Assembly (NCBI GenBank): GCA_002011475.1
Contig: MTNP01000004.1
Span: forward strand, 1-54,623
Reading direction: 5' to 3'
DNA from: Dehalococcoides sp. JdFR-54
GTDB lineage: Bacteria; Chloroflexota; Dehalococcoidia; JdFR-54
DNA length: 54,623 nucleotides
Shown one piece after another: positions 1-54,623 of the stretch (its first letter is position 1; each line of letters opens with the position of its first letter). A program made the position numbers and the translations under genes. The notes beneath the pieces were generated by a model. The model was not told the origin of the DNA and made no database searches. It saw only the letters and a program-made list of their open reading frames with translations.

Positions 1-288
1 AGAATCGGCCTGGTCAACAGGGTGGTTCCCGCCGATAGGCTGGAAGAGGTGGCCCTGGAGATGGCCCAGACGATCGTGGCTGCCTCCCAGCCCTCCATCA
101 GGAAGATAAAGGCCATGATCAACCAGGGCATGAAGGTAGACCTGGGCACCGGGCTATTAATCGAGCAAGTGGAATATTCACGCTACCGGGCACAGCATAA
201 ACCCGAAGCGGTGGAGGCAGCACGCCGTCAGGTCATGGAGCGCAGCCGCAGCCTGGCCCGCGAGCTGGAGGGGAAGCCGGAGGGTTAG
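1..288 (+). CDS. Enoyl-CoA hydratase/isomerase family, C-terminal fragment
   Basis: Open from the first base of the window, so the N-terminus lies outside. The visible 95 residues begin IGLVNRVVP, the usual crotonase segment after the active-site region, followed by helices ending in the trimerisation tail (PSIRKIKAMINQG, then EAVEAARRQVMERS). Known family role: addition of water to, or isomerisation of, enoyl-CoA thioesters in beta-oxidation-like pathways. The oxyanion-hole and catalytic residues are not in view, so substrate and exact reaction cannot be told. The high-GC codon use matches the atp and hopanoid genes and differs from the two small genes that follow. Confidence 0.8.
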   Translation, partial: RIGLVNRVVPADRLEEVALEMAQTIVAASQPSIRKIKAMINQGMKVDLGTGLLIEQVEYSRYRAQHKPEAVEAARRQVMERSRSLARELEGKPEG

Positions 289-329
289 CTGCCCTTTTGC
301 TAGGGGTCAGTTAGGGGGAAGTTCTGCCA

Positions 330-593
330 ATGCCTATCAGCCGAAGGGAATTTGAAAGCGGTGAACTCGACCCAGGCCTTTTGCTTATAGAGTTTTTACG
401 TTCTAATTCCGATTATGCTTATACCTTAGATGAGCTAGTTCGAGAGCTGGGATCTAAGGGGATACATATGACGGGAGAAGACCTACGCAACATTCTTAGA
501 TCACTAGAGCATCGGGGAAGGATCGAATCAAAGATAAAGTATGGTGTGGTATACTATATTTATCGCAAGACTATAGGGTTTAGACCTTCTTAG
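330..593 (+). CDS. Small unknown protein, winged-helix-like
   Basis: This 87-residue protein has no function I recognise. It starts MPISRREFE, almost the same as the next gene (MPITRKQFE), so the two are probably paralogues or share an N-terminal motif. After that comes a helix (LLLIEFLRS), a second helical segment with a TLDELVRELG motif, a third (EDLRNILRSLEHRGRIESK) and a beta-hairpin-like end (GVVYYIYRK). That order resembles a winged-helix DNA-binding fold, which is inference only. The purine-rich AGGGGGAAG upstream is a reasonable ribosome-binding site. Base composition is clearly more AT-rich than in the flanking genes, suggesting a different origin. Confidence 0.6.
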   Translation: MPISRREFESGELDPGLLLIEFLRSNSDYAYTLDELVRELGSKGIHMTGEDLRNILRSLEHRGRIESKIKYGVVYYIYRKTIGFRPS

Positions 594-602
594 GAGGGCA
601 TC

Positions 603-880
603 ATGCCAATCACTCGGAAACAGTTCGAACTGGAAATAGATAGGGAAATCGAAGAGTGGATGAAAAAAATCCATGACTTCCTTGCCAAACGCAAGGAGGA
701 AGCTTTTTCTGCTGAAGAGCTCTATCGAACGTTTACCGGGAGAAGACTCCGCATTCCACCAACAGAAGATGAAGAGGGCGGTTATTATGAGAAGGAAGGA
801 ATTGATTTTGATGCTGCTCTCGAAAAGCTGGTGGAGATAGCAGCGGTAGAGAAAAGAATAATCCGGGCCGAAGATTATTA

Positions 881-908
<28 letters not shown>
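603..908 (+). CDS. Small unknown protein paired with the preceding gene
   Basis: This 101-residue protein starts 10 bp after the previous stop and has a strong ribosome-binding site (AGGAGG). The first nine residues nearly repeat the start of its neighbour. The rest is charged and helical (EEWMKKIHDFLAKRKEEAF, then SAEELYRTFTGR) with an acidic centre (PTEDEEGGYYEKEG) and a C-terminus ending DYYCWLGPLIL. I do not recognise the family. The shared start and tight spacing argue that the two proteins are co-transcribed and may work together. It ends 15 bp before atpD, and a weak promoter for atpDC may lie in its 3' end. Confidence 0.55.
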
Positions 909-2315
<1,407 letters not shown>

Positions 2316-2323
2316 GGGGATAA

Positions 2324-2752
2324 GTGGCCCAGATCAAGCTGGAAATCGTCACCGCAGAACGCCTCGTCTATTCTGACGAGGTGGACGTGGTGGTGGCCCC
2401 GGGCATCGAGGGCCAACTGGGCATACTTCCCCACCATGCCCCGCTGGTGACCATGCTCCAGCCCGGGGAGGTCCTGTTCCGAAAGGGTGGCGAGGAGACG
2501 GTCCTGGCCGTCTCCGGCGGCTTTATGGAGGTGCGCCCCGATAGGGTGCTCATCCTGGCCGATGCCGCGGAGAGGGGCGAGGAGATAGACATAGAGCGCG
2601 CCGAAGCAGCCAAGCGCCGGGCTGAGGAGCAACTGGCAGCCCGCCCCGCCGACCTGGACGTCTCCCGGGCTCAAGCGGCGCTACAGCGCTCTATAGCTCG
2701 ACTCAAAGTGGCGGAGCGCGTCAGGCGGCGACGGACGCCCAAGCCCCAATGA
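2324..2752 (+). CDS. atpC: F1 ATP synthase epsilon subunit
   Basis: Central-stalk subunit that couples rotation to catalysis and inhibits ATP hydrolysis. The 142-residue product has the N-terminal beta-sandwich, with the family motif [17 protein letters not shown] (residues 27-43) and [10 protein letters not shown], and a C-terminal two-helix part rich in E, R and A ([19 protein letters not shown]). It starts with GTG; AGGGGGA sits just upstream in the 8-bp gap after atpD, so translation is closely linked. It ends 17 bp before the convergent rex gene, and no convincing terminator hairpin with a T-run is visible in that gap. Confidence 0.93.
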
Positions 2753-2769
2753 AAACCAAGCCCCCCAGC

Positions 2770-3405
2770 TCAGGCCTGGGTATCGCCCAGTTTCAAGTGG
2801 TAGGTCAGGGTCTGGAGGGCCAGGGTGGGGTCCACATCCCGCAGCCATACCCCCTTGGGTAGCCGGGCAGTGATGGGAACATAATTGAGGATGGCCTTCA
2901 CCCCGGAGGCTACGAGCGTGTTGATGACCTGCTGGGCCTGGGAGGGGGGCACAGCCACAATGGCAATGGCGATGCCCTGTTCAGCCACGGTCTTATTTAG
3001 CTCGGCTACATCCTGGATGGTGAGCTTGCCATACCTCTTGCCGATCTTGGCCGGGTCGCTATCGAAGGCAGCCACAATCTGAAACCCCTCGGTGGCGAAG
3101 CCCCGGTAGCTGAGGATGGCCCGGCCCAGTTGCCCCACCCCGATCAGGGCCATAGGCCAGGAGCGGTCCAGCCCCAGGATGCCCTTAAGCTCGGCCAGGA
3201 GGTGCTTGACATCATAGCCCCGGCCCTGTTTGCCAAAGCGACCGAAGTAGCTCAAATCCTTCCTGATCTGGGCCGGGGTGAACTGGAGATGATTGCCTAG
3301 CTCTCGCGAGCTGACCACCTCGATATTCTTCTCCGCCAGTCGGCTCAAGGTCCGGAGGTATAAAGGCAAGCGCAATATCACCACTTCTGGAATCGGCTGT
3401 GCCAT
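2770..3405 (-). CDS. rex: Redox-sensing transcriptional repressor Rex
   Basis: Rex is a cytoplasmic repressor that senses the NADH/NAD+ ratio and typically controls fermentative, respiratory and hydrogenase-type genes. The product has 211 residues, the usual length. The N-terminal winged helix is present (LRTLSRLAEKNIEVVSS, then QIRKDLSYFGRFGKQGRGY, a highly typical Rex segment), followed by the Rossmann domain with GVGQLGRAIL (near residue 88) and AAFDSDPAKIG. It is the last gene of the rpsP-khpA-rimM-rex set and lies 10 bp after rimM, an unusual place for rex, since it is tied to translation genes rather than to its targets. The window's NADH-linked hoxEFU genes are plausible targets, but I found no full Rex operator there. 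Confidence 0.93.
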   Translation of the reverse strand: MAQPIPEVVILRLPLYLRTLSRLAEKNIEVVSSRELGNHLQFTPAQIRKDLSYFGRFGKQGRGYDVKHLLAELKGILGLDRSWPMALIGVGQLGRAILSYRGFATEGFQIVAAFDSDPAKIGKRYGKLTIQDVAELNKTVAEQGIAIAIVAVPPSQAQQVINTLVASGVKAILNYVPITARLPKGVWLRDVDPTLALQTLTYHLKLGDTQA

Positions 3406-3415
3406 ATCCCCCCCA

Positions 3416-3979
3416 TCACGCTGAATTGTGGCCTCCCGACATCGCCCATGAGCTCAACTCGAATAGACCAGCAATGGGCTCGATTATCAGCCGGCCGGCC
3501 TCCGGCTCCACCGCCTTGACCACATCCTCGATGGCCGGGATCAGGACCTCCCCCCGAGGGCCCCGCACCACATACACATCGTTGCTGCCGGTGCTGAGCA
3601 CCGAGCTCACCTCGCCCAAGAACTGGCCCCCTGTTGTCCATACCCCGAGCCCGATCACCTGGTAGTGGTAATAATGGTCAGGGGGTAAGGGCGGCGCCTC
3701 TCCCCGGGGCACCTCCAGATAGCAGCCCTGAAGGGCTTTTGCCTCACCCCTGGTGTCCAGATTATGGAACTTGATTAATAAGCACCCCTTGTGCCAGCGG
3801 CTCCTCTTGATGGAAAGGGGCTGGCCGCGGATGAAGACCTGACCCCCCTCTCCCAAACGCGCCGGGAAATCGGTGAGCGGTTCCACCCTTACCTCCCCCT
3901 GGTTCCCCCAGGGGGAGAGGACCCGTCCCACCACAATGAAATCGGTGGAGGCTGCCCCCTCACTCCCCTTCCCAGCCAT
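3416..3979 (-). CDS. rimM: Ribosome maturation factor RimM
   Basis: RimM helps process 16S rRNA and assemble the head of the 30S subunit, binding S19. At 187 residues it is a little longer than average. The N-terminal domain starts with FIVVGRVLSPWGNQGEVRVEP, the usual GxVxxxxGxxGEV signature (quoted around residues 14-34), and the C-terminal PRC-barrel-like domain contains DHYYHYQVIGLGVWT, LGEVSSVLSTGSNDVYVV and VLIPAIEDVVKAV. It follows khpA after 18 bp in the conserved order rpsP-khpA-rimM; trmD and rplS, often next in other bacteria, are absent, and rex takes their place. Confidence 0.93.
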   Translation of the reverse strand: MAGKGSEGAASTDFIVVGRVLSPWGNQGEVRVEPLTDFPARLGEGGQVFIRGQPLSIKRSRWHKGCLLIKFHNLDTRGEAKALQGCYLEVPRGEAPPLPPDHYYHYQVIGLGVWTTGGQFLGEVSSVLSTGSNDVYVVRGPRGEVLIPAIEDVVKAVEPEAGRLIIEPIAGLFELSSWAMSGGHNSA

Positions 3980-3997
3980 AGCCGCGATCCGGTTTGC

Positions 3998-4225
3998 TTA
4001 CACTATCTCCAAGACGGCCCGCCGCCCCTCTTTGGCAGCTAGCACCCTGATCAGGGTGCGCATGGCCTGGGCCACCCGGCCTTGCTTGCCAATAACCCGA
4101 CCCTTATCGTCAGGGGCCACCTGAAGCTTGAGGATGAGCCCATCCTCCCCCTCTTCCTCGGTGACCTGAACCTGTGTCGGCTCATTCACAATGGCTTTGG
4201 CGATGAATTCGACGAGCTCCTTCAT
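3998..4225 (-). CDS. khpA: KH-domain RNA-binding protein KhpA
   Basis: Small single-KH-domain RNA-binding protein of the YlqC/KhpA family, which partners with KhpB in many Gram-positive bacteria. The 75 residues include MKELVEFIAKAIVNEPTQV at the start and the KH GxxG-type loop in DKGRVIGKQGRVAQAMRTL, both typical. It lies between rpsP and rimM as in most bacteria. The purine-rich AGGAGACAAA precedes the ATG. Length and gene order match the family closely. Confidence 0.92.
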   Translation of the reverse strand: MKELVEFIAKAIVNEPTQVQVTEEEGEDGLILKLQVAPDDKGRVIGKQGRVAQAMRTLIRVLAAKEGRRAVLEIV

Positions 4226-4246
4226 TTTGTCTCCTTAGAGGCGAGA

Positions 4247-4522
4247 TTAGGTTGTCCTGTGGCCGGAGTTGGCCCTGAATTTGTCCAAAATCCCCAGTTT
4301 AGCCAGTAGGCTAGCCGCCGTCTCCGTGGGCTGAGCGCCGCGTCGTAGCCAATAGAGGGCGCGCTCCTGGTCGATGACAATGGTGGCTGGGTCGGTCAGG
4401 GGATTGTAGTGCCCTATGATCTCGATAAAGGCACCATCCCGAGGCGCCCGGGCATCAGCCACCACCACCCGGTAGCTCGGCCTCTTCTTCGCCCCCGTCC
4501 GACGCAATCGAATCTTTACCAT
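4247..4522 (-). CDS. rpsP: 30S ribosomal protein S16
   Basis: Structural protein of the small ribosomal subunit. The 91-residue product begins [20 protein letters not shown], the standard S16 N-terminus, followed by [19 protein letters not shown] and [19 protein letters not shown], all conserved. It is the first gene of the rpsP-khpA-rimM-rex operon and has a near-perfect promoter at 4578-4606. The GC-rich coding style resembles the other core genes. Confidence 0.96.
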
Positions 4523-4577
4523 GCTCTTTCCCCGTATCTGACACCAAGGATGTTCATCAATTCACATATTATCGGTT

Positions 4578-4606
4578 ATTATGCGCCAAGAGAGGCCATA
4601 TGTCAA
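4578..4606 (-). promoter_or_regulatory. Vegetative promoter for rpsP-khpA-rimM-rex
   Basis: On the minus strand TTGACA (4601-4606) and CATAAT (4578-4583) are separated by exactly 17 bp. Transcription would start near 4571, giving a leader of about 50 nt before the rpsP ATG at 4522. One of the best matches to the vegetative sigma consensus in the window. Confidence 0.75.
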
Positions 4607-4821
4607 TATTGCACATAGGGAACTACCCGACATCTTCCGCCACAACCCTTACGCCCGTCAGCTCATGGATAAATTGAGGAAGCGAAGATTATAGCTGAAA
4701 GGAAGAATGAGGTTGCTAGTGCTTAGGCTCCGTTTAAGAGTTGGGCTGATGTAGTGAAGGGAGAGAAACAGGTAACTATGAGAAGATATAGTGGCTTCAT
4801 GGCTAACAAGATAGAAGGGAA
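4607..4821. other. Intergenic stretch without recognisable genes
   Basis: About 215 bp between the rpsP promoter and the next supported gene. I see no credible start with a ribosome-binding site, no RNA gene and no strong hairpin. It marks the change from the GC-rich core genes to the AT-richer patch. Confidence 0.4.
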
Positions 4822-5010
4822 CTACATTCCAACGATCTTAATTTCTATATCAAATGTAATGGGCATTAATTCGCCTTCCTGTGTTTTAGTTATGTACCCT
4901 ATTATTTCGTTCCTTTCGCTTGGTAAATACTCAAAAATAGTTCTTTCGACCTTCTCGCCTTTAATTCTAATCTTAGTTCCAAACGGTAAAAGATTCCATT
5001 TTCGAGACAT
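4822..5010 (-). CDS. Small unknown protein (62 residues)
   Basis: Short but likely real: the ATG is preceded at 6 nt by a perfect GGAGGT ribosome-binding site, with an extended -10 promoter further upstream at 5043-5051. The product starts MSRKWNLLPFGTKIRIKGE and has alternating hydrophobic and charged residues (KVERTIFEYLP, EIIGYITKTQEGEL, ITFDIEIKIVGM), consistent with a small all-beta protein of the SH3/OB kind. I do not recognise a family. It is AT-rich and divergent from the gene at 5152; the two share a 141-bp intergenic region with promoters facing both ways. Confidence 0.55.
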   Translation of the reverse strand: MSRKWNLLPFGTKIRIKGEKVERTIFEYLPSERNEIIGYITKTQEGELMPITFDIEIKIVGM

Positions 5011-5042
5011 AATAACACCTCCATTCTCTTTTCAGTAAGGAA

Positions 5043-5051
5043 ATTATATCA
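5043..5051 (-). promoter_or_regulatory. Extended -10 promoter
   Basis: The minus strand reads TGATATAAT, a TGnTATAAT extended -10 element, 33-41 bp upstream of the start codon at 5010. No good -35 is seen, which is common for extended -10 promoters. Confidence 0.5.
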
Positions 5052-5095
5052 CACATACAGAAGGGAGCTTGTTGCGAACTCCCCATAATAAATCT

Positions 5096-5125
5096 TTGTA
5101 TTCAACCCGTCGGTTGTTCTATCAT
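5096..5125 (+). promoter_or_regulatory. Possible promoter for the gene at 5152
   Basis: TTGTAT (5096-5101) and TATCAT (5120-5125) are separated by 18 bp and lie 26 bp before the start codon. Moderate match to the consensus, facing away from the promoter at 5043-5051. Confidence 0.4.
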
Positions 5126-5151
5126 GATGTTACCTTTAAAGGAGGTGCATC

Positions 5152-5637
5152 ATGGCCAAGTGCTCAGAGTGTGGGTTTTTAACAATGCGAGACAAGACAA
5201 ACGGTTTGTTGGTAGAAGCTATTGATGATTACAGGATATCTGGTAACGTTCCTACGTATTTAGAGGACTACGAAAGGTATTATAATTATCCAATTTGCTT
5301 CACTATGGCATATGACCTTTTACCAGAAGTCGAGGAGGCAGCAAGGAAGCAATTTTTTGACAAGAGTGAAGATTGGGGCAAATATGTTTTGGGTGTTATC
5401 ACTAAAGAAAGGGAATGCCCCCCTAAGGGCAAGGCACTTGGGTTTACTAAATATCAACAAGGTTTTACACCTAAGGAGCACAGAGAGATGTTAGATAGGG
5501 AAGAATGGCGTGATTGGCAAGAACGCCAGCGGAAGGCAGACAGGCATTGGCGTATTATTGAGATTGTCCTACTGGCGATCATTTCTGGTGGTTTTGTTGT
5601 CTTGGGCGCACTTATAGGGCGAGGCTATATACCATAA
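5152..5637 (+). CDS. Unknown protein with Cys motif and C-terminal membrane helix
   Basis: The 161-residue product starts at an ATG behind a perfect AAAGGAGGTG ribosome-binding site. The N-terminus MAKCSECGFLTMRDK carries a CxxC pair, possibly half of a zinc or Fe-S site, and further cysteines occur near residues 48 (YPICF) and 86 (RECPPKG). The middle is acidic and charged, with an arginine-rich helix (REEWRDWQERQRKADRHW), and the last 25 residues form a single membrane helix (IIEIVLLAIISGGFVVLGAL). This suggests a tail-anchored protein with a cytoplasmic domain. No function is recognised. AT-rich compared with core genes. Confidence 0.6.
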   Translation: MAKCSECGFLTMRDKTNGLLVEAIDDYRISGNVPTYLEDYERYYNYPICFTMAYDLLPEVEEAARKQFFDKSEDWGKYVLGVITKERECPPKGKALGFTKYQQGFTPKEHREMLDREEWRDWQERQRKADRHWRIIEIVLLAIISGGFVVLGALIGRGYIP

Positions 5638-5969
5638 ACTTAGGTTAGGTTTAGTCAACACAAATGCAACAGAACCATCCCGCAACATTCACAAAATGAC
5701 GCACCATATGGAGAGGGTACTGGAGGCAAAGGGGCTTTGCCTGGCAGCGGACATGCCAGTAATGCAAGTCAAGAGTTAGCCAAATTGGCGGAGGGCAGGC
5801 CCCATATTGACAAAATTGCTACGACTAAGAGGACATTTATCTAAAAACATTTGAGGCCGGATATGAAAGACCCAAGTGAGGAATCCTCAGCATCCTCCGC
5901 TGTCAGCCTCCGCTAACAAGCCAAAGAAAGGATACCCGTCAAACCGACTAATGAACGCGAATGCCTGTA
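5638..5969. other. Intergenic stretch, possible decayed coding fragment
   Basis: About 330 bp without a gene that can be started. One plus-strand frame is open from 5644 to the TAA at 5842-5844 and reads like a protein C-terminus (SQELAKLAEGRPHIDKI), but it has no upstream start or ribosome-binding site. It may be a remnant of a lost gene. The rest, to 5969, shows nothing recognisable. Confidence 0.35.
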
Positions 5970-5978
5970 TGCTATAAT
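5970..5978 (+). promoter_or_regulatory. Extended -10 promoter for the gene at 5997
   Basis: TGCTATAAT is a perfect extended -10 element (TGnTATAAT). It lies 18 bp before the ATG at 5997, so the message would have a leader of roughly 12 nt, enough to hold the GGGAGTGAG ribosome-binding site. Confidence 0.5.
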
Positions 5979-5996
5979 CACTGTTGGGAGTGAGCG

Positions 5997-6680
5997 ATGA
6001 CAAAACATGTGTGGAAATCCATAAAATTTGACCATTTCGAAGAAGAGCGGTTACCGTCGGGTACAACCCTAATCCATTGCTTTTTCAAGGACAATTTCGG
6101 AAACACATACAGGTGGACACCCCGTTGGAAGGAAATTGAGGAGATACTATTCAAATCGTCGGCAGTCGAGGGGAAGAACGAACCTGAAGGCATTTGGGAC
6201 GAAGAGTTGAAGAGGTTGGCTGACAGGATTCTGTATAAGCAGCACGACATAGAAGTATTTGAGAAGTCTGACTCCATTATGAGCGAGAAGGAGCTCAGAG
6301 CCCTTCTATACCGTTTAGACGCTGGAGGCCGCTACCACGACTCCGAGAGTTTGAAACTAGCCGAGTTTCTACACTTCTTCAACTACGAGAGCAACCAGTA
6401 TATATCGAGTAAGCTGCGGGACTTGGCTGACAAGATGTGCAATGCCTTAGGCGAGCTTGGCAAGTTCATGTGGGCCTCTGATGCCTTCTTTGACATTGGA
6501 AAGGGCGGGATGAACAAGTTATATCCAGCGTTTGAGATTATTGAACGGCGAGGGCTGAGCGAAGAAAAATATCGCAAACAGTTCAAAGAGTATCAGGATG
6601 AATTACAGAAACTCGTAGAAACCGCTTCGCAAGCCTACAGAGATTACCGTGTTCATGTTAGAGAAACACTGTTTCGCTAG
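5997..6680 (+). CDS. Unknown soluble protein (227 residues)
   Basis: Starts at an ATG behind GGGAGTGAG. The N-terminal part has a beta-rich start (TTLIHCFFKDNFGNTYRW) and then becomes strongly helical and charged. The C-terminal half (KYRKQFKEYQDELQKLVETA and the following SQAYRDYRVHVRET) could form a long helix or coiled coil. No signal peptide, membrane helix or catalytic motif is visible, and I do not recognise a family. It belongs to the AT-richer patch at 4.6-7.2 kb; downstream are broken fragments, so this patch may be an imported segment in decay. Confidence 0.55.
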   Translation: MTKHVWKSIKFDHFEEERLPSGTTLIHCFFKDNFGNTYRWTPRWKEIEEILFKSSAVEGKNEPEGIWDEELKRLADRILYKQHDIEVFEKSDSIMSEKELRALLYRLDAGGRYHDSESLKLAEFLHFFNYESNQYISSKLRDLADKMCNALGELGKFMWASDAFFDIGKGGMNKLYPAFEIIERRGLSEEKYRKQFKEYQDELQKLVETASQAYRDYRVHVRETLFR

Positions 6681-6754
6681 GCCCAAAAGATGGGAAACCC
6701 CGTCAAGTGGAGGCCCTCCACCGGGGGATTCTCACAGCGAAGAAAAGGGGTAGG

Positions 6755-6874
6755 ATGAAAATCGAAGTCTTGGAGCGCTTAGCGGGGAATCTGATGTAGA
6801 GCAGAGAGGTTCTCTTGTCGTTGTTGAGAAATTTGCAGAATGAAGCGCTGAGGGAAAAGGAAGAGAAGGTTTAG
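6755..6874 (+). pseudogene. Tiny ORF with an in-frame amber codon
   Basis: A single reading frame begins at an ATG behind AGGGGTAGG, codes 14 residues (MKIEVLERLAGNLM), meets TAG at 6797-6799, and continues in the same frame for 24 sense codons (SREVLLSLLRNLQNEAL and a charged tail) to a second TAG at 6872-6874. Both halves are amphipathic and helical and look like one small protein. Most likely a small gene disabled by an amber mutation; read-through is a remote alternative. Confidence 0.4.
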
Positions 6875-6935
6875 GGTGGCAGACCTCGACTTGGATAAGA
6901 TTGGAGTTACCAGCTAATTAAGGGAGGAGGTTATC

Positions 6936-7185
6936 TTGGCGATTAGAAGCCCGCAATCACAATCAGCGCATGATAAAGCAGTTGCGGACATTGCGGGAAG
7001 CATTCGCTACTTTGCAAAGCTCGGGCGTGTCGGCACGAATCCAGGGAGCGAGAAAAAACTACCCCGTTGACGGCCAGTATCCTAATATTGTCGTTCTGGA
7101 GTACGGCACCAGCAGGGTCATGGAAATCGGTGAAGCATGTGCAAAATGTAATATGGCGCCAAAAGGGGGTTGTGTCAGCGAGGAG
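6936..7185 (+). pseudogene. 5' fragment of unknown gene, frameshifted at an A6 run
   Basis: A strong ribosome-binding site (GGGAGGAGG, 6922-6930) precedes a TTG start at 6936. The frame reads MAIRSPQSQSAHDKAVADIA, continues to YFAKLGRVGTNPGSEK, and stops at 7068-7070. Removing one A from the six-A run near 7053 puts it into the frame that continues NYPVDGQYPNIVVLEYGTS and RVMEIGE. The join gives a plausible protein whose YPNIVVLE...EIGE pattern resembles the Asp/Glu strand region of small nuclease-like proteins, a suggestion only. The frame then runs into the 3' end of hoxU on the other strand, so this gene is both frameshifted and 3'-truncated. Confidence 0.5.
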
Positions 7186-7818
7186 TCATCTCTTCGCCGC
7201 CAGTGCCCCCACCGGGCATACCTGGGCACAGGCCTCGCAACCCTCGCAGCCCACCTCGGCCAAAGGCATATCGCCAAAGGTGCCTATCCTCCGCTCAAAG
7301 CCCCGGTTGATATAGCCCAGCGCCCCTATCCCCCGCTGCCGGCACGTCCAGATACACCTGTGGCACAGGATGCATTTGTTGGGGTCGAGGAGGATGGCGG
7401 GGTGGGAATCATCGATGGGGAACTCCCGCACCAACTGGCGGAAACGGCGCGACTTTAGCTTGATGCCTAGAAATCTGGCCAACCTTTGCAGCTCACAGCC
7501 GCCGCTGCGGAGGCAGTGGGCACAGTCTACGGGATGGCTGGCCAGCAGCAGCTCGAAGACGGTGGCCACTATCCGTTTTACCCGCTCAGTGGAGGTATGC
7601 ACCACCATCCCCCCGACCGCGGGCTCGGTGCAGGCGGTGACCAGCCCATCCCGACCCTCAATCTCCACGAAGCAGAGGCGACAGCCGGCATGGGGTTCCT
7701 CGGCCCCCCTTATGGCGCAGAGGTGGGGTATGTAGATGCCGTTGTCCAGGGCGGCCCAGAGCACCTTTTCGCCCTGGCGGGCCTGGACTTCCTTGCCATC
7801 TATGGTTAGCCTCACCAT
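7186..7818 (-). CDS. hoxU: HoxU-like iron-sulfur subunit of a NADH diaphorase
   Basis: Electron-transfer subunit of a bidirectional-hydrogenase-type or NuoG-like diaphorase. The 210 residues start MVRLTIDGKEVQARQGEKVL, a plant-type [2Fe-2S] domain with its cysteines at HLCAIRG, CRLCFVE and TACTEPA; then the His/Cys3 [4Fe-4S] motif (HPVDCAHCLRSGGCELQ); then two [4Fe-4S] motifs (KCILCHRCIWTC and CEGCEACAQVCP). The start at 7818 fits the family and has GAGGTG upstream; a longer frame to 7920 would add an unrelated leader overlapping hoxF. Only 5 bp separate it from the hoxF stop. No hydrogenase gene follows; the broken fragment at 6936-7185 directly abuts its stop. Confidence 0.85.
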   Translation of the reverse strand: MVRLTIDGKEVQARQGEKVLWAALDNGIYIPHLCAIRGAEEPHAGCRLCFVEIEGRDGLVTACTEPAVGGMVVHTSTERVKRIVATVFELLLASHPVDCAHCLRSGGCELQRLARFLGIKLKSRRFRQLVREFPIDDSHPAILLDPNKCILCHRCIWTCRQRGIGALGYINRGFERRIGTFGDMPLAEVGCEGCEACAQVCPVGALAAKR

Positions 7819-7823
7819 CGTGC

Positions 7824-9737
7824 TCACCTCTCCGCCGGCACCAGCGACGGCGGCGACACCCTGACCACCGCCGAATACTGGGGTGGGCAGGACTGGAGGC
7901 AGGTGCCACACTTGACGCACTTGGCCTGGTCGATGACCTTTATCCGTTTCCTATTGGGGGAGATGGCCTCCACGGCGCAGGAGCCCACGCAGGCATCGCA
8001 GGAGCGCTCGCAGCGCTCGGGCAGGATATAGTAGGCGATGAGGTCGTGGCACATCAGCGCCGGGCAGCGGCCCTCGGTGACATGGGCTATATACTCGTCC
8101 TCGAAATAGCGCAGGGTGGTCAACACCGGGTTGGGGGCGGTCTTGCCCAGGCCGCATAGGGAGGCCGCTCTCACAACCTCGGCCAGTTCCTTGAGCAGCG
8201 CCAGGTCTGCCAACGTCCCCCGGCCTCGGGTGATGTCTTCCAGAATGGCCAGCATCTGTTTGGTTCCCAGGCGGCAGGGGGTGCATTTGCCGCAGGACTC
8301 GCGCTGAGTGAAGTCGAGGAAATATCGGGCCACCTCCACCATACAATCGTCCTCATCCAAGACCACCATACCCCCGGAGCCCATCATGGCCCCGGACTGG
8401 CTGAGGCGGTCGAAATCGATGGGCAAGTCCAGGCAGCCCTCGGGCAGGCACCCCCCCGAGGGCCCCCCTATCTGGACGGCCTTGAAACGCTTGCCTTTGG
8501 CTATACCGCCCCCCACCTCGAAGATGAGCTGGCGCAGGGTGGTCCCCATAGGCACCTCCACCAGGCCGGTATTGACCACCTTGCCAGCCAGGGCGAAAAC
8601 GGCGGTGCCCGGGCTGGCGGGGGTGCCCAGGGAGGCGTGCCACTGGGCACTGCGGCGCAGGATGTGAGGTACCAGGGCCAGGGTCTTCACATTGTTGATG
8701 AGGGTCGGCTTCGACCATAGCCCCCTGGTGGCGGGGAAGGGAGGGCGATGGTGGGGCATGCCGGGCCTGCCCTCCATGGAGGAGATGAGGGCGGTCTCCT
8801 CGCCGCAGACGAAGGCCCCGGAGCCGCAAAAGACCTCGATATCAAAGCTGAAGCCGCTGCCCAAGATATTTTCCCCCAGCAGTCCTGCCTCGCGGGCCTG
8901 GCGGATAGCGGTCTCGGCCCGGGCCACGGCCAGGGGGTACTCGGCGCGCACATAGAGATAGCCCCGCTCGGCGCCGATGACATAGCCGGCGATGGCCATG
9001 CCCTCCAGCACCGAGTGGGGGGTGCTCTCCAGGATGGCCCGATCCATAAAGGCGCCGGGGTCGCCCTCATCGGCGTTGCCGATGACATACTTTGGGGTTT
9101 CCGGGGCAGCCAGGCAGATCTGCCACTTGCGGCCAGTGGGGAAGCCGGCCCCACCCCGCCCCCGCAACCCCGACCTGCTTATCTCCTCCACGATCTGCTG
9201 CGGGCTGAGCCCCAGGGCCTTGGTCAGGGCCTCATAGCCCCCATTGGCGATGTAATGGTTCAGGTTTTCAGGGTCTATGGAGCCGCAGTGGTGCAGCAGG
9301 ACGCGGGTCTCGTATTTGAAGCGGGGCTGGTCTAGGATGCTGGGGATAAGCTCATTTTCCTCCATAGCGCCCAGGGCGAACTCCAGACAGGGGTCATCGG
9401 CGAGGAGGAAGTCCTTGACCAGTCGCTCCGCCACCCCAGGGGTTACATATCCATAGCCTATGGGTGGGCGACCCGGCTTGGCTATGACCACCAGGGGCTC
9501 GGCATAACAATAGCCCATGCACCCCACCTCGGTCAGGATGGCATCAATATCCCCTTCGGCCAGGAGCTTGCGGAAGGTGTCCCGGACCTCCAGGGCGCCG
9601 GCGGCCCGGCCACAGGTGGCCGTGCCCACAAAAATCTGGGGCTTAGGGCTATCCTTCAGGGCCTGCCACTCTTTTCGGGCCTGGACCCGTAGCTTGTGGA
9701 AAGCCCTGGCTATGTCGGCAGAGGCCTTAGCCGTCAC
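7824..9737 (-). CDS. hoxF: HoxF/NuoF-like NADH-binding flavoprotein subunit
   Basis: Oxidises NADH with FMN and passes electrons to Fe-S clusters. The 637-residue protein has an N-terminal thioredoxin-like [2Fe-2S] domain (VGTATCGRAAGALEV near residue 37, then TEVGCMGYC), the NuoF core with SGLRGRGGAGFPTGRKW (NADH/FMN loop) and GNADEGDPGAFMDR, the [4Fe-4S] motif ESCGKCTPCRLGT, and a C-terminal extension with two ferredoxin-type motifs (CERSCDACVGSC and CVKCGTCLQSCP). This fused layout is that of HndC/HydB-type subunits of bifurcating or NADH-linked hydrogenases and formate dehydrogenases. GTG start at 9737 overlaps the end of hoxE by 11 bp, indicating coupled translation. Confidence 0.93.
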   Translation of the reverse strand: MTAKASADIARAFHKLRVQARKEWQALKDSPKPQIFVGTATCGRAAGALEVRDTFRKLLAEGDIDAILTEVGCMGYCYAEPLVVIAKPGRPPIGYGYVTPGVAERLVKDFLLADDPCLEFALGAMEENELIPSILDQPRFKYETRVLLHHCGSIDPENLNHYIANGGYEALTKALGLSPQQIVEEISRSGLRGRGGAGFPTGRKWQICLAAPETPKYVIGNADEGDPGAFMDRAILESTPHSVLEGMAIAGYVIGAERGYLYVRAEYPLAVARAETAIRQAREAGLLGENILGSGFSFDIEVFCGSGAFVCGEETALISSMEGRPGMPHHRPPFPATRGLWSKPTLINNVKTLALVPHILRRSAQWHASLGTPASPGTAVFALAGKVVNTGLVEVPMGTTLRQLIFEVGGGIAKGKRFKAVQIGGPSGGCLPEGCLDLPIDFDRLSQSGAMMGSGGMVVLDEDDCMVEVARYFLDFTQRESCGKCTPCRLGTKQMLAILEDITRGRGTLADLALLKELAEVVRAASLCGLGKTAPNPVLTTLRYFEDEYIAHVTEGRCPALMCHDLIAYYILPERCERSCDACVGSCAVEAISPNRKRIKVIDQAKCVKCGTCLQSCPPQYSAVVRVSPPSLVPAER

Positions 9738-10302
9738 CGGTCTCCCCTTTGGGTACCTCCCGCTCCCTCTCCAGCCCGAAGCCCAGCAGTATGCCGTCCA
9801 CCCGGGTGGGGGACACCCTGCCCTCCACAGCCCCGTCGACCACGCTCACCGGGGCCATGGCACAGCAGCCGACACAGGCCACCCGGTCCAGGCTGAACTG
9901 GCGGTCCTGAGTGGTCTCGCCCACCCTGATGCCCAGCCGCCTTTGCCACGCCTCCAGGATTATCTGCCCTCCTTTCATATGGCAGGCGGTGCCCAGGCAG
10001 ACCTTAATTCGATGCTTGCCGGGTGGGGAAAGCCGGAACTGATTGTAGAAGGTGGCCACACTGTAGACATCGATGGGGGGGATGTGGAGGCAATGCGCCA
10101 CCTGGGCCATGGCGGACCGGGGCAGGTAGCCCAGTCCCTCCTGAATCCTTTGCAGTATGGGTATGAGATTGCCTCTATGTTGGGGAACCTGTTGAAGGAC
10201 GCGCTGGGTCGTCTCAGCGATGTCCTTCTCCTCCCCGAGGGTGGTCTCCATCTCGGCCATATCGCTTACGGGGCCGGTGAACTCCCCGCGCGCCAGCTCC
10301 AT
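9727..10302 (-). CDS. hoxE: HoxE/NuoE-like [2Fe-2S] subunit
   Basis: Thioredoxin-fold [2Fe-2S] subunit of the diaphorase. Core motifs are complete: helical N-terminal part (GNLIPILQRIQEGLGYLP), SVATFYNQFRLSPPGKH, the cluster ligands KVCLGTACHMKG and VACVGCCAMAPV. The open frame extends to a TTG at 10413, but that start lies inside the -35 box of the promoter at 10384-10413, so it cannot be used by that promoter. ATG at 10302 (191 residues) or the ATG at 10260 (177 residues) are the realistic starts; neither has a strong ribosome-binding site. First gene of hoxE-hoxF-hoxU. Confidence 0.85.
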   Translation of the reverse strand: MELARGEFTGPVSDMAEMETTLGEEKDIAETTQRVLQQVPQHRGNLIPILQRIQEGLGYLPRSAMAQVAHCLHIPPIDVYSVATFYNQFRLSPPGKHRIKVCLGTACHMKGGQIILEAWQRRLGIRVGETTQDRQFSLDRVACVGCCAMAPVSVVDGAVEGRVSPTRVDGILLGFGLEREREVPKGETGDG

Positions 10303-10383
10303 GCCCACTCGCTTGAAGTCGTCCTTGAGGCCTCTCGTCTTATTTGACCATGACTTCCGCAAAAGCCCGCAATCCGCGAGGTC

Positions 10384-10413
10384 ATTATAGCGGCTCAGAT
10401 AGGGTTGAGTCAA
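10384..10413 (-). promoter_or_regulatory. Promoter for hoxEFU
   Basis: On the minus strand TTGACT (10408-10413) and a perfect TATAAT (10384-10389) are separated by 18 bp. Transcription would begin near 10377, leaving a leader of about 75 nt before the ATG at 10302. It shows that the operon can be expressed apart from the regulator gene upstream and rules out the longest hoxE start. No full Rex operator is seen here. Confidence 0.7.
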
Positions 10414-10428
10414 AGGGGCTTGGGCCGG

Positions 10429-11106
10429 TTAGCTCACTTTCAACCAGCCGTGCTTCAGGGCCAGGAATACGGCATGGGCGCGGTCGTTGGCAGCCAGCTT
10501 GCGCAGGATGCCTGAGACGTAGTTCTTGATGCTTTGCTCTTTGAGCCCTAACCTCAAGGCAATGCGCTTATTAGTGTTGCCCTGGGCCACATATTGGAGG
10601 ATCTCCACCTCCCGCGGGTTCAGGGGCACGATCAAATCACCCAGGCCCTGTCCCGCCGTCAGGGCGAAGCTCTGAAACTGGTCCAGGATCCGGGAGGCAA
10701 CCCGGGGCCTGGTGCTCATGACCTCGTTTATGGGATACTCCCCGCGGTAGGCTTTATGCACCGTAGCTATAAGCTCCTCAGCGGCAATGCTCTTTCGGAG
10801 GTGGGCAGCACAGCCAGCACGGATGGCATTATACAACTCCTCGTCATCGTCCCGAGAGGTCAGGGTGATGGTGAAAATAACGGGGAAGTACTTCCGTATT
10901 CGGGCCGCCAATGCCAGACCGCCGGGGGGCGGCAGGTCGGCATCGATGATGACCCCATGGGGTGGTAGGTCCTTCACCTTGGAGAAGGCCTCCTCGGCCG
11001 TGCTGCTCTCCTCCCCCTGGAACCCTCCCTGCTCGGAGAGAACCTGCCTCAGACCCCGGCGCAAAAATAGGTTATCGCTGACCAACAGGATGGAAATCTT
11101 TTCCAT
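10429..11106 (-). CDS. Response regulator, NarL/LuxR type
   Basis: Two-component DNA-binding regulator. From MEKISILLVSDNLFLRRGLR the receiver domain shows the usual pattern: SDN acidic pocket, phospho-acceptor aspartate in GVIIDADLP, threonine/serine in ITLTSRDD and the lysine in LRKS. The C-terminal part is a LuxR-type helix-turn-helix (LNPREVEILQYVAQGNTNKR, then LGLKEQSIKNYVSGILRKL). The open frame reaches 11232 but only the sequence from 11106 fits the family. No sensor kinase gene lies next to it. It sits directly upstream of hoxEFU on the same strand and is a plausible regulator of that operon, an inference from position. Confidence 0.85.
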   Translation of the reverse strand: MEKISILLVSDNLFLRRGLRQVLSEQGGFQGEESSTAEEAFSKVKDLPPHGVIIDADLPPPGGLALAARIRKYFPVIFTITLTSRDDDEELYNAIRAGCAAHLRKSIAAEELIATVHKAYRGEYPINEVMSTRPRVASRILDQFQSFALTAGQGLGDLIVPLNPREVEILQYVAQGNTNKRIALRLGLKEQSIKNYVSGILRKLAANDRAHAVFLALKHGWLKVS

Positions 11107-11233
11107 AGCCATCAGTTCGGCACGCAGGATTTGTCCCCGTGCCGTGGCAAGACTCGGGTTTGCGGTTATTAAAGGTTTCCACTTCCCATATGTATTCGTC
11201 ACAATTCTAGCGATGGGCACTGGTGGGGGCAAG

Positions 11234-11269
11234 AGTACTTATGAACAAAAAACTTGTGCCAAAAGTACT
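11234..11269. repeat. AGTACTT inverted repeat
   Basis: AGTACTT (11234-11240) and its reverse complement AAGTACT (11263-11269) flank 22 bp that contain an A6 run. It lies downstream of the PfpI gene and upstream of the response regulator. It could be a regulator site; the loop is long for a terminator. Confidence 0.35.
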
Positions 11270-11303
11270 GCGGTGGGAAACACCTTGGGGGCTGAAATCG
11301 GCA

Positions 11304-11828
11304 CTAGCCGCCCAGGGCCTCGATGATGGCGGCATTGAACTGGGGCAGGTCGGCGGGGCGGCGCGAGGTGATCAGATTGCCATCCCTGACCACCGGCTCA
11401 TCCACCCAGTGGGCACCAGCATTTTTGAGGTCTATGGCCACAGAGGCCCAAGAGGTGAGGCGGCGTCCCCGAACGATGTCCGCGGAGATGAGGAGCTGAG
11501 GCCCGTGGCACACCGCTGCCACCACCTTGCCCTGGCGGTGAACCTCCCTGACCAGGTCTATCATGGGCTGGTGGAGGCGCATCCTATCCGGGGCATAGCC
11601 CCCGGGCACGATTATGGCATCGAAATCCGCAGCCTTAACCTTATCGGCGCTGGTGTCCACCCGAATGGTGGTGCGACGCCTCTTGCCCCGGTAGTAGCCC
11701 TTGGTGCCGCTCCCCACCGTGATTACCTGAGCCCCGGCCGCCCTGAGGGCGGCCAGGGGCTCAGTCAGCTCCGGGTCCTCGAAATCGTCCTCCACCAGGA
11801 TGGCGATTCTCTTGCCCTGGAGGCTCAC
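11304..11828 (-). CDS. DJ-1/PfpI family protein
   Basis: 174 residues, full length for the family. Members are stress-linked glyoxalase/deglycase or peptidase-like enzymes. Visible: IAILVEDDFEDPELTEPL with the conserved glutamate-region start, FDAIIVPGGYAPDRMR, the nucleophile elbow VAAVCHGPQLLI with the catalytic cysteine, and RRLTSWASVAIDLKNAGAHW followed by EPVVRDGNLITSRRP, all typical of PfpI. The substrate cannot be deduced. It follows the small membrane-protein gene after a 64-bp gap and may share its promoter. Confidence 0.88.
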   Translation of the reverse strand: MSLQGKRIAILVEDDFEDPELTEPLAALRAAGAQVITVGSGTKGYYRGKRRRTTIRVDTSADKVKAADFDAIIVPGGYAPDRMRLHQPMIDLVREVHRQGKVVAAVCHGPQLLISADIVRGRRLTSWASVAIDLKNAGAHWVDEPVVRDGNLITSRRPADLPQFNAAIIEALGG

Positions 11829-11892
11829 GGGTTAGACCTCCCCCACCAGCCCCCGCTACGAGGGTTGCCTGGCAGGCCGCAGGCGGCCAGGC

Positions 11893-12225
11893 TCAGAAGG
11901 GCAGTTGCCCCCTTTCAGTCAGCTGTCGCTCGTAGGCCTCTTTGGTGAGGTAAAACTTGCCGTCGACTTGGTCGATAGCTCGGGCGCTCATCAGCCCTTG
12001 CAACGCCAAATGCCGGTAGTCTCTCAACAAGGTGACGCCGCCTTTGCGCACTAGTCCCAATTCTTCCAGGGTCTTGGCCTTCTCAGGCCCTACGGCACCG
12101 TTCTGAATAAAGGCATCTATCACCTGCCTGGTGGCCCTCCTAAAGCGCCAGCGCATGAGCCAGAAGGCAAAAACCACCAACAGCAGCAGACAAATTATGA
12201 ATAGAGCCGTCGAAGTTTCCACCAT
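11893..12225 (-). CDS. Small membrane-anchored unknown protein
   Basis: 110 residues. One N-terminal membrane helix (TALFIICLLLLVVFAFWLM) is followed by a basic stop-transfer region (RWRFRRATRQ) and a cytoplasmic domain with helical segments (QVIDAFIQNGAVGPEKAKTL, then EELGLVRKGGVTLLRDYRHLA). The C-terminal part resembles small helix-turn-helix-like tails, but I do not recognise the family. A promoter with 18-bp spacing lies at 12259-12288, overlapping a perfect inverted repeat. It is divergent from the archaemetzincin gene. Confidence 0.6.
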   Translation of the reverse strand: MVETSTALFIICLLLLVVFAFWLMRWRFRRATRQVIDAFIQNGAVGPEKAKTLEELGLVRKGGVTLLRDYRHLALQGLMSARAIDQVDGKFYLTKEAYERQLTERGQLPF

Positions 12226-12245
12226 AAACTCCGAAGCAGGCCATA

Positions 12246-12271
12246 TTTATGATAACATATACTATCATAAA
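12246..12271. promoter_or_regulatory. Perfect 9-bp inverted repeat, probable operator
   Basis: TTTATGATA (12246-12254) and its exact reverse complement TATCATAAA (12263-12271) flank 8 bp. The dyad covers the -10 box (12259-12264) of the minus-strand promoter and lies 41 bp upstream of the archaemetzincin start, so a dimeric regulator binding here could control both genes. The regulator is not identified. Confidence 0.55.
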
Positions 12272-12288
12272 CTGGCCGGACTGTTCAA
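12259..12288 (-). promoter_or_regulatory. Promoter for the small membrane protein (and PfpI)
   Basis: Minus strand TTGAAC (12283-12288) and TAGTAT (12259-12264) are separated by 18 bp and lie 34 bp before the start codon at 12225. The -10 box is inside the inverted repeat at 12246-12271. Confidence 0.5.
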
Positions 12289-12311
12289 CCCTTGCCGGCC
12301 GAAGGAGGCCC

Positions 12312-12872
12312 GTGCTTCAGCCCATCGTCCTGGTGCCCATGGGCGGGGTAGCCGCCACCTTCCTCGCCGATTTGGGCTCAGGGCTCCAGAGGTGCCTGGG
12401 GGTCGAGGTTCGCCTGGGGCTGCCCCTGGAGGTCCCCCAGGCTGCCTATTGGCCGGAGCGTGGCCAGTATTTGGCCCAGCCCCTGCTTTCGGCACTAAAG
12501 GGCTGTCCTGCTGAGGCTGCCCACAAGGTCCTGGGCATAGCCGATGTAGACCTGTATGCGCCCGGTCTCAATTTCGTCTTCGGGATGGCAGCCCCGCCCC
12601 AGGGGATGGCGGTGATATCCCTGGCCCGCCTCCGCCCCGAATGGTATGGGCGAGCCCCCGATAGCAAACTCCTGCTCAATAGGGCCCTGAAGGAAGCGGT
12701 GCACGAGCTGGGACACCTCTATGGGCTGGGGCACTGCCCGAACCCCAAGTGCGTGATGCACTTTTCCAACAGCCTGACCGATACCGATGTCAAGGGCGCT
12801 GCCTTTTGTCCGCGATGCCATTCCTCAGTTCGACCCCCCGGGCTGGACACAGGGGCAAATGGCGATGTATGA
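12312..12872 (+). CDS. amzA: Archaemetzincin-type zinc metalloprotease
   Basis: Predicted zinc-dependent peptidase of the archaemetzincin (AmzA) family. The active-site segment is HELGHLYGLGHC, the HExxHxxGxxHC zinc motif, followed by the family's second metal site with cysteines at PKCVMHF and FCPRCH, as in structures holding two zinc ions. The chosen start is GTG at 12312, with GAAGGAGG four bases before it; the protein then begins LQPIVLVPMGGVA, as usual for the family (186 residues). An upstream ATG at 12249 falls inside the inverted repeat and is unlikely. Natural substrates of the family are poorly known. It is more typical of archaea and occurs patchily in bacteria. Confidence 0.88.
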   Translation: MLQPIVLVPMGGVAATFLADLGSGLQRCLGVEVRLGLPLEVPQAAYWPERGQYLAQPLLSALKGCPAEAAHKVLGIADVDLYAPGLNFVFGMAAPPQGMAVISLARLRPEWYGRAPDSKLLLNRALKEAVHELGHLYGLGHCPNPKCVMHFSNSLTDTDVKGAAFCPRCHSSVRPPGLDTGANGDV

Positions 12873-12908
12873 TGCTAATACTATCTAACGCCATAAAGGA
12901 GGGAAGGC

Positions 12909-13442
12909 ATGCCCATAAGGGCCGAGCCAGATTTCGAGATGATGGTCTACGAGGATATGGTGGTGGGCGAGGAATTGCCCGAGCTGGAGGTCACTTTCGA
13001 TGAGCACCTTCAGGGACGCTTCCTGGTCGCCCTGAAGGAGGAGAACCCCTGGTACTATAGCCGCTCCCCCTGGGGAGGCCCCATAACCCATCATGCCCTC
13101 TTGGATGACGCCCCCATGGTGGCCGCCATGTGCCGCTATCAGTATCCCTTTGGTTTTGTCCACGCCCGGCAGGAGACCGAATTCATCAACCCCCTCCCCC
13201 TGGGCAAGCCCGCCCGCATCACCTCCAGGATAGTCGATAAGTACATCAAACGAAACAGGGGCTATATAGTCATCGAGTCGCTGGTGGTGGACGAGGACGG
13301 TGTGGAGATCCTGCGCTCCCGAAACCATGCCATGATCGACGATGACAGGCTGAGGGAGGCTGCCAAAACCGGGCTCCTCCATGTCCCACCCTCCATCCAC
13401 CCCCAGTACAAAATAAGGGACAAGAGGAGGGGTCAGTCATGA
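12909..13442 (+). CDS. MaoC/FAS1-like dehydratase domain protein
   Basis: 177-residue single hot-dog domain of the N-terminal MaoC/FAS1-like type. After an acidic start come VGEELPELEVTFDEH, a NPWYYS segment and SPWGGPITHHALL, positions matching the substrate-tunnel region of such proteins, then ETEFINPLPLGKPARITSR and RGYIVIESLVV. I do not see the classical Asp/His hydratase 2 pair here. Proteins of this kind usually form a heterodimer with a second MaoC protein, which is the next gene, overlapping by 4 bp. Likely part of a heteromeric enoyl-CoA hydratase; substrate unknown. GGAGGG lies just before the ATG. Confidence 0.8.
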   Translation: MPIRAEPDFEMMVYEDMVVGEELPELEVTFDEHLQGRFLVALKEENPWYYSRSPWGGPITHHALLDDAPMVAAMCRYQYPFGFVHARQETEFINPLPLGKPARITSRIVDKYIKRNRGYIVIESLVVDEDGVEILRSRNHAMIDDDRLREAAKTGLLHVPPSIHPQYKIRDKRRGQS

Positions 13443-13852
13443 CCGTGGCCACCAGGAACATGGAGGTGGGACAGGAGCTGCCTCCCCTGCGCAAGGAGAT
13501 AACCCTGGACAGCATCCGCCTGTTCAGCATGTGGGCCAATCTCAATATCCATACCGACTGGGAGGTGGCCCGAAAGGCGGGGCTGCCGGCACCCATCGCC
13601 CAGGGTTTGCAGTCCCATGCCTATGTCTCGGAGATGCTGACCAATTTCTTCGGCAAGAACTGGCTACAAGGGGGTAAGCTCTCCCTCACCTTCATCAACT
13701 ACACTATGCCCGGGGACATCATCACCGTTAGGGGCACCCTCAAGGAGAAGATAGCCGAGGGCCCGGTCCTCAGATTCAACTGCGAGGTGTGGTGCGAGAA
13801 CCAGGCAGGGCAGAAGACCGTGGTGGGCACGGCCAGCGCCCCGGTGGATTAA
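13439..13852 (+). CDS. MaoC-like hydratase subunit
   Basis: 137-residue hot-dog fold protein. The hydratase 2 motif region reads NLNIHTDWEVARKAGLPAPI followed by AQGLQ. The catalytic histidine is present, but the residue normally an aspartate (in GDxNPxH) appears to be alanine in my hand alignment. This could be a diverged active site, with function shared with the partner encoded by the preceding gene. The 4-bp ATGA overlap with that gene implies a 1:1 complex. Followed after 15 bp by the ATC-hydrolase-like gene. Likely a CoA-thioester hydratase or a binding protein derived from one. Confidence 0.82.
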   Translation: MTVATRNMEVGQELPPLRKEITLDSIRLFSMWANLNIHTDWEVARKAGLPAPIAQGLQSHAYVSEMLTNFFGKNWLQGGKLSLTFINYTMPGDIITVRGTLKEKIAEGPVLRFNCEVWCENQAGQKTVVGTASAPVD

Positions 13853-13867
13853 ACCTAGGAGGCAACC

Positions 13868-14383
13868 ATGGAAAAGACGGAACTTTCGCCCCAGGAACGC
13901 CATTATATGGCCAACAGGCTCCTCAACGGCCTGGTCATCCGCCTGATCAAGGCCATGGAGGAGAGGTTTGGCCAGGAGGCCCGGGGGGTGGCCAACGGCG
14001 TCATCTATGAGATGGGCCAGGAGGTGGCCCGACAGATTAGACAGACGCTGGGCATCTGGGGTGGCGAGCCTTTAGACTATGCCCGGATTCACTACTATAT
14101 GGACACCAACTACTGGGCCATTACCGAGAAACTGATACCGAAGGGGCCCGACGAGGTGCTGCTCAGGGCCACGGCCTGCCCCGCCCAGGGCGTATTCTCG
14201 GCCAAGGATTGCGCTATCTATCTCCCCTTCGTGCGGGGAATGATGGACACTATAAACCCCGAGCTGCAATGGGTGGTGGGGGGCAAGGTATTGACCAAGG
14301 GCGACGACTGCTGTGAGTTCACCGTAACCAAGGGAGCGTCTTCCCATGCAGGCCATGGTCTTGAGGGAGCCCCGCCCCATTGA
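13868..14383 (+). CDS. L-2-amino-thiazoline-4-carboxylic acid hydrolase-like protein
   Basis: 171 residues that look like the ATC hydrolase family, judged from overall pattern: an N-terminal helical part ([20 protein letters not shown]), a middle with Cys ([18 protein letters not shown]) and a C-terminal CCEFTV segment. Named members open the thiazoline ring in cysteine formation, but most of the family is uncharacterised and often sits with CoA-metabolism genes. It ends 38 bp inside the next gene; its last 12 or so residues are read from that gene's start region and may be non-native. AGGAGG precedes the ATG. Confidence 0.6.
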
Positions 14384-15350
14384 GGAACAGCCTCTGGTAA
14401 AGACAGAGGTGACTGACCCTGTGCCCGGCCCCGGGGAGATTCGGCTTCGGGTTTTGGCTTGCGGGGTGTGTCACACCGACCTGCACTCCGTGGAGGGCGA
14501 GCTTCCACCCCATCGACTCCCCCTCATACCCGGACACGAGATCGTGGGGATTGTGGACAGGGTGGGGCTGGGCGTGAGCCGATATGGGGAAGGCGACCGG
14601 GTGGGGGTGGCCTGGCTCCACTCCGCCTGCGGGCAGTGCCGCTACTGCGAGCGGGGCAACGAAAATCTGTGCCCCCAGGCCCGCTTTACCGGCTATGATG
14701 TGGACGGCGGCTATGCCCAGTACGCCATCGTGCCCCAGGATTTTGCCCACCCCCTACCCCAGGGCTTCTCCCCAGTGGGGGCGGCGCCCCTGCTCTGTGC
14801 TGGCATCATCGGCTTCCGGGCGCTGCGCCTCTCCGAGATACGGCCAGGGGGGCGACTGGGCCTTTTCGGATTTGGGGCCTCGGCCCATATCGCCATTCAG
14901 GTGGCCATCTATTGGGGCTGCCAGGTCCTGGTGTTCACCCGGAGCCAGGAGCACCGAAGGTTGGCCCGGGAGCTGGGGGCGGCCTGGGCGGGGGGCGCCG
15001 AGGACGAGCCCCCGGCCCGGCTAGATAGCGCCATCATCTTCGCCCCCGCCGGCAGACTGGTCCTGGATGCCCTGAGGGTTCTGGACAAGGGGGGCACTCT
15101 GGCCCTGGCCGGCATCTACATGACCCCTATTCCAGAGATGGACTATACCCAGTATCTGTATCACGAGAGGACGGTGAGGAGCGTGGCCAATAGCACCCGG
15201 CAGGATGCCCAGGAACTGCTACGCCTGGCAGCGGAGATCCCCCTCCGGACAGAGGTCCAGGTATTCCCCCTGGACGAGGCCAATGAAGCCCTGCGCCTCC
15301 TCAAGCAGGGCAAAATCCAGGGCGCTGCCGTGTTACATATCTCTGAGTGA
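14346..15350 (+). CDS. Zinc-dependent alcohol dehydrogenase
   Basis: 334-residue medium-chain dehydrogenase. Catalytic zinc ligands: CGVCHTDLH (near residue 38) and GHEIVGIV; structural zinc: four cysteines in [15 protein letters not shown]; nucleotide-binding fold: [17 protein letters not shown], where the glycine motif is GFGASA. It resembles AdhP/AdhA-type enzymes that interconvert primary alcohols and aldehydes with NAD(P)H. The gene starts inside the previous one (38-bp overlap) and is followed after 9 bp by a YHS-domain gene. The mixture of MaoC, ATC-hydrolase-like and alcohol dehydrogenase suggests a catabolic pathway I cannot name. Confidence 0.9.
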
Positions 15351-15359
15351 GGGAGGGCA

Positions 15360-15524
15360 ATGGCTATAGACCCGGTTTGCCATATGGAGGTGGACGAGAA
15401 AAAGGCCCCGGCCAAGTCGGAGTACAAGGGCGAGACCTATTACTTCTGTGCCCAGGGCTGCAAGGTGGCCTTCGATAAGGACCCCGAGAAGTATCTGAAG
15501 GGGAAGCCCGGCACCCAAGGCTAG
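15360..15524 (+). CDS. YHS-domain protein
   Basis: 54 residues: MAIDPVCHMEVDEKKAPAKS, then YKGETYYFCAQGCKVAFDKD and a short tail. The pattern DPVCxM...YYFCxxGCxxxFxxxP is the YHS domain, a small cysteine-containing, probably metal-binding module found alone or in heavy-metal ATPases and hydroxylases. GGGAGGGC is immediately upstream. Its last 4 bases overlap the stop of the convergent aldolase gene. Likely the last member of the 12.9-15.5 kb operon, perhaps supplying or sensing metal. Confidence 0.85.
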   Translation: MAIDPVCHMEVDEKKAPAKSEYKGETYYFCAQGCKVAFDKDPEKYLKGKPGTQG

Positions 15525-16189
15525 GGGGCATCTGGGGGGTGGTGGCGCAGGGCGAAGATGGCCTTGCCCCTGGCGATGGCTTCTTGGCTCAGGGTGGTGA
15601 CCTTGCCCAAGCTCAAAGCCCACAAGTAGGCCTGGGCGGTCTTCTCCAGGAGCTGGCAGGCGGCTATGGCTTCCTTCAGATTCAAGCCCAGGACCACCGC
15701 CCCGTGATTGGCCATGAGGGCTGCGTTTCTCCCCTCCAGGGCGGCCAGCACCTGCTGGCTCAAATCTTCAGTGCCCGGAGGGGGGGAGGGGGCCAATTTG
15801 ATCTCACCGCCCAGGTAGATAACCTGGTCCTCCAGGATGGGCGGTATCTCCAGGCCGATGACGGCCAGGGTGCTGGCGAAGGGGGAGTGGCTATGGATAA
15901 CGGCGTTGATCTCCGGCCGTCGGCGGTAGACCTCGATGTGGAGCAGCGATTCCACGGAGGGGGGCAGCTCCCCAGCCACGGGCTCGGCCTCGAAGTCGAT
16001 GACCACGATATCCTCGGGGCCGAGCTCATCGTAGAAACGCTGGCTGGGGGTGATGGCCAGGAGCCCCCCGCAGGCCAGGCGCATGCTCACATTGCCCGAG
16101 ACCCCCACTACCAGCCCCTTGGCCAGCAACTGCTGGGCGGCCTCCAGCACCATACGCCTCTCTTCCTGCCACCGACTCACTGAAGCCAT
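15521..16189 (-). CDS. Class II aldolase/adducin family protein
   Basis: 222-residue zinc-dependent aldolase-family enzyme of the fuculose-phosphate aldolase type. Seen: GLVVGVSGNVSMRLACGGLL (phosphate-binding start), DIVVIDFEAEPVAGELPPS, the pair of zinc-ligand histidines in AVIHSHSPFAS, and ALMANHGAVVLGLNLKEAI with a further histidine. Such enzymes cleave sugar phosphates such as L-fuculose-1-P or related substrates. It has its own promoter at 16202-16230. With the FGGY kinase, 2-hydroxyacid dehydrogenase and DUF6379-like gene nearby it could make up a sugar-catabolic set, though it is split from them by a small plus-strand gene. Confidence 0.87.
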   Translation of the reverse strand: MASVSRWQEERRMVLEAAQQLLAKGLVVGVSGNVSMRLACGGLLAITPSQRFYDELGPEDIVVIDFEAEPVAGELPPSVESLLHIEVYRRRPEINAVIHSHSPFASTLAVIGLEIPPILEDQVIYLGGEIKLAPSPPPGTEDLSQQVLAALEGRNAALMANHGAVVLGLNLKEAIAACQLLEKTAQAYLWALSLGKVTTLSQEAIARGKAIFALRHHPPDAP

Positions 16190-16201
16190 CCGACTGGCAC
16201 T

Positions 16202-16230
16202 ATGCTAAGACCCGGTTATCGCCCAGTCAA
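16202..16230 (-). promoter_or_regulatory. Promoter for the class II aldolase
   Basis: Minus strand TTGACT (16225-16230) and TAGCAT (16202-16207) with exactly 17 bp between them, 13 bp upstream of the start codon at 16189. The leader would be very short (about 6 nt), so translation may be nearly leaderless. Confidence 0.55.
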
Positions 16231-16269
16231 GGCATAGCCAGGTCTGGATAGCCATGTTACAATAACGCT

Positions 16270-16485
16270 ATGGAACGGCAAGAACCCCCCTCCATATCCA
16301 ATCATAGGCACTGCCCGATCTGCGGCAGGTCTATTCCGCCCCATGCCCGGTTCTGCTCCATCCAGTGTGAACAGTCGATGGCTGCCAGAAGCCGCTCCCA
16401 GCGCCGAACCACCTTGATCCTGGTCGGCCTCATGGCCCTGATCATAATCCTGTGGCTCTACTTTTCCTTGAGGGGTGGGGGCTAA
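16270..16485 (+). CDS. Small zinc-ribbon membrane protein (DUF2116-like)
   Basis: 71 residues: a zinc ribbon with CPICGR and HARFCSIQCE, then a basic linker (ARSRSQRRTT) and one C-terminal membrane helix (LILVGLMALIIILWLYF). This is the layout of the DUF2116 family of tail-anchored zinc-ribbon proteins, whose role is not known. It lies between two minus-strand genes; its stop overlaps the stop of the convergent DUF6379-like gene. Confidence 0.7.
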   Translation: MERQEPPSISNHRHCPICGRSIPPHARFCSIQCEQSMAARSRSQRRTTLILVGLMALIIILWLYFSLRGGG

Positions 16486-16853
16486 ACGGGGTCGCCCAGG
16501 ACATCGGTGACCTCGAAGCTGAGGGGGCCTATGCCCTGAACTATAAAGCCGATGCCAATGCGGTGTGCCCCGGGGCTCAGGGTCTGTCCCTTCACTAGCA
16601 GGGTGGTATCCCTGTTCAAGGCCAGGGTAAAGGGATTTTCCGGGCTGACCTGGGTGAAGCGGGTCTCCTTGCCCTCCACCACGAAGGAGCAGTTCTCTTT
16701 GGGTATCTCCTGGCCGTCCAGGGTCAGGGGCAACATCTCCCTGGCATAGCCCGAGCCCAGGGAGTTCCTGAGCTGAAGTTGAAAGCCATCATCATTATTG
16801 CGCAGGCTCCCCTTCACGTAAAGCCTCTTGAGCAAAAAGGACGGCACGATCAT
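16482..16853 (-). CDS. DUF6379-like protein (C-glycoside deglycosidase beta-subunit family)
   Basis: 123 residues starting MIVPSFLLKRLYVKGSLRNN, followed by DGFQLQLRNSLGSG and LTLDGQEIPKENCSF; this start and the beta-rich body resemble the DUF6379 family, which includes the beta subunit of C-glycoside deglycosidases and often lies beside sugar isomerase or kinase genes. The assignment is by recollection of the pattern and is tentative. No alpha subunit (sugar-phosphate-isomerase-like) is present. Strong ribosome-binding site GAGGAGGAG. It is the last gene of the operon running from dxs. Confidence 0.55.
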   Translation of the reverse strand: MIVPSFLLKRLYVKGSLRNNDDGFQLQLRNSLGSGYAREMLPLTLDGQEIPKENCSFVVEGKETRFTQVSPENPFTLALNRDTTLLVKGQTLSPGAHRIGIGFIVQGIGPLSFEVTDVLGDPV

Positions 16854-16893
16854 GTCTCCTCCTCAGCAGATACCCTAAGTTGGCATTCCATCC

Positions 16894-18411
16894 TCACAGG
16901 AGTTCCCGGCTCAATTCGCTCAGCCTTTGCCAGGCGGCGAGCCACCGCTGATAATGGTCCGGGTAGTCGGCACTGTTGGTCGGGTCAGGGCTGACCAACT
17001 TGGGGCGGGGGGCCATGGCCTCCGAGGCTGCCTCCAGGCTGGGGAAGAGGCCAGCCCCCACGGCGGCGCATAAGGCCGCCCCCAGCCCCGTAGTATTGGA
17101 TGTGGCAGCTACGGATACGGGCTCGCCCAAGACATCGGCCAACATCTGGGCCAGACACTGGCTCCGGGACAGGCCGCCGCCCAGGCTGATGCCCTTGGGT
17201 TTCGCGCCGGTGACCTCCTCCAATTGCCCCAAACAGGCTTTGAGGGCAAAGCACAGGTTTTCCAGGGCGGCCCTCACCAGATGGGCCTTATCCCTGTGAC
17301 CAGCGCTTAAGGGGATGGGCATGAGGAAGCCCCCCAGCTTGAGGCCCACCTGACCCATATCCATGGGGTAGGGACCGAGGAAGGCCAGTGCCCCCTCCGC
17401 CCCGGGGGAAACCCCCTGGGCTAACTCATCCATCGCGGCAAAGGCATCATCCCCTTGATGGGGGAACAGGACATCCCTGAGCCGAGAGTAGGCCCCCCCA
17501 GCCTCCCCGGCGCAGCTTTCCACGATCCAGCGCTGGGGGGCGACATGGCAACTGGACCAGGTTCGGGTTTTGGCATCGAGCATCGGCTGGGCGGTGGCCA
17601 TCTGGGCTGAGGCGCTCCACCCCGCCATGACCCCCACCTCACCCTCCTCCACCACCCCCATCCCCAGCAGCCCGCACTGGGTATCGGCGCCGGCTAAGGA
17701 CACCGCCATGCCCTGGGGCAGGCCAGTTTGGGCCGCGGCCAGGGGCGAAACCTGGCCAACCCGGCTGCCCGCCTGGCCCAGGGGAGGGTAGATAGCAGCG
17801 GGCAGGTCGAGCAGCTCCACCAGCCGTCGTGACCAATCCAGCCGACGAAAGTCCAGGAGGCCGATCTCGGCAGCGGCGGATAGCTCACAGGCCCTCTCCC
17901 CGGATAACTTGTAGGTGAGCCAGTCGCTTAAGGGGAGCACCGTGGCTATCCTCTCATATATTTCGGGGCGATTGACCTGGAACCAGCGGAGCTTGGCCGG
18001 GGCGAACATGAAGCTGGGGGTGTGGCCGGTGATGCCGTAGACCTCAGCGCCGAACTGGCTGTCGAGGCTCACGCCCTCGAAGAAGGCCCGTAGGTCGGTG
18101 TTGGGGCCGAGATAAAGCTCCCTGCCCTCCCTATCCAATAGGGCCAGCCCCTCCCGCTGGCTGGCGCAGCTCACCCCCACCAGGTCACTGGCAGCTATGT
18201 CGCCCCTCCCCATGGCCTCCCCGATGAGCTGGCATACCATTTGCCACAGCTCCCGGGGATCAAACTCTTTGCCCAGGGGGGTGATTTCCGGGGGGGCATG
18301 ATAAGGGCAGGGATGCTCGGCCAGGGCCTGGATATGGCCCTGGAGGTCTATTATCAGGCAGCGCAGCCGGCTGGTGCCAATATCCAGGCTCATCACATAT
18401 TTGTCAGGCAT
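16894..18411 (-). CDS. FGGY-family carbohydrate kinase
   Basis: 505-residue sugar kinase of the xylulokinase/FGGY family. N-terminal MSLDIGTSRLRCLIIDLQG is the first phosphate-binding motif; GVSCASQREGLALLDREG, AGADTQCGLLGMGVV (ATPase core) and the C-terminal ISLGGGLSRSQCLAQMLADV are family motifs. It phosphorylates a ketose, pentitol or related sugar; substrate not deducible. The frame extends to 18483 but family sequence starts at MPDKYVMSL, ATG 18411, overlapping the upstream dehydrogenase by 8 bp and so translationally coupled to it. Confidence 0.9.
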   Translation of the reverse strand: MPDKYVMSLDIGTSRLRCLIIDLQGHIQALAEHPCPYHAPPEITPLGKEFDPRELWQMVCQLIGEAMGRGDIAASDLVGVSCASQREGLALLDREGRELYLGPNTDLRAFFEGVSLDSQFGAEVYGITGHTPSFMFAPAKLRWFQVNRPEIYERIATVLPLSDWLTYKLSGERACELSAAAEIGLLDFRRLDWSRRLVELLDLPAAIYPPLGQAGSRVGQVSPLAAAQTGLPQGMAVSLAGADTQCGLLGMGVVEEGEVGVMAGWSASAQMATAQPMLDAKTRTWSSCHVAPQRWIVESCAGEAGGAYSRLRDVLFPHQGDDAFAAMDELAQGVSPGAEGALAFLGPYPMDMGQVGLKLGGFLMPIPLSAGHRDKAHLVRAALENLCFALKACLGQLEEVTGAKPKGISLGGGLSRSQCLAQMLADVLGEPVSVAATSNTTGLGAALCAAVGAGLFPSLEAASEAMAPRPKLVSPDPTNSADYPDHYQRWLAAWQRLSELSRELL

Positions 18412-19390
18412 CTGGCCAGACCTCGGGGTTGAGCAGGTTGTGGGGGCGCTCCCGGCGCAAGAAGCGCTCAATATCCTCGACAAGCCTGTGGGAATAGCGG
18501 TCTATGGTATCCGCGGTGGCCCCCCCGATGTGAGGAGTGAGTATCACATTGTCCAGACCCAGAAAGGGGCTATGCGGCGGGATGGGGTGGGAGGGGTGGA
18601 CATCCAGGGCGGCCCCGGCCAGTCTCCCCTGGGCCAGGGCTTGGGCCAGGGCTGACTCATCCACCAGCTCGGCCCCAGCGGTGTTGACCAAGTAAGCGGT
18701 GGGCTTCATCAGGCTGATTTTAGGGGCGTCTATCAGCCCCGCGGTCTCCGGCGAAACGGGGCAGTGGAGGCTGACGAAATCGGCCTCGGCGAGCAGGGTC
18801 TCCAGGGGGGCAGGCTGGGCGCCTTGGGCAACTATGGCCTCGGGGGGAAGGTGCGGATCATAGGCCAATATTTTCATGTGGAAGGCCCTGAGCCGATAGG
18901 CCACCTCCCTGCCGATAGCCCCCAGGCCGATGAGGCCCACCGCTTTGCCCCCCAGCTCGATGCCGCGCAACTCAGTGTAGGGGGATATGGGATCACTCCA
19001 CCTTCCCGTGGACACCATTCCGTGGGCCCTGGGGATGTGGCGGGCCAGGGCCAACATCAGGCCGATGGTGAGCTCGGCCACGGCCACGGCATTGCGGGCC
19101 GGGGTATTGACCACCAGGACGCCGTGCCGGGTGGCGGCCTCCACATCCACATTGGTCACCGTCCCCCGGCATACCCCCAAAAACTTGAGGTCTCCGGCTC
19201 CGGCGAAAACCTCGTCGAAGATGAAGTCGGCCTCCACAATCAAGATGGTCACGCCCTGAAGCCGCTGGACGAGCTCCTTGGGGGAGAGGAGCCGCCGACT
19301 GTCCAGCCAGCTCTCATAGGTGACCTCCACCTGGCTTCTCAACCTTTCCAAGGCGGAGGGACTGAAGGGTGCCAGGAGCAGCGCCTTCAT
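18404..19390 (-). CDS. D-isomer-specific 2-hydroxyacid dehydrogenase
   Basis: 328-residue NAD(P)-dependent dehydrogenase of the SerA/glyoxylate reductase family. Typical: GLIGLGAIGREVAYRLRAFH (Rossmann motif), ILAYDPHLP, SLHCPVSPETAGLID, the catalytic arginine region LVNTAGAELVDESAL, glutamate in ALDVHPSHPIP and the histidine in ILTPHIGGAT. No ACT domain, so it is probably not a regulated phosphoglycerate dehydrogenase. It overlaps DUF116 upstream by 4 bp and the FGGY kinase downstream by 8 bp. The neighbours suggest sugar-acid metabolism, or reduction of a sugar-like hopanoid side chain; both are inference. Confidence 0.9.
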   Translation of the reverse strand: MKALLLAPFSPSALERLRSQVEVTYESWLDSRRLLSPKELVQRLQGVTILIVEADFIFDEVFAGAGDLKFLGVCRGTVTNVDVEAATRHGVLVVNTPARNAVAVAELTIGLMLALARHIPRAHGMVSTGRWSDPISPYTELRGIELGGKAVGLIGLGAIGREVAYRLRAFHMKILAYDPHLPPEAIVAQGAQPAPLETLLAEADFVSLHCPVSPETAGLIDAPKISLMKPTAYLVNTAGAELVDESALAQALAQGRLAGAALDVHPSHPIPPHSPFLGLDNVILTPHIGGATADTIDRYSHRLVEDIERFLRRERPHNLLNPEVWPDA

Positions 19391-19845
19391 TTCGGCTCTG
19401 GGGCTATGGAGAGGAGGTGGATGGCACGCAGTGCCTGGTCAACATCGACCTCGGTGTCGACACAGCCGTCCCTGAGCAAGGGCACGGTGACAATGGCCGG
19501 CGGGTCGCTGTTGCCCCGGGACATCTCCGCCACCGCAGCCACCCCTTCCTCCAGCTCCTTAGGGCAGGCGATAGCTACAATGCCTTTGGGACGTCGCTCC
19601 TTGACGAAGCGGACTGCCATAGCACCCCCGGCGGCGATACATACCCCATTATAACCCAATTCTAAAGCGATTCCACGCAGACGGCCAATGACGCACTCCT
19701 GGGTGCAATCCTGGGGGCAGTTCAGGCCCTCCCGGCTGAACTTGCCGGGGCAGGTTTGGCTGGGGCGCAGGCACTGGGAGACCAGAAGCACCCTCTCCTT
19801 GGGCTCTGTGGCCGCAAACCTGGCTTCACTGACTATTTCGGTCAT
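19387..19845 (-). CDS. DUF116-type cysteine-rich protein
   Basis: 152 residues. The block VLLVSQCLRPSQTCPGKFSR, then LNCPQDCTQECVIGRLRGIA and VCIAAGGAMAVRFVKERRP, followed by AIACPKELEEGV, is the DUF116 pattern with a set of conserved cysteines that may bind a metal or Fe-S centre. Function unknown. The start shares an ATGA with the stop of the cyclase gene and its stop overlaps the dehydrogenase gene, placing it firmly in the hopanoid operon. Confidence 0.78.
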   Translation of the reverse strand: MTEIVSEARFAATEPKERVLLVSQCLRPSQTCPGKFSREGLNCPQDCTQECVIGRLRGIALELGYNGVCIAAGGAMAVRFVKERRPKGIVAIACPKELEEGVAAVAEMSRGNSDPPAIVTVPLLRDGCVDTEVDVDQALRAIHLLSIAPEPK

Positions 19846-21785
19846 GCCCTTGTCTCCCGCGAACCCCTGACCATAGCTCTATAGCGTCCCAGGGCCATTA
19901 AGGGGAAGTACTTGGGGTACCAGTGATACCTGAGATAGAAGGCCCGGGGGAAGCCGCCGCCGGTGAAGTATTCCTCCACCCAGGAGCCATCCGCTTGCTG
20001 AGTTCTGAGCAGATATTCGACCCCCTTGCGCACTGAGGGGCTGGCAGCCTCGCCGGCGGCCAGGAGCCCCATCAGGGCCCAGGCGGTCTGGGAGGCGGTG
20101 CTGGCGCCCTGACCCCGGGTGGCAGGGTCTTCGTAAGTGTAGCAGCTCTCCCCCCAGCCCCCGTCCGGGTTCTGGTGGGACCGCAGCCAGCCGACAGCCC
20201 TCTGTATATATTCAGCTTGCATATCCTCCCCGGCGGCCCTGAGCGCTGGCAGCACCAGGCCGGTGCCGTAGATATAGTTGACCCCCCAGCGCCCATACCA
20301 GGCGCCATCCGCCTCCTGGGTCCGTTTCAGGTAGGCAATGGCCCGGCGCAAGGGTGGGTGGTCTGGGTTATAGCCCAGATGGCCCAGGAGTTCTACCACA
20401 TGGGCGGTGACATCGGGGCAGGTGGGGTCGAGGGGGGGCATGAACTCGGCAAAGGGTATCTGGGCGATGGGCTGGAAGTCGTTATCTCGGTCGAAGGCGG
20501 CCCAGCCCCCATCCCGGGACTGCATGGCCAAAGCCCAGCCCAGGCCCCGGGAGATGGCCTGGGCCTTGGTCTCCTCGTCGGGAAGGCTTATCCGGCTCAG
20601 GGCCTGGCACACCACCGGGGTATCATCCAGGTCTGGATAGAAATTGTTGTGGAACTCGTAGGCCCAGCCCCCGGGCTGAGCTTTGGGGTTGCATATCTGC
20701 CAGTCGCCGGGCACCAGTATCTGCTTGCCCAAAAGCCACTGGGCGGCCTTGACCAAGGAGCGATGGTCTGGCGGTAGACCGGAGTCGAGCAGGGCGATGA
20801 GGCTCAGGGCGGTGTCCCAGACCACCGACACCGCAGGCTGGAGGCGAAAGGTGGTCTCATCCTCGACCACGAAACTCTCCAGGCCGGCCACACCCCTGGC
20901 CAGGGCAGGATGGTCCGGGGGAAAGCCCAGGCACTTAAGGGCCACCAGGGAGTACACCCAGGGGAGCATAATGCCTCCCCAACTGCCATCGGCCTCCTGA
21001 TGCTCCAGGATCCACTCCTGGGCCCGGCGCAAGGCCAGGGCCCGCCCCGGCTTGAAGGGCAGCCTCTCGTACAGCTTGAGCACGGAGTCTGCCCAGAGGA
21101 AGAGGCGTCCCCAGCTAAACAGCCTTGTGGCCTGGGGCAGGGAGTAAGCCAGCTTGCCCTTGGGCTCCACATATAGCTCGCCGATATCGGCGCTGGGCGG
21201 CACGGGATAAACCGGTTTTTTGGCCAGGACCACGGTGAGGGCCACTATGGTGGCCCGGGCCCAGCTGGCAAAGTCGTAGATATTGAAGGGGAAATGGCGG
21301 GGCAGGAACATTATCTCCGGGGGCAGGCTGGGGGTATCCCTCCAATCGTGCTGGCCGAAGATGGCCAGGAAGACCTTGGTGAAGGTGTTGGCCCGGTTGA
21401 CACCACCCTGCGACCGGATTAGCTCCCTGGCCCGCTTCATGAAGGGTTCCTGGGGGGAGACCCCGGCCAGCTTCAAGGCGAAATAGACCTGAATGCTGAC
21501 ATTGAGGTCGCCGCGGCTCCCGTAGTAAAGGGGCCAGCCGCCATCGGGGCCCTGCTTGCTGAGGAGGAAGTCCACTATCCTGCGCAGCCTCGGGGCAGGT
21601 ATGGGGGCGAAGAGGCGCATTACCGGGATATAACCGGCGGTGACGCTGGCGTCGGCCTCCAGCTCGGCCACCCAGTATCCCTCTGCGGCCTGGCGCTCCA
21701 GGATGTAGCCCTGAGCCCTTCGGATCGCCTCATCAAGCTTATTGAGGTCAATGGCTTGACTTCTGCTATCCTTTAACGTAGCCAT
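19842..21785 (-). CDS. shc: Squalene-hopene cyclase
   Basis: Membrane-associated cyclase that folds squalene into hopene. 647 residues, normal length. Repeated QW motifs are visible (GPDGGWPLYYGSRGDLN, ADGSWGGIMLPWVYS, QSRDGGWAAFDRDNDF, EADGAWYGRWGVNYIYGT, QNPDGGWGESC, QADGSWVEEYFTG). The catalytic acid motif DxDD is present as DLDDTPVVC near residue 370. The GTxxVLPAL stretch (YGTGLVLPALRA) is also typical. The start at 21785 overlaps hpnA by 20 bp. Squalene synthesis genes (hpnCDE or sqs) are not in the window, so squalene supply must come from elsewhere. Confidence 0.95.
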   Translation of the reverse strand: MATLKDSRSQAIDLNKLDEAIRRAQGYILERQAAEGYWVAELEADASVTAGYIPVMRLFAPIPAPRLRRIVDFLLSKQGPDGGWPLYYGSRGDLNVSIQVYFALKLAGVSPQEPFMKRARELIRSQGGVNRANTFTKVFLAIFGQHDWRDTPSLPPEIMFLPRHFPFNIYDFASWARATIVALTVVLAKKPVYPVPPSADIGELYVEPKGKLAYSLPQATRLFSWGRLFLWADSVLKLYERLPFKPGRALALRRAQEWILEHQEADGSWGGIMLPWVYSLVALKCLGFPPDHPALARGVAGLESFVVEDETTFRLQPAVSVVWDTALSLIALLDSGLPPDHRSLVKAAQWLLGKQILVPGDWQICNPKAQPGGWAYEFHNNFYPDLDDTPVVCQALSRISLPDEETKAQAISRGLGWALAMQSRDGGWAAFDRDNDFQPIAQIPFAEFMPPLDPTCPDVTAHVVELLGHLGYNPDHPPLRRAIAYLKRTQEADGAWYGRWGVNYIYGTGLVLPALRAAGEDMQAEYIQRAVGWLRSHQNPDGGWGESCYTYEDPATRGQGASTASQTAWALMGLLAAGEAASPSVRKGVEYLLRTQQADGSWVEEYFTGGGFPRAFYLRYHWYPKYFPLMALGRYRAMVRGSRETRA

Positions 21786-22758
21786 TGTCCGTGAACCACC
21801 TCACAGCCCGCTCCAGGGCCTGTTCCACAGGGGTCTGGGGCAGGCCCAGCTCCCTGACAGCCCTGGAGGAGTCGAAGAACATGAACTTGCGGGCCATCTT
21901 CACCGAGGCCACAGGGATGCGGGGTGGCCTCCGCAATAGACCGCCCTCGATGAGCTCATCTATGTAAGCGACGCCGGTAGCCAGCCACACCGGGATTTTG
22001 GCCCTGGGCGCCGGTATCCCTGATATCTGCTCCAGGATGAAGAAGACCTCCTTAAGGGTCAGGTTCTGGTTGCCCAGGAGATACCTCTGCCCCGGCCTGC
22101 CCCTCTCCAGGGCCAGGATATGCCCTTTGGCTACATCCTCCACAGCCACTATGTTCAGGCCGGTCTCTACATAGGCGAACATCCTTCGGTTGAGGTAGTC
22201 TACAATCATCTTGCCGGTGGGGGTGGGCTTGATGTCATAGGCGCCCACCGGGGTGGTGGGATTGACCACCACCAGGGGCAGGCCCAGGTGGTAAAACTTC
22301 CAGGCGACGGATTCGGCCAGGTACTTGGATTTCTTATAATGGCCTACCAGATCATCGGGGTTGAGCTCGGTCTCCTCATTGCTGGGGAGGCCATTTGTGG
22401 AGATGCCAATGGTGGAGCAGGTGCTGGTGTAGACTGCCCGTTTAATGCCCTTCTTCATGGCGGCGCTCAGGATGTTTTCGGTGCCCTTCACATTGATTTC
22501 ATACATGAGCCTGGGCTGGGGTAGCCAGAAGGTATAGCAGGCGGCGGCGTGAAAGAGCACATCGCAGCCTGCCACCGCCCCCTCCAGCGACCGGGGGTCG
22601 CGGAGGTCGCCATAGGCCATCTCCAGCTTGAGGCCGTCGAGATTGCGGGTATCGCTGCCCTTGCGGAGCAGGGCCCTCACCTCATAGCCGTGACGCAGTA
22701 GCTCCCGCACCAGGTTGCTACCGATAAACCCGCTGGCTCCAGTGACCAGGGCCTTCAT
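21766..22758 (-). CDS. hpnA: Hopanoid-associated sugar epimerase HpnA
   Basis: 330-residue short-chain-type NAD(P)-dependent epimerase/dehydratase. The start MKALVTGASGFIGSNLVREL with the GxxGxxG motif, the segment LFHAAACYTFWLP and NVKGTENILSAAM are characteristic of the HpnA family found in hopanoid clusters; active-site YxxxK is YKKSKYLAE. Its precise reaction is not established; it is thought to act on hopanoid side chains or their sugar. Positioned between hpnG (6 bp upstream) and the cyclase (overlap 20 bp). Confidence 0.9.
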   Translation of the reverse strand: MKALVTGASGFIGSNLVRELLRHGYEVRALLRKGSDTRNLDGLKLEMAYGDLRDPRSLEGAVAGCDVLFHAAACYTFWLPQPRLMYEINVKGTENILSAAMKKGIKRAVYTSTCSTIGISTNGLPSNEETELNPDDLVGHYKKSKYLAESVAWKFYHLGLPLVVVNPTTPVGAYDIKPTPTGKMIVDYLNRRMFAYVETGLNIVAVEDVAKGHILALERGRPGQRYLLGNQNLTLKEVFFILEQISGIPAPRAKIPVWLATGVAYIDELIEGGLLRRPPRIPVASVKMARKFMFFDSSRAVRELGLPQTPVEQALERAVRWFTDNGYVKG

Positions 22759-22764
22759 CGTCGT

Positions 22765-23526
22765 CTATTGCCAAGCCCCTATCAATGATTTCAGGAATCG
22801 GGTGAGCTGGCGGCGGGCGCGGCGCACATTTCGGGAATAGCCCACCGCCTTGGGCACCTGCCAGGGGCGAACCAGAAAATAGAGGGCCGCCTGCCCCTTG
22901 TTCCAGGTGCCGTCGATTTTGGCAAATCTGAGCATAGGGGACAGATCCTGCTCCAGGGTATCGGAGATGGCCCGGGCGACGAGGCAGGGGATGCCCGCCT
23001 GCAAAGCTACCTGGGCAATCCAATAGCTCTCCATATCCACGGCCTGGGCCGAGGACAGTTGCCCCAGCCACCTTTTGGTGGCCGGGTCAGGGGCTACCCT
23101 GGTGGCGGTGATGCCAGCGCCGCAGCTGAAGGCCATGCCCGCCTGGGAAAGGATGGCCATAGCCAGGGAGACCAAATGCTGCTGGGGGGATAGGGCCGGG
23201 GACAGGGTTGCCTCCGGCCGGGGCAGCTCCCCGGTGATGCCGTAGATGCTGGAATAGATGAAGATGTTTCCCGCCCCCAGGCAGCCGTCCAGGGCGCCGG
23301 CATAGCCAGTGGAAAGTATAAGAGCCGGCTGGAATCGGGCGACCACCAGCTCCGCCGCCTCAGTGGCCCTGCGGCGCCCCATGCCGGTCTGGACCAGGAG
23401 CAGTTCCTTGCCCAGATAGGTGCCCTCGTGGAGAAGGTAATCCCCCTCCCCACGGCTTTGCCCCACGGTCATCGCCCGCTTCAAGCCTTGCAATTCCTCC
23501 CTCATAGCTGCCATGACCACGATCAT
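22765..23526 (-). CDS. hpnG: Hopanoid-associated phosphorylase HpnG
   Basis: 253-residue nucleoside-phosphorylase/hydrolase family protein. MIVVMAAMREELQGLKRAM matches the MTA/SAH nucleosidase-like start, LVQTGMGRRRATEAAELVV and LILSTGYAGALDG carry the phosphate/purine-binding turn, and AVDMESYWIAQVALQAGIPC contains the conserved Met-Glu pair. In hopanoid clusters HpnG removes adenine from adenosylhopane to give ribosylhopane or its phosphate. It follows hpnH after 9 bp, in keeping with consecutive steps. Confidence 0.9.
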   Translation of the reverse strand: MIVVMAAMREELQGLKRAMTVGQSRGEGDYLLHEGTYLGKELLLVQTGMGRRRATEAAELVVARFQPALILSTGYAGALDGCLGAGNIFIYSSIYGITGELPRPEATLSPALSPQQHLVSLAMAILSQAGMAFSCGAGITATRVAPDPATKRWLGQLSSAQAVDMESYWIAQVALQAGIPCLVARAISDTLEQDLSPMLRFAKIDGTWNKGQAALYFLVRPWQVPKAVGYSRNVRRARRQLTRFLKSLIGAWQ

Positions 23527-23535
23527 CAGGGCATC

Positions 23536-24537
23536 TCAAGATAGGAAGTTCCAGCGCACCGTTTCCCAGAGCAGGGCCGGGTTTTTGCCCAGGGCCGCGA
23601 TGGCGCTGGCCTCGAAGCCGCAGTGCACCATACAGTTGGCGCAGCGGGGGTCCTTGCCCACGCCATACTTGAACCATGGGGTCTCCCTCATCAGCTCGGC
23701 GAAGCTCTGGTAGTGGCCATCGGTGATGAGATAGCACGGGCTTTTCCAGCCCTTAGGGTTCCGGGTGGGGTTGGACCAGGGGGTGCACTGAAGCTCCAGC
23801 TCCCCGGCCAGGAACCTGAGATAGCCAGGGGTGTTGTAGAACTTGACCCGGTCCCGAAGCTGGCGGATGGCCCGGAAGAGGCCATTACACTGCTCCCTGG
23901 AGAGGAAAACATCGTCGGCCACCCCCTCATAGCTGAAGCCGGGCGACACCATGATGCCATCGACGCCAATTTGGGTGAGGAGCTGGAAGAGGGCCTCGAT
24001 TTCCAGGGGGTCAGTACCCTTATAGATGGTGGTGTTGGTACGCACCTGGAATCCAGCCCTCTTGGCTGCCTTTATCGCCGCGATGGCAATGTCAAAGGTG
24101 CCCTCCCGACCGGTGATCCGATCATGGGTTTGGGCCAGGCCATCCAGGTGGACAACGAAGCTCAAATATGGAACGGGCTGGAAATTGGGCAGCGACTCCT
24201 CCATGGCCAGGCCGTTGGTGCATAAATAGACAAAGCGCCTCTTGGCTACTATTCCGTCCACTATCCTATCGATATCCGGGTGGATGAGGGGCTCGCCGCC
24301 GGTGAGGGATACCACCGGGGCCCCGCATTCGTCCACGGACTCCAGGCACTCCTCTACGCTGAGCATCTTGTCTAAGATATCCCCGTATTCACGGATGCGC
24401 CCGCAGCCGGCGCAGGCCAGGTTGCAGCGCAACAAAGGCTCCAGCATCAATACCAGAGGGAACTGCCTATTCCCCTTGAGCCTTTGCCGGAGAAGGTATC
24501 TCGTAAGACCCAGGGTCAGCTGCCAGGGAAAGACCAT
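23536..24537 (-). CDS. hpnH: Adenosylhopane synthase HpnH (radical SAM)
   Basis: 333-residue radical SAM enzyme that joins adenosyl to hopene at C30. The cluster motif is CNLACAGC in LLRCNLACAGCGRIREYGDI; SLTGGEPLIHPDIDRIVDGI, FVYLCTNGLAMEES and the C-terminal cysteines (DPRCANCMVHCGFEAS) match HpnH, which has a twitch/SPASM-like end. The N-terminal FPLVLMLEPLLRC is also typical. It lies 2 bp from fni upstream and 9 bp from hpnG downstream. Confidence 0.93.
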   Translation of the reverse strand: MVFPWQLTLGLTRYLLRQRLKGNRQFPLVLMLEPLLRCNLACAGCGRIREYGDILDKMLSVEECLESVDECGAPVVSLTGGEPLIHPDIDRIVDGIVAKRRFVYLCTNGLAMEESLPNFQPVPYLSFVVHLDGLAQTHDRITGREGTFDIAIAAIKAAKRAGFQVRTNTTIYKGTDPLEIEALFQLLTQIGVDGIMVSPGFSYEGVADDVFLSREQCNGLFRAIRQLRDRVKFYNTPGYLRFLAGELELQCTPWSNPTRNPKGWKSPCYLITDGHYQSFAELMRETPWFKYGVGKDPRCANCMVHCGFEASAIAALGKNPALLWETVRWNFLS

Positions 24538-24538
24538 G

Positions 24539-25609
24539 CTACATTTTCTCCTTGACCTTGAGGTGGGGAGAATCCTTGAGCTCTGTCAAGGTGGCAGCCC
24601 CGATGCAGAACATGGCGATGCGGAGCGCCTCAATGACCTCCTGGATGGCCTGGATGACTGCCTGGGGCGAGATGGTAGCTGGTTTGAGCAAAGGGGCAGC
24701 TATGCCCACCACATCGGCGCCCAGGGCGATGGCCTTGGCGGCGTCCACCCCGGTGCGGATGCCGCCGCTGGCGATGAGAGACAGCCCCGGTGCCCCCCGG
24801 CGGGCCATGAGCAAAGACCGGGCAGTGGGTATTCCCCAGTCGGCAAAGGCTGCCGCAATATGCCCACCGGCCTGCCTATCGGCTCGGCGCCTCTCCACCT
24901 CGCTCCAGGAGGTGCCCCCGGCGCCGGCCACATCAAGGCCAGCGACACCGGCCGAGGCCAGCCTCCGGGCCACCGCCTCCGATATCCCCCACCCCACCTC
25001 CTTAACAATGACCGGGGCGCTGATCTCCCGACAGACCCTTCCTATCTTGTCTAAAAGCGAGGCGAAGTTGGTATTGCCGTCGGGCTGCAAGGCCTCCTGA
25101 AGGGGATTGAGGTGGAGGATGAGCCCGTCGGCCTCTATCATGTCCACCGCTTGCTGACACTGGCTGGCCCCCCAGCCGTAGTTAAGCTGGATGGCCCCCA
25201 GGTTGGCCAGGAGGAGGATGTCCGGGGCCACCCCCCGCACCTGATAGGTCACCGCCACCCCCGGGTCCTCGATGGCGGCCCGCTGGGAGCCTACGGCCAT
25301 GGCGATGCCCGTGGCCTGGGCCGCCCGGGCCAGGTTCAGGTTAATGAGCCGAGCCTCCTCGATGCCCCCGGTCATGGGCGAGATGAGCAGGGGGGCACGG
25401 AGGGGCTTGCCCAGGAAGGTAGTAGAGGGGTCTACATCTGCCAGGTCGAGCTCGGGCAGGGCCTGGTGCACAAAGTGATAATCCTCAAACCCGGAGGTCA
25501 GGCCCTTGAACTGGATGTCCTCCTCCAGGTTAATGCGCAGCTGCTCCTGCTTCCTGAGGCTATTGCTGTTCTGGGTCTGGGCTAGGGTGTGGGCCGACTT
25601 TTCCGCCAA
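24539..25609 (-). CDS. fni: Type 2 isopentenyl-diphosphate delta-isomerase
   Basis: 356-residue FMN- and NADPH-dependent enzyme that interconverts IPP and DMAPP. Characteristic stretches: LLISPMTGGIEEARLINLNL, MAVGSQRAAIEDP, ANLGAIQLNYGWG, LHLNPLQEALQPDGNTNF, VIVKEVGWGISEAVARRLA, GLDVAGAGGTSWSEVE and IASGGIRTGVDAAKAIALGA for the flavin phosphate. Its place between the prenyl synthase and hpnH shows that it serves the hopanoid branch. It is useful with the MEP pathway to balance the IPP/DMAPP ratio. Confidence 0.95.
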   Translation of the reverse strand: MAEKSAHTLAQTQNSNSLRKQEQLRINLEEDIQFKGLTSGFEDYHFVHQALPELDLADVDPSTTFLGKPLRAPLLISPMTGGIEEARLINLNLARAAQATGIAMAVGSQRAAIEDPGVAVTYQVRGVAPDILLLANLGAIQLNYGWGASQCQQAVDMIEADGLILHLNPLQEALQPDGNTNFASLLDKIGRVCREISAPVIVKEVGWGISEAVARRLASAGVAGLDVAGAGGTSWSEVERRRADRQAGGHIAAAFADWGIPTARSLLMARRGAPGLSLIASGGIRTGVDAAKAIALGADVVGIAAPLLKPATISPQAVIQAIQEVIEALRIAMFCIGAATLTELKDSPHLKVKEKM

Positions 25610-25618
25610 TGTCGTCTC

Positions 25619-26635
25619 CTAATAGCTGCGCTGGGTGAGAAAATGGGCCAGCTCCACCAGCTCCTCCCTGGCCTGGGGCTTAAGCTCTATCCCCTCCAGC
25701 TCATCAAGGGCCTGCTGGCAGAAAGCCTCGGCTTGGGCCTGGGCTGTTTTTGCCTCTAGCTTGTTTAGTACCAGGGCGACCTCCGCCTCGGTCAGGCTCG
25801 GTTTGCGGTAGATCCTGAGGAGCTCCCTGTCCTGGCTGGCCAGGGCGTAAACCACCGGCAACGACTTCTTCTTGCGCCGGATATCGGAGGCCAGGGGCTT
25901 GCCGGTGATGGTCTCATCCCCCCAGATACCCAGGATATCGTCCCTGATCTGGAAGGCCAGCCCCAGGCGGTGGCCGAAACGCCGCAGATGCTCTATCAAA
26001 AGCTCGTCATCCGTGCCTAATAGCGCCCCCATCCCCGTGGCACAGCCGATGAGAGCGGCCGTTTTCAGGGAGACCATTTCCAGGTAGTCGTCCACCGAGA
26101 CATCCAGGCGGCTCTCGTAGCTGAGGTCCAGATACTGCCCCTCGATCATGGCCAAGCAGCCTTCGGTGAGGAGGCGCAGGGCTTGTACCTGCTTTGGGGC
26201 GGCGACCCCCTTTTCTTTGAGACGGCACAGGGCCAGGTTGGCCAGGGCATGCATGCTATCGCCGGCGTTCAGGGCCTGATTCTTGCCCCACAAATACCAT
26301 ACGGTGGGGCGGTGGCGGCGCTCCCTATCGCCATCCTGGATATCGTCATGGATGAGCGAGAAGTTATGGATTAGCTCCAGAGCGGCGGCGGCCGGCAGGG
26401 CCTTCTGGTAGTGGCCGCCGGCAGCCTCACAGGCCAGGAGGCAAAGGGTGGGGCGCAGGGCCTTGCCGGCGTCCTGAGCCAGGGGATTTCCCCGCTCATC
26501 CACCCATCCCAGGTGGTAGCGCAGCATGTGGTAGAGGGGGGAATCCCGCCCGGAGAGGACGGCCCTCAGCTCAGCGTCGATATCGGCGCGGTAGCGTTGG
26601 AAGACGCTGGGCAAATTATCAGTTCTGGCTTTCAT
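25619..26635 (-). CDS. Polyprenyl diphosphate synthase
   Basis: 338-residue trans-prenyl chain-elongation enzyme (FPP/GGPP-type). Both aspartate-rich motifs are present: HDDIQDGDRERRHRPTVW (first) and FQIRDDILGIWGDE (second). Also GKALRPTLCLLACEAAGG near the start. Chain length cannot be fixed from sequence alone; farnesyl diphosphate would be the sensible product for squalene synthesis. The start is taken at ATG 26635 (MKARTDNLPS); the frame goes on to 26668 but overlaps more of dxs. Even so it overlaps the dxs stop by 17 bp. Confidence 0.9.
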   Translation of the reverse strand: MKARTDNLPSVFQRYRADIDAELRAVLSGRDSPLYHMLRYHLGWVDERGNPLAQDAGKALRPTLCLLACEAAGGHYQKALPAAAALELIHNFSLIHDDIQDGDRERRHRPTVWYLWGKNQALNAGDSMHALANLALCRLKEKGVAAPKQVQALRLLTEGCLAMIEGQYLDLSYESRLDVSVDDYLEMVSLKTAALIGCATGMGALLGTDDELLIEHLRRFGHRLGLAFQIRDDILGIWGDETITGKPLASDIRRKKKSLPVVYALASQDRELLRIYRKPSLTEAEVALVLNKLEAKTAQAQAEAFCQQALDELEGIELKPQAREELVELAHFLTQRSY

Positions 26636-28505
26636 GGGCCATACCCGTTTGAAGGACAGCCTCCCCAAGCAGGCTCCTCACGCCTCGGCCAATGCCCGAG
26701 GCGTCCAGCCCAAACTGGGAGCGGAACAGCTGCTGAGGACCGTGCTCAATGAACTGGTCGGGGAGGCCTAGATGGTGCACCCTCACCCCTTCCAGTCCAG
26801 ACCCGGTCAATAGTTCCAGGACAGCGCTGCCCAACCCCCCTGCCTGGACATTCTCCTCCACGGTGAGGAGCCTCTTGGTCTGGCTGGCCATCCTCAGGAT
26901 GAGTTGGGCATCCAGGGGTTTAACATAGCGGGCATTGACCACGGCGCACTCGATACCTTCCTGGGAGAGGAGTTGTGCCGCCTCCAGGGCCGGGTAGACG
27001 GTGACGCCGCTGGCTATAATGGCCGCGTCCTGCCCCTGCCTCAGCAACTCCCCTTGGCCTATGGGCAGCTCCTGGAGCTGGGGCTGAAGGGGCACCCCCC
27101 ATCCGCTGCCCCTGGGGTAGCGGATGGCCATAGGACATCCCGCCCGGGTGGCAGTAAACAGCAGATGTCTCAGCTCATCCTCGTCCTTGGGCGCTGCCAC
27201 CACCATGTTAGGGATACAGCGCAGATAGGAGAGGTCAAAAGCGCCCTGGTGGGTCTTGCCATCGTCGCCCACGATGCCGGCCCGGTCCAGGGCAAAGACC
27301 ACGGGCAGGTTTTGCAGGCAGACATCGTGGATGATCTGGTCGTAGGCGCGCTGGAGGAAGGTGGAGTAGATGGCCACAATGGGCACCAGCCCCCGGGTGG
27401 CCATGCCCGCGGCCAGGGTGACAGCATGTTGCTCACAGATGCCCACATCGAAAACCCGGTGGGGAAATTCCTGGGCTGCTTTGGTGAGCCCGGTGCCCTC
27501 CAGCATAGCCGCGGTGATGACCACCACCCTGGGGTCTTCGCGGAGCAGGCGGAGCGCGGTCTCCCCGAAGACCGTGCTATAGGAGGGGGCTTTAGCCACC
27601 GCGCCGCTGTTGGGGGGCACCCCATGAAAGCCCACAGCATCGGCCTCGGCAGGGGGGTATCCCTTCCCCTTTCGGGTGAGGACATGGAGCAGCACTGGCC
27701 CAGGCTTGCCCTGGGCGCCCCTCAGGGCTGCCTCCAACTCCTCGATGTTGTGCCCATCCACCGGCCCTATATAGTCGAATCCCAGCTCCTCCCAGATAGA
27801 GGCGGGCACCAGGGCATACTTCAAACTGTCCTTGAAGCGTTTGCTCAGGGCCCACACAGGCCCCCCCAGGGGCAGCTTAAAGATGGCCCTCTTGGCATCT
27901 TCCTTGGCCCGCTGGTACCTGGGGTCGAGCTTGACCCGATTAAGGAGCCGAGCCAGGGCCCCGGTGCTGGGGGATATGGCCATGCCGTTATCGTTGAGGA
28001 TCACCAGGAGCCTGGTGCCCAAGTGCCCGGCGTGGTTTAGGGCCTCGAAGGCCATGCCCCCGCCTATGGCGCCATCACCGATGATAGCCACCACATGATA
28101 GCTCTCCTGGGCCAGGTCCCGGGCCAGGGCCATCCCCAGAGCGGCGGAGATGGAGGTGCTGGCATGACCGGCGCCGAAGACATCGTGAGGGCTCTCCTTT
28201 GGTTCAGCGAAGCCACACAAGCCCCGATATTGGCGCAGGCTGGCCAAATCCCTCTTGCGGCCGGTGAGCATCTTATGAACATAGCTCTGGTGGCTCACAT
28301 CCCATATCAGCTTGTCTCGGGGGCTATCGAAGACGCGGTGCAGGGCGATGGTAAGCTCCACCACGCCCAAATTGGAAGCCAGGTGGCCGCCGTTAACGGT
28401 CACCGTGGCGATGAGCTGGCTACGGATCTCGGCAGCAAGCTGATATAGCTCGTGAATGCTCAGACCCTTCAGGTCGCGGGGCTGATCCACCCGATCCAAA
28501 ACCAT
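26619..28505 (-). CDS. dxs: 1-deoxy-D-xylulose-5-phosphate synthase
   Basis: First enzyme of the MEP pathway; joins pyruvate and glyceraldehyde-3-phosphate using thiamine diphosphate. 628 residues, full length. Seen: SNLGVVELTIALHRVFDSPR, HQSYVHKMLTGRK, the ThDP motif GDGAIGGGMAFEALNHAG, SPSTGALARLLNRV, YIGPVDGHNIEEL, GICEQHAVTLAAGMATRG and YSTFLQRAYDQIIHDV. It heads the long minus-strand operon, behind the promoter at 28559-28587, so precursor supply and hopanoid enzymes are made together. Confidence 0.96.
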   Translation of the reverse strand: MVLDRVDQPRDLKGLSIHELYQLAAEIRSQLIATVTVNGGHLASNLGVVELTIALHRVFDSPRDKLIWDVSHQSYVHKMLTGRKRDLASLRQYRGLCGFAEPKESPHDVFGAGHASTSISAALGMALARDLAQESYHVVAIIGDGAIGGGMAFEALNHAGHLGTRLLVILNDNGMAISPSTGALARLLNRVKLDPRYQRAKEDAKRAIFKLPLGGPVWALSKRFKDSLKYALVPASIWEELGFDYIGPVDGHNIEELEAALRGAQGKPGPVLLHVLTRKGKGYPPAEADAVGFHGVPPNSGAVAKAPSYSTVFGETALRLLREDPRVVVITAAMLEGTGLTKAAQEFPHRVFDVGICEQHAVTLAAGMATRGLVPIVAIYSTFLQRAYDQIIHDVCLQNLPVVFALDRAGIVGDDGKTHQGAFDLSYLRCIPNMVVAAPKDEDELRHLLFTATRAGCPMAIRYPRGSGWGVPLQPQLQELPIGQGELLRQGQDAAIIASGVTVYPALEAAQLLSQEGIECAVVNARYVKPLDAQLILRMASQTKRLLTVEENVQAGGLGSAVLELLTGSGLEGVRVHHLGLPDQFIEHGPQQLFRSQFGLDASGIGRGVRSLLGEAVLQTGMAHESQN

Positions 28506-28558
28506 ATAGGAATACCTCGCAGCTCAATGACATCGGGCCGCAATTACATCGGTATACG

Positions 28559-28587
28559 ATGCTACCACTCCCCAAAGGCCTTGTCAA
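28559..28587 (-). promoter_or_regulatory. Promoter for the dxs-hopanoid operon
   Basis: Minus strand TTGACA (28582-28587) and TAGCAT (28559-28564) with exactly 17 bp between. Leader of about 47 nt before the dxs start. It lies back-to-back with the thiolase promoter; the two -35 boxes are only 14 bp apart, so they may compete or be jointly controlled. Confidence 0.65.
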
Positions 28588-28601
28588 GGGGATTTGGGGC
28601 G

Positions 28602-28630
28602 TTGACGCGGTGAATGCGGAATGATATAGT
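28602..28630 (+). promoter_or_regulatory. Promoter for the first thiolase-DUF35 cluster
   Basis: TTGACG (28602-28607) and TATAGT (28625-28630), spacing 17 bp. Leader of about 45 nt before the ATG at 28682. Divergent from the dxs promoter. Confidence 0.65.
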
Positions 28631-28681
28631 TTACTGGTTTGGATTGCCCCTGTTATCGTTTTCGGGAAGGAGGCTCTTTCC

Positions 28682-29821
28682 ATGCCGGGAAAGGTGGCTA
28701 TCGTGGGGGTGGAGCAGACCACACACGCTGAGAGGTTGGATAAGAGCGTGCGGGAGCTGGTCTATGAAGTGACCCGGGGGCTGCTGGACAAGCTGGGCCT
28801 GCGCGCCGATGAGGTGCAGACCGTCATCACCTCTTCCTCCGACTACTGGCAAGGCATCAGTTGCTCCAATGCCTATTATTTCGAGGCAGCCGCCTCTAAC
28901 CGGAAGGACGCCAGCAAGGCGGAGGAGGACTCAGCCTTAGGGTTTATATATGCCTGCATGCGGGTGCTGTCGGGCCATTTCCATACCGCCCTGGTGGTCG
29001 GCGTCACCAAGGGCTCCGAGATCCCCAGCCTGTCCACATTGACCAACCTGAGCGGCGACCCCTTCTATCAGCGTCCGCTGGGGGTGGACGACATCTCGGC
29101 GGCGGCCCTTCAGGCTCAGCTATATATGCAACGCTATGGCATAACCGAGGAGCAGATGGCCCAGGTGGCGGTGAAAAACCTGGGGAACGCCCTCCGCAAC
29201 CCCTTCGCCCACAGGAAGGGCAAGCTTACCGTGGACGAGGTGCTCCAGTCCCGGGTCTTGGCCTATCCCCTGCGGGAACTGGAATGCTGTCTGGCTTCAG
29301 ACGGTGCCTGTGCCCTGCTGGTGGCCTCGGAGGAGCGGGCCAGGGGGCTGGCCGCCAGGCCGGCCTGGGTCCAGGGGATGGGCTGGGGCACCGCTCACTA
29401 TTATCTGGGCGACCGGGACCTGTTGGGTGGTGCCCTGCGCCCGGCCGCGGAGAGGGCCTACCGCATGGCGGGCATCAGCTCCCCCAGCCAGCAGATCGAT
29501 GTTGCCGAGCTCTGCGAGCCCTTCTCCTATCAGGAGCTTCTGTGGTGTGAGCAATTGGGCCTGTGCCCAGAGGGCGAGGGCGGCCGATTCCTGGAGAGCG
29601 GGGCCACAGCCATGGGCGGCAGGCTGCCCATCAATCCCTCGGGCGGGGTGCTTTCCGCCAATCCCTATGTGGCCCGGGGGCTGATCCGCATCGCTGAGGC
29701 AGCCTCGCAGGTGATGGGGCAGGCCGGAGAGCATCAGGTGCCCGGGGCCAAAACGGCCCTGGCCCACAATATGCACGGCTGGGCCGGGCAATTGCACTCG
29801 GTGGTCATCCTGGGCAGCTAG
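28682..29821 (+). CDS. SCP2-type thiolase-family protein lacking the nucleophilic Cys
   Basis: 379 residues. Starts MPGKVAIVGVEQTTHAERLD behind GGAAGGAGG. The thiolase fold is recognisable: ELVYEVTRGLLDKLGLRADE, LASDGACALLVASEERARGL, LCEPFSYQELLWCEQLG, LPINPSGGVLSANPYVARGL and ALAHNMHGWAGQLHSVVIL. Aligning by hand to its partner at 29835, the position of the active cysteine (partner VATCGSTG) is an alanine or acidic stretch (SKAEEDSALG). It therefore probably cannot do ordinary Claisen chemistry alone and may be a partner subunit, or a retro-aldolase like Ltp2. Followed after 13 bp by the Cys-bearing thiolase. Confidence 0.85.
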   Translation: MPGKVAIVGVEQTTHAERLDKSVRELVYEVTRGLLDKLGLRADEVQTVITSSSDYWQGISCSNAYYFEAAASNRKDASKAEEDSALGFIYACMRVLSGHFHTALVVGVTKGSEIPSLSTLTNLSGDPFYQRPLGVDDISAAALQAQLYMQRYGITEEQMAQVAVKNLGNALRNPFAHRKGKLTVDEVLQSRVLAYPLRELECCLASDGACALLVASEERARGLAARPAWVQGMGWGTAHYYLGDRDLLGGALRPAAERAYRMAGISSPSQQIDVAELCEPFSYQELLWCEQLGLCPEGEGGRFLESGATAMGGRLPINPSGGVLSANPYVARGLIRIAEAASQVMGQAGEHQVPGAKTALAHNMHGWAGQLHSVVILGS

Positions 29822-29834
29822 GAAGGAGGATGCC

Positions 29835-31001
29835 TTGAGAAGAGTGGCCGTAGTTGGCTCAGGCCAGACCAAACATGGCCGACGGGACGATGTGAGCTAC
29901 CCCGAGCTGGTGCATGAGGCGGTGGCGGCTGCCCTGGAGGATACCGGCCTGACCCTAAAGGATATCGAGGCTATAGTCACGGGCTCCATGCCCTCTCCCA
30001 TGGAGGGGGTGAACGCCACCCACCTCTATTGGTCGGACGGCATAGGTGCCTTCTCCAAGCCCGTGCTCCGGGTGGCCACCTGTGGCTCTACGGGGATGTC
30101 CGTGGCCCACTCCGCCTTCTACCATGTGGCTTCAGGCCTGTTCGACGTGGTCCTGGCCCTGGGGGCCGAGAAAATGTACGAGGGCGACCCCCAAGGCACC
30201 ATGAATACTGTGGCCGAGCCCTTCTTCCAAAGGGTTTTCATTGGCGGGGCGCCCACCGTCTTCGCCCTCCAGTGTAATGCCTATATCCATCGCTACGGTA
30301 TCCCCGAGGAGAGGATCCGGGAGGCGGCGGCCAGGATCTCGGTGGCCCATCACAACAATGCCCTGGACAACCCCTATGCCCACATCAAGGTCAAGATAAC
30401 CGTCGATGACGTGCTGAAATCGCGGATCATCTCCTACCCGCTACGGTTGCTGGACACCTGCCCCAGCTCCGATGGCGCCTGTGCTGTGATCATGGCCTCC
30501 GAGGAGGCAGCCCGGAAAATCGCCAAGACCCCGGCCTGGATAAAGGACGTAGGCTACTGCGGGGATGAGCACTGGTTTGGGGATGCCGACAAGGTGAGGT
30601 GGGAGTCCGCCATCTTTGCCGCCCAGAGAGCCTATAAGATGGCCAAGATATTCGACCCGGCCAGGGAGCTGGACTATGCCGAGATTTACAACCCCTTCAC
30701 CTTCCAAGAGCTCCTCTACTACGAATGCTTCGGCTTCTGCGGCGAGGGCGAGGCCTGTAGCCTGGTGGAGAGGGGCGTGATCTTCAAGGAAGGGAACCTG
30801 CCATGTGACCTATCTGGAGGCGTCCTGGCCACCAATCCTATAGGAGCTAGCGGTCTCATTCGCGTTGCCGAGTCGGCCTTGCAGATAATGGGCAAGGCCG
30901 GTGCCCACCAGGCTCCTAGGGCGATAAACACTGCGCTGGCCCATGCCATGGGCGGTGTGGACCAGTTCAACGGCATCATGATCCTGGGAAGGGAACCGTA
31001 A
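29835..31001 (+). CDS. SCP2-type thiolase-family protein with candidate active Cys
   Basis: 388 residues from a TTG start with GGAAGGAGG before it; protein begins MRRVAVVGSGQTKHGRRDDV. The candidate nucleophile is the cysteine in LRVATCGSTGMSV near residue 80; other fold motifs are PSSDGACAVIMASEEA, YAEIYNPFTFQELLYYECFG, CDLSGGVLATNPIGASGLIR and ALAHAMGGVDQFNGIMI. Family members are acetyl-CoA acetyltransferases, degradative thiolases or aldolases working on CoA thioesters. It is between a Cys-less relative and a DUF35 protein, as in archaeal and actinobacterial complexes where DUF35 supports the thiolase. Substrate unknown. Confidence 0.87.
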   Translation: MRRVAVVGSGQTKHGRRDDVSYPELVHEAVAAALEDTGLTLKDIEAIVTGSMPSPMEGVNATHLYWSDGIGAFSKPVLRVATCGSTGMSVAHSAFYHVASGLFDVVLALGAEKMYEGDPQGTMNTVAEPFFQRVFIGGAPTVFALQCNAYIHRYGIPEERIREAAARISVAHHNNALDNPYAHIKVKITVDDVLKSRIISYPLRLLDTCPSSDGACAVIMASEEAARKIAKTPAWIKDVGYCGDEHWFGDADKVRWESAIFAAQRAYKMAKIFDPARELDYAEIYNPFTFQELLYYECFGFCGEGEACSLVERGVIFKEGNLPCDLSGGVLATNPIGASGLIRVAESALQIMGKAGAHQAPRAINTALAHAMGGVDQFNGIMILGREP

Positions 31002-31011
31002 GGAGGCGGCC

Positions 31012-31467
31012 ATGAGAGTACTGGAGACCGAGGTATGCCTGCCCTATAAGTTTGCCTATGGCTCAGTGAACAGTCGATTCTTCGAGGAGATGGAAAAGAA
31101 CCGGCGGATCATGGGGACCAGGTGCCCCCAGTGTCATCGGGTACTGGTGCCGGCCCGCAAGTTTTGTCCCAGATGCTTTGTCGACCCCGAGGAATGGGTC
31201 CAGGTGAGCGACCAGGGCAAGGTACGGACCTGGTCGCTGGTGAATTACAGCTTTGCCGGGGAGCCCAAGCCACCACCCTATGTGGTGGCCATCATCGACC
31301 TGGATGGGGCAGATGTGGGGTTTCTCCATTTCATCGGGGACATAGACCTCTCCGATGTGGAGAGGGTCAAGGAGGAGGTCAAAATAGGCTTAGCGGTCAG
31401 GGCGGTATGGAGTGAGCAACGCAGCGGCACCATCATGGATATCAAACACTTTGCACCGCTGAAATAG
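31012..31467 (+). CDS. DUF35 zinc-ribbon/OB-fold protein
   Basis: 151 residues: an N-terminal helix region (NSRFFEEMEKNRRIMGTRC), a rubredoxin-like zinc ribbon with CPQCHRVLVPARKFCPRCF, and an OB-fold with the GKVRTWSLVNYSFAGEP and PYVVAIIDLDGADVGFLHFI strands. DUF35 proteins bind next to thiolase-superfamily enzymes and are thought to bind CoA and channel the substrate. Tenth base after the thiolase stop; AAGGAGGCGG is the ribosome-binding site. The gene ends 44 bp before the tRNA promoter. Confidence 0.9.
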   Translation: MRVLETEVCLPYKFAYGSVNSRFFEEMEKNRRIMGTRCPQCHRVLVPARKFCPRCFVDPEEWVQVSDQGKVRTWSLVNYSFAGEPKPPPYVVAIIDLDGADVGFLHFIGDIDLSDVERVKEEVKIGLAVRAVWSEQRSGTIMDIKHFAPLK

Positions 31468-31510
31468 GCATCTCCACGAGAATGGTAAAGGCCCGAGTCG
31501 GCCCCCAGGC

Positions 31511-31539
31511 TTGACATATAAGGTGCAAATTGTTAGACT
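31511..31539 (+). promoter_or_regulatory. Promoter for tRNA-Asp
   Basis: TTGACA (31511-31516) and TAGACT (31534-31539), spacing exactly 17 bp, ending 13 bp before the mature 5' end of tRNA-Asp. So the tRNA is transcribed on its own. Confidence 0.7.
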
Positions 31540-31552
31540 GCCATTAGGTTGT

Positions 31553-31626
31553 GGCCCCGTGGTGTAGCGGACTAACATGCCACCCTGTCACGGTGGAGAT
31601 CGTGGGTTCGAATCCCATCGGGGTCG
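31553..31626 (+). tRNA. tRNA-Asp (anticodon GTC)
   Basis: A cloverleaf can be drawn: acceptor stem GGCCCCG with CGGGGTC (one G-T pair), D-arm with GTAGCGG and ACTAACA, anticodon stem CCACC/GGTGG closing the loop CTGTCAC with anticodon GTC, and T-arm GTGGG-TTCGAAT-CCCAT. Discriminator base G, an identity element of tRNA-Asp. CCA is not encoded. No duplicated 3' end that would mark an integrated element was found downstream. Confidence 0.95.
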
Positions 31627-31688
31627 CATCTGCAATACGCTGTGTGACAGCCCATCGTACTTCAAGTCAAAGAAGGGCTTGAACTCAG

Positions 31689-31710
31689 GTCTTGGCGTTA
31701 CAGCCAAGAC
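31689..31710. other. Perfect 8-bp hairpin
   Basis: GTCTTGGC (31689-31696) and GCCAAGAC (31703-31710) form a perfect stem with a 6-nt loop directly beside the stop codon of the giant minus-strand gene and 63 bp after the tRNA. There is no T-run on either side, so it is not a classical intrinsic terminator, but it may stabilise or end both transcripts. Confidence 0.45.
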
Positions 31711-31711
31711 G

Positions 31712-34700
31712 CTATTGGACCGTTGGCTCTCCTTTCCATGGGCTCTCCGTCTTGCCAAAGTTCATCCCCACCAGCACTAGGTCGAAGATGTCCACCAAGC
31801 CGTCAGCATTGATATCGGCGCTAGCTTCAGTCATGCCAAAGACCGCTGCCATTGCTACCAGGTCGTAGATATCGATAACGCCATTTTGGTCAAAATCGCC
31901 TGCCAGCAAAATGACATCGGGCACAGGTATTATCTTTCCACCTATCACCTCCACATCGGCTTTTTCAGCCGGCAGGTGGCCAGGCATGCTAGCGGTGACA
32001 TTATATGTACCCTCTGGTAACTGCTCAAAGGAATAGGACCCATTGATACCAGTCTGGGTCTGGCTTCCATTGACCTGGACGCTAGCGCCGCTGTGGTCCG
32101 GGCGGCCCTGGAGATAAAGCGTGCCCGTAATTGAACCCCACCCAGCGGAAAGGACGCTTGTGGTGGGATCATCGACCTCCGGGGTATCGGGGTCATCAGT
32201 CTTCAGCAGGCCTAATACCATCCCCTGGTTGCTCACCTCCGCACCCTGCTGGAGCGCAGGGTCAAGCTGCACACGGAATGCAATAACCCGTGTTGCGTTC
32301 CCCGGGATGGCGCCGTTCCACACCACCCGATTTGCCTCGGCCTCGTAACCCGTCCCGTCAGCGATATCATCATCGTTGGGGACGCCATCCACAGTGATGG
32401 ACTCGGGAACGTAAGAGGTGCCCTGCGGGAGGGGGTCCTCAAGCTCATTCAGCACGGTGTCCGGGACAGTAACATCGCTGTTGTTGGCGATTTGCACGGC
32501 GTATTCCAACAGGTCGCCTGGCAGCAGCGCGCCCCCGTCTACATCTGCGTCCCGCTTGGTCGCTTCCAGGTCCACAGGTGGGGCCTCAAAGCCACAGCCG
32601 AACTCCGAGGTATTAAAAACCCTGTCGGTCGCCGTGCAGGTAAACTTCCTTCCTGGGGAAGGCGGACGGCCAACCGAGGCGGTAAAACTCCCGTTTGCGT
32701 CAGTGTAGCCCCAAATCCAGAGCACTTGGCCTTGATGGTCAGGGTCAGAAAAGATCTCCACTAGGCACTCGCCGCAGGTAGTACCCACTAGCTTCCCTAA
32801 TACCAGGCTGCCCTCCGGTGGTGGCAGCTCTTCGTTGCCGCCGTTCATGTTCTCAATCCCCTTGCCCTGGTTGGCGTGAATGGAGTTCCGTGTAATCCAG
32901 TTGCTGACCGCATTTGGGCCGTCTACACGGACGCCGTCACGGCCATTAAACCAGATGCAGTTGCTACCGATTTCGTTGTCGGACGCTGAATCGGCGATGT
33001 GGACCCCATCAAGGGCGTTGGGGAGGGACAATTCCGTTAGCGTGTTGGTTATATGACAACCGTTTGTGCCGATGGCATTCTTAAACAAAGTGGTAAGCGT
33101 AGCATCACCCCGTAGGAGGATACCATGGGCATGGTTACCCCCGATAATGTTGTCGCAGATGTCCGTTTCAATACCGCCTGTGACCTCAATCCCTGCCCCC
33201 AGGTTCCCCAGGTTGGGCTCCGTTGTCGTGCCTTCCCGGTCGGTGCCGATCCGGTTAGCCTCCACCACATTGAGTTCCCCACCACGGATCAGGATCCCCG
33301 CCCCCTGGTTGCCCGAGATGATATTTCCTCCTGTACGGAGCCCAATTCTGTTTTCAGTTGAGTTTAGCACCTCCACGCCAGGCCCGCCGTTGGGAACGGC
33401 CCGGGCAACGCCTGCCCTGCGTTCAGGTGAGGGCACTGCAATCCCTATGCTGTTGCCCCAAAGCTCATTGTTTCCGCCTTCACTGATGCGGACGCCGGCC
33501 GCCCCGTTGCCAGAGATGAAGTTCTCCTCGATCGTTGTCAAGATTGTCCCCATGAGGTGGACGCCATTGCCCTGGTTGGGGATGGCGGCATCCCCATGTT
33601 GATTCAGGCCAATGAAGTTTTCCAGGATCTTGTTCTCTTCACCTCCAATGACCACGATTCCATCAAAGTTCCCGGAGATCACGTTGTTTGCCCTCATCAC
33701 ACTGCCCACAGGTGGAGGGCCGCCAACCTCGTTCCGGTTGCCATCTGCTATCAGGACGCCGCTGCCCAAGTTGCCCAAGTCCCCCCTGGTGCCATCGGTC
33801 CCGATGAAGTTCCCCTGGATGATGTTGTTGTTGCCCTGAGTTACCTCAACCCCATGCCAGGCGTTGCCGCCAATGGTGTTTTTGAGAACATAGTTGTTGC
33901 TGGCACTGAGCACCACGCCGCTGCCGAGGTTGGACAACCTTTTTTCGTGGTTCAGGTCTGTCCCGATGGTATTGAACAGTATGATGTTCTCCTCTCCCTC
34001 GCTTATCACAACCCCGTGGGCTCCGTTCCCCGAGATGACGTTGGCCTGGTCTGGCTCATCGGTAAGGGCGCTCGTCTCGCACTTCCCCTGAAGGAATTCA
34101 CGGAGGGTGCCGATGCAGTTGCGGTTTCCCCGGACGAGCACACCGTTGTGGAGGTTGCCCAGGCCTTTCACCCCGTTGACGTCGGTCCCGATGCGGTTCC
34201 TGTACAGGTCGTTCTCATCGCCGACGATAACCACGCCATTGCCCAGACCCGAAATCGGTCCGACCCCTGTGCTGGCGCTGACCACGTTGCCCCGGACGTT
34301 ATTACCATTAGCCTCCACCTTAATGCCACCGCCGTTGCCTATCCCCTGTGTGCCCGTGACGTCGACGCCGATGAAGTTGCCCTGCACCGTGTTCCCCGTG
34401 GCACTCACACGATCGGCTTCGATGAGCACGCCATAGGCGCCGCTGCCGGCGATCACGTTGCAGGCCCCGGTGCACGGCCCGCCCAGTTTCGTCCCGGCCA
34501 TGCCCCCAATGGTGTTACCCGATGAATCGACAATCCATACGCCTGAGAACCCAGCGCCGAGACCAAGGGTGCCGGTCACGTCGGTGCCCATGTAGTTGCC
34601 GAGAACCTCGTTTCCCGTGGTGTCAAGGAACCGAACGTGGTTCCACCAGCTCCCCGAGATGATGTTCCGTTCCCCTGGCGTGGTGCCTCCAATGGTGTTG

Positions 34701-35335
34701 CCCGTTGCACCTGCTCCAACAATGACCACCCCGACGGCGTTACCCAGTTCGTCGCCACTATCGGCTATCCCATCGGGATCGGTGACCGTCCCGGTTATGT
34801 CGGTGCCCATGAAGTTGCCCAGGACTCGGTTCCCCGATGCGACCCTGTCGATCAGAATGCCTTGCGTGGCGTTGGCCGAGATGAGGTTGCAGTCCCGGTT
34901 GCACACCCCAGGGTCATGGTCCGTTCCCCCGATGACGTTGTTGGAGCCAGTCACAACAATCCCACCCAGTCCACCAAAGGGATGCTGCCGGCCGTTGCCG
35001 AGGGCAATGGCGCCCGTGACGTCGGTGCCGATGTAGTTGCCTACAACGCGGTTGTTCGAGCCTATCCAGAGACCAGAGTCGAAGCCATTGATTACCAGCC
35101 CTTTCACCGTGCTGTCACTGCCGATGCGCAGACCGGCTGCGGCAAGCCCCGCCTTGCTGCCTTCCAGCTCGATAATCGGGCTGCCGGCGAAGCCCGGCTG
35201 GGTGGTGCCGTCAATGATCCCCGGGCCCCTCAACCCAGGCAGCTCGCGGGCCGGGCTGATCGTCTGCACCCCCGAGCCTATGCTGAAGTGAATGCTGTCC
35301 AGCCCTGGGTGGACCACTGAACCAAAGTGGCCCAC
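31712..35335 (-). CDS. Giant secreted-type beta-helix protein with DUF11 and dockerin-like domains, 5'-truncated
   Basis: 1207 visible residues. Residues 9-900: right-handed beta-helix built from many repeats of the form N-x-I-x-G-N-x-I-G-T-D. About 920-1065: a DUF11-like adhesive beta-domain ([20 protein letters not shown]). About 1067-1135: carboxypeptidase-regulatory-like domain ([13 protein letters not shown]). Final 60: a dockerin-like pair of calcium loops ([13 protein letters not shown] and [13 protein letters not shown]). No signal peptide: relatives begin with a longer part before [18 protein letters not shown], which here is the very start, so the 5' end is missing at the junction near 35.32 kb. 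Probably a cell-surface or released protein; no cohesin is seen. Confidence 0.78.
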
Positions 35336-38300
35336 GGAAGCGATGTATCAAGCTTCAGCAAAATTAGTTCGATACCTCTGCCAGAAATATGACATAGCTA
35401 TGGACAGAAGCCATATAGTCGGTCATGATGAGATTTATTCTGGGCCTGATCCTGGCCCGTACTGGGATTGGGACAAATATATGCAATTAGTGAACCGCCC
35501 GCCCACAGCCCCGACGGTAGACGTAACTCCAGACAGCCCCTTGACCACTGACGACCTAGTATGTACCATCACCATCCCGAGCACAGACCCAGACGGCGAT
35601 CCTGTTAGCTACTCCTATGCCTGGTACAAGAACGGGGCGTTGCAATCAGCGCTGACCACCAACATCGTTTCTGCCTCAGAGACAGCCAAAGGCGAGACCT
35701 GGAGGTGTGTGGTCACCCCAAACGATGGCACGATGGACGGGCCTTCAGCTCAGGATGAGGTCACTATCGTGCCACGGGTATGGCATGTCGATGACGACAA
35801 GCAGGACTACCCTGATGCCGACTTCACCAAGATTCAAGATGCGGTGGATGCTGCCAGTGCGGGAGACACCATTTTTGTTTATGAAGGAACCTACCACGAG
35901 AATATAGTCATACATAAATCGCTAAGTCTGATTGGCAAAGACAGAAACACCACAGTTATTGATGCAAATGGTGTCAAGAAAGGCATTCTCGTTGACAATG
36001 TTTGGGACAGTATAAGATGCTCAATCGAAGGATTCACGATAAGGAATTCAGGGGAAGGATATAGTGGTGGCATAGGGAATGCCGGGATAGTCCTACATAC
36101 TTGGGGAAAGGGCATCTTCGAAATTACAAATAACATACTAATAGACAATCCAGGTATGGCAGGAGGGATTCTTACAGATAGCAAAGGAACTATTTCGGGC
36201 AATATGATTTCAGCAAGCCCCCACGGCATATTCGTAACTCAGGGGTGCAACAACACAATTATAATAGGCAATTCAATAACGAATTGCGGGGTGGGGGTGT
36301 ACGTCCATTGGCAGTCAAACGCAATACAAATAATAAATAATACCATCGCAGCCAACCAGTCTGGGGTCTTCCTTGGTCCTCCGGGCAACCTGACCTACCT
36401 CAATAACTTCATAGACAACCAAGATAATGTTTCGTCTAATTCATTAAACACTTGGCACTCCCCAGAGGAAATAACCTACACCTACAACGGCAAAACCTAC
36501 ACAAACTACCTCGGCAACTACTGGAGCGACTACCCTGGAGGTGACGCCAATGGAGATGGGATTGGGGATACCCCCTACAGCATAGATGGGGACAAGGATA
36601 GCTATCCACTGATAGGGGTATGGAAAGACGGCGTTATCATCCCACCCCCTAACTACGGGGTAGATCTATCCTGGGGAGAACCCGAAAAACGGATAGGGCC
36701 AGGAGAGACCGCAAGCTATACTTTGACGGTCAAAAACACCGGTAACCGACAGGATACATTTGACTTAACCTGTTCTGACCCTCCATCCGGCTGGATAGCA
36801 ATTTTGGATGAAAACTCGGTGATCCTGGATCCGGAAGCTTCAACCGATATTACCTTAAGAATTACTGCGCCGTATGATGCTCAAGATGGTGACAAGGCTA
36901 CCATAACTGTTATAGCAACATCTCAAGGGGACTCGTCTAAGAGAGATTCAATCATTATTACCACGACTATCGGAAAAAATTGGCTTACCGGATGGAAATA
37001 TCGCGAAAAATTATCGATAGACCATACTAAAATAGACGCTGATTTAACTGATTTTCCAGTCGCAGTATTCTTAAATTCCAGTAACTTTGATTTCTCAAAA
37101 GCAAGAAGTGATGGCTTCGATATCAGATTTACAAGTTCTGACGGTGTAACCCTCCTGAAGTATGAGAGAGAAAGGCACGATGCTATAAATCAGAAAGCAG
37201 TATATCACGTAAAAATTCCTTTTGTTTCTTCCACAACTGATACCGAATTCTACCTCTACTATGGCAATCCTAACGCTAGTAACGGAGTCGATCCAGCCAG
37301 TGTTTGGGATAGCAATTTCAAAGGAGTTTGGCACTTGAATCAGGATCCTTCAGAGGTAGCCCCTCAAATCTTGGATAGCACAGCAAATAACAACAACGGA
37401 ACCTGTCAAGGTTCAATGGCCCTGGATGATTTGGTTGAAGGTAAAATTGGACAATGTCTAGAGTTTGATGGCTCAGATAACTATATTAATTTGCCCACAT
37501 CCTTCTTGCAAACGGGAGCCAACCCTTGGACAATAGAGGGGTGGTGCTATGCAACCGATAGCGATGAAAGATATATTTGGAACGCTGGGCCTTGGAAAGG
37601 TGGACAAGTAATTTATCTGGGGCAGCATGGAAAATATCTAGTTGGCTGGTATAGCGGAGGATTTGGAGATGATGCTTTAGTTACAAATACTTGGAAATAT
37701 CTGACTGCCACCTATGATGGAACTACCGTCAGGCTTTATGTTGATGGAGTGAGTTCTTGGAGTGAAGATGCTACCTTAAATTTACAACAACAAGATTGTT
37801 GGATAGGAGCCAGGAATTCAGATGGGGGTGCTGTTTTCAAATGGTCGGGAAAGATAGATGAAATAAGATATTCAAGGGTTTGCCGTTCTGACGCTTGGCT
37901 TAAAGCCTCCTACCATTCTGGAAATAATACTTTGTTGACCTATGAAGGAGATGGGCCTGGCGTTGTAACTGGCATTGTCCGCCTGCAGGGCCGCAATGAC
38001 CACAGCGGGGCCACAATTTCCATTCCTGGCTACGAGCCAGTCGTCACCGACGCAGCGGGCAACTTCAGCCTGACAGTAGACCCAGGCACTTATGAAATTC
38101 AAGCTACCATGCTCGGTTATCTAAAGGCGGTCAAGTCAGATGTCGTAGTAGAGTCGGGGAGCACAACGACACTGCCAGATGTGACCCTTTTGGGCGGAGA
38201 TGTCAATGGTGACCTGGTGATTGACATATCAGACTTAGCGACAATAGCATCGCAATTCAATATCGTGGTGTCGGGCGAGACGGTGGACGTTACCGCCAAT

Positions 38301-40580
38301 GGCATGGTGGACGTCTATGACCTGGTGCTCGTGGGGATGAACTTCTACAGAACCCGAAGCCCCTGGGCCCCGCCCGGGAAGATCGCTTTCGTGTCTGAGC
38401 GGGATGGCAATCCCGAGATCTATGTCATGAATGCGGATGGCTCAAACCAAACGCGCTTGACCAATAATCCGGAACGGGATCGGTGCCCTGCGTGGTCGCC
38501 GGATGGCGGCCGAATGAGCTTCACAAGAGGATATACGGGGATCTACGTTATGGACTCCAGTGGCCAAAATGAGGAAAAACTCATCAGCCGACATGCTGGC
38601 TGGGCAGCGGTATGGTCTCCCGATGGTAGCCGTATCGCCTTCGACTCCGGCGTGTGTGGACAGCGCGAAATCTATGTGATGGACGCTGATGGCGCAAACC
38701 TGACACGCCTAACCAATAATTCGGCAAACGATTCACATCCCGCATGGTCACCTGACGGAAGCCAAATCGTCTTCCAATCCGACCGCGACGGAAGGGATTC
38801 AATCTACGTGATGAATAGCGATGGCAGCGATCAAAGACCCCTCACGGACAACCTGGGAAACGATGGACAGCCCGCGTGGTCTCCTGACGGGAGATTCATC
38901 GCCTTCCAGTCCGACCGGGGCGGCGCCCGCAATATCTGGATCATGGATGCTGACGGCGGCAATCTGAGGATGGTTACCAATTTTGGATATGGCTGGTACC
39001 CCAGGGATGCAACCTGGCCCAGCTGGTCACCCGACGGTAGCCAGATCGCCTTCTATGCCTGGGTTACACAGGGCAACACCGAAATCTACGTCATAGATGC
39101 CGACGGCACAAACCTGATGCGTCTGACGCGCAACTCGGCACCAGATTGGGGTCCGACATGGTGGTCTCGCCCCTCTAAAGCGGCTCCAATACTGAGCTCC
39201 CCTTCCCACGTAGCTGGCGACCCATCCACTGATGGGAAAATGGTAGAACTATCGGGGCAGACATACCTTACAGGTAGCGCGCCGAGACTCCTGATTGACG
39301 GTAAAGGCGGTGTTAACATTGCTGGTAATATTGCTTCACTTCAGAAAGGGTTTTACCGCTTGACGGGGGTTTACGACTATGACACCAATACCCTGGACGT
39401 ATATGAGTCGGTCAAAGAGGAAGTAAAGTATCTGGCGATAAAGGCAGGCAAGGAACTTGACATCAACTTGGTGCCGGTCGCAGTGAAAGGGTTAATTGCC
39501 ACACCGCCCAGGGAAGTTGCAAATACTCTGACTTCCTATCTCTCAATCCCGAACTCCCCAAAGGATGTGCCTATCTACCCTTATGTCGTTTATGCACAAG
39601 ATGGATTCTATTTGGCGCTCTCTGATACTTTGGTCCACCTTCCTGCGGAAGTCACCCTCTTTCACGAGGGTGAAGAGTATAGCTTTACCTTCTCCGCTGG
39701 CCAAGTGAAAGGAACTCTCCTCAAGACCCCGCTTGAGGAAATAGAACTCGGTTCCAAGTGGCAGCCTGATGAGTTCGGCGGGGTGATCATTGCCGAGAAC
39801 ATACAGGCATCTAAACCAACGAATGCTACGGTTCAACAGATTTCTAATGACCCGGCTTCCTTTGCCTTTAAGAGAGTGCGTATCCATGGCACTTATGTAG
39901 TAGCTACGGCAACGGTAGATTACTCCGAACTGAAGATGCCTTTCGGGGTAGGAATTCTCGCTGATAGCCCTATTGAGCTCTTCTTTGAGGAAAAGGGGCC
40001 AAGGCTTGAGACCATAGACCCTGAAAGAAAGGTCTGGCAACTAAGGCAGGCAGAGGTCATAGGCACTGTTCTCTACCCCACGGAGGAGGTCCTGAAATAC
40101 CTGGACTACTCCGCTCCCCTGAGTGGCCAAGAGGTGAAGGCAGGGGTTAAGCCTGCTCTGATTGTGGACACCCTCGTCGATGAAGTAGTAGCTGTAGCCA
40201 ACATTAGTGAGTTAAACCCTGTAACAGGAAACCCACGCCAATACTGGGGAAAGGTGGTCGAGTTTGACGGCTACGCTCTTGGGGTTAATATTCGTCTCAA
40301 GGATGTGGTTGAAGCTATTGCGCAGACGGAAATACCTATCAACGTGAACATGCTAGCCATAGGGATTGCCGACAGCCCAGCGCTTGGGTCACAGCTGGCC
40401 ATAATAGGGCTCAACAATGAGCTTCTCGATAAAGGCGGAGAGACTATTGTGGGAAGGTTCATGTTCAGGGTAGCGGTTAGTGAAATGCCTATTAAACTGG
40501 TTGACATTGAAAGCGCTGACACGGCCTTTTTCCTACTGAGCAGAGAAGAACTGCCGATCAAGATACCCACGGAGCTTTAA
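35292..40580 (+). CDS. Giant multidomain surface-type protein, 5'-truncated
   Basis: 1762 residues as an open frame, but only from about 35328 is the sequence native. Order: tail of an N-acetylmuramoyl-L-alanine amidase (14-60; [19 protein letters not shown] with the zinc-ligand-type His), Ig-like (68-160), NosD-type beta-helix (160-443), CARDB-like (454-559), DUF2341 (562-690), LamG-type lectin (693-884), carboxypeptidase-regulatory-like (889-965), dockerin-like (968-1026; ending [11 protein letters not shown] as in the neighbour), six PD40/TolB-type propeller blades (1027-1293; repeats of [10 protein letters not shown] and AWSPDG), then 470 residues I cannot assign. The amidase head and any signal peptide are lost. 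Composition is more AT-rich than the core genes. Probably cell-wall or surface associated. Confidence 0.75.
35311..35333. other. Imperfect palindrome at a head-to-head gene junction
   Basis: GGACCACT (35311-35318) and AGTGGCCC (35326-35333) pair with one mismatch around a 7-nt loop. This hairpin lies exactly where two genes on opposite strands lose their 5' ends, as expected of a fold-back template switch, an inversion end or a chimeric assembly. Confidence 0.6.
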
Positions 40581-40620
40581 AGCCTCAGTGCATCTATTAG
40601 GTCCCTCAGGAGCGGATTGG

Positions 40621-40819
40621 CAATGGTCACCGCCTTGGGCTATGCCTTTGCCTCTGGAGTGGGGACGCTTCAGGCACCACAAACCCCGCAACGGTCATGA
40701 TGGACTCAGACAAGAGCATTACCGCCCACTTCGCTTCTAGCACCCTTCAATTAATACAGGTGTCCTCGGTCAGTGCTTCTATAGCGGTACAACGAGCTGT
40801 CTGGGTTCGTCTTTTTTAA
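40621..40819 (+). pseudogene. Frameshifted remnant of a bacterial repeat (Flg_new_2-like) domain
   Basis: From 40655 the frame reads WSGDASGTTNPATVMMDSDK, then SITAHF, the well-known end of the secreted WSGD...TMDSDKSVTAHF repeat. Just before, in another frame, 40638-40649 codes GYAF, the expected lead-in, so one frameshift separates the halves. It runs to a TAA at 40817-40819 without a start. A leftover from another surface-protein gene. Confidence 0.6.
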
Positions 40820-41057
40820 ACCCAAGCCCTTCCTTAGCTCATCTCGTGCTCCCTCATCATCGTATGCCCCAAGTTGATCGCGCACGGCATAGGGTCCTGC
40901 CCGGAGCGGTCTGGGGTCCGAACCTGACCAGATACAAGATGAGCCAAACTCCCACAATGAGGCTGCCGGTGCTCAAGCGGGCCATTTGAAAAAGGGCAAC
41001 GGCTTGACAAAACTGTACCTGTAAATATCTCTGAGACAGTCTAAGGCAAAAAAGACC
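40820..41057. other. Intergenic stretch, nothing recognised
   Basis: About 240 bp between two pseudogene remnants. A 68-codon minus-strand frame (40751-40957) has no family resemblance or good ribosome-binding site and overlaps the repeat remnant. I see no RNA gene here. Confidence 0.4.
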
Positions 41058-41405
41058 TTACACCGGTGCTAAGACCCTGGGCTTTCTGCCATTCCTCTTT
41101 ACGCTGCTGAGCAGTTCCTCCCTTCTAGCCAGGATCTCCTCCCCACACCCCTCGTGCCTGTCAATAGGCTTGATGTCTCCAATCCCCTGGTGATACCTCT
41201 GGGTGCTGTACCTCTCTGTAGCTGCCCTAATACGCTCACGAGCTTCTTCTGGGTTGCCGTAGTGGTAAAGCCCTATCTCTTCTTCCCTCAAAGTGCGATG
41301 GAAGGCTCAATGCGCCTAATGGACTGGGGATGCCCGAAGGGGATACAGCGATGACTTATCCCCAGCTCCCCACACGCTTCCTCGAAGGGTATGGCCTTAC
41401 CTCCT
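41058..41405 (-). pseudogene. Remnant of a DDE (integrase-core) transposase, frameshifted
   Basis: Minus strand: one frame gives EEACGELGISHRCIPFGHPQ then SIRRIE; a second frame gives FHRTLREEEIGLYHYGNPEE, ARERIRAATERYSTQRYHQ and GIGDIKPIDRHEG, ending LAPV. Together they match the C-terminal integrase core of IS3-like transposases (catalytic glutamate region IERFHRTLREE, then YNxxRxHQ). One base is missing between IE and FHRT, and the N-terminal two thirds is gone. No terminal repeats were seen. Confidence 0.65.
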
Positions 41406-41411
41406 CTTGGA

Positions 41412-41888
41412 TTACTTCCCTTGGGGTTTGAAGTATTCTATATCGAGGATTGAGCCAGTCCGCTGGGCTTTGGGTTTGAACACCGCTTCCACTGGCATGC
41501 CGATCCTCGTCTCCTCAAGTCTCACCTCACCCAGCCTATGGACTATCCCACCACAAACACCATCAATTTGAACCATAGCCACGATTATCGGCTCCGGCAA
41601 TCTAGCGCCATCCAGGTCAAAGTGAGCGATGGTATAAGTATGCACCTTCCCTCTGCCCCCCACCTCAATCCATGCCTGTAGCTCGTTGAAGCAACGCTCA
41701 CAATAAATTCGCGGCGGCACATAAGTCAAATTACATCTTTCACACCTCAACCCCATGATCCTGCCATTGTCCTTAATCTCCCTGAAAAACCGCTCCCCCG
41801 CAATCCCAAAGGTATATTGTCCATATACCGGGATCTCGCCGTGGAGCGGCTTAGTCTGGCTGACCTGAACAACTTTATCTGCTGGCAT
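41412..41888 (-). CDS. DUF35 zinc-ribbon/OB-fold protein (second cluster, a)
   Basis: 158 residues. ERFFREIKDNGRIMGLRCER opens the typical DUF35 start; zinc ribbon CERCNLTYVPPRIYCERCF; OB-fold strands GKVHTYTIAHFDLDGARLPE and IIVAMVQIDGVCGGIVHRL. It follows the next DUF35 gene after 3 bp, the last gene of the cluster. Two different DUF35 proteins for two thiolases suggests that each thiolase has its own partner. Ends right beside the transposase remnant. Confidence 0.88.
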   Translation of the reverse strand: MPADKVVQVSQTKPLHGEIPVYGQYTFGIAGERFFREIKDNGRIMGLRCERCNLTYVPPRIYCERCFNELQAWIEVGGRGKVHTYTIAHFDLDGARLPEPIIVAMVQIDGVCGGIVHRLGEVRLEETRIGMPVEAVFKPKAQRTGSILDIEYFKPQGK

Positions 41889-41891
41889 CTC

Positions 41892-42401
41892 CTACCCCTC
41901 TATTGGTTTCCAGTATTCGATATCGGTAATCGCCCCTTCCCGCTCCGCCTCCGGTTTCCACACCGCCTTAACCCTCATCCCAATCTTTACCTGTTTGGGG
42001 TCAACCTCCCCTAATAGGTGCATGATGGCCACGCCACCGGAGCCATCGATTTCAATCAGGGCGGGAATCTGGGGCTCCTTTATTCGGTTGGCCATGGAAT
42101 CAGTATAAGCGATTGAGAAGGTATTGACCGTGCCAGTGTCTTTGAGGCGGATCCATTCATCTACTGTCCGAAAACAACACTCGCAGAAGGCCCGGGCTGG
42201 GAGCAATACCCGACGGCACTTGTGGCACTTGGTGCCCATAATCCTGCCCCTTTTCAACTCAGCGAAATAACGGCCATAGCCGATACCCGCATCCCAGGCA
42301 TACTTCAGATTAGGGTGCCACTCCGTGAGCAAAACCCTCTTTTCCGCGATATCAGCCTCTTTTAGGGCTGTTCCTGGCCATTCTTCGATTTTCTCACGCA
42401 T
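41892..42401 (-). CDS. DUF35 zinc-ribbon/OB-fold protein (second cluster, b)
   Basis: 169 residues. Zinc ribbon CHKCRRVLLPARAFCECCF, preceded by YFAELKRGRIMGTKC and followed by the OB-fold (GTVNTFSIAYTDSMANRIKE, PALIEIDGSGGVAIMHLLGE). The N-terminal 35 residues (ADIAEKRVLLTEWHPNLKYA) are longer than in its neighbour. It lies 10 bp after the thiolase at 42412 and 3 bp before the other DUF35 gene. Confidence 0.88.
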   Translation of the reverse strand: MREKIEEWPGTALKEADIAEKRVLLTEWHPNLKYAWDAGIGYGRYFAELKRGRIMGTKCHKCRRVLLPARAFCECCFRTVDEWIRLKDTGTVNTFSIAYTDSMANRIKEPQIPALIEIDGSGGVAIMHLLGEVDPKQVKIGMRVKAVWKPEAEREGAITDIEYWKPIEG

Positions 42402-42411
42402 AACTCCCTCC

Positions 42412-43569
42412 TCAAACTCCCACTACAATGACGGTTCCCACCTGCATCTCATCGCCCCAGGCCTGGGCAACGCCTTTCTTTGGTTTGCCCGGTACCTGCC
42501 TCTTTCCCGCCTCACCGCGCAGTTGCCAGAAAAGTTCAGCCACCTTCATCAGTCCAGCAGCAGCGATGGCATTGCCCACCCCGAGCAGTCCCCCCGAGGG
42601 GCAGGTGGGCAGATTGCCGGTTCTCTGGGTCACGCCATCGGCAGTAAGCTTTGCCGCCTCGCCCTTGCCACAGAGAAGAAGCCCCTCCATGTGGTGCAGT
42701 TCCTTATAATCAAAGGGGTCGTAAGGCTCAGCGATATTGATCTCTTTGCTCGGTTCCTTAATCCCTGCCATGTCATAGGCCATTCTGGCCGCGTACTCCA
42801 CATACTTAGGATAGTAAAGGTCACGCTGCCCCACATACATGGTATCCAGACACCAGCCAACCCCCTCAATCCATACCGGCTTATCGGTAACCCTCTTGGC
42901 CACATGTTCGGCGGCCAGTATGATAGCCACTGCCCCATCGCTGGTGGGGCTGACATCGAGCCGCTTAACCGGCCAGGCCATTATCTCCGAGTTCATTACA
43001 TCATCCACGGTGATTTCCGAGGCTAACTGGGCACAGGGATGATCCAGGGCATTCCTCTTATTCTTGACCGCGACGGCGGCGATCTCCCTCTCCGTGATGC
43101 CATGGGCATTCATGTAGCGATTCATCTCCCAGGCAAAAAACCAGAGGAGGCTCGTCCCCAGCGGGCTCTCGGTGAACTGGTCCCAGCAGGTAATGAAAGC
43201 CCCCTGGGGATGGGGCAGGCAACTGGACATCTTTTCCTCAGCAACCACCAGGCAGGTATCAAAAAGCCCTGAGGCTACATGATACCAGCCCTGACAAGCC
43301 ACAAAGACGCCCGTGCCACCGCCGACAAAACCCCTCATATAAGGCTTGCGCCAGGCTCCGGCGCCATCGCTGAGATACTCCGCCTTCATATGAACCATGT
43401 CAAAGGCATCGGGCGCTGTGCCCATAACCACACAATCTACATCCTTTAGGGTCAGCTCACACGAATCGAGCGCCATTTTAGCTGCCTGCCACGATAGCTC
43501 TTTCCCCGTCTCCAACGCCCGGCGCATAAACTTGGTCATCCCGGCACCAATTATGGCGACTTTGCGCAC
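42412..43569 (-). CDS. SCP2-type thiolase-family protein lacking the nucleophilic Cys (second cluster)
   Basis: 385 residues. I place the start at GTG 43569 (VRKVAIIGAGMTKFMRRALE) because AAAGGAGG sits before it and the longer frame to 43593 overlaps the upstream gene. Fold motifs: LSPTSDGAVAIILAAEHVAK-like block, AEPYDPFDYKELHHMEGLLL, LPTCPSGGLLGVGNAIAAAG and GVAQAWGDEMQVGTVIVVG. By hand alignment the active-Cys position is a glycine (GFVGGGTGVFVACQGWYHVA); the cysteine that follows falls nine residues later and belongs to a helix. Probably a Cys-less aldolase or a partner subunit. Confidence 0.85.
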   Translation of the reverse strand: MRKVAIIGAGMTKFMRRALETGKELSWQAAKMALDSCELTLKDVDCVVMGTAPDAFDMVHMKAEYLSDGAGAWRKPYMRGFVGGGTGVFVACQGWYHVASGLFDTCLVVAEEKMSSCLPHPQGAFITCWDQFTESPLGTSLLWFFAWEMNRYMNAHGITEREIAAVAVKNKRNALDHPCAQLASEITVDDVMNSEIMAWPVKRLDVSPTSDGAVAIILAAEHVAKRVTDKPVWIEGVGWCLDTMYVGQRDLYYPKYVEYAARMAYDMAGIKEPSKEINIAEPYDPFDYKELHHMEGLLLCGKGEAAKLTADGVTQRTGNLPTCPSGGLLGVGNAIAAAGLMKVAELFWQLRGEAGKRQVPGKPKKGVAQAWGDEMQVGTVIVVGV

Positions 43570-43585
43570 GGTGGCTTTCCTCCTT

Positions 43586-44740
43586 TCACTCATTGCTCAA
43601 GATTATCACGGCACCACTGTTAGTGGGGAGCCCGCGCCAGGATTGAGCTAAGCCGACTTTGACATTGGGTAACTGCCTTTTCCCAGCTTCGCCGCGTAAT
43701 TGAAGTACTACCTCTAGAACCCGCTGCAAACCGGTGGCCTCCACCAGATGACCCACCCCGAGGCTTCCCCCCGAGACATTGACGGGCAATTCGCCACCCC
43801 TTTGGGTAGCCCCCTCCTCTACCAGGGCGCCGGCTTCTCCGCGATGGCACAACTTGAGGGCCTCCAGGTGTTGGAGCTCTTTATAGGAGAAGGTATCGTC
43901 TATTTCCACAAAATCGATCTCTTTCCTGGGGTGCTTTATGCCGGCCATTTTGTATGCCATCTCCCCAGCCAATCGAGCGTAGAGGGCTTGACCCCAGTCC
44001 CTGGTTTCCAGGCCCGGCGTGTCTGAACACCAGCCAATCCCCCTTATCCAGATAGGCTTATCACTCAGGGCCTTAGTCTTCTCCTCGGCGGCTAAGACCA
44101 TAACGATCCCACCGTCGGCAGGACAGCTCATGTCCAAACGGCTTAGAGGGTAAAACATCATCTCTGAGCTGAGCACATCATCCACCCCTATCCGCTCACC
44201 ATAGGCAGCCTGGGGATTGAGCAAGGCATTTAGCCTATTCTTGACTGCAACTAAGGCACAATGCTCCTTCGTCGTCCCTGTCTCATACAGATAGCGGCTC
44301 ATCTCCATGCCGGCGATGAAATACGGATTAAGGCCAAGCGGCTTATTGTACACCGGGTCTAAGGCATGGGCCAGCAAATAGTTGGGGGTGAGCATGTTAG
44401 ATGCCTTGCTGTGGGACTCCACGGCCACTATATCCATAAGGCCGGTGCTTATTTGCATATAGCCGGCGATCAAACCATGAATGCCGTCGCCAGGAATAGT
44501 GTGGATGGGCTTAAGAACCGCACCTAAATTATCTGGGGTATGAATGTTGAAAATGCTTCTGCCGTGGGCGAAGTCCTCCTCACAAGTTACAAATCCGTCG
44601 ATATCGTCTTGGGGGCAAACCCCAGCATCCTCATAGGCCTTTGTGGCTGCCTCAAACATCATCTCCTTAAAGGAAACGTCGGGGGTTATCGACCTGAACG
44701 GTGTAAAACCTACACCAACAATGGCTACTCGCGGAGACAT
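43586..44740 (-). CDS. SCP2-type thiolase-family protein lacking the nucleophilic Cys (second cluster, first gene)
   Basis: 384 residues beginning MSPRVAIVGVGFTPFRSITP behind AAGGGGGTAAG. Fold motifs: MMFEAATKAYEDAGVCPQDD, CPADGGIVMVLAAEEKTKAL, EIDDTFSYKELQHLEALKLC, LPVNVSGGSLGVGHLVEATG and GLAQSWRGLPTNSGAVIIL. Where a thiolase would have its nucleophilic cysteine it reads HTIPGDGIHGLIAGYMQIS, so the cysteine is absent. First gene of a four-gene operon (two thiolases, two DUF35) with the promoter at 44805-44833. Confidence 0.85.
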   Translation of the reverse strand: MSPRVAIVGVGFTPFRSITPDVSFKEMMFEAATKAYEDAGVCPQDDIDGFVTCEEDFAHGRSIFNIHTPDNLGAVLKPIHTIPGDGIHGLIAGYMQISTGLMDIVAVESHSKASNMLTPNYLLAHALDPVYNKPLGLNPYFIAGMEMSRYLYETGTTKEHCALVAVKNRLNALLNPQAAYGERIGVDDVLSSEMMFYPLSRLDMSCPADGGIVMVLAAEEKTKALSDKPIWIRGIGWCSDTPGLETRDWGQALYARLAGEMAYKMAGIKHPRKEIDFVEIDDTFSYKELQHLEALKLCHRGEAGALVEEGATQRGGELPVNVSGGSLGVGHLVEATGLQRVLEVVLQLRGEAGKRQLPNVKVGLAQSWRGLPTNSGAVIILSNE

Positions 44741-44804
44741 TCTTACCCCCTTTCTTTATTTTTGCAAAGCGAGGAGGCATGAGGAACCCTAGGCCAGCCT
44801 GGAA

Positions 44805-44833
44805 AGATTAGCATATCCAAAGGGCACCGTCAA
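44805..44833 (-). promoter_or_regulatory. Promoter for the second thiolase-DUF35 cluster
   Basis: Minus strand TTGACG (44828-44833) and TAATCT (44805-44810), spacing 17 bp. The leader is about 58 nt. The -35 TTGACG is the same as at the first thiolase cluster (28602), which may mean shared control. Confidence 0.6.
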
Positions 44834-44999
44834 TAGGTTCGCCAAGCCGCAGGTGTGGCGGCCAGAAGCGGCCCGGCTGGAGTCATGAAACGTGGGAAAG
44901 ATTTAATAGGGTTGCAACTTTTGACAGGGAACGCGGCGGGGGCTGGCTGATGGACAATGTGGCTGACCGCGTGTATGATGTGGGGGAGCGAAGGAGGAA

Positions 45000-45410
45000 A
45001 TGAGAGCTCTATCCACGGTCTTTGTTCTGCTTCTGGACGAAATAATCCTGGCTGCCCTCGTGCTTTTCATCCTGTGGAAGCTGGGGATATATTTACCCTT
45101 ATGGGCTCTTATCACCCTGGCAGCTATGCTGGTGGTCTGCTCATTTGGGCTCTACAAAGTCATCATGCCTGCGGTCAACGGGGAGCAAGTGAGCGGCCGC
45201 CAAGGCATGATCGGTCTCCACGGGAGGGTGGTAACCCCGCTTACCCCGGAAGGCGTCATTAAGGTTCGCGGGGAACTGTGGAAGGCATCATCGATCGACG
45301 CCAGCATAAGCCCTGAGGAGGAGATAATAGTTGTGGGCCTGGAGGGGCTCAGGCTCTTTGTAAGGCGCAAAAATGATGCTGAGCGGGGTGAAGAGGCGGG
45401 CAAAGGGTGA
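45000..45410 (+). CDS. NfeD-like membrane protein
   Basis: 136 residues: two N-terminal membrane helices (IILAALVLFILWKLGIYLPL and LITLAAMLVVCSFGLY) and a C-terminal OB-fold of the NfeD type (GMIGLHGRVVTPLTPEGVIK, then VRGELWKASS and EEEIIVVGLEGLRLFVRRK). Short NfeD proteins act with stomatin-like partners in membrane organisation; no stomatin gene is next to it. GGAGG lies just before the ATG. The tail is charged, ends EAGKG, and overlaps the leading codons of the longest frame for the next gene, but not its chosen start. Confidence 0.75.
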   Translation: MRALSTVFVLLLDEIILAALVLFILWKLGIYLPLWALITLAAMLVVCSFGLYKVIMPAVNGEQVSGRQGMIGLHGRVVTPLTPEGVIKVRGELWKASSIDASISPEEEIIVVGLEGLRLFVRRKNDAERGEEAGKG

Positions 45411-45435
45411 ACAAGGTGAGCGAGGCACTGGGGGA

Positions 45436-46488
45436 ATGAGAGTAGGAATCCCGCGAGCCTTGCTTTACTACCAGTACTACCCTATGTGGCGGACCTTTTT
45501 CGAGGGGCTGGGGGCGGAGGTGTTCGTTTCATCTCCAACCACCAAGCTCATGCTCGCATCGGGCTGCTCTCGGCTTATAGCGGAGACCTGCCTCCCGGTA
45601 AAGGTTTTCTGTGGCCACGTGCTTTCCCTTGCGAACGGTTGTGACTGCGTCTTTATACCCTCTATTCACAGCGTGGAGCAAAAGGTCTATAGCTGCCCCA
45701 AGTTCATTGGCCTGCCTGATATGATGAGGGCAACCGTCCCGGAATGCCCTCCTATTCTCGACCCCGATGTGGACGTCAACACGGGGAAGCGCGATTTTTA
45801 CCAAGCCATCTATAAACTGGGGCGCCCCTTCACTCGGAGTCCCCTCAAGGTCAGAAAGGCAGCTGAGACAGCCTGGCAGGTTCACCAGACGTTTCAGAGG
45901 CGAATGTTGAGCGGGCTGACCCCGCCTGAGGCGATAGAGGGAATGTTTCCCCAATCTGTGGAGGAGCCCGAAGGCAACGGGAGCCACCCCATTTTTACCA
46001 TTGGTTTGATCGGGCATCCCTACCTCCTCTACGATGAGTATGTCAGTCACCGGCTCGTGCCTCAGTTGCGGGAGATGGGGGTCAAAGTCCTTTCCCCCGA
46101 GATGGTGGAGAGGGCGAGACTCCGCGCTTCGATCTGCGAGCTGGTAGAGCGACCATACTGGGCATGCGAGGACGAGGTGATTGGGGCAGGGGCCTACTAT
46201 CTAGGGAGGGGCGAGGTGGACGGCGTGGTCTCCGTTGTCGCTTTTGGCTGCGGACCCGACTCCCTGATGATAGAGGTGCTCCAGCGCTATGCAAAGCGGC
46301 TGGGCAAGCCCTTCATGCAACTCACCCTTGATGAGCATACCGCGGAAACGGGCCTGATGACCCGCCTCGAAGCCTTCCTCGATATGGTTCGGAGGGGAAA
46401 AAGACCCCAAGGCATTTCTCCACCTGCCAGTTGGTCACAGAGGGGAGGGAGCAAGAGAGGATCAGCGTCTTGGGTATACCTAGCTTAG
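45436..46488 (+). CDS. Acyl-CoA dehydratase activase-related protein (DUF2229)
   Basis: 350 residues from ATG 45436, protein MRVGIPRALLYYQYYPMWRT; a longer frame to 45373 overlaps the NfeD gene. Motifs: FEGLGAEVFVSSPTTKLMLA, SGCSRLIAETCLPVKVFCGH (conserved CxPxK-type cysteine region), CDCVFIPSIHSVEQKVYSCP, GLIGHPYLLYDEYVSHRLVP and GCGPDSLMIEVLQRYAKRLG. This is the family related to 2-hydroxyacyl-CoA dehydratase components and CoA enzyme activases, probably carrying an Fe-S cluster. Its reaction is unknown. It overlaps the next gene by 58 bp; the last 20 or so residues are serine- and glycine-rich and may not be native. Confidence 0.8.
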   Translation: MRVGIPRALLYYQYYPMWRTFFEGLGAEVFVSSPTTKLMLASGCSRLIAETCLPVKVFCGHVLSLANGCDCVFIPSIHSVEQKVYSCPKFIGLPDMMRATVPECPPILDPDVDVNTGKRDFYQAIYKLGRPFTRSPLKVRKAAETAWQVHQTFQRRMLSGLTPPEAIEGMFPQSVEEPEGNGSHPIFTIGLIGHPYLLYDEYVSHRLVPQLREMGVKVLSPEMVERARLRASICELVERPYWACEDEVIGAGAYYLGRGEVDGVVSVVAFGCGPDSLMIEVLQRYAKRLGKPFMQLTLDEHTAETGLMTRLEAFLDMVRRGKRPQGISPPASWSQRGGSKRGSASWVYLA

Positions 46489-47546
46489 GGGACAGGTTTG
46501 CCGTATTTGAGACCATGGTGAAGGAGCACAACATCTCTTTGGTCACGCCTCCTGTTACCAAGCACACCCTCTCCCTGGGCGCCAGGTATTCGCCTGAGTT
46601 TGCTTGCCTCCCCTTCAAGGGTATACTGGGCACCTTCATCGAGTGTCTGGAGCAAGGGGCAGACACTCTGTTTATGGTAACCAGCTTCAATGCTTGCCGT
46701 ATGGGCTATTATGCAAAAGTCCAAGAGCAGATTCTCCGTGACCTTGGATATAGATTTAAGTTCCTCAGATTCCATAGCTCAGAGAAGGGCTTGATCGGCG
46801 TCCTCAGGGCGATCAAGCGCTTCTCCAACAACGCCTCTTGGCCCACGGTCGTCTCCCTCTTTCGCTTGGCAGTAGCCAAGCTGAGGGCTCTGGACGAACT
46901 GGAGCGAGAGGTGCAGAAGATCCGCCCCGTGGAGCTGGAAAAGGGCACTGCTGACCGTCTTTATCGGGAGGCGATCGGGGCTATCGATAGAGCCACCAGC
47001 TTTGCTTCCTTAAGGCAGGCGATGCGAGGATACTTCGAGAGGCTGGAGCAAATCCCCAAGGACGCCGAATATGCGCCTCTCAAGGTTGGCATTGTGGGAG
47101 AACTATACGTGGTAATGGAGCCCTTCTTCAATATGAACTTGGAGATCGAGCTGGGGAAAATGGGGGTGGAGGCGAGGCGCACGAGGTCCACCTTCTTCTC
47201 GGAGTATACTAAATGGGGGACATTCCTCAATGCCCTCAATGATGAGAAGAAAGAACTACAAAAGTTTGCCCACCCCTACCTCAAGCGCGATGTGGGGGGT
47301 CATGGCCTGGAATCCGTTGGAGAGAAAGTCCGTCGTGCTGGGGATTACGATGGTATAATCCACCTGGCGCCGTTCACCTGTATGCCCGAGGTTATTGCCC
47401 AAAACATTATGCCGTTCACCAAGGAGGGTATCCCGGTGCTCACCATAGCTTGCGATGAGCAGCTGGGGAGGGCGGGGATGTTGACCAGGGTCGAAGCATT
47501 TGTTGACCTTCTTGAGCGGCGTCGTATAGGAAATATTCTAAGATAG
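46431..47546 (+). CDS. CoA protein activase-related protein, partner of preceding gene
   Basis: 371 residues as an open frame from a TTG at 46431; a TTG near 46470 is another possible start, and family-like sequence begins about ISVLGIPSLGDRFAVFETMV. Further: YSPEFACLPFKGILGTFIEC with the family's conserved cysteine, TLFMVTSFNACRMGYYAKVQ, GIVGELYVVMEPFFNMNLEI, IIHLAPFTCMPEVIAQNIMP and PVLTIACDEQLGRAGMLTRV. It resembles the same dehydratase-activase-related superfamily. The cysteine pattern suggests a joint Fe-S cluster. No dehydratase or benzoyl-CoA-reductase-like subunit is adjacent, so the pair may act on an unlinked partner. Confidence 0.78.
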   Translation: MVTEGREQERISVLGIPSLGDRFAVFETMVKEHNISLVTPPVTKHTLSLGARYSPEFACLPFKGILGTFIECLEQGADTLFMVTSFNACRMGYYAKVQEQILRDLGYRFKFLRFHSSEKGLIGVLRAIKRFSNNASWPTVVSLFRLAVAKLRALDELEREVQKIRPVELEKGTADRLYREAIGAIDRATSFASLRQAMRGYFERLEQIPKDAEYAPLKVGIVGELYVVMEPFFNMNLEIELGKMGVEARRTRSTFFSEYTKWGTFLNALNDEKKELQKFAHPYLKRDVGGHGLESVGEKVRRAGDYDGIIHLAPFTCMPEVIAQNIMPFTKEGIPVLTIACDEQLGRAGMLTRVEAFVDLLERRRIGNILR

Positions 47547-47595
47547 ATGCTGATACCATAGCTACAGTATTGAACAAAATATCCGGCCCTCAGCC

Positions 47596-48708
47596 TTAGC
47601 CCCCGCCGAGCTTAAGCACGAGGGGTTCTTCACCCAGTTGCTCCGCAGCAGTGATCAACCTTTTCCCCGCTCTATCTGCCACTTCCCAGGCCCTGCTTGT
47701 CCGCTCCCTGAACCGCGGCTCCCTCAGCAAATGGTGATCATATATGATAATCTCGGCAGAAGTCTGGCGAAGGATGCGACACATGTTCTCGATGCCGCGC
47801 TCTAAGTTTACTCGGTTGACTGTATAGCCAAACAAATAAGTGGCGGGTCCATCAGCTATGATAATAGATGGATTCTCGTCGATGACCCATTGCGCGTAGT
47901 CCTCTATTGTTGGACCCTGAAGGTCGGATGTGTACAGGACCTTGGCCCCTCCGCACTCCACCACCAAACCTATGACCCAGCCGAGGGGGGTATACTCTAG
48001 GCCATGGAAGAGCGGCTTTGTAAATCGGATTCTGGTCGAGCCTGCCTCAATTTCACGACCGTCCACAAAAAGGACCTCATTATCACCGATAGCTGCCTCT
48101 TCGACCCAGGGATTGGTTTGCCAAAATTCAACTAATTGACCGAACTTAGCTTTGCCTTTCCTCGAAAGCTCCTCTTTTCTCTGTCGATAGTCCCCGTAGT
48201 CTTTCCTCGATGCCAGGGGCAGCTCGTCAAAGGGGTCACCTGCCTCGATCCTTTCAGGCTGCCGACAGATTGACTCCAAAGCCTCCCCCCGGGACATGCA
48301 AATCTGCCCAAGGAATATCCTTGCCCTTTGCCACTGGGAGCGGCAGATCCACCGATTCGGGTCCTTTATCCATAACCGCTTGCCCTGATAAAGCTCAGGG
48401 GCCTCCTGGGGAAGGGTGTGATGGTCATAGTGATAATGGGAGATGAAAATGGTATCCGCCGTCTTCGCGGCGCCGACAATAGCCTGAAGAGCCTTGTGGC
48501 GAAGTCTCCTCTTGTCCGAGTCCGGAAGCGGGTAACTGCCCTGCATTTCGGCGGTCCCAGGGTCAACCAGGATCTTGATGTCAGGAGTTTGAACCAGCAC
48601 CGAACTGGCCTTCGCGCCCATTGAGTCGAACCAAACCAGCTGTAATGTGATGCTGCCGACCCTGATTTGATGGATGGCCTGGGAGCTCCAGGAGAGCCAA
48701 GTTTGCAT
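47596..48708 (-). CDS. MBL-fold metallo-hydrolase (UPF0282-like)
   Basis: 370 residues. The metallo-beta-lactamase core is LQLVWFDSMGAKASSVLVQT, IKILVDPGTAEMQG, the metal motif ISHYHYDHHTLP (HxHxDH), VLYTSDLQGPTIEDYAQWVI and a later histidine in IIIYDHHLLREPRFRE. The arrangement resembles the UPF0282 proteins common in archaea, whose function is unknown. ATG at 48708 is supported by GAGGT before it. Transcribed towards the activase genes; the 49-bp gap between the two stops holds no strong terminator. Confidence 0.82.
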   Translation of the reverse strand: MQTWLSWSSQAIHQIRVGSITLQLVWFDSMGAKASSVLVQTPDIKILVDPGTAEMQGSYPLPDSDKRRLRHKALQAIVGAAKTADTIFISHYHYDHHTLPQEAPELYQGKRLWIKDPNRWICRSQWQRARIFLGQICMSRGEALESICRQPERIEAGDPFDELPLASRKDYGDYRQRKEELSRKGKAKFGQLVEFWQTNPWVEEAAIGDNEVLFVDGREIEAGSTRIRFTKPLFHGLEYTPLGWVIGLVVECGGAKVLYTSDLQGPTIEDYAQWVIDENPSIIIADGPATYLFGYTVNRVNLERGIENMCRILRQTSAEIIIYDHHLLREPRFRERTSRAWEVADRAGKRLITAAEQLGEEPLVLKLGGG

Positions 48709-48906
48709 CTCAACCTCGCACGGCCATCGTTCGCGTCTTCACATAGAACCAGGGCCTCTCTCGGCCGCCTGCTGCTTGCCCTTGCCCCTTGAAGGGGGTA
48801 TGCTATTGGGGGGCGGGGAGGCCGGGTGAGCCAGCCTCTTCCGAGTTTCTCCGATGAGTTCTTTCATGCCGCAAATTTTATTGTAGCCGAAAAGCAGGCC
48901 TGAGTC

Positions 48907-50028
48907 ATGGCCACCGACGAAGAAGAGAAAGCCTTTAGGGAAAGGTGCCGCCTCCTGGAGCAAGGATTCTCCCCGGCCAGCTGTGCCGTCTGGCACCAGG
49001 GCAGGAGAGGGCCCGCCTGCCGGGTGACGCTCAAGTGGGAAGGCGGCAAGCCATACCGGCTCATCAAGACGGCCCACCTTTCTCGCCCTGAGCACTATTT
49101 CTCCATCTACCAGTCCGGGTGCAACTGGAGCTGCAAGAAGTGTCACTCGTGGGAGTTCACCCAACATGCCACCGGCGCCTGGATGTCTCCCCAGGATATA
49201 GCTGGGCTCGCCCGCGAATATGCACACCAGGTAACCTACAAGGAGCCCAAAGAGAGGGCTACCGCTTTCCATGCGCTCGACCTCTGCCGCAGCTGCGGCG
49301 TCTGCGTGGAGCTTGCCTACCTGCCCCTGGTCGAGGCGGGGCAGGTGCGGGGAAAGCCCTACCTTGTGCCCACGGGCAGGAGGTCAAACCTCTGCCCAAA
49401 GAGACTCCAGCCCGAGCAGATGCTTCTTTCGCCGCAGGGATTGGGCCCGGCCAGGAACATAATCGCCTTCACCGGCGGTGACCTCGCCTGCCAGCCCGAG
49501 TTCTACGCCTTATGCGCGGAAAAGATAAAGGGGCTAGACCTGGGACTCTGGGTACTGCTTGAGACCAATGGCTATGGCCTTACCCCTCAGAACCTCGACC
49601 TCCTCCAGAGCGCCGGAATAGATGCCTTCTGGCTTGACATCAAGGCCTACGACAGGGAGGTCCACCACAGGCTCACCGGCGCCAGCAATGAGTGGGTGCT
49701 TAGGCTGCCCGAGGAGATGCTCAAGAGGGGATTTATCCTTGAGATCCTTTCCCTCTACATCCCCGGTTGGGTGGAGAGGGACCAGATAGAGAGAATCGCG
49801 GTTCTGCTGGCCCAGGTGGATAAAAACATACCGTTTACTATCCTGGCCTTCTTTCCGCAGCATGAGATGAGACACGTGCCCCCACCTGAGCTGGAGGAAA
49901 TGGTTTCGGCCTATGAGGCTGCCCGGGCCGCCGGACTGAGGCAGGTGAGGCTGGGGAACCTGGGTGTCTTTGCCAGGACCGAACAGGACTATAAGCGGTT
50001 AGCTGCCCTGGCGCCCGGTGGGTGGTGA
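48907..50028 (+). CDS. Radical SAM enzyme (PflA-like) with cysteine-rich insertion
   Basis: 373 residues. CNWSCKKC in YQSGCNWSCKKCHSWEFTQH is the 4Fe-4S/SAM motif. An insertion at about residues 124-160 has more cysteines (LCRSCGVCVE, SNLCPKR) that may bind another cluster. IIAFTGGDLACQPEFYALCA, WVLLETNGYGLTPQNLDLLQ and DAFWLDIKAYDREVHHRLTG are typical of pyruvate-formate-lyase-activating-type enzymes, and LRQVRLGNLGVF ends the barrel. It may activate a glycyl radical enzyme or modify another protein; no such partner is visible. The next gene starts 3 bp later. Confidence 0.85.
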   Translation: MATDEEEKAFRERCRLLEQGFSPASCAVWHQGRRGPACRVTLKWEGGKPYRLIKTAHLSRPEHYFSIYQSGCNWSCKKCHSWEFTQHATGAWMSPQDIAGLAREYAHQVTYKEPKERATAFHALDLCRSCGVCVELAYLPLVEAGQVRGKPYLVPTGRRSNLCPKRLQPEQMLLSPQGLGPARNIIAFTGGDLACQPEFYALCAEKIKGLDLGLWVLLETNGYGLTPQNLDLLQSAGIDAFWLDIKAYDREVHHRLTGASNEWVLRLPEEMLKRGFILEILSLYIPGWVERDQIERIAVLLAQVDKNIPFTILAFFPQHEMRHVPPPELEEMVSAYEAARAAGLRQVRLGNLGVFARTEQDYKRLAALAPGGW

Positions 50029-50922
50029 CCCATGCCATATGTGGCTGATTACAAGGTCGAGAGGTGCCTCGACTGCGGCTCCTGCCGCCAGCTCGTCCCT
50101 TGCCCCGGAAGGGAGGAGGGCTGTATCGGATGTGGTGCCTGCGCCCTGGCATGCCCCAATGAGGCTATAGAGATGGTCGAGGAGCCCAGGGAGAAAAAGG
50201 TCTGCCTCGACTTGGACGGGCAGGAGGCCCATGTTCCGGAGCGTATCAGCTTGAGAGAGGCGCTGGAACTGCTGGGCTACCCCGTTGCCAGGGGTCCCGG
50301 CGAGGAGGGGATTTTTGCGCTCCCGAACCTCCCCGACCTTCGCCCATTGCGCCTTGATCCACTCTTTCGGCATGAGGATGCAATTGGCAAAGTAATCGGC
50401 CAGCAGCTCGTTAAACGGGCTTGAGCTTGGGGCGACCTTCTTAAACGTGGGACACACCGTCCGGCATGCGATATGAAACGCCTCATGAAATAGCGTATAG
50501 CGCTTTTGCTGGCGTGATTCCTTATCGCTGAGATGAATGACCCACTCATTCCCTACCAGCCAGGTACCCCCAGAGTAGGCCTTCAATGGCAGAGAGCGGA
50601 CCTCGATGTTACGCTGTGGGTCAAAAACAGCAACCAGCCCCGATGGCACGGGTGGCCCCTGAACCTCCCCCTTTCTGAGGTAGTCCGTGGCCATCATCTC
50701 GACCGAGCTTAAGGCATTACAGCACCCCCCGCTCTCAGGGTAACACAGGCTCTCGTTGCGAAGGATACAGCTTTTTAGGGCATTGGGCAGGGCCCCCTTT
50801 CGAGTTAAAGGGCAACGAGCCGCCGCATAGCACTGGCAACCGTCCCGGTATGGGCAGTTCCTGCCATCGCCCAGGGCAACGGTGGCGCAGAAGGCTGTTT
50901 CTACATCACAGAGATTGCTCAC
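49999..50922 (-). CDS. ImmA/IrrE-family metallopeptidase with Cys-rich N-terminus, 3'-truncated
   Basis: 307-residue open frame; only about the first 200 residues are native. The zinc site is YTLFHEAFHIACR (HExxH near 148) with the third ligand in NELLADYFANCILMP. Unusually, the first 68 residues hold ten cysteines (positions 5, 12, 23, 29, 31, 37, 52, 60, 67, 68), suggesting a metal or Fe-S sensor. Past WAKVGEVRE the frame is antisense to the ferredoxin gene. GTG start at 50922 lies inside the XRE gene's last codons (17-bp overlap), so the two are coupled like phage and ICE ImmR-ImmA pairs, where the peptidase cleaves the repressor. Confidence 0.75.
   Translation of the reverse strand: MSNLCDVETAFCATVALGDGRNCPYRDGCQCYAAARCPLTRKGALPNALKSCILRNESLCYPESGGCCNALSSVEMMATDYLRKGEVQGPPVPSGLVAVFDPQRNIEVRSLPLKAYSGGTWLVGNEWVIHLSDKESRQQKRYTLFHEAFHIACRTVCPTFKKVAPSSSPFNELLADYFANCILMPKEWIKAQWAKVGEVRERKNPLLAGTPGNGVAQQFQRLSQADTLRNMGLLPVQVEADLFLPGLLDHLYSLIGACQGAGTTSDTALLPSGARDELAAGAAVEAPLDLVISHIWHGSPPTGRQGS
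50032..50424 (+). CDS. Ferredoxin-domain N-terminus of a second radical SAM protein, 3'-truncated
   Basis: Open frame of 130 residues; about the first 95 are native. RCLDCGSCRQLVPC and CIGCGACALACPNEAIEMVE are two cluster motifs, followed by the segment VPERISLREALELLGYPVAR and GPGEEGIFA. In relatives this head continues into a cysteine-containing domain and a radical SAM barrel. Here, after GIFA (about 50316), the reading runs antisense to the end of the ImmA-type gene and stops at 50424. So the gene is cut by the junction near 50.32 kb. It was presumably the operon partner of the preceding radical SAM gene. Confidence 0.7.
   Translation: MPYVADYKVERCLDCGSCRQLVPCPGREEGCIGCGACALACPNEAIEMVEEPREKKVCLDLDGQEAHVPERISLREALELLGYPVARGPGEEGIFALPNLPDLRPLRLDPLFRHEDAIGKVIGQQLVKRA
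50315..50325. other. Tail-to-tail junction between two 3'-truncated genes
   Basis: Left of here the plus-strand ferredoxin-radical SAM frame is native; right of here the minus-strand ImmA frame is native (WAKVGEVRE is its last family-like stretch). Each lacks its 3' part. No insertion-sequence end is visible. Confidence 0.55.
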
Positions 50923-51274
50923 GCCTTCGTCTCCGGCGCTCTATGAGGTCTTCTATCATCGTGATGAGGTCTTCATCCAACTCGTTGGGATACTTCCTCT
51001 TCATATACTCACGAAATTCTGGCCATTTAGCGGGGCCCTTATCCGGCAATGGAGGCAGATGGCCGGCAAGGGACAGGACCCGCTCCAGGGGCACTCCGGC
51101 ATAGACGGCTATTTTGCGGCAGGACCGCGGGCTGGGTATGTCTTTGCCGGATAGCCATCGGCTGACAGTGGCATGGCTCACTTGCAAATCTTGAGCAAAT
51201 TGGCTCGGTAAACGACCCCGCCGACGCATTACCTCTCGAAGAAACGCACCCAGCGGATAGCGGTTTGCGCTCAC
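50906..51274 (-). CDS. XRE-family helix-turn-helix regulator
   Basis: Up to 124 residues; a GTG at 51280 or one at 51274 can start it. The -10 box at 51281-51286 lies directly before 51280, so with a normal -10 to +1 distance the message would begin at the GTG at 51274: a leaderless start, which I chose (122 residues, SANRYPLGAFLREVMRRR). The HTH is FAQDLQVSHATVSRWLSGKD, then IAVYAGVPLERVLSLAG and a charged C-terminal helix. It is coupled to the ImmA-type gene and divergent from the HdrA-fusion gene, and so may control both. Confidence 0.83.
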   Translation of the reverse strand: MSANRYPLGAFLREVMRRRGRLPSQFAQDLQVSHATVSRWLSGKDIPSPRSCRKIAVYAGVPLERVLSLAGHLPPLPDKGPAKWPEFREYMKRKYPNELDEDLITMIEDLIERRRRRREQSL

Positions 51275-51280
51275 GCGCAC

Positions 51281-51309
51281 ATGTTATCACCAACCAGCCG
51301 CTTTGTCAA
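51281..51309 (-). promoter_or_regulatory. Promoter for the XRE-ImmA pair, leaderless
   Basis: Minus strand TTGACA (51304-51309) and TAACAT (51281-51286), spacing exactly 17 bp. Six bases after the -10 box comes the GTG at 51274, so transcription would begin at the start codon. Confidence 0.7.
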
Positions 51310-51352
51310 CTTGCCCTGCTTTTAGAAAGCGGGCTTATTTCCTGGGGGTGTC

Positions 51353-51381
51353 TTGACTTACCCAATGAGCAGGTCTATAAT
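51353..51381 (+). promoter_or_regulatory. Promoter for the HdrA-fusion gene
   Basis: TTGACT (51353-51358) and a perfect TATAAT (51376-51381), spacing 17 bp. Transcription would start near 51388, leaving a leader of about 53 nt. It lies back-to-back with the XRE promoter, 43 bp between the -35 boxes. Confidence 0.75.
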
Positions 51382-51382
51382 G

Positions 51383-51418
51383 TGCGTAAGCGGACACAAG
51401 GCGATACTCTGCGTAAGC
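51383..51418 (+). repeat. Direct repeat TGCGTAAGC in the HdrA leader
   Basis: TGCGTAAGC occurs at 51383-51391 and again at 51410-51418, 27 bp from start to start. The first copy lies at the expected transcription start. Regulator sites overlapping a promoter often look like this; the XRE protein encoded next door is the obvious candidate. Confidence 0.5.
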
Positions 51419-51440
51419 AAGAGCAAAGGGTGAAGCAGCC

Positions 51441-54400
51441 ATGTCTGACGACAAGAAAGTAGGCGCAGCTTTAGTAATAGGGGGTGGCGTCGGCGGGATG
51501 CAGGCCGCGCTGGACCTCGCCGAAGCCGGGATAAAGACATACATCTTGGACGAGAAGACCTCCATCGGTGGGGCAATGGTTCAGCTGGATAAGACCTTTC
51601 CCACCAACGACTGCGCCATGTGCACCATCGCCCCCAGGCTAGTCGGCATCGGCAGGCATCTCAACATCGAGGTCATAACAAATGCCGAGATTGATGAGGT
51701 CAGGGGCTCGGCAGGCAACTTTGCGGTAAAGGTTAAGAAAAGGGCTAGGTATATTGACCTCAGCAAATGCACCGGCTGCGCCGCATGCGTGGAGAAATGT
51801 CCTATTGAGGTTGATAACGACTTCGACCAGGGTCTGATCAAGAGAAATGCCATCTATCGCCGCTATCCTCAGGCAGTGCCCAGCGCCTTTGCCATAGATA
51901 AGGACGGCAAGTCACCTTGCCGGATCGCTTGCCCCGCCGGGGTAAACCCCCACGCCTATATCGCCCTATTCAGAACTGGAAGGAAGCGAGAGGCATACGA
52001 GCTCATAAAAAGTGCCCTGCCCTTCCCCGGCATCTGTGGCCGTGTCTGCCACCATCCCTGCGAGAAGGAGTGCTACCGCGGCAAATTGCTCGATGAGCCC
52101 ATCGCTATTTGTGCCCTGAAGAGGTTCATAGCAGATACGGCGGCCGAGGGATGGGCAGAAAGGAAACCCCCTGTTGCCCAGGGGAAGGGCAGGGTAGCGG
52201 TCATAGGTGCCGGGCCTGCTGGCTTGACCTGTGCCCGTGACCTAGCCTGGCTGGGGTACGAGGTCACCATCTTCGATTCCCAGCCCTATGCCGGGGGGAT
52301 GATGCGGCGAGCCATACCCCGCTATCGTCTCTCTGCCGACCTGGTGGACAAGGAGGTCGGCGAAATCTTCACCGATGGAATCGTGTTCCGCCCCAATACA
52401 ACCGTAGGAAAGGACATAAGCTTTGCCGAGCTACGCAAAGGCTTTGACAGCATATTCATAGCGGTGGGCGCGGGGCTTTCCCGAACCCTCCCCCGGCTTC
52501 CCGGGATCGAGCTACAGGGCGTTATGCTGGCCCTCCCCTTCCTCGAGGATATAAACAAGGGCGAGAGGCCAGATATCGGGGACAAGGTTGTGATAGTAGG
52601 GGGCGGGAATGTGGCCATGGATGTAGCCCGTTCCGCGCTTCGCGCCGGGGCCAAGGAGGCCAATGTCGTCTGCCTTGAAAGCTGGGAGGAGATGCTTTGC
52701 CATCCCTGGGAGAGGGAAGAGGCGGTGGAGGAAGGCGTCAAGATTCACAATTCCCTGGGGCCCAAGCGCGTGATCGGCGAGAATGGCCGGGTCAGACAGA
52801 TAGAGTTTCTGAGGGTGGAATCGATTTTCGACAAAGAGGGGAGGTTCAATCCCACCTATTTGCCCGGCACGGAAAGCGTCTTTGAGTGCGACACCGTAAT
52901 AATCGCCATCGGACAGGCTTCTGAACTCGGCTTTCTGGATGGCTCAGTGGAGCTGACACCTGGCGGATGGATAAAGGTTGACCCCCTGACCCTGGAGACA
53001 AGCGTTCCGGGGGTCTTCGCCGGAGGAGATGCGGTTAAAGGGCCAACGTCCATTGTGGAAGCGGTGGGAGCGGGGCACAACGCCGCCATTTCCATAGACC
53101 GTTTCCTTTCGGGGAAGGACATTGCGGAAGGAAGGGGAGCCGAGGCTGTGGTTGCGCCCGAGCCCGAGACGGAAGGATTGGCACGGCAGAGCCGAGTCCC
53201 GACCAAGCGACTGGAACCAGAGCGCCGCAAAGCCAATTTTGAGGAGGTGGTATCGCCCCTCACCGAAGAGGAAGCGCTGGCGGAGGCAGAAAGATGCCTG
53301 GCATGCGCTAAGTGCTGTGAATGCCGGGAGTGTGAAAAGGCGTGTGAGGCCAAAGCTATCGACCACGAGGTCGAGAGAGAAGACGTTATTGAGCTTAATG
53401 TGGGGGCCATTGTTGTGGCTCCCGGGTTTGAGCTACTAGATCCCTCGATAAAAAAGGAACTGGGTTATGGGCGTTTCCCCAACGTCATCACCAGCCTCCA
53501 GTTCGAGAGGATGCTGTCGGCCAACGGCCCATTCTCCGGTCACATAGTGCGCCCCTCCGATAACCGAAAGCCGCAAAAGATAGCCTTTATTCAGTGTGTG
53601 GGCTCCCGAGAAATAGATATGAACTATTGCTCAGCGGTGTGCTGCATGTATGCCACTAAAGAGGCCATCATTGCCAAAGAACACCATCCTGAACTCGATA
53701 TAAAGATTTTCTACATCGACCTTCGGGCTTTCGGCAAAGGCTTCGAAGCTTACTATGAGCGGGCCAAAAGTTTGGGAGTCGAATATATCCGCTGCCGACC
53801 TTCAGAAATAAAGGAAGTGCCGGCTACTCGGGAGCTGAAAATCCGGTATTTGAACGGGCAGGGCGAGGTGGCTGTGGAATGCTTCGACATGGTGGTGCTC
53901 TGTTGCGGGCTGAGACCGTCGGCCAAAGCTGAAGAATTAGCCCGAAAACTGGGGGTCAGACTGAACTCATGGGGTTTCTGTGAAACTGAGCCCTTCAGCC
54001 CTGCGGAGACGTCGCGAGAGGGCATATTCGCTTGTGGCGTCTTCACCGAGCCCAAGGATATCCCCGAGACGGTCACCCAGGGGAGCGCGGCCGCAGCCAA
54101 GGTTCTCTCGTTCCTCTCAGCTGAAAAGGGCCAGTTGATCAGGACCAAGACCTACCCCCCAGAAAGGGATGTAAGCGGGCAGGAACCCCGGATCGGGGTG
54201 TTTATTTGCCACTGCGGAAACAATATCGCTGGCGTGGTCGATGTGCCAGAACTAGTCAACTATGTTAAGACCTTGCCCGATGTATTCTATGTTGAAAGCA
54301 ATCTTTATACATGCTCCACAGACACGGGAGAGAAAATCAAGCAGGTAATAAGGGAACAGGGCCTCAATCGCCTCATTGTTGCCTCCTGCACCCCGAGAAC

Positions 54401-54623
54401 CCACGAGCCCCTGTTCCAGGATACCTTAAGGGAAGCCGGGCTCAACCCCTACCTCTTCGAGATGGCGAATATCCGCGACCAGTGCTCCTGGGTGCACATG
54501 CACGAGCCGGAGGCGGCCACGAAAAAGGCGAAGGACCTGATAAGGATGGCCGTGGCCAAGGCGAGGCTGCTGGAGCCCCTGTACCCGCAGTTCGTGGACG
54601 TCATTCCCAGGGCCCTGGTCATC
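51441..54623 (+). CDS. HdrA-like flavoprotein fused to a GltD/NfnB-like domain and a second HdrA unit (partial)
   Basis: Open to the window end: 1061 residues and continuing. Residues 8-108: HdrA-type FAD start (VIGGGVGGMQAALDLAEAG, SIGGAMVQLDKTFPTNDCAM). 110-121: ferredoxin motif CTGCAACVEKCP. About 155-560: an inserted GltD/NfnB-like unit with cysteines (CRIACPAGVNP, GICGRVCHHPCEKEC), VIGAGPAGLTCARDLAWLG, VVIVGGGNVAMDVARSALRA and GVFAGGDAVKGPTSIVEAVG. 620-640: further cysteines (CLACAKCCECRECEKAC). 714 on: IAFIQCVGSRE as in HdrA. From 915: a complete new HdrA N-terminus (IGVFICHCGNNIAGVVDV, IVASCTPRTHEPLFQ, ANIRDQCSWVHMHE). Proteins like this transfer electrons between NAD(P)H, ferredoxin and disulfide or quinone-type acceptors, sometimes by electron bifurcation. 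Confidence 0.88.
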   Translation, partial: MSDDKKVGAALVIGGGVGGMQAALDLAEAGIKTYILDEKTSIGGAMVQLDKTFPTNDCAMCTIAPRLVGIGRHLNIEVITNAEIDEVRGSAGNFAVKVKKRARYIDLSKCTGCAACVEKCPIEVDNDFDQGLIKRNAIYRRYPQAVPSAFAIDKDGKSPCRIACPAGVNPHAYIALFRTGRKREAYELIKSALPFPGICGRVCHHPCEKECYRGKLLDEPIAICALKRFIADTAAEGWAERKPPVAQGKGRVAVIGAGPAGLTCARDLAWLGYEVTIFDSQPYAGGMMRRAIPRYRLSADLVDKEVGEIFTDGIVFRPNTTVGKDISFAELRKGFDSIFIAVGAGLSRTLPRLPGIELQGVMLALPFLEDINKGERPDIGDKVVIVGGGNVAMDVARSALRAGAKEANVVCLESWEEMLCHPWEREEAVEEGVKIHNSLGPKRVIGENGRVRQIEFLRVESIFDKEGRFNPTYLPGTESVFECDTVIIAIGQASELGFLDGSVELTPGGWIKVDPLTLETSVPGVFAGGDAVKGPTSIVEAVGAGHNAAISIDRFLSGKDIAEGRGAEAVVAPEPETEGLARQSRVPTKRLEPERRKANFEEVVSPLTEEEALAEAERCLACAKCCECRECEKACEAKAIDHEVEREDVIELNVGAIVVAPGFELLDPSIKKELGYGRFPNVITSLQFERMLSANGPFSGHIVRPSDNRKPQKIAFIQCVGSREIDMNYCSAVCCMYATKEAIIAKEHHPELDIKIFYIDLRAFGKGFEAYYERAKSLGVEYIRCRPSEIKEVPATRELKIRYLNGQGEVAVECFDMVVLCCGLRPSAKAEELARKLGVRLNSWGFCETEPFSPAETSREGIFACGVFTEPKDIPETVTQGSAAAAKVLSFLSAEKGQLIRTKTYPPERDVSGQEPRIGVFICHCGNNIAGVVDVPELVNYVKTLPDVFYVESNLYTCSTDTGEKIKQVIREQGLNRLIVASCTPRTHEPLFQDTLREAGLNPYLFEMANIRDQCSWVHMHEPEAATKKAKDLIRMAVAKARLLEPLYPQFVDVIPRALVI

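Follow-up and report, generated by a model that had tools for sequence, protein, structure and literature searches.

How two giant genes came to face each other head to head, with both of their 5' ends gone, was the question raised by this locus. A sequence-only reading had noticed the arrangement and offered inversion, fold-back amplification or chimeric assembly as its origin. The window analysed here is contig 9 in its entirety (54,623 bp). The draft genome to which it belongs totals 1,691,297 bp over 67 contigs, with a completeness of 93.85% and a contamination of 2.95%; judging by its fragmentation, it was probably assembled from a metagenome. A minus-strand ORF of 1207 aa (31712-35335) meets a plus-strand ORF of 1762 aa (35292-40580) head to head, with 44 bp common to both. 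Both frames stay open up to the join, with no stop in 1207 and 1762 codons, respectively, and no visible decay. Approached from either side, homology ended at TGGG (35306-35309), where the interiors of two unrelated genes are fused: beta-helix homology and amidase homology abut there, or overlap by at most about 3 bp, and both genes are cut within a conserved domain at this same 3-bp point. The two sides are unrelated to each other and have only a C-terminal domain in common, and both genes continue upstream in homologues. These results bear out the head-to-head junction of two gene interiors, but move it from the earlier placement at 35310-35328 to a narrower interval slightly to the left.

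On the right, the 5'-truncated plus-strand gene (35307-40580) carries, in order, the end of an Amidase_2 domain, NosD, LamG, CarboxypepD_reg, a dockerin-like segment (a label that is our own reading of the sequence) and PD40 repeats. Only the last third of Amidase_2 is present. The match covered profile columns 85-130/131, or 85-131 at 35319-35459, and the complete domain, as needed for a functional enzyme, is represented by columns 85-131 of 131 only. A first alignment with distant class-level homologues was uninformative and was superseded by an alignment of 24 amidase homologues from Actinobacteria, Chloroflexi, Verrucomicrobia and others. Their motif reads IEHEG(F/W/Y)... or closely similar forms, with EHEG in 23 of the 24 and ENE in one, L143. 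In the window SSPG stands at this place, SSP replacing EHE ahead of the glycine, and the amidase sequence therefore begins at the Gly codon 35307-35309. Upstream of the equivalent point the homologues had a median of about 145 codons (at least 97 in 23 of the 24, and 25 in one), counts that run to the most distal start codon and are thus upper estimates. Full-length homologues that begin at this very position, which the earlier reading had suggested looking for, were found in none of the 24.

The 5'-truncated gene on the left (31712-35308, minus strand) consists of beta-helix repeats, CarboxypepD_reg and a dockerin-like C-terminus, and is without the leader and the CTLRAAIQEAN segment. Its homology to relatives ended at 35308, where these have CTLRAAIEEANA and a leader; relatives in the class carry a leader and ...CTLRAAIEEANALAGADTINFSIGTGVQTIAP, in place of which the window has only a 20-residue segment. 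No obvious N-terminal leader was visible by eye in either ORF, in agreement with the earlier remark that neither gene has a signal peptide. With Amidase_2 partial and with homologues and relatives extending upstream, the proposed loss of both 5' ends also held. The CarboxypepD_reg and dockerin-like tail (...LVGMNF..) occurs at 31712-32150 (minus strand) and 37950-38370 (plus strand), as well as at about 10 other loci of the genome, and is possibly a shared surface-attachment module. Start codons are present at both edges (GTG at 35335 and ATG at 35292), which speaks for two complete, normal divergent genes starting at these positions. We consider this extremely unlikely, however: the overlap of the two starts leaves no intergenic room for two promoters, and both conserved domains begin mid-way where homologues extend further upstream.

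An imperfect palindrome spans 35309-35335 (plus strand), reading GTGGACCACT-GAACCAA-AGTGGCCCAC, with 10-bp arms, one mismatch and a 7-nt loop. Its existence, reported earlier as 35311-35333, was confirmed, but its location at the join was not, as it lies wholly within amidase codons (10 residues), to the right of the join and not across it. The predicted folding of the palindrome was ordinary (z = -0.93), and its grade is not special either, as 35 hairpins of this grade were counted in the window, compared with 16-25 in ten first-order Markov sequences. Being off the join, within amidase codons and of ordinary grade despite the window-wide enrichment of hairpins, it was rejected as the cause of the join. 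Across 1-54623, hairpins with 10-bp arms occur at about twice the Markov frequency.

Beyond the two giant genes, the gene order is mirror-like. Two thiolase genes and one gene for a ChsH2-type OB protein (28682-31467, plus strand) point at the join from the left, and two ChsH2-type OB protein genes and two thiolase genes (41412-44740, minus strand) point at it from the right. This mirror-image order (thiolase, thiolase, OB protein on each side) and the 27-nt imperfect palindrome adjoining the join would both suit a palindromic, fold-back duplication with the hairpin at its centre. The arms, however, are not inverted copies. Between the arms, the identity of thiolases and OB proteins was 32-39%, which does not exceed that of the two thiolases of a single arm to each other (about 40%), and a long inverted repeat was not found across the join flanks when the arms were compared by DNA and protein. 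At the DNA level the best matches between the flanks extended over 44 bp (86%) and 96 bp (70%); the longest inverted pair covered 66 nt (76%) and lay in the shared C-terminal domains, which are all that the giant genes have in common. Fold-back amplification was therefore rejected for a recent event, the off-join palindrome of ordinary grade also standing against it, and as an account of the locus it is almost certainly wrong. The mirror layout would instead consist of old paralogues, or would itself be a by-product of the join. Contig 27 of this genome has a further (third) thiolase pair. A tRNA gene (31553-31626, plus strand) separates the beta-helix gene from the left OB protein gene; foreign DNA commonly inserts at tRNA genes.

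A simple inversion between both genes would likewise set two gene interiors head to head, and would have joined the two 5' halves elsewhere in the genome. The search for these halves covered the 1.69-Mb, 67-contig draft by genome searches and selected stretches, with not all contig ends read base by base. Amidase_2 was found nowhere else in the genome, the sole match being the C-terminal piece at the join, and the N-terminal regions of the beta-helix relatives also matched the genome only at the join. Because neither 5' half was found elsewhere in the assembly, and the reciprocal 5'-5' product is thus missing from the whole of it, inversion as the origin is disfavoured and appears very unlikely. 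The missing 5' halves could lie in the absent 6% of the genome or outside the bin. A second copy of the join flank was not found in the assembly, and the exact junction 36-mer had no match in IMG/VR, a viral collection whose silence is weak evidence. None of the 22 genes examined between 23.5 and 54.6 kb codes for a recombinase, and the join has no direct repeat.

Composition also changes at this place. GC was 0.60-0.63 before the join and 0.47-0.49 after it; a drop of this size (0.13-0.145) was matched at 0.5-0.8% of sampled genome positions, and the 10-kb contrast at the join was reached in 2 of 34 sampled stretches. The tetranucleotide correlation to the genome mean was 0.93 for the left arm and 0.75 for the right arm; up to about 30 kb the contig has a composition typical of the genome, and the right arm has a GC of 0.55-0.575, lower than the left. 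Within this contig, GC steps larger than that of the join exist at 4.5 kb and at 7.2 kb, and contigs C3 and C10 contain internal GC shifts of comparable size. By dinucleotide distance the right arm lay at percentiles 49-89 of the genome's own stretches, just below every sampled foreign stretch. It belongs to the atypical tail, yet is inside the genome's range, and several other genome stretches are similar. When the window was compared with other genomes, at class level and beyond, the best relatives of right-arm genes, with identities of 77% and 62%, came from the same class; synteny of these class-level relatives with the left arm was seen in none of the eight stretches read. These results are compatible with a right arm that has a weaker genome signature and is of the same genome and class. 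Composition favours a discontinuity at the join without proving that two sources, or two genomes, are involved: the right arm falls inside the genome's range, and similar shifts occur in other contigs. A low-GC island at 4400-7300, in which two ORFs at 5152-6680 have a GC of 0.43-0.46 against about 0.6 around them, has the contig's sharpest GC steps at its edges.

A chimeric join in the draft contig is, in our judgement, the probable explanation, and of the three origins offered by the sequence-only reading it was kept as the best on the strength of the sharp two-sided break, the intact frames and the composition step. Two DNA segments that are neighbours in no cell, coming from two places of one genome or from two related genomes in the sample, would have come together by ligation or template switching in the library, or through a false bridge made in assembly. 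The join would have cut the beta-helix and amidase genes at arbitrary coding positions and set them head to head. Where genes are dense, a join made at random would be expected to cut two of them, and cells would more often keep intergenic joins. The cutting of both conserved domains at the same 3-bp point is what such a random join predicts, and neither long frame has decayed though both start regions are gone. The rarity of the GC step, the unequal tetranucleotide correlations of the two arms and the fragmented state of the source draft point in the same direction. Such a junction would be carried by no cell and would probably be without biological function.

Several observations weigh against a chimeric join. 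The shared stretch of at most about 3 bp is too short for a de Bruijn k-mer collision, the missing 5' halves were not found at other contig ends, and the join flank has no other copy in the assembly. The right arm, moreover, is compatible with the same genome by dinucleotide distance, has its best relatives in the same class and carries the CarboxypepD_reg-dockerin C-terminus found at some 10 other loci of this genome, and C3 and C10 show similar internal GC shifts. Because the homologies stop within about 3 bp and a shared word of at least 20 bases is not likely, pure k-mer collision in the assembler would be unlikely. Molecules spanning the join were therefore probably in the library, either as chimeric molecules or because the junction is present in cells.

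A junction present in cells would mean a recent real rearrangement, in which two giant surface (secreted)-protein genes were fused through their interiors, in inverted orientation and with loss of both 5' parts, by end joining or illegitimate recombination. The blunt join with 0-3 bp of overlap is as in end joining, both 5' halves are missing from an assembly that is 94% complete, and the sharp two-sided break makes a k-mer-collision misjoin unlikely. Both arms are also compatible with one genome, with right-arm relatives in the same class, and the two genes have C-terminal modules in common. Against this, the composition step falls exactly at the join, and with neither frame decayed, a real event could only be very recent. 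We regard a real rearrangement as the chief competitor of the chimeric reading, possible but somewhat doubtful; its outcome, equally tentative, would be two non-secreted gene remnants in a little-sampled order.

The chimeric reading has direct consequences for the use of this contig, which needs splitting, or a read check at 35306-35309, before its gene order is used. The same caution applies to the mirror-like thiolase layout and to the membership of the right arm in the genome. The join is not a new kind of element, and, were it real, it would amount to an ordinary rearrangement that disrupts genes.

Among known systems, the right side of the join is like N-acetylmuramoyl-L-alanine amidase (Amidase_2, PF01510) in keeping the last third with the GHDEI...DPGPYWDWD motif, and differs in being without the first 84 of 131 profile columns, the IEHE motif included. 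The left side shares the repeat region from PGLDSIHF onward with right-handed beta-helix proteins that have a CTLRAAIQEAN leader segment, whereas the leader and the CTLRAAI segment are missing in the window. For the join itself, amplification chimeras offer one comparison: they are mostly inverted joins with the intervening sequence missing and 2-21 nt of complementarity (PMC1855051). The join in the window shares 0-3 bp, in which it differs from these Phi29 chimeras; it resembles them in that the join is inverted, the intervening sequence is missing and the shared stretch is very short. Chimeric contigs are also readily built from low- and intermediate-coverage species in metagenome assemblies (PMC7881036), and the window is like these in that two segments are joined without a repeat-flanked biological element in a draft of low contiguity.
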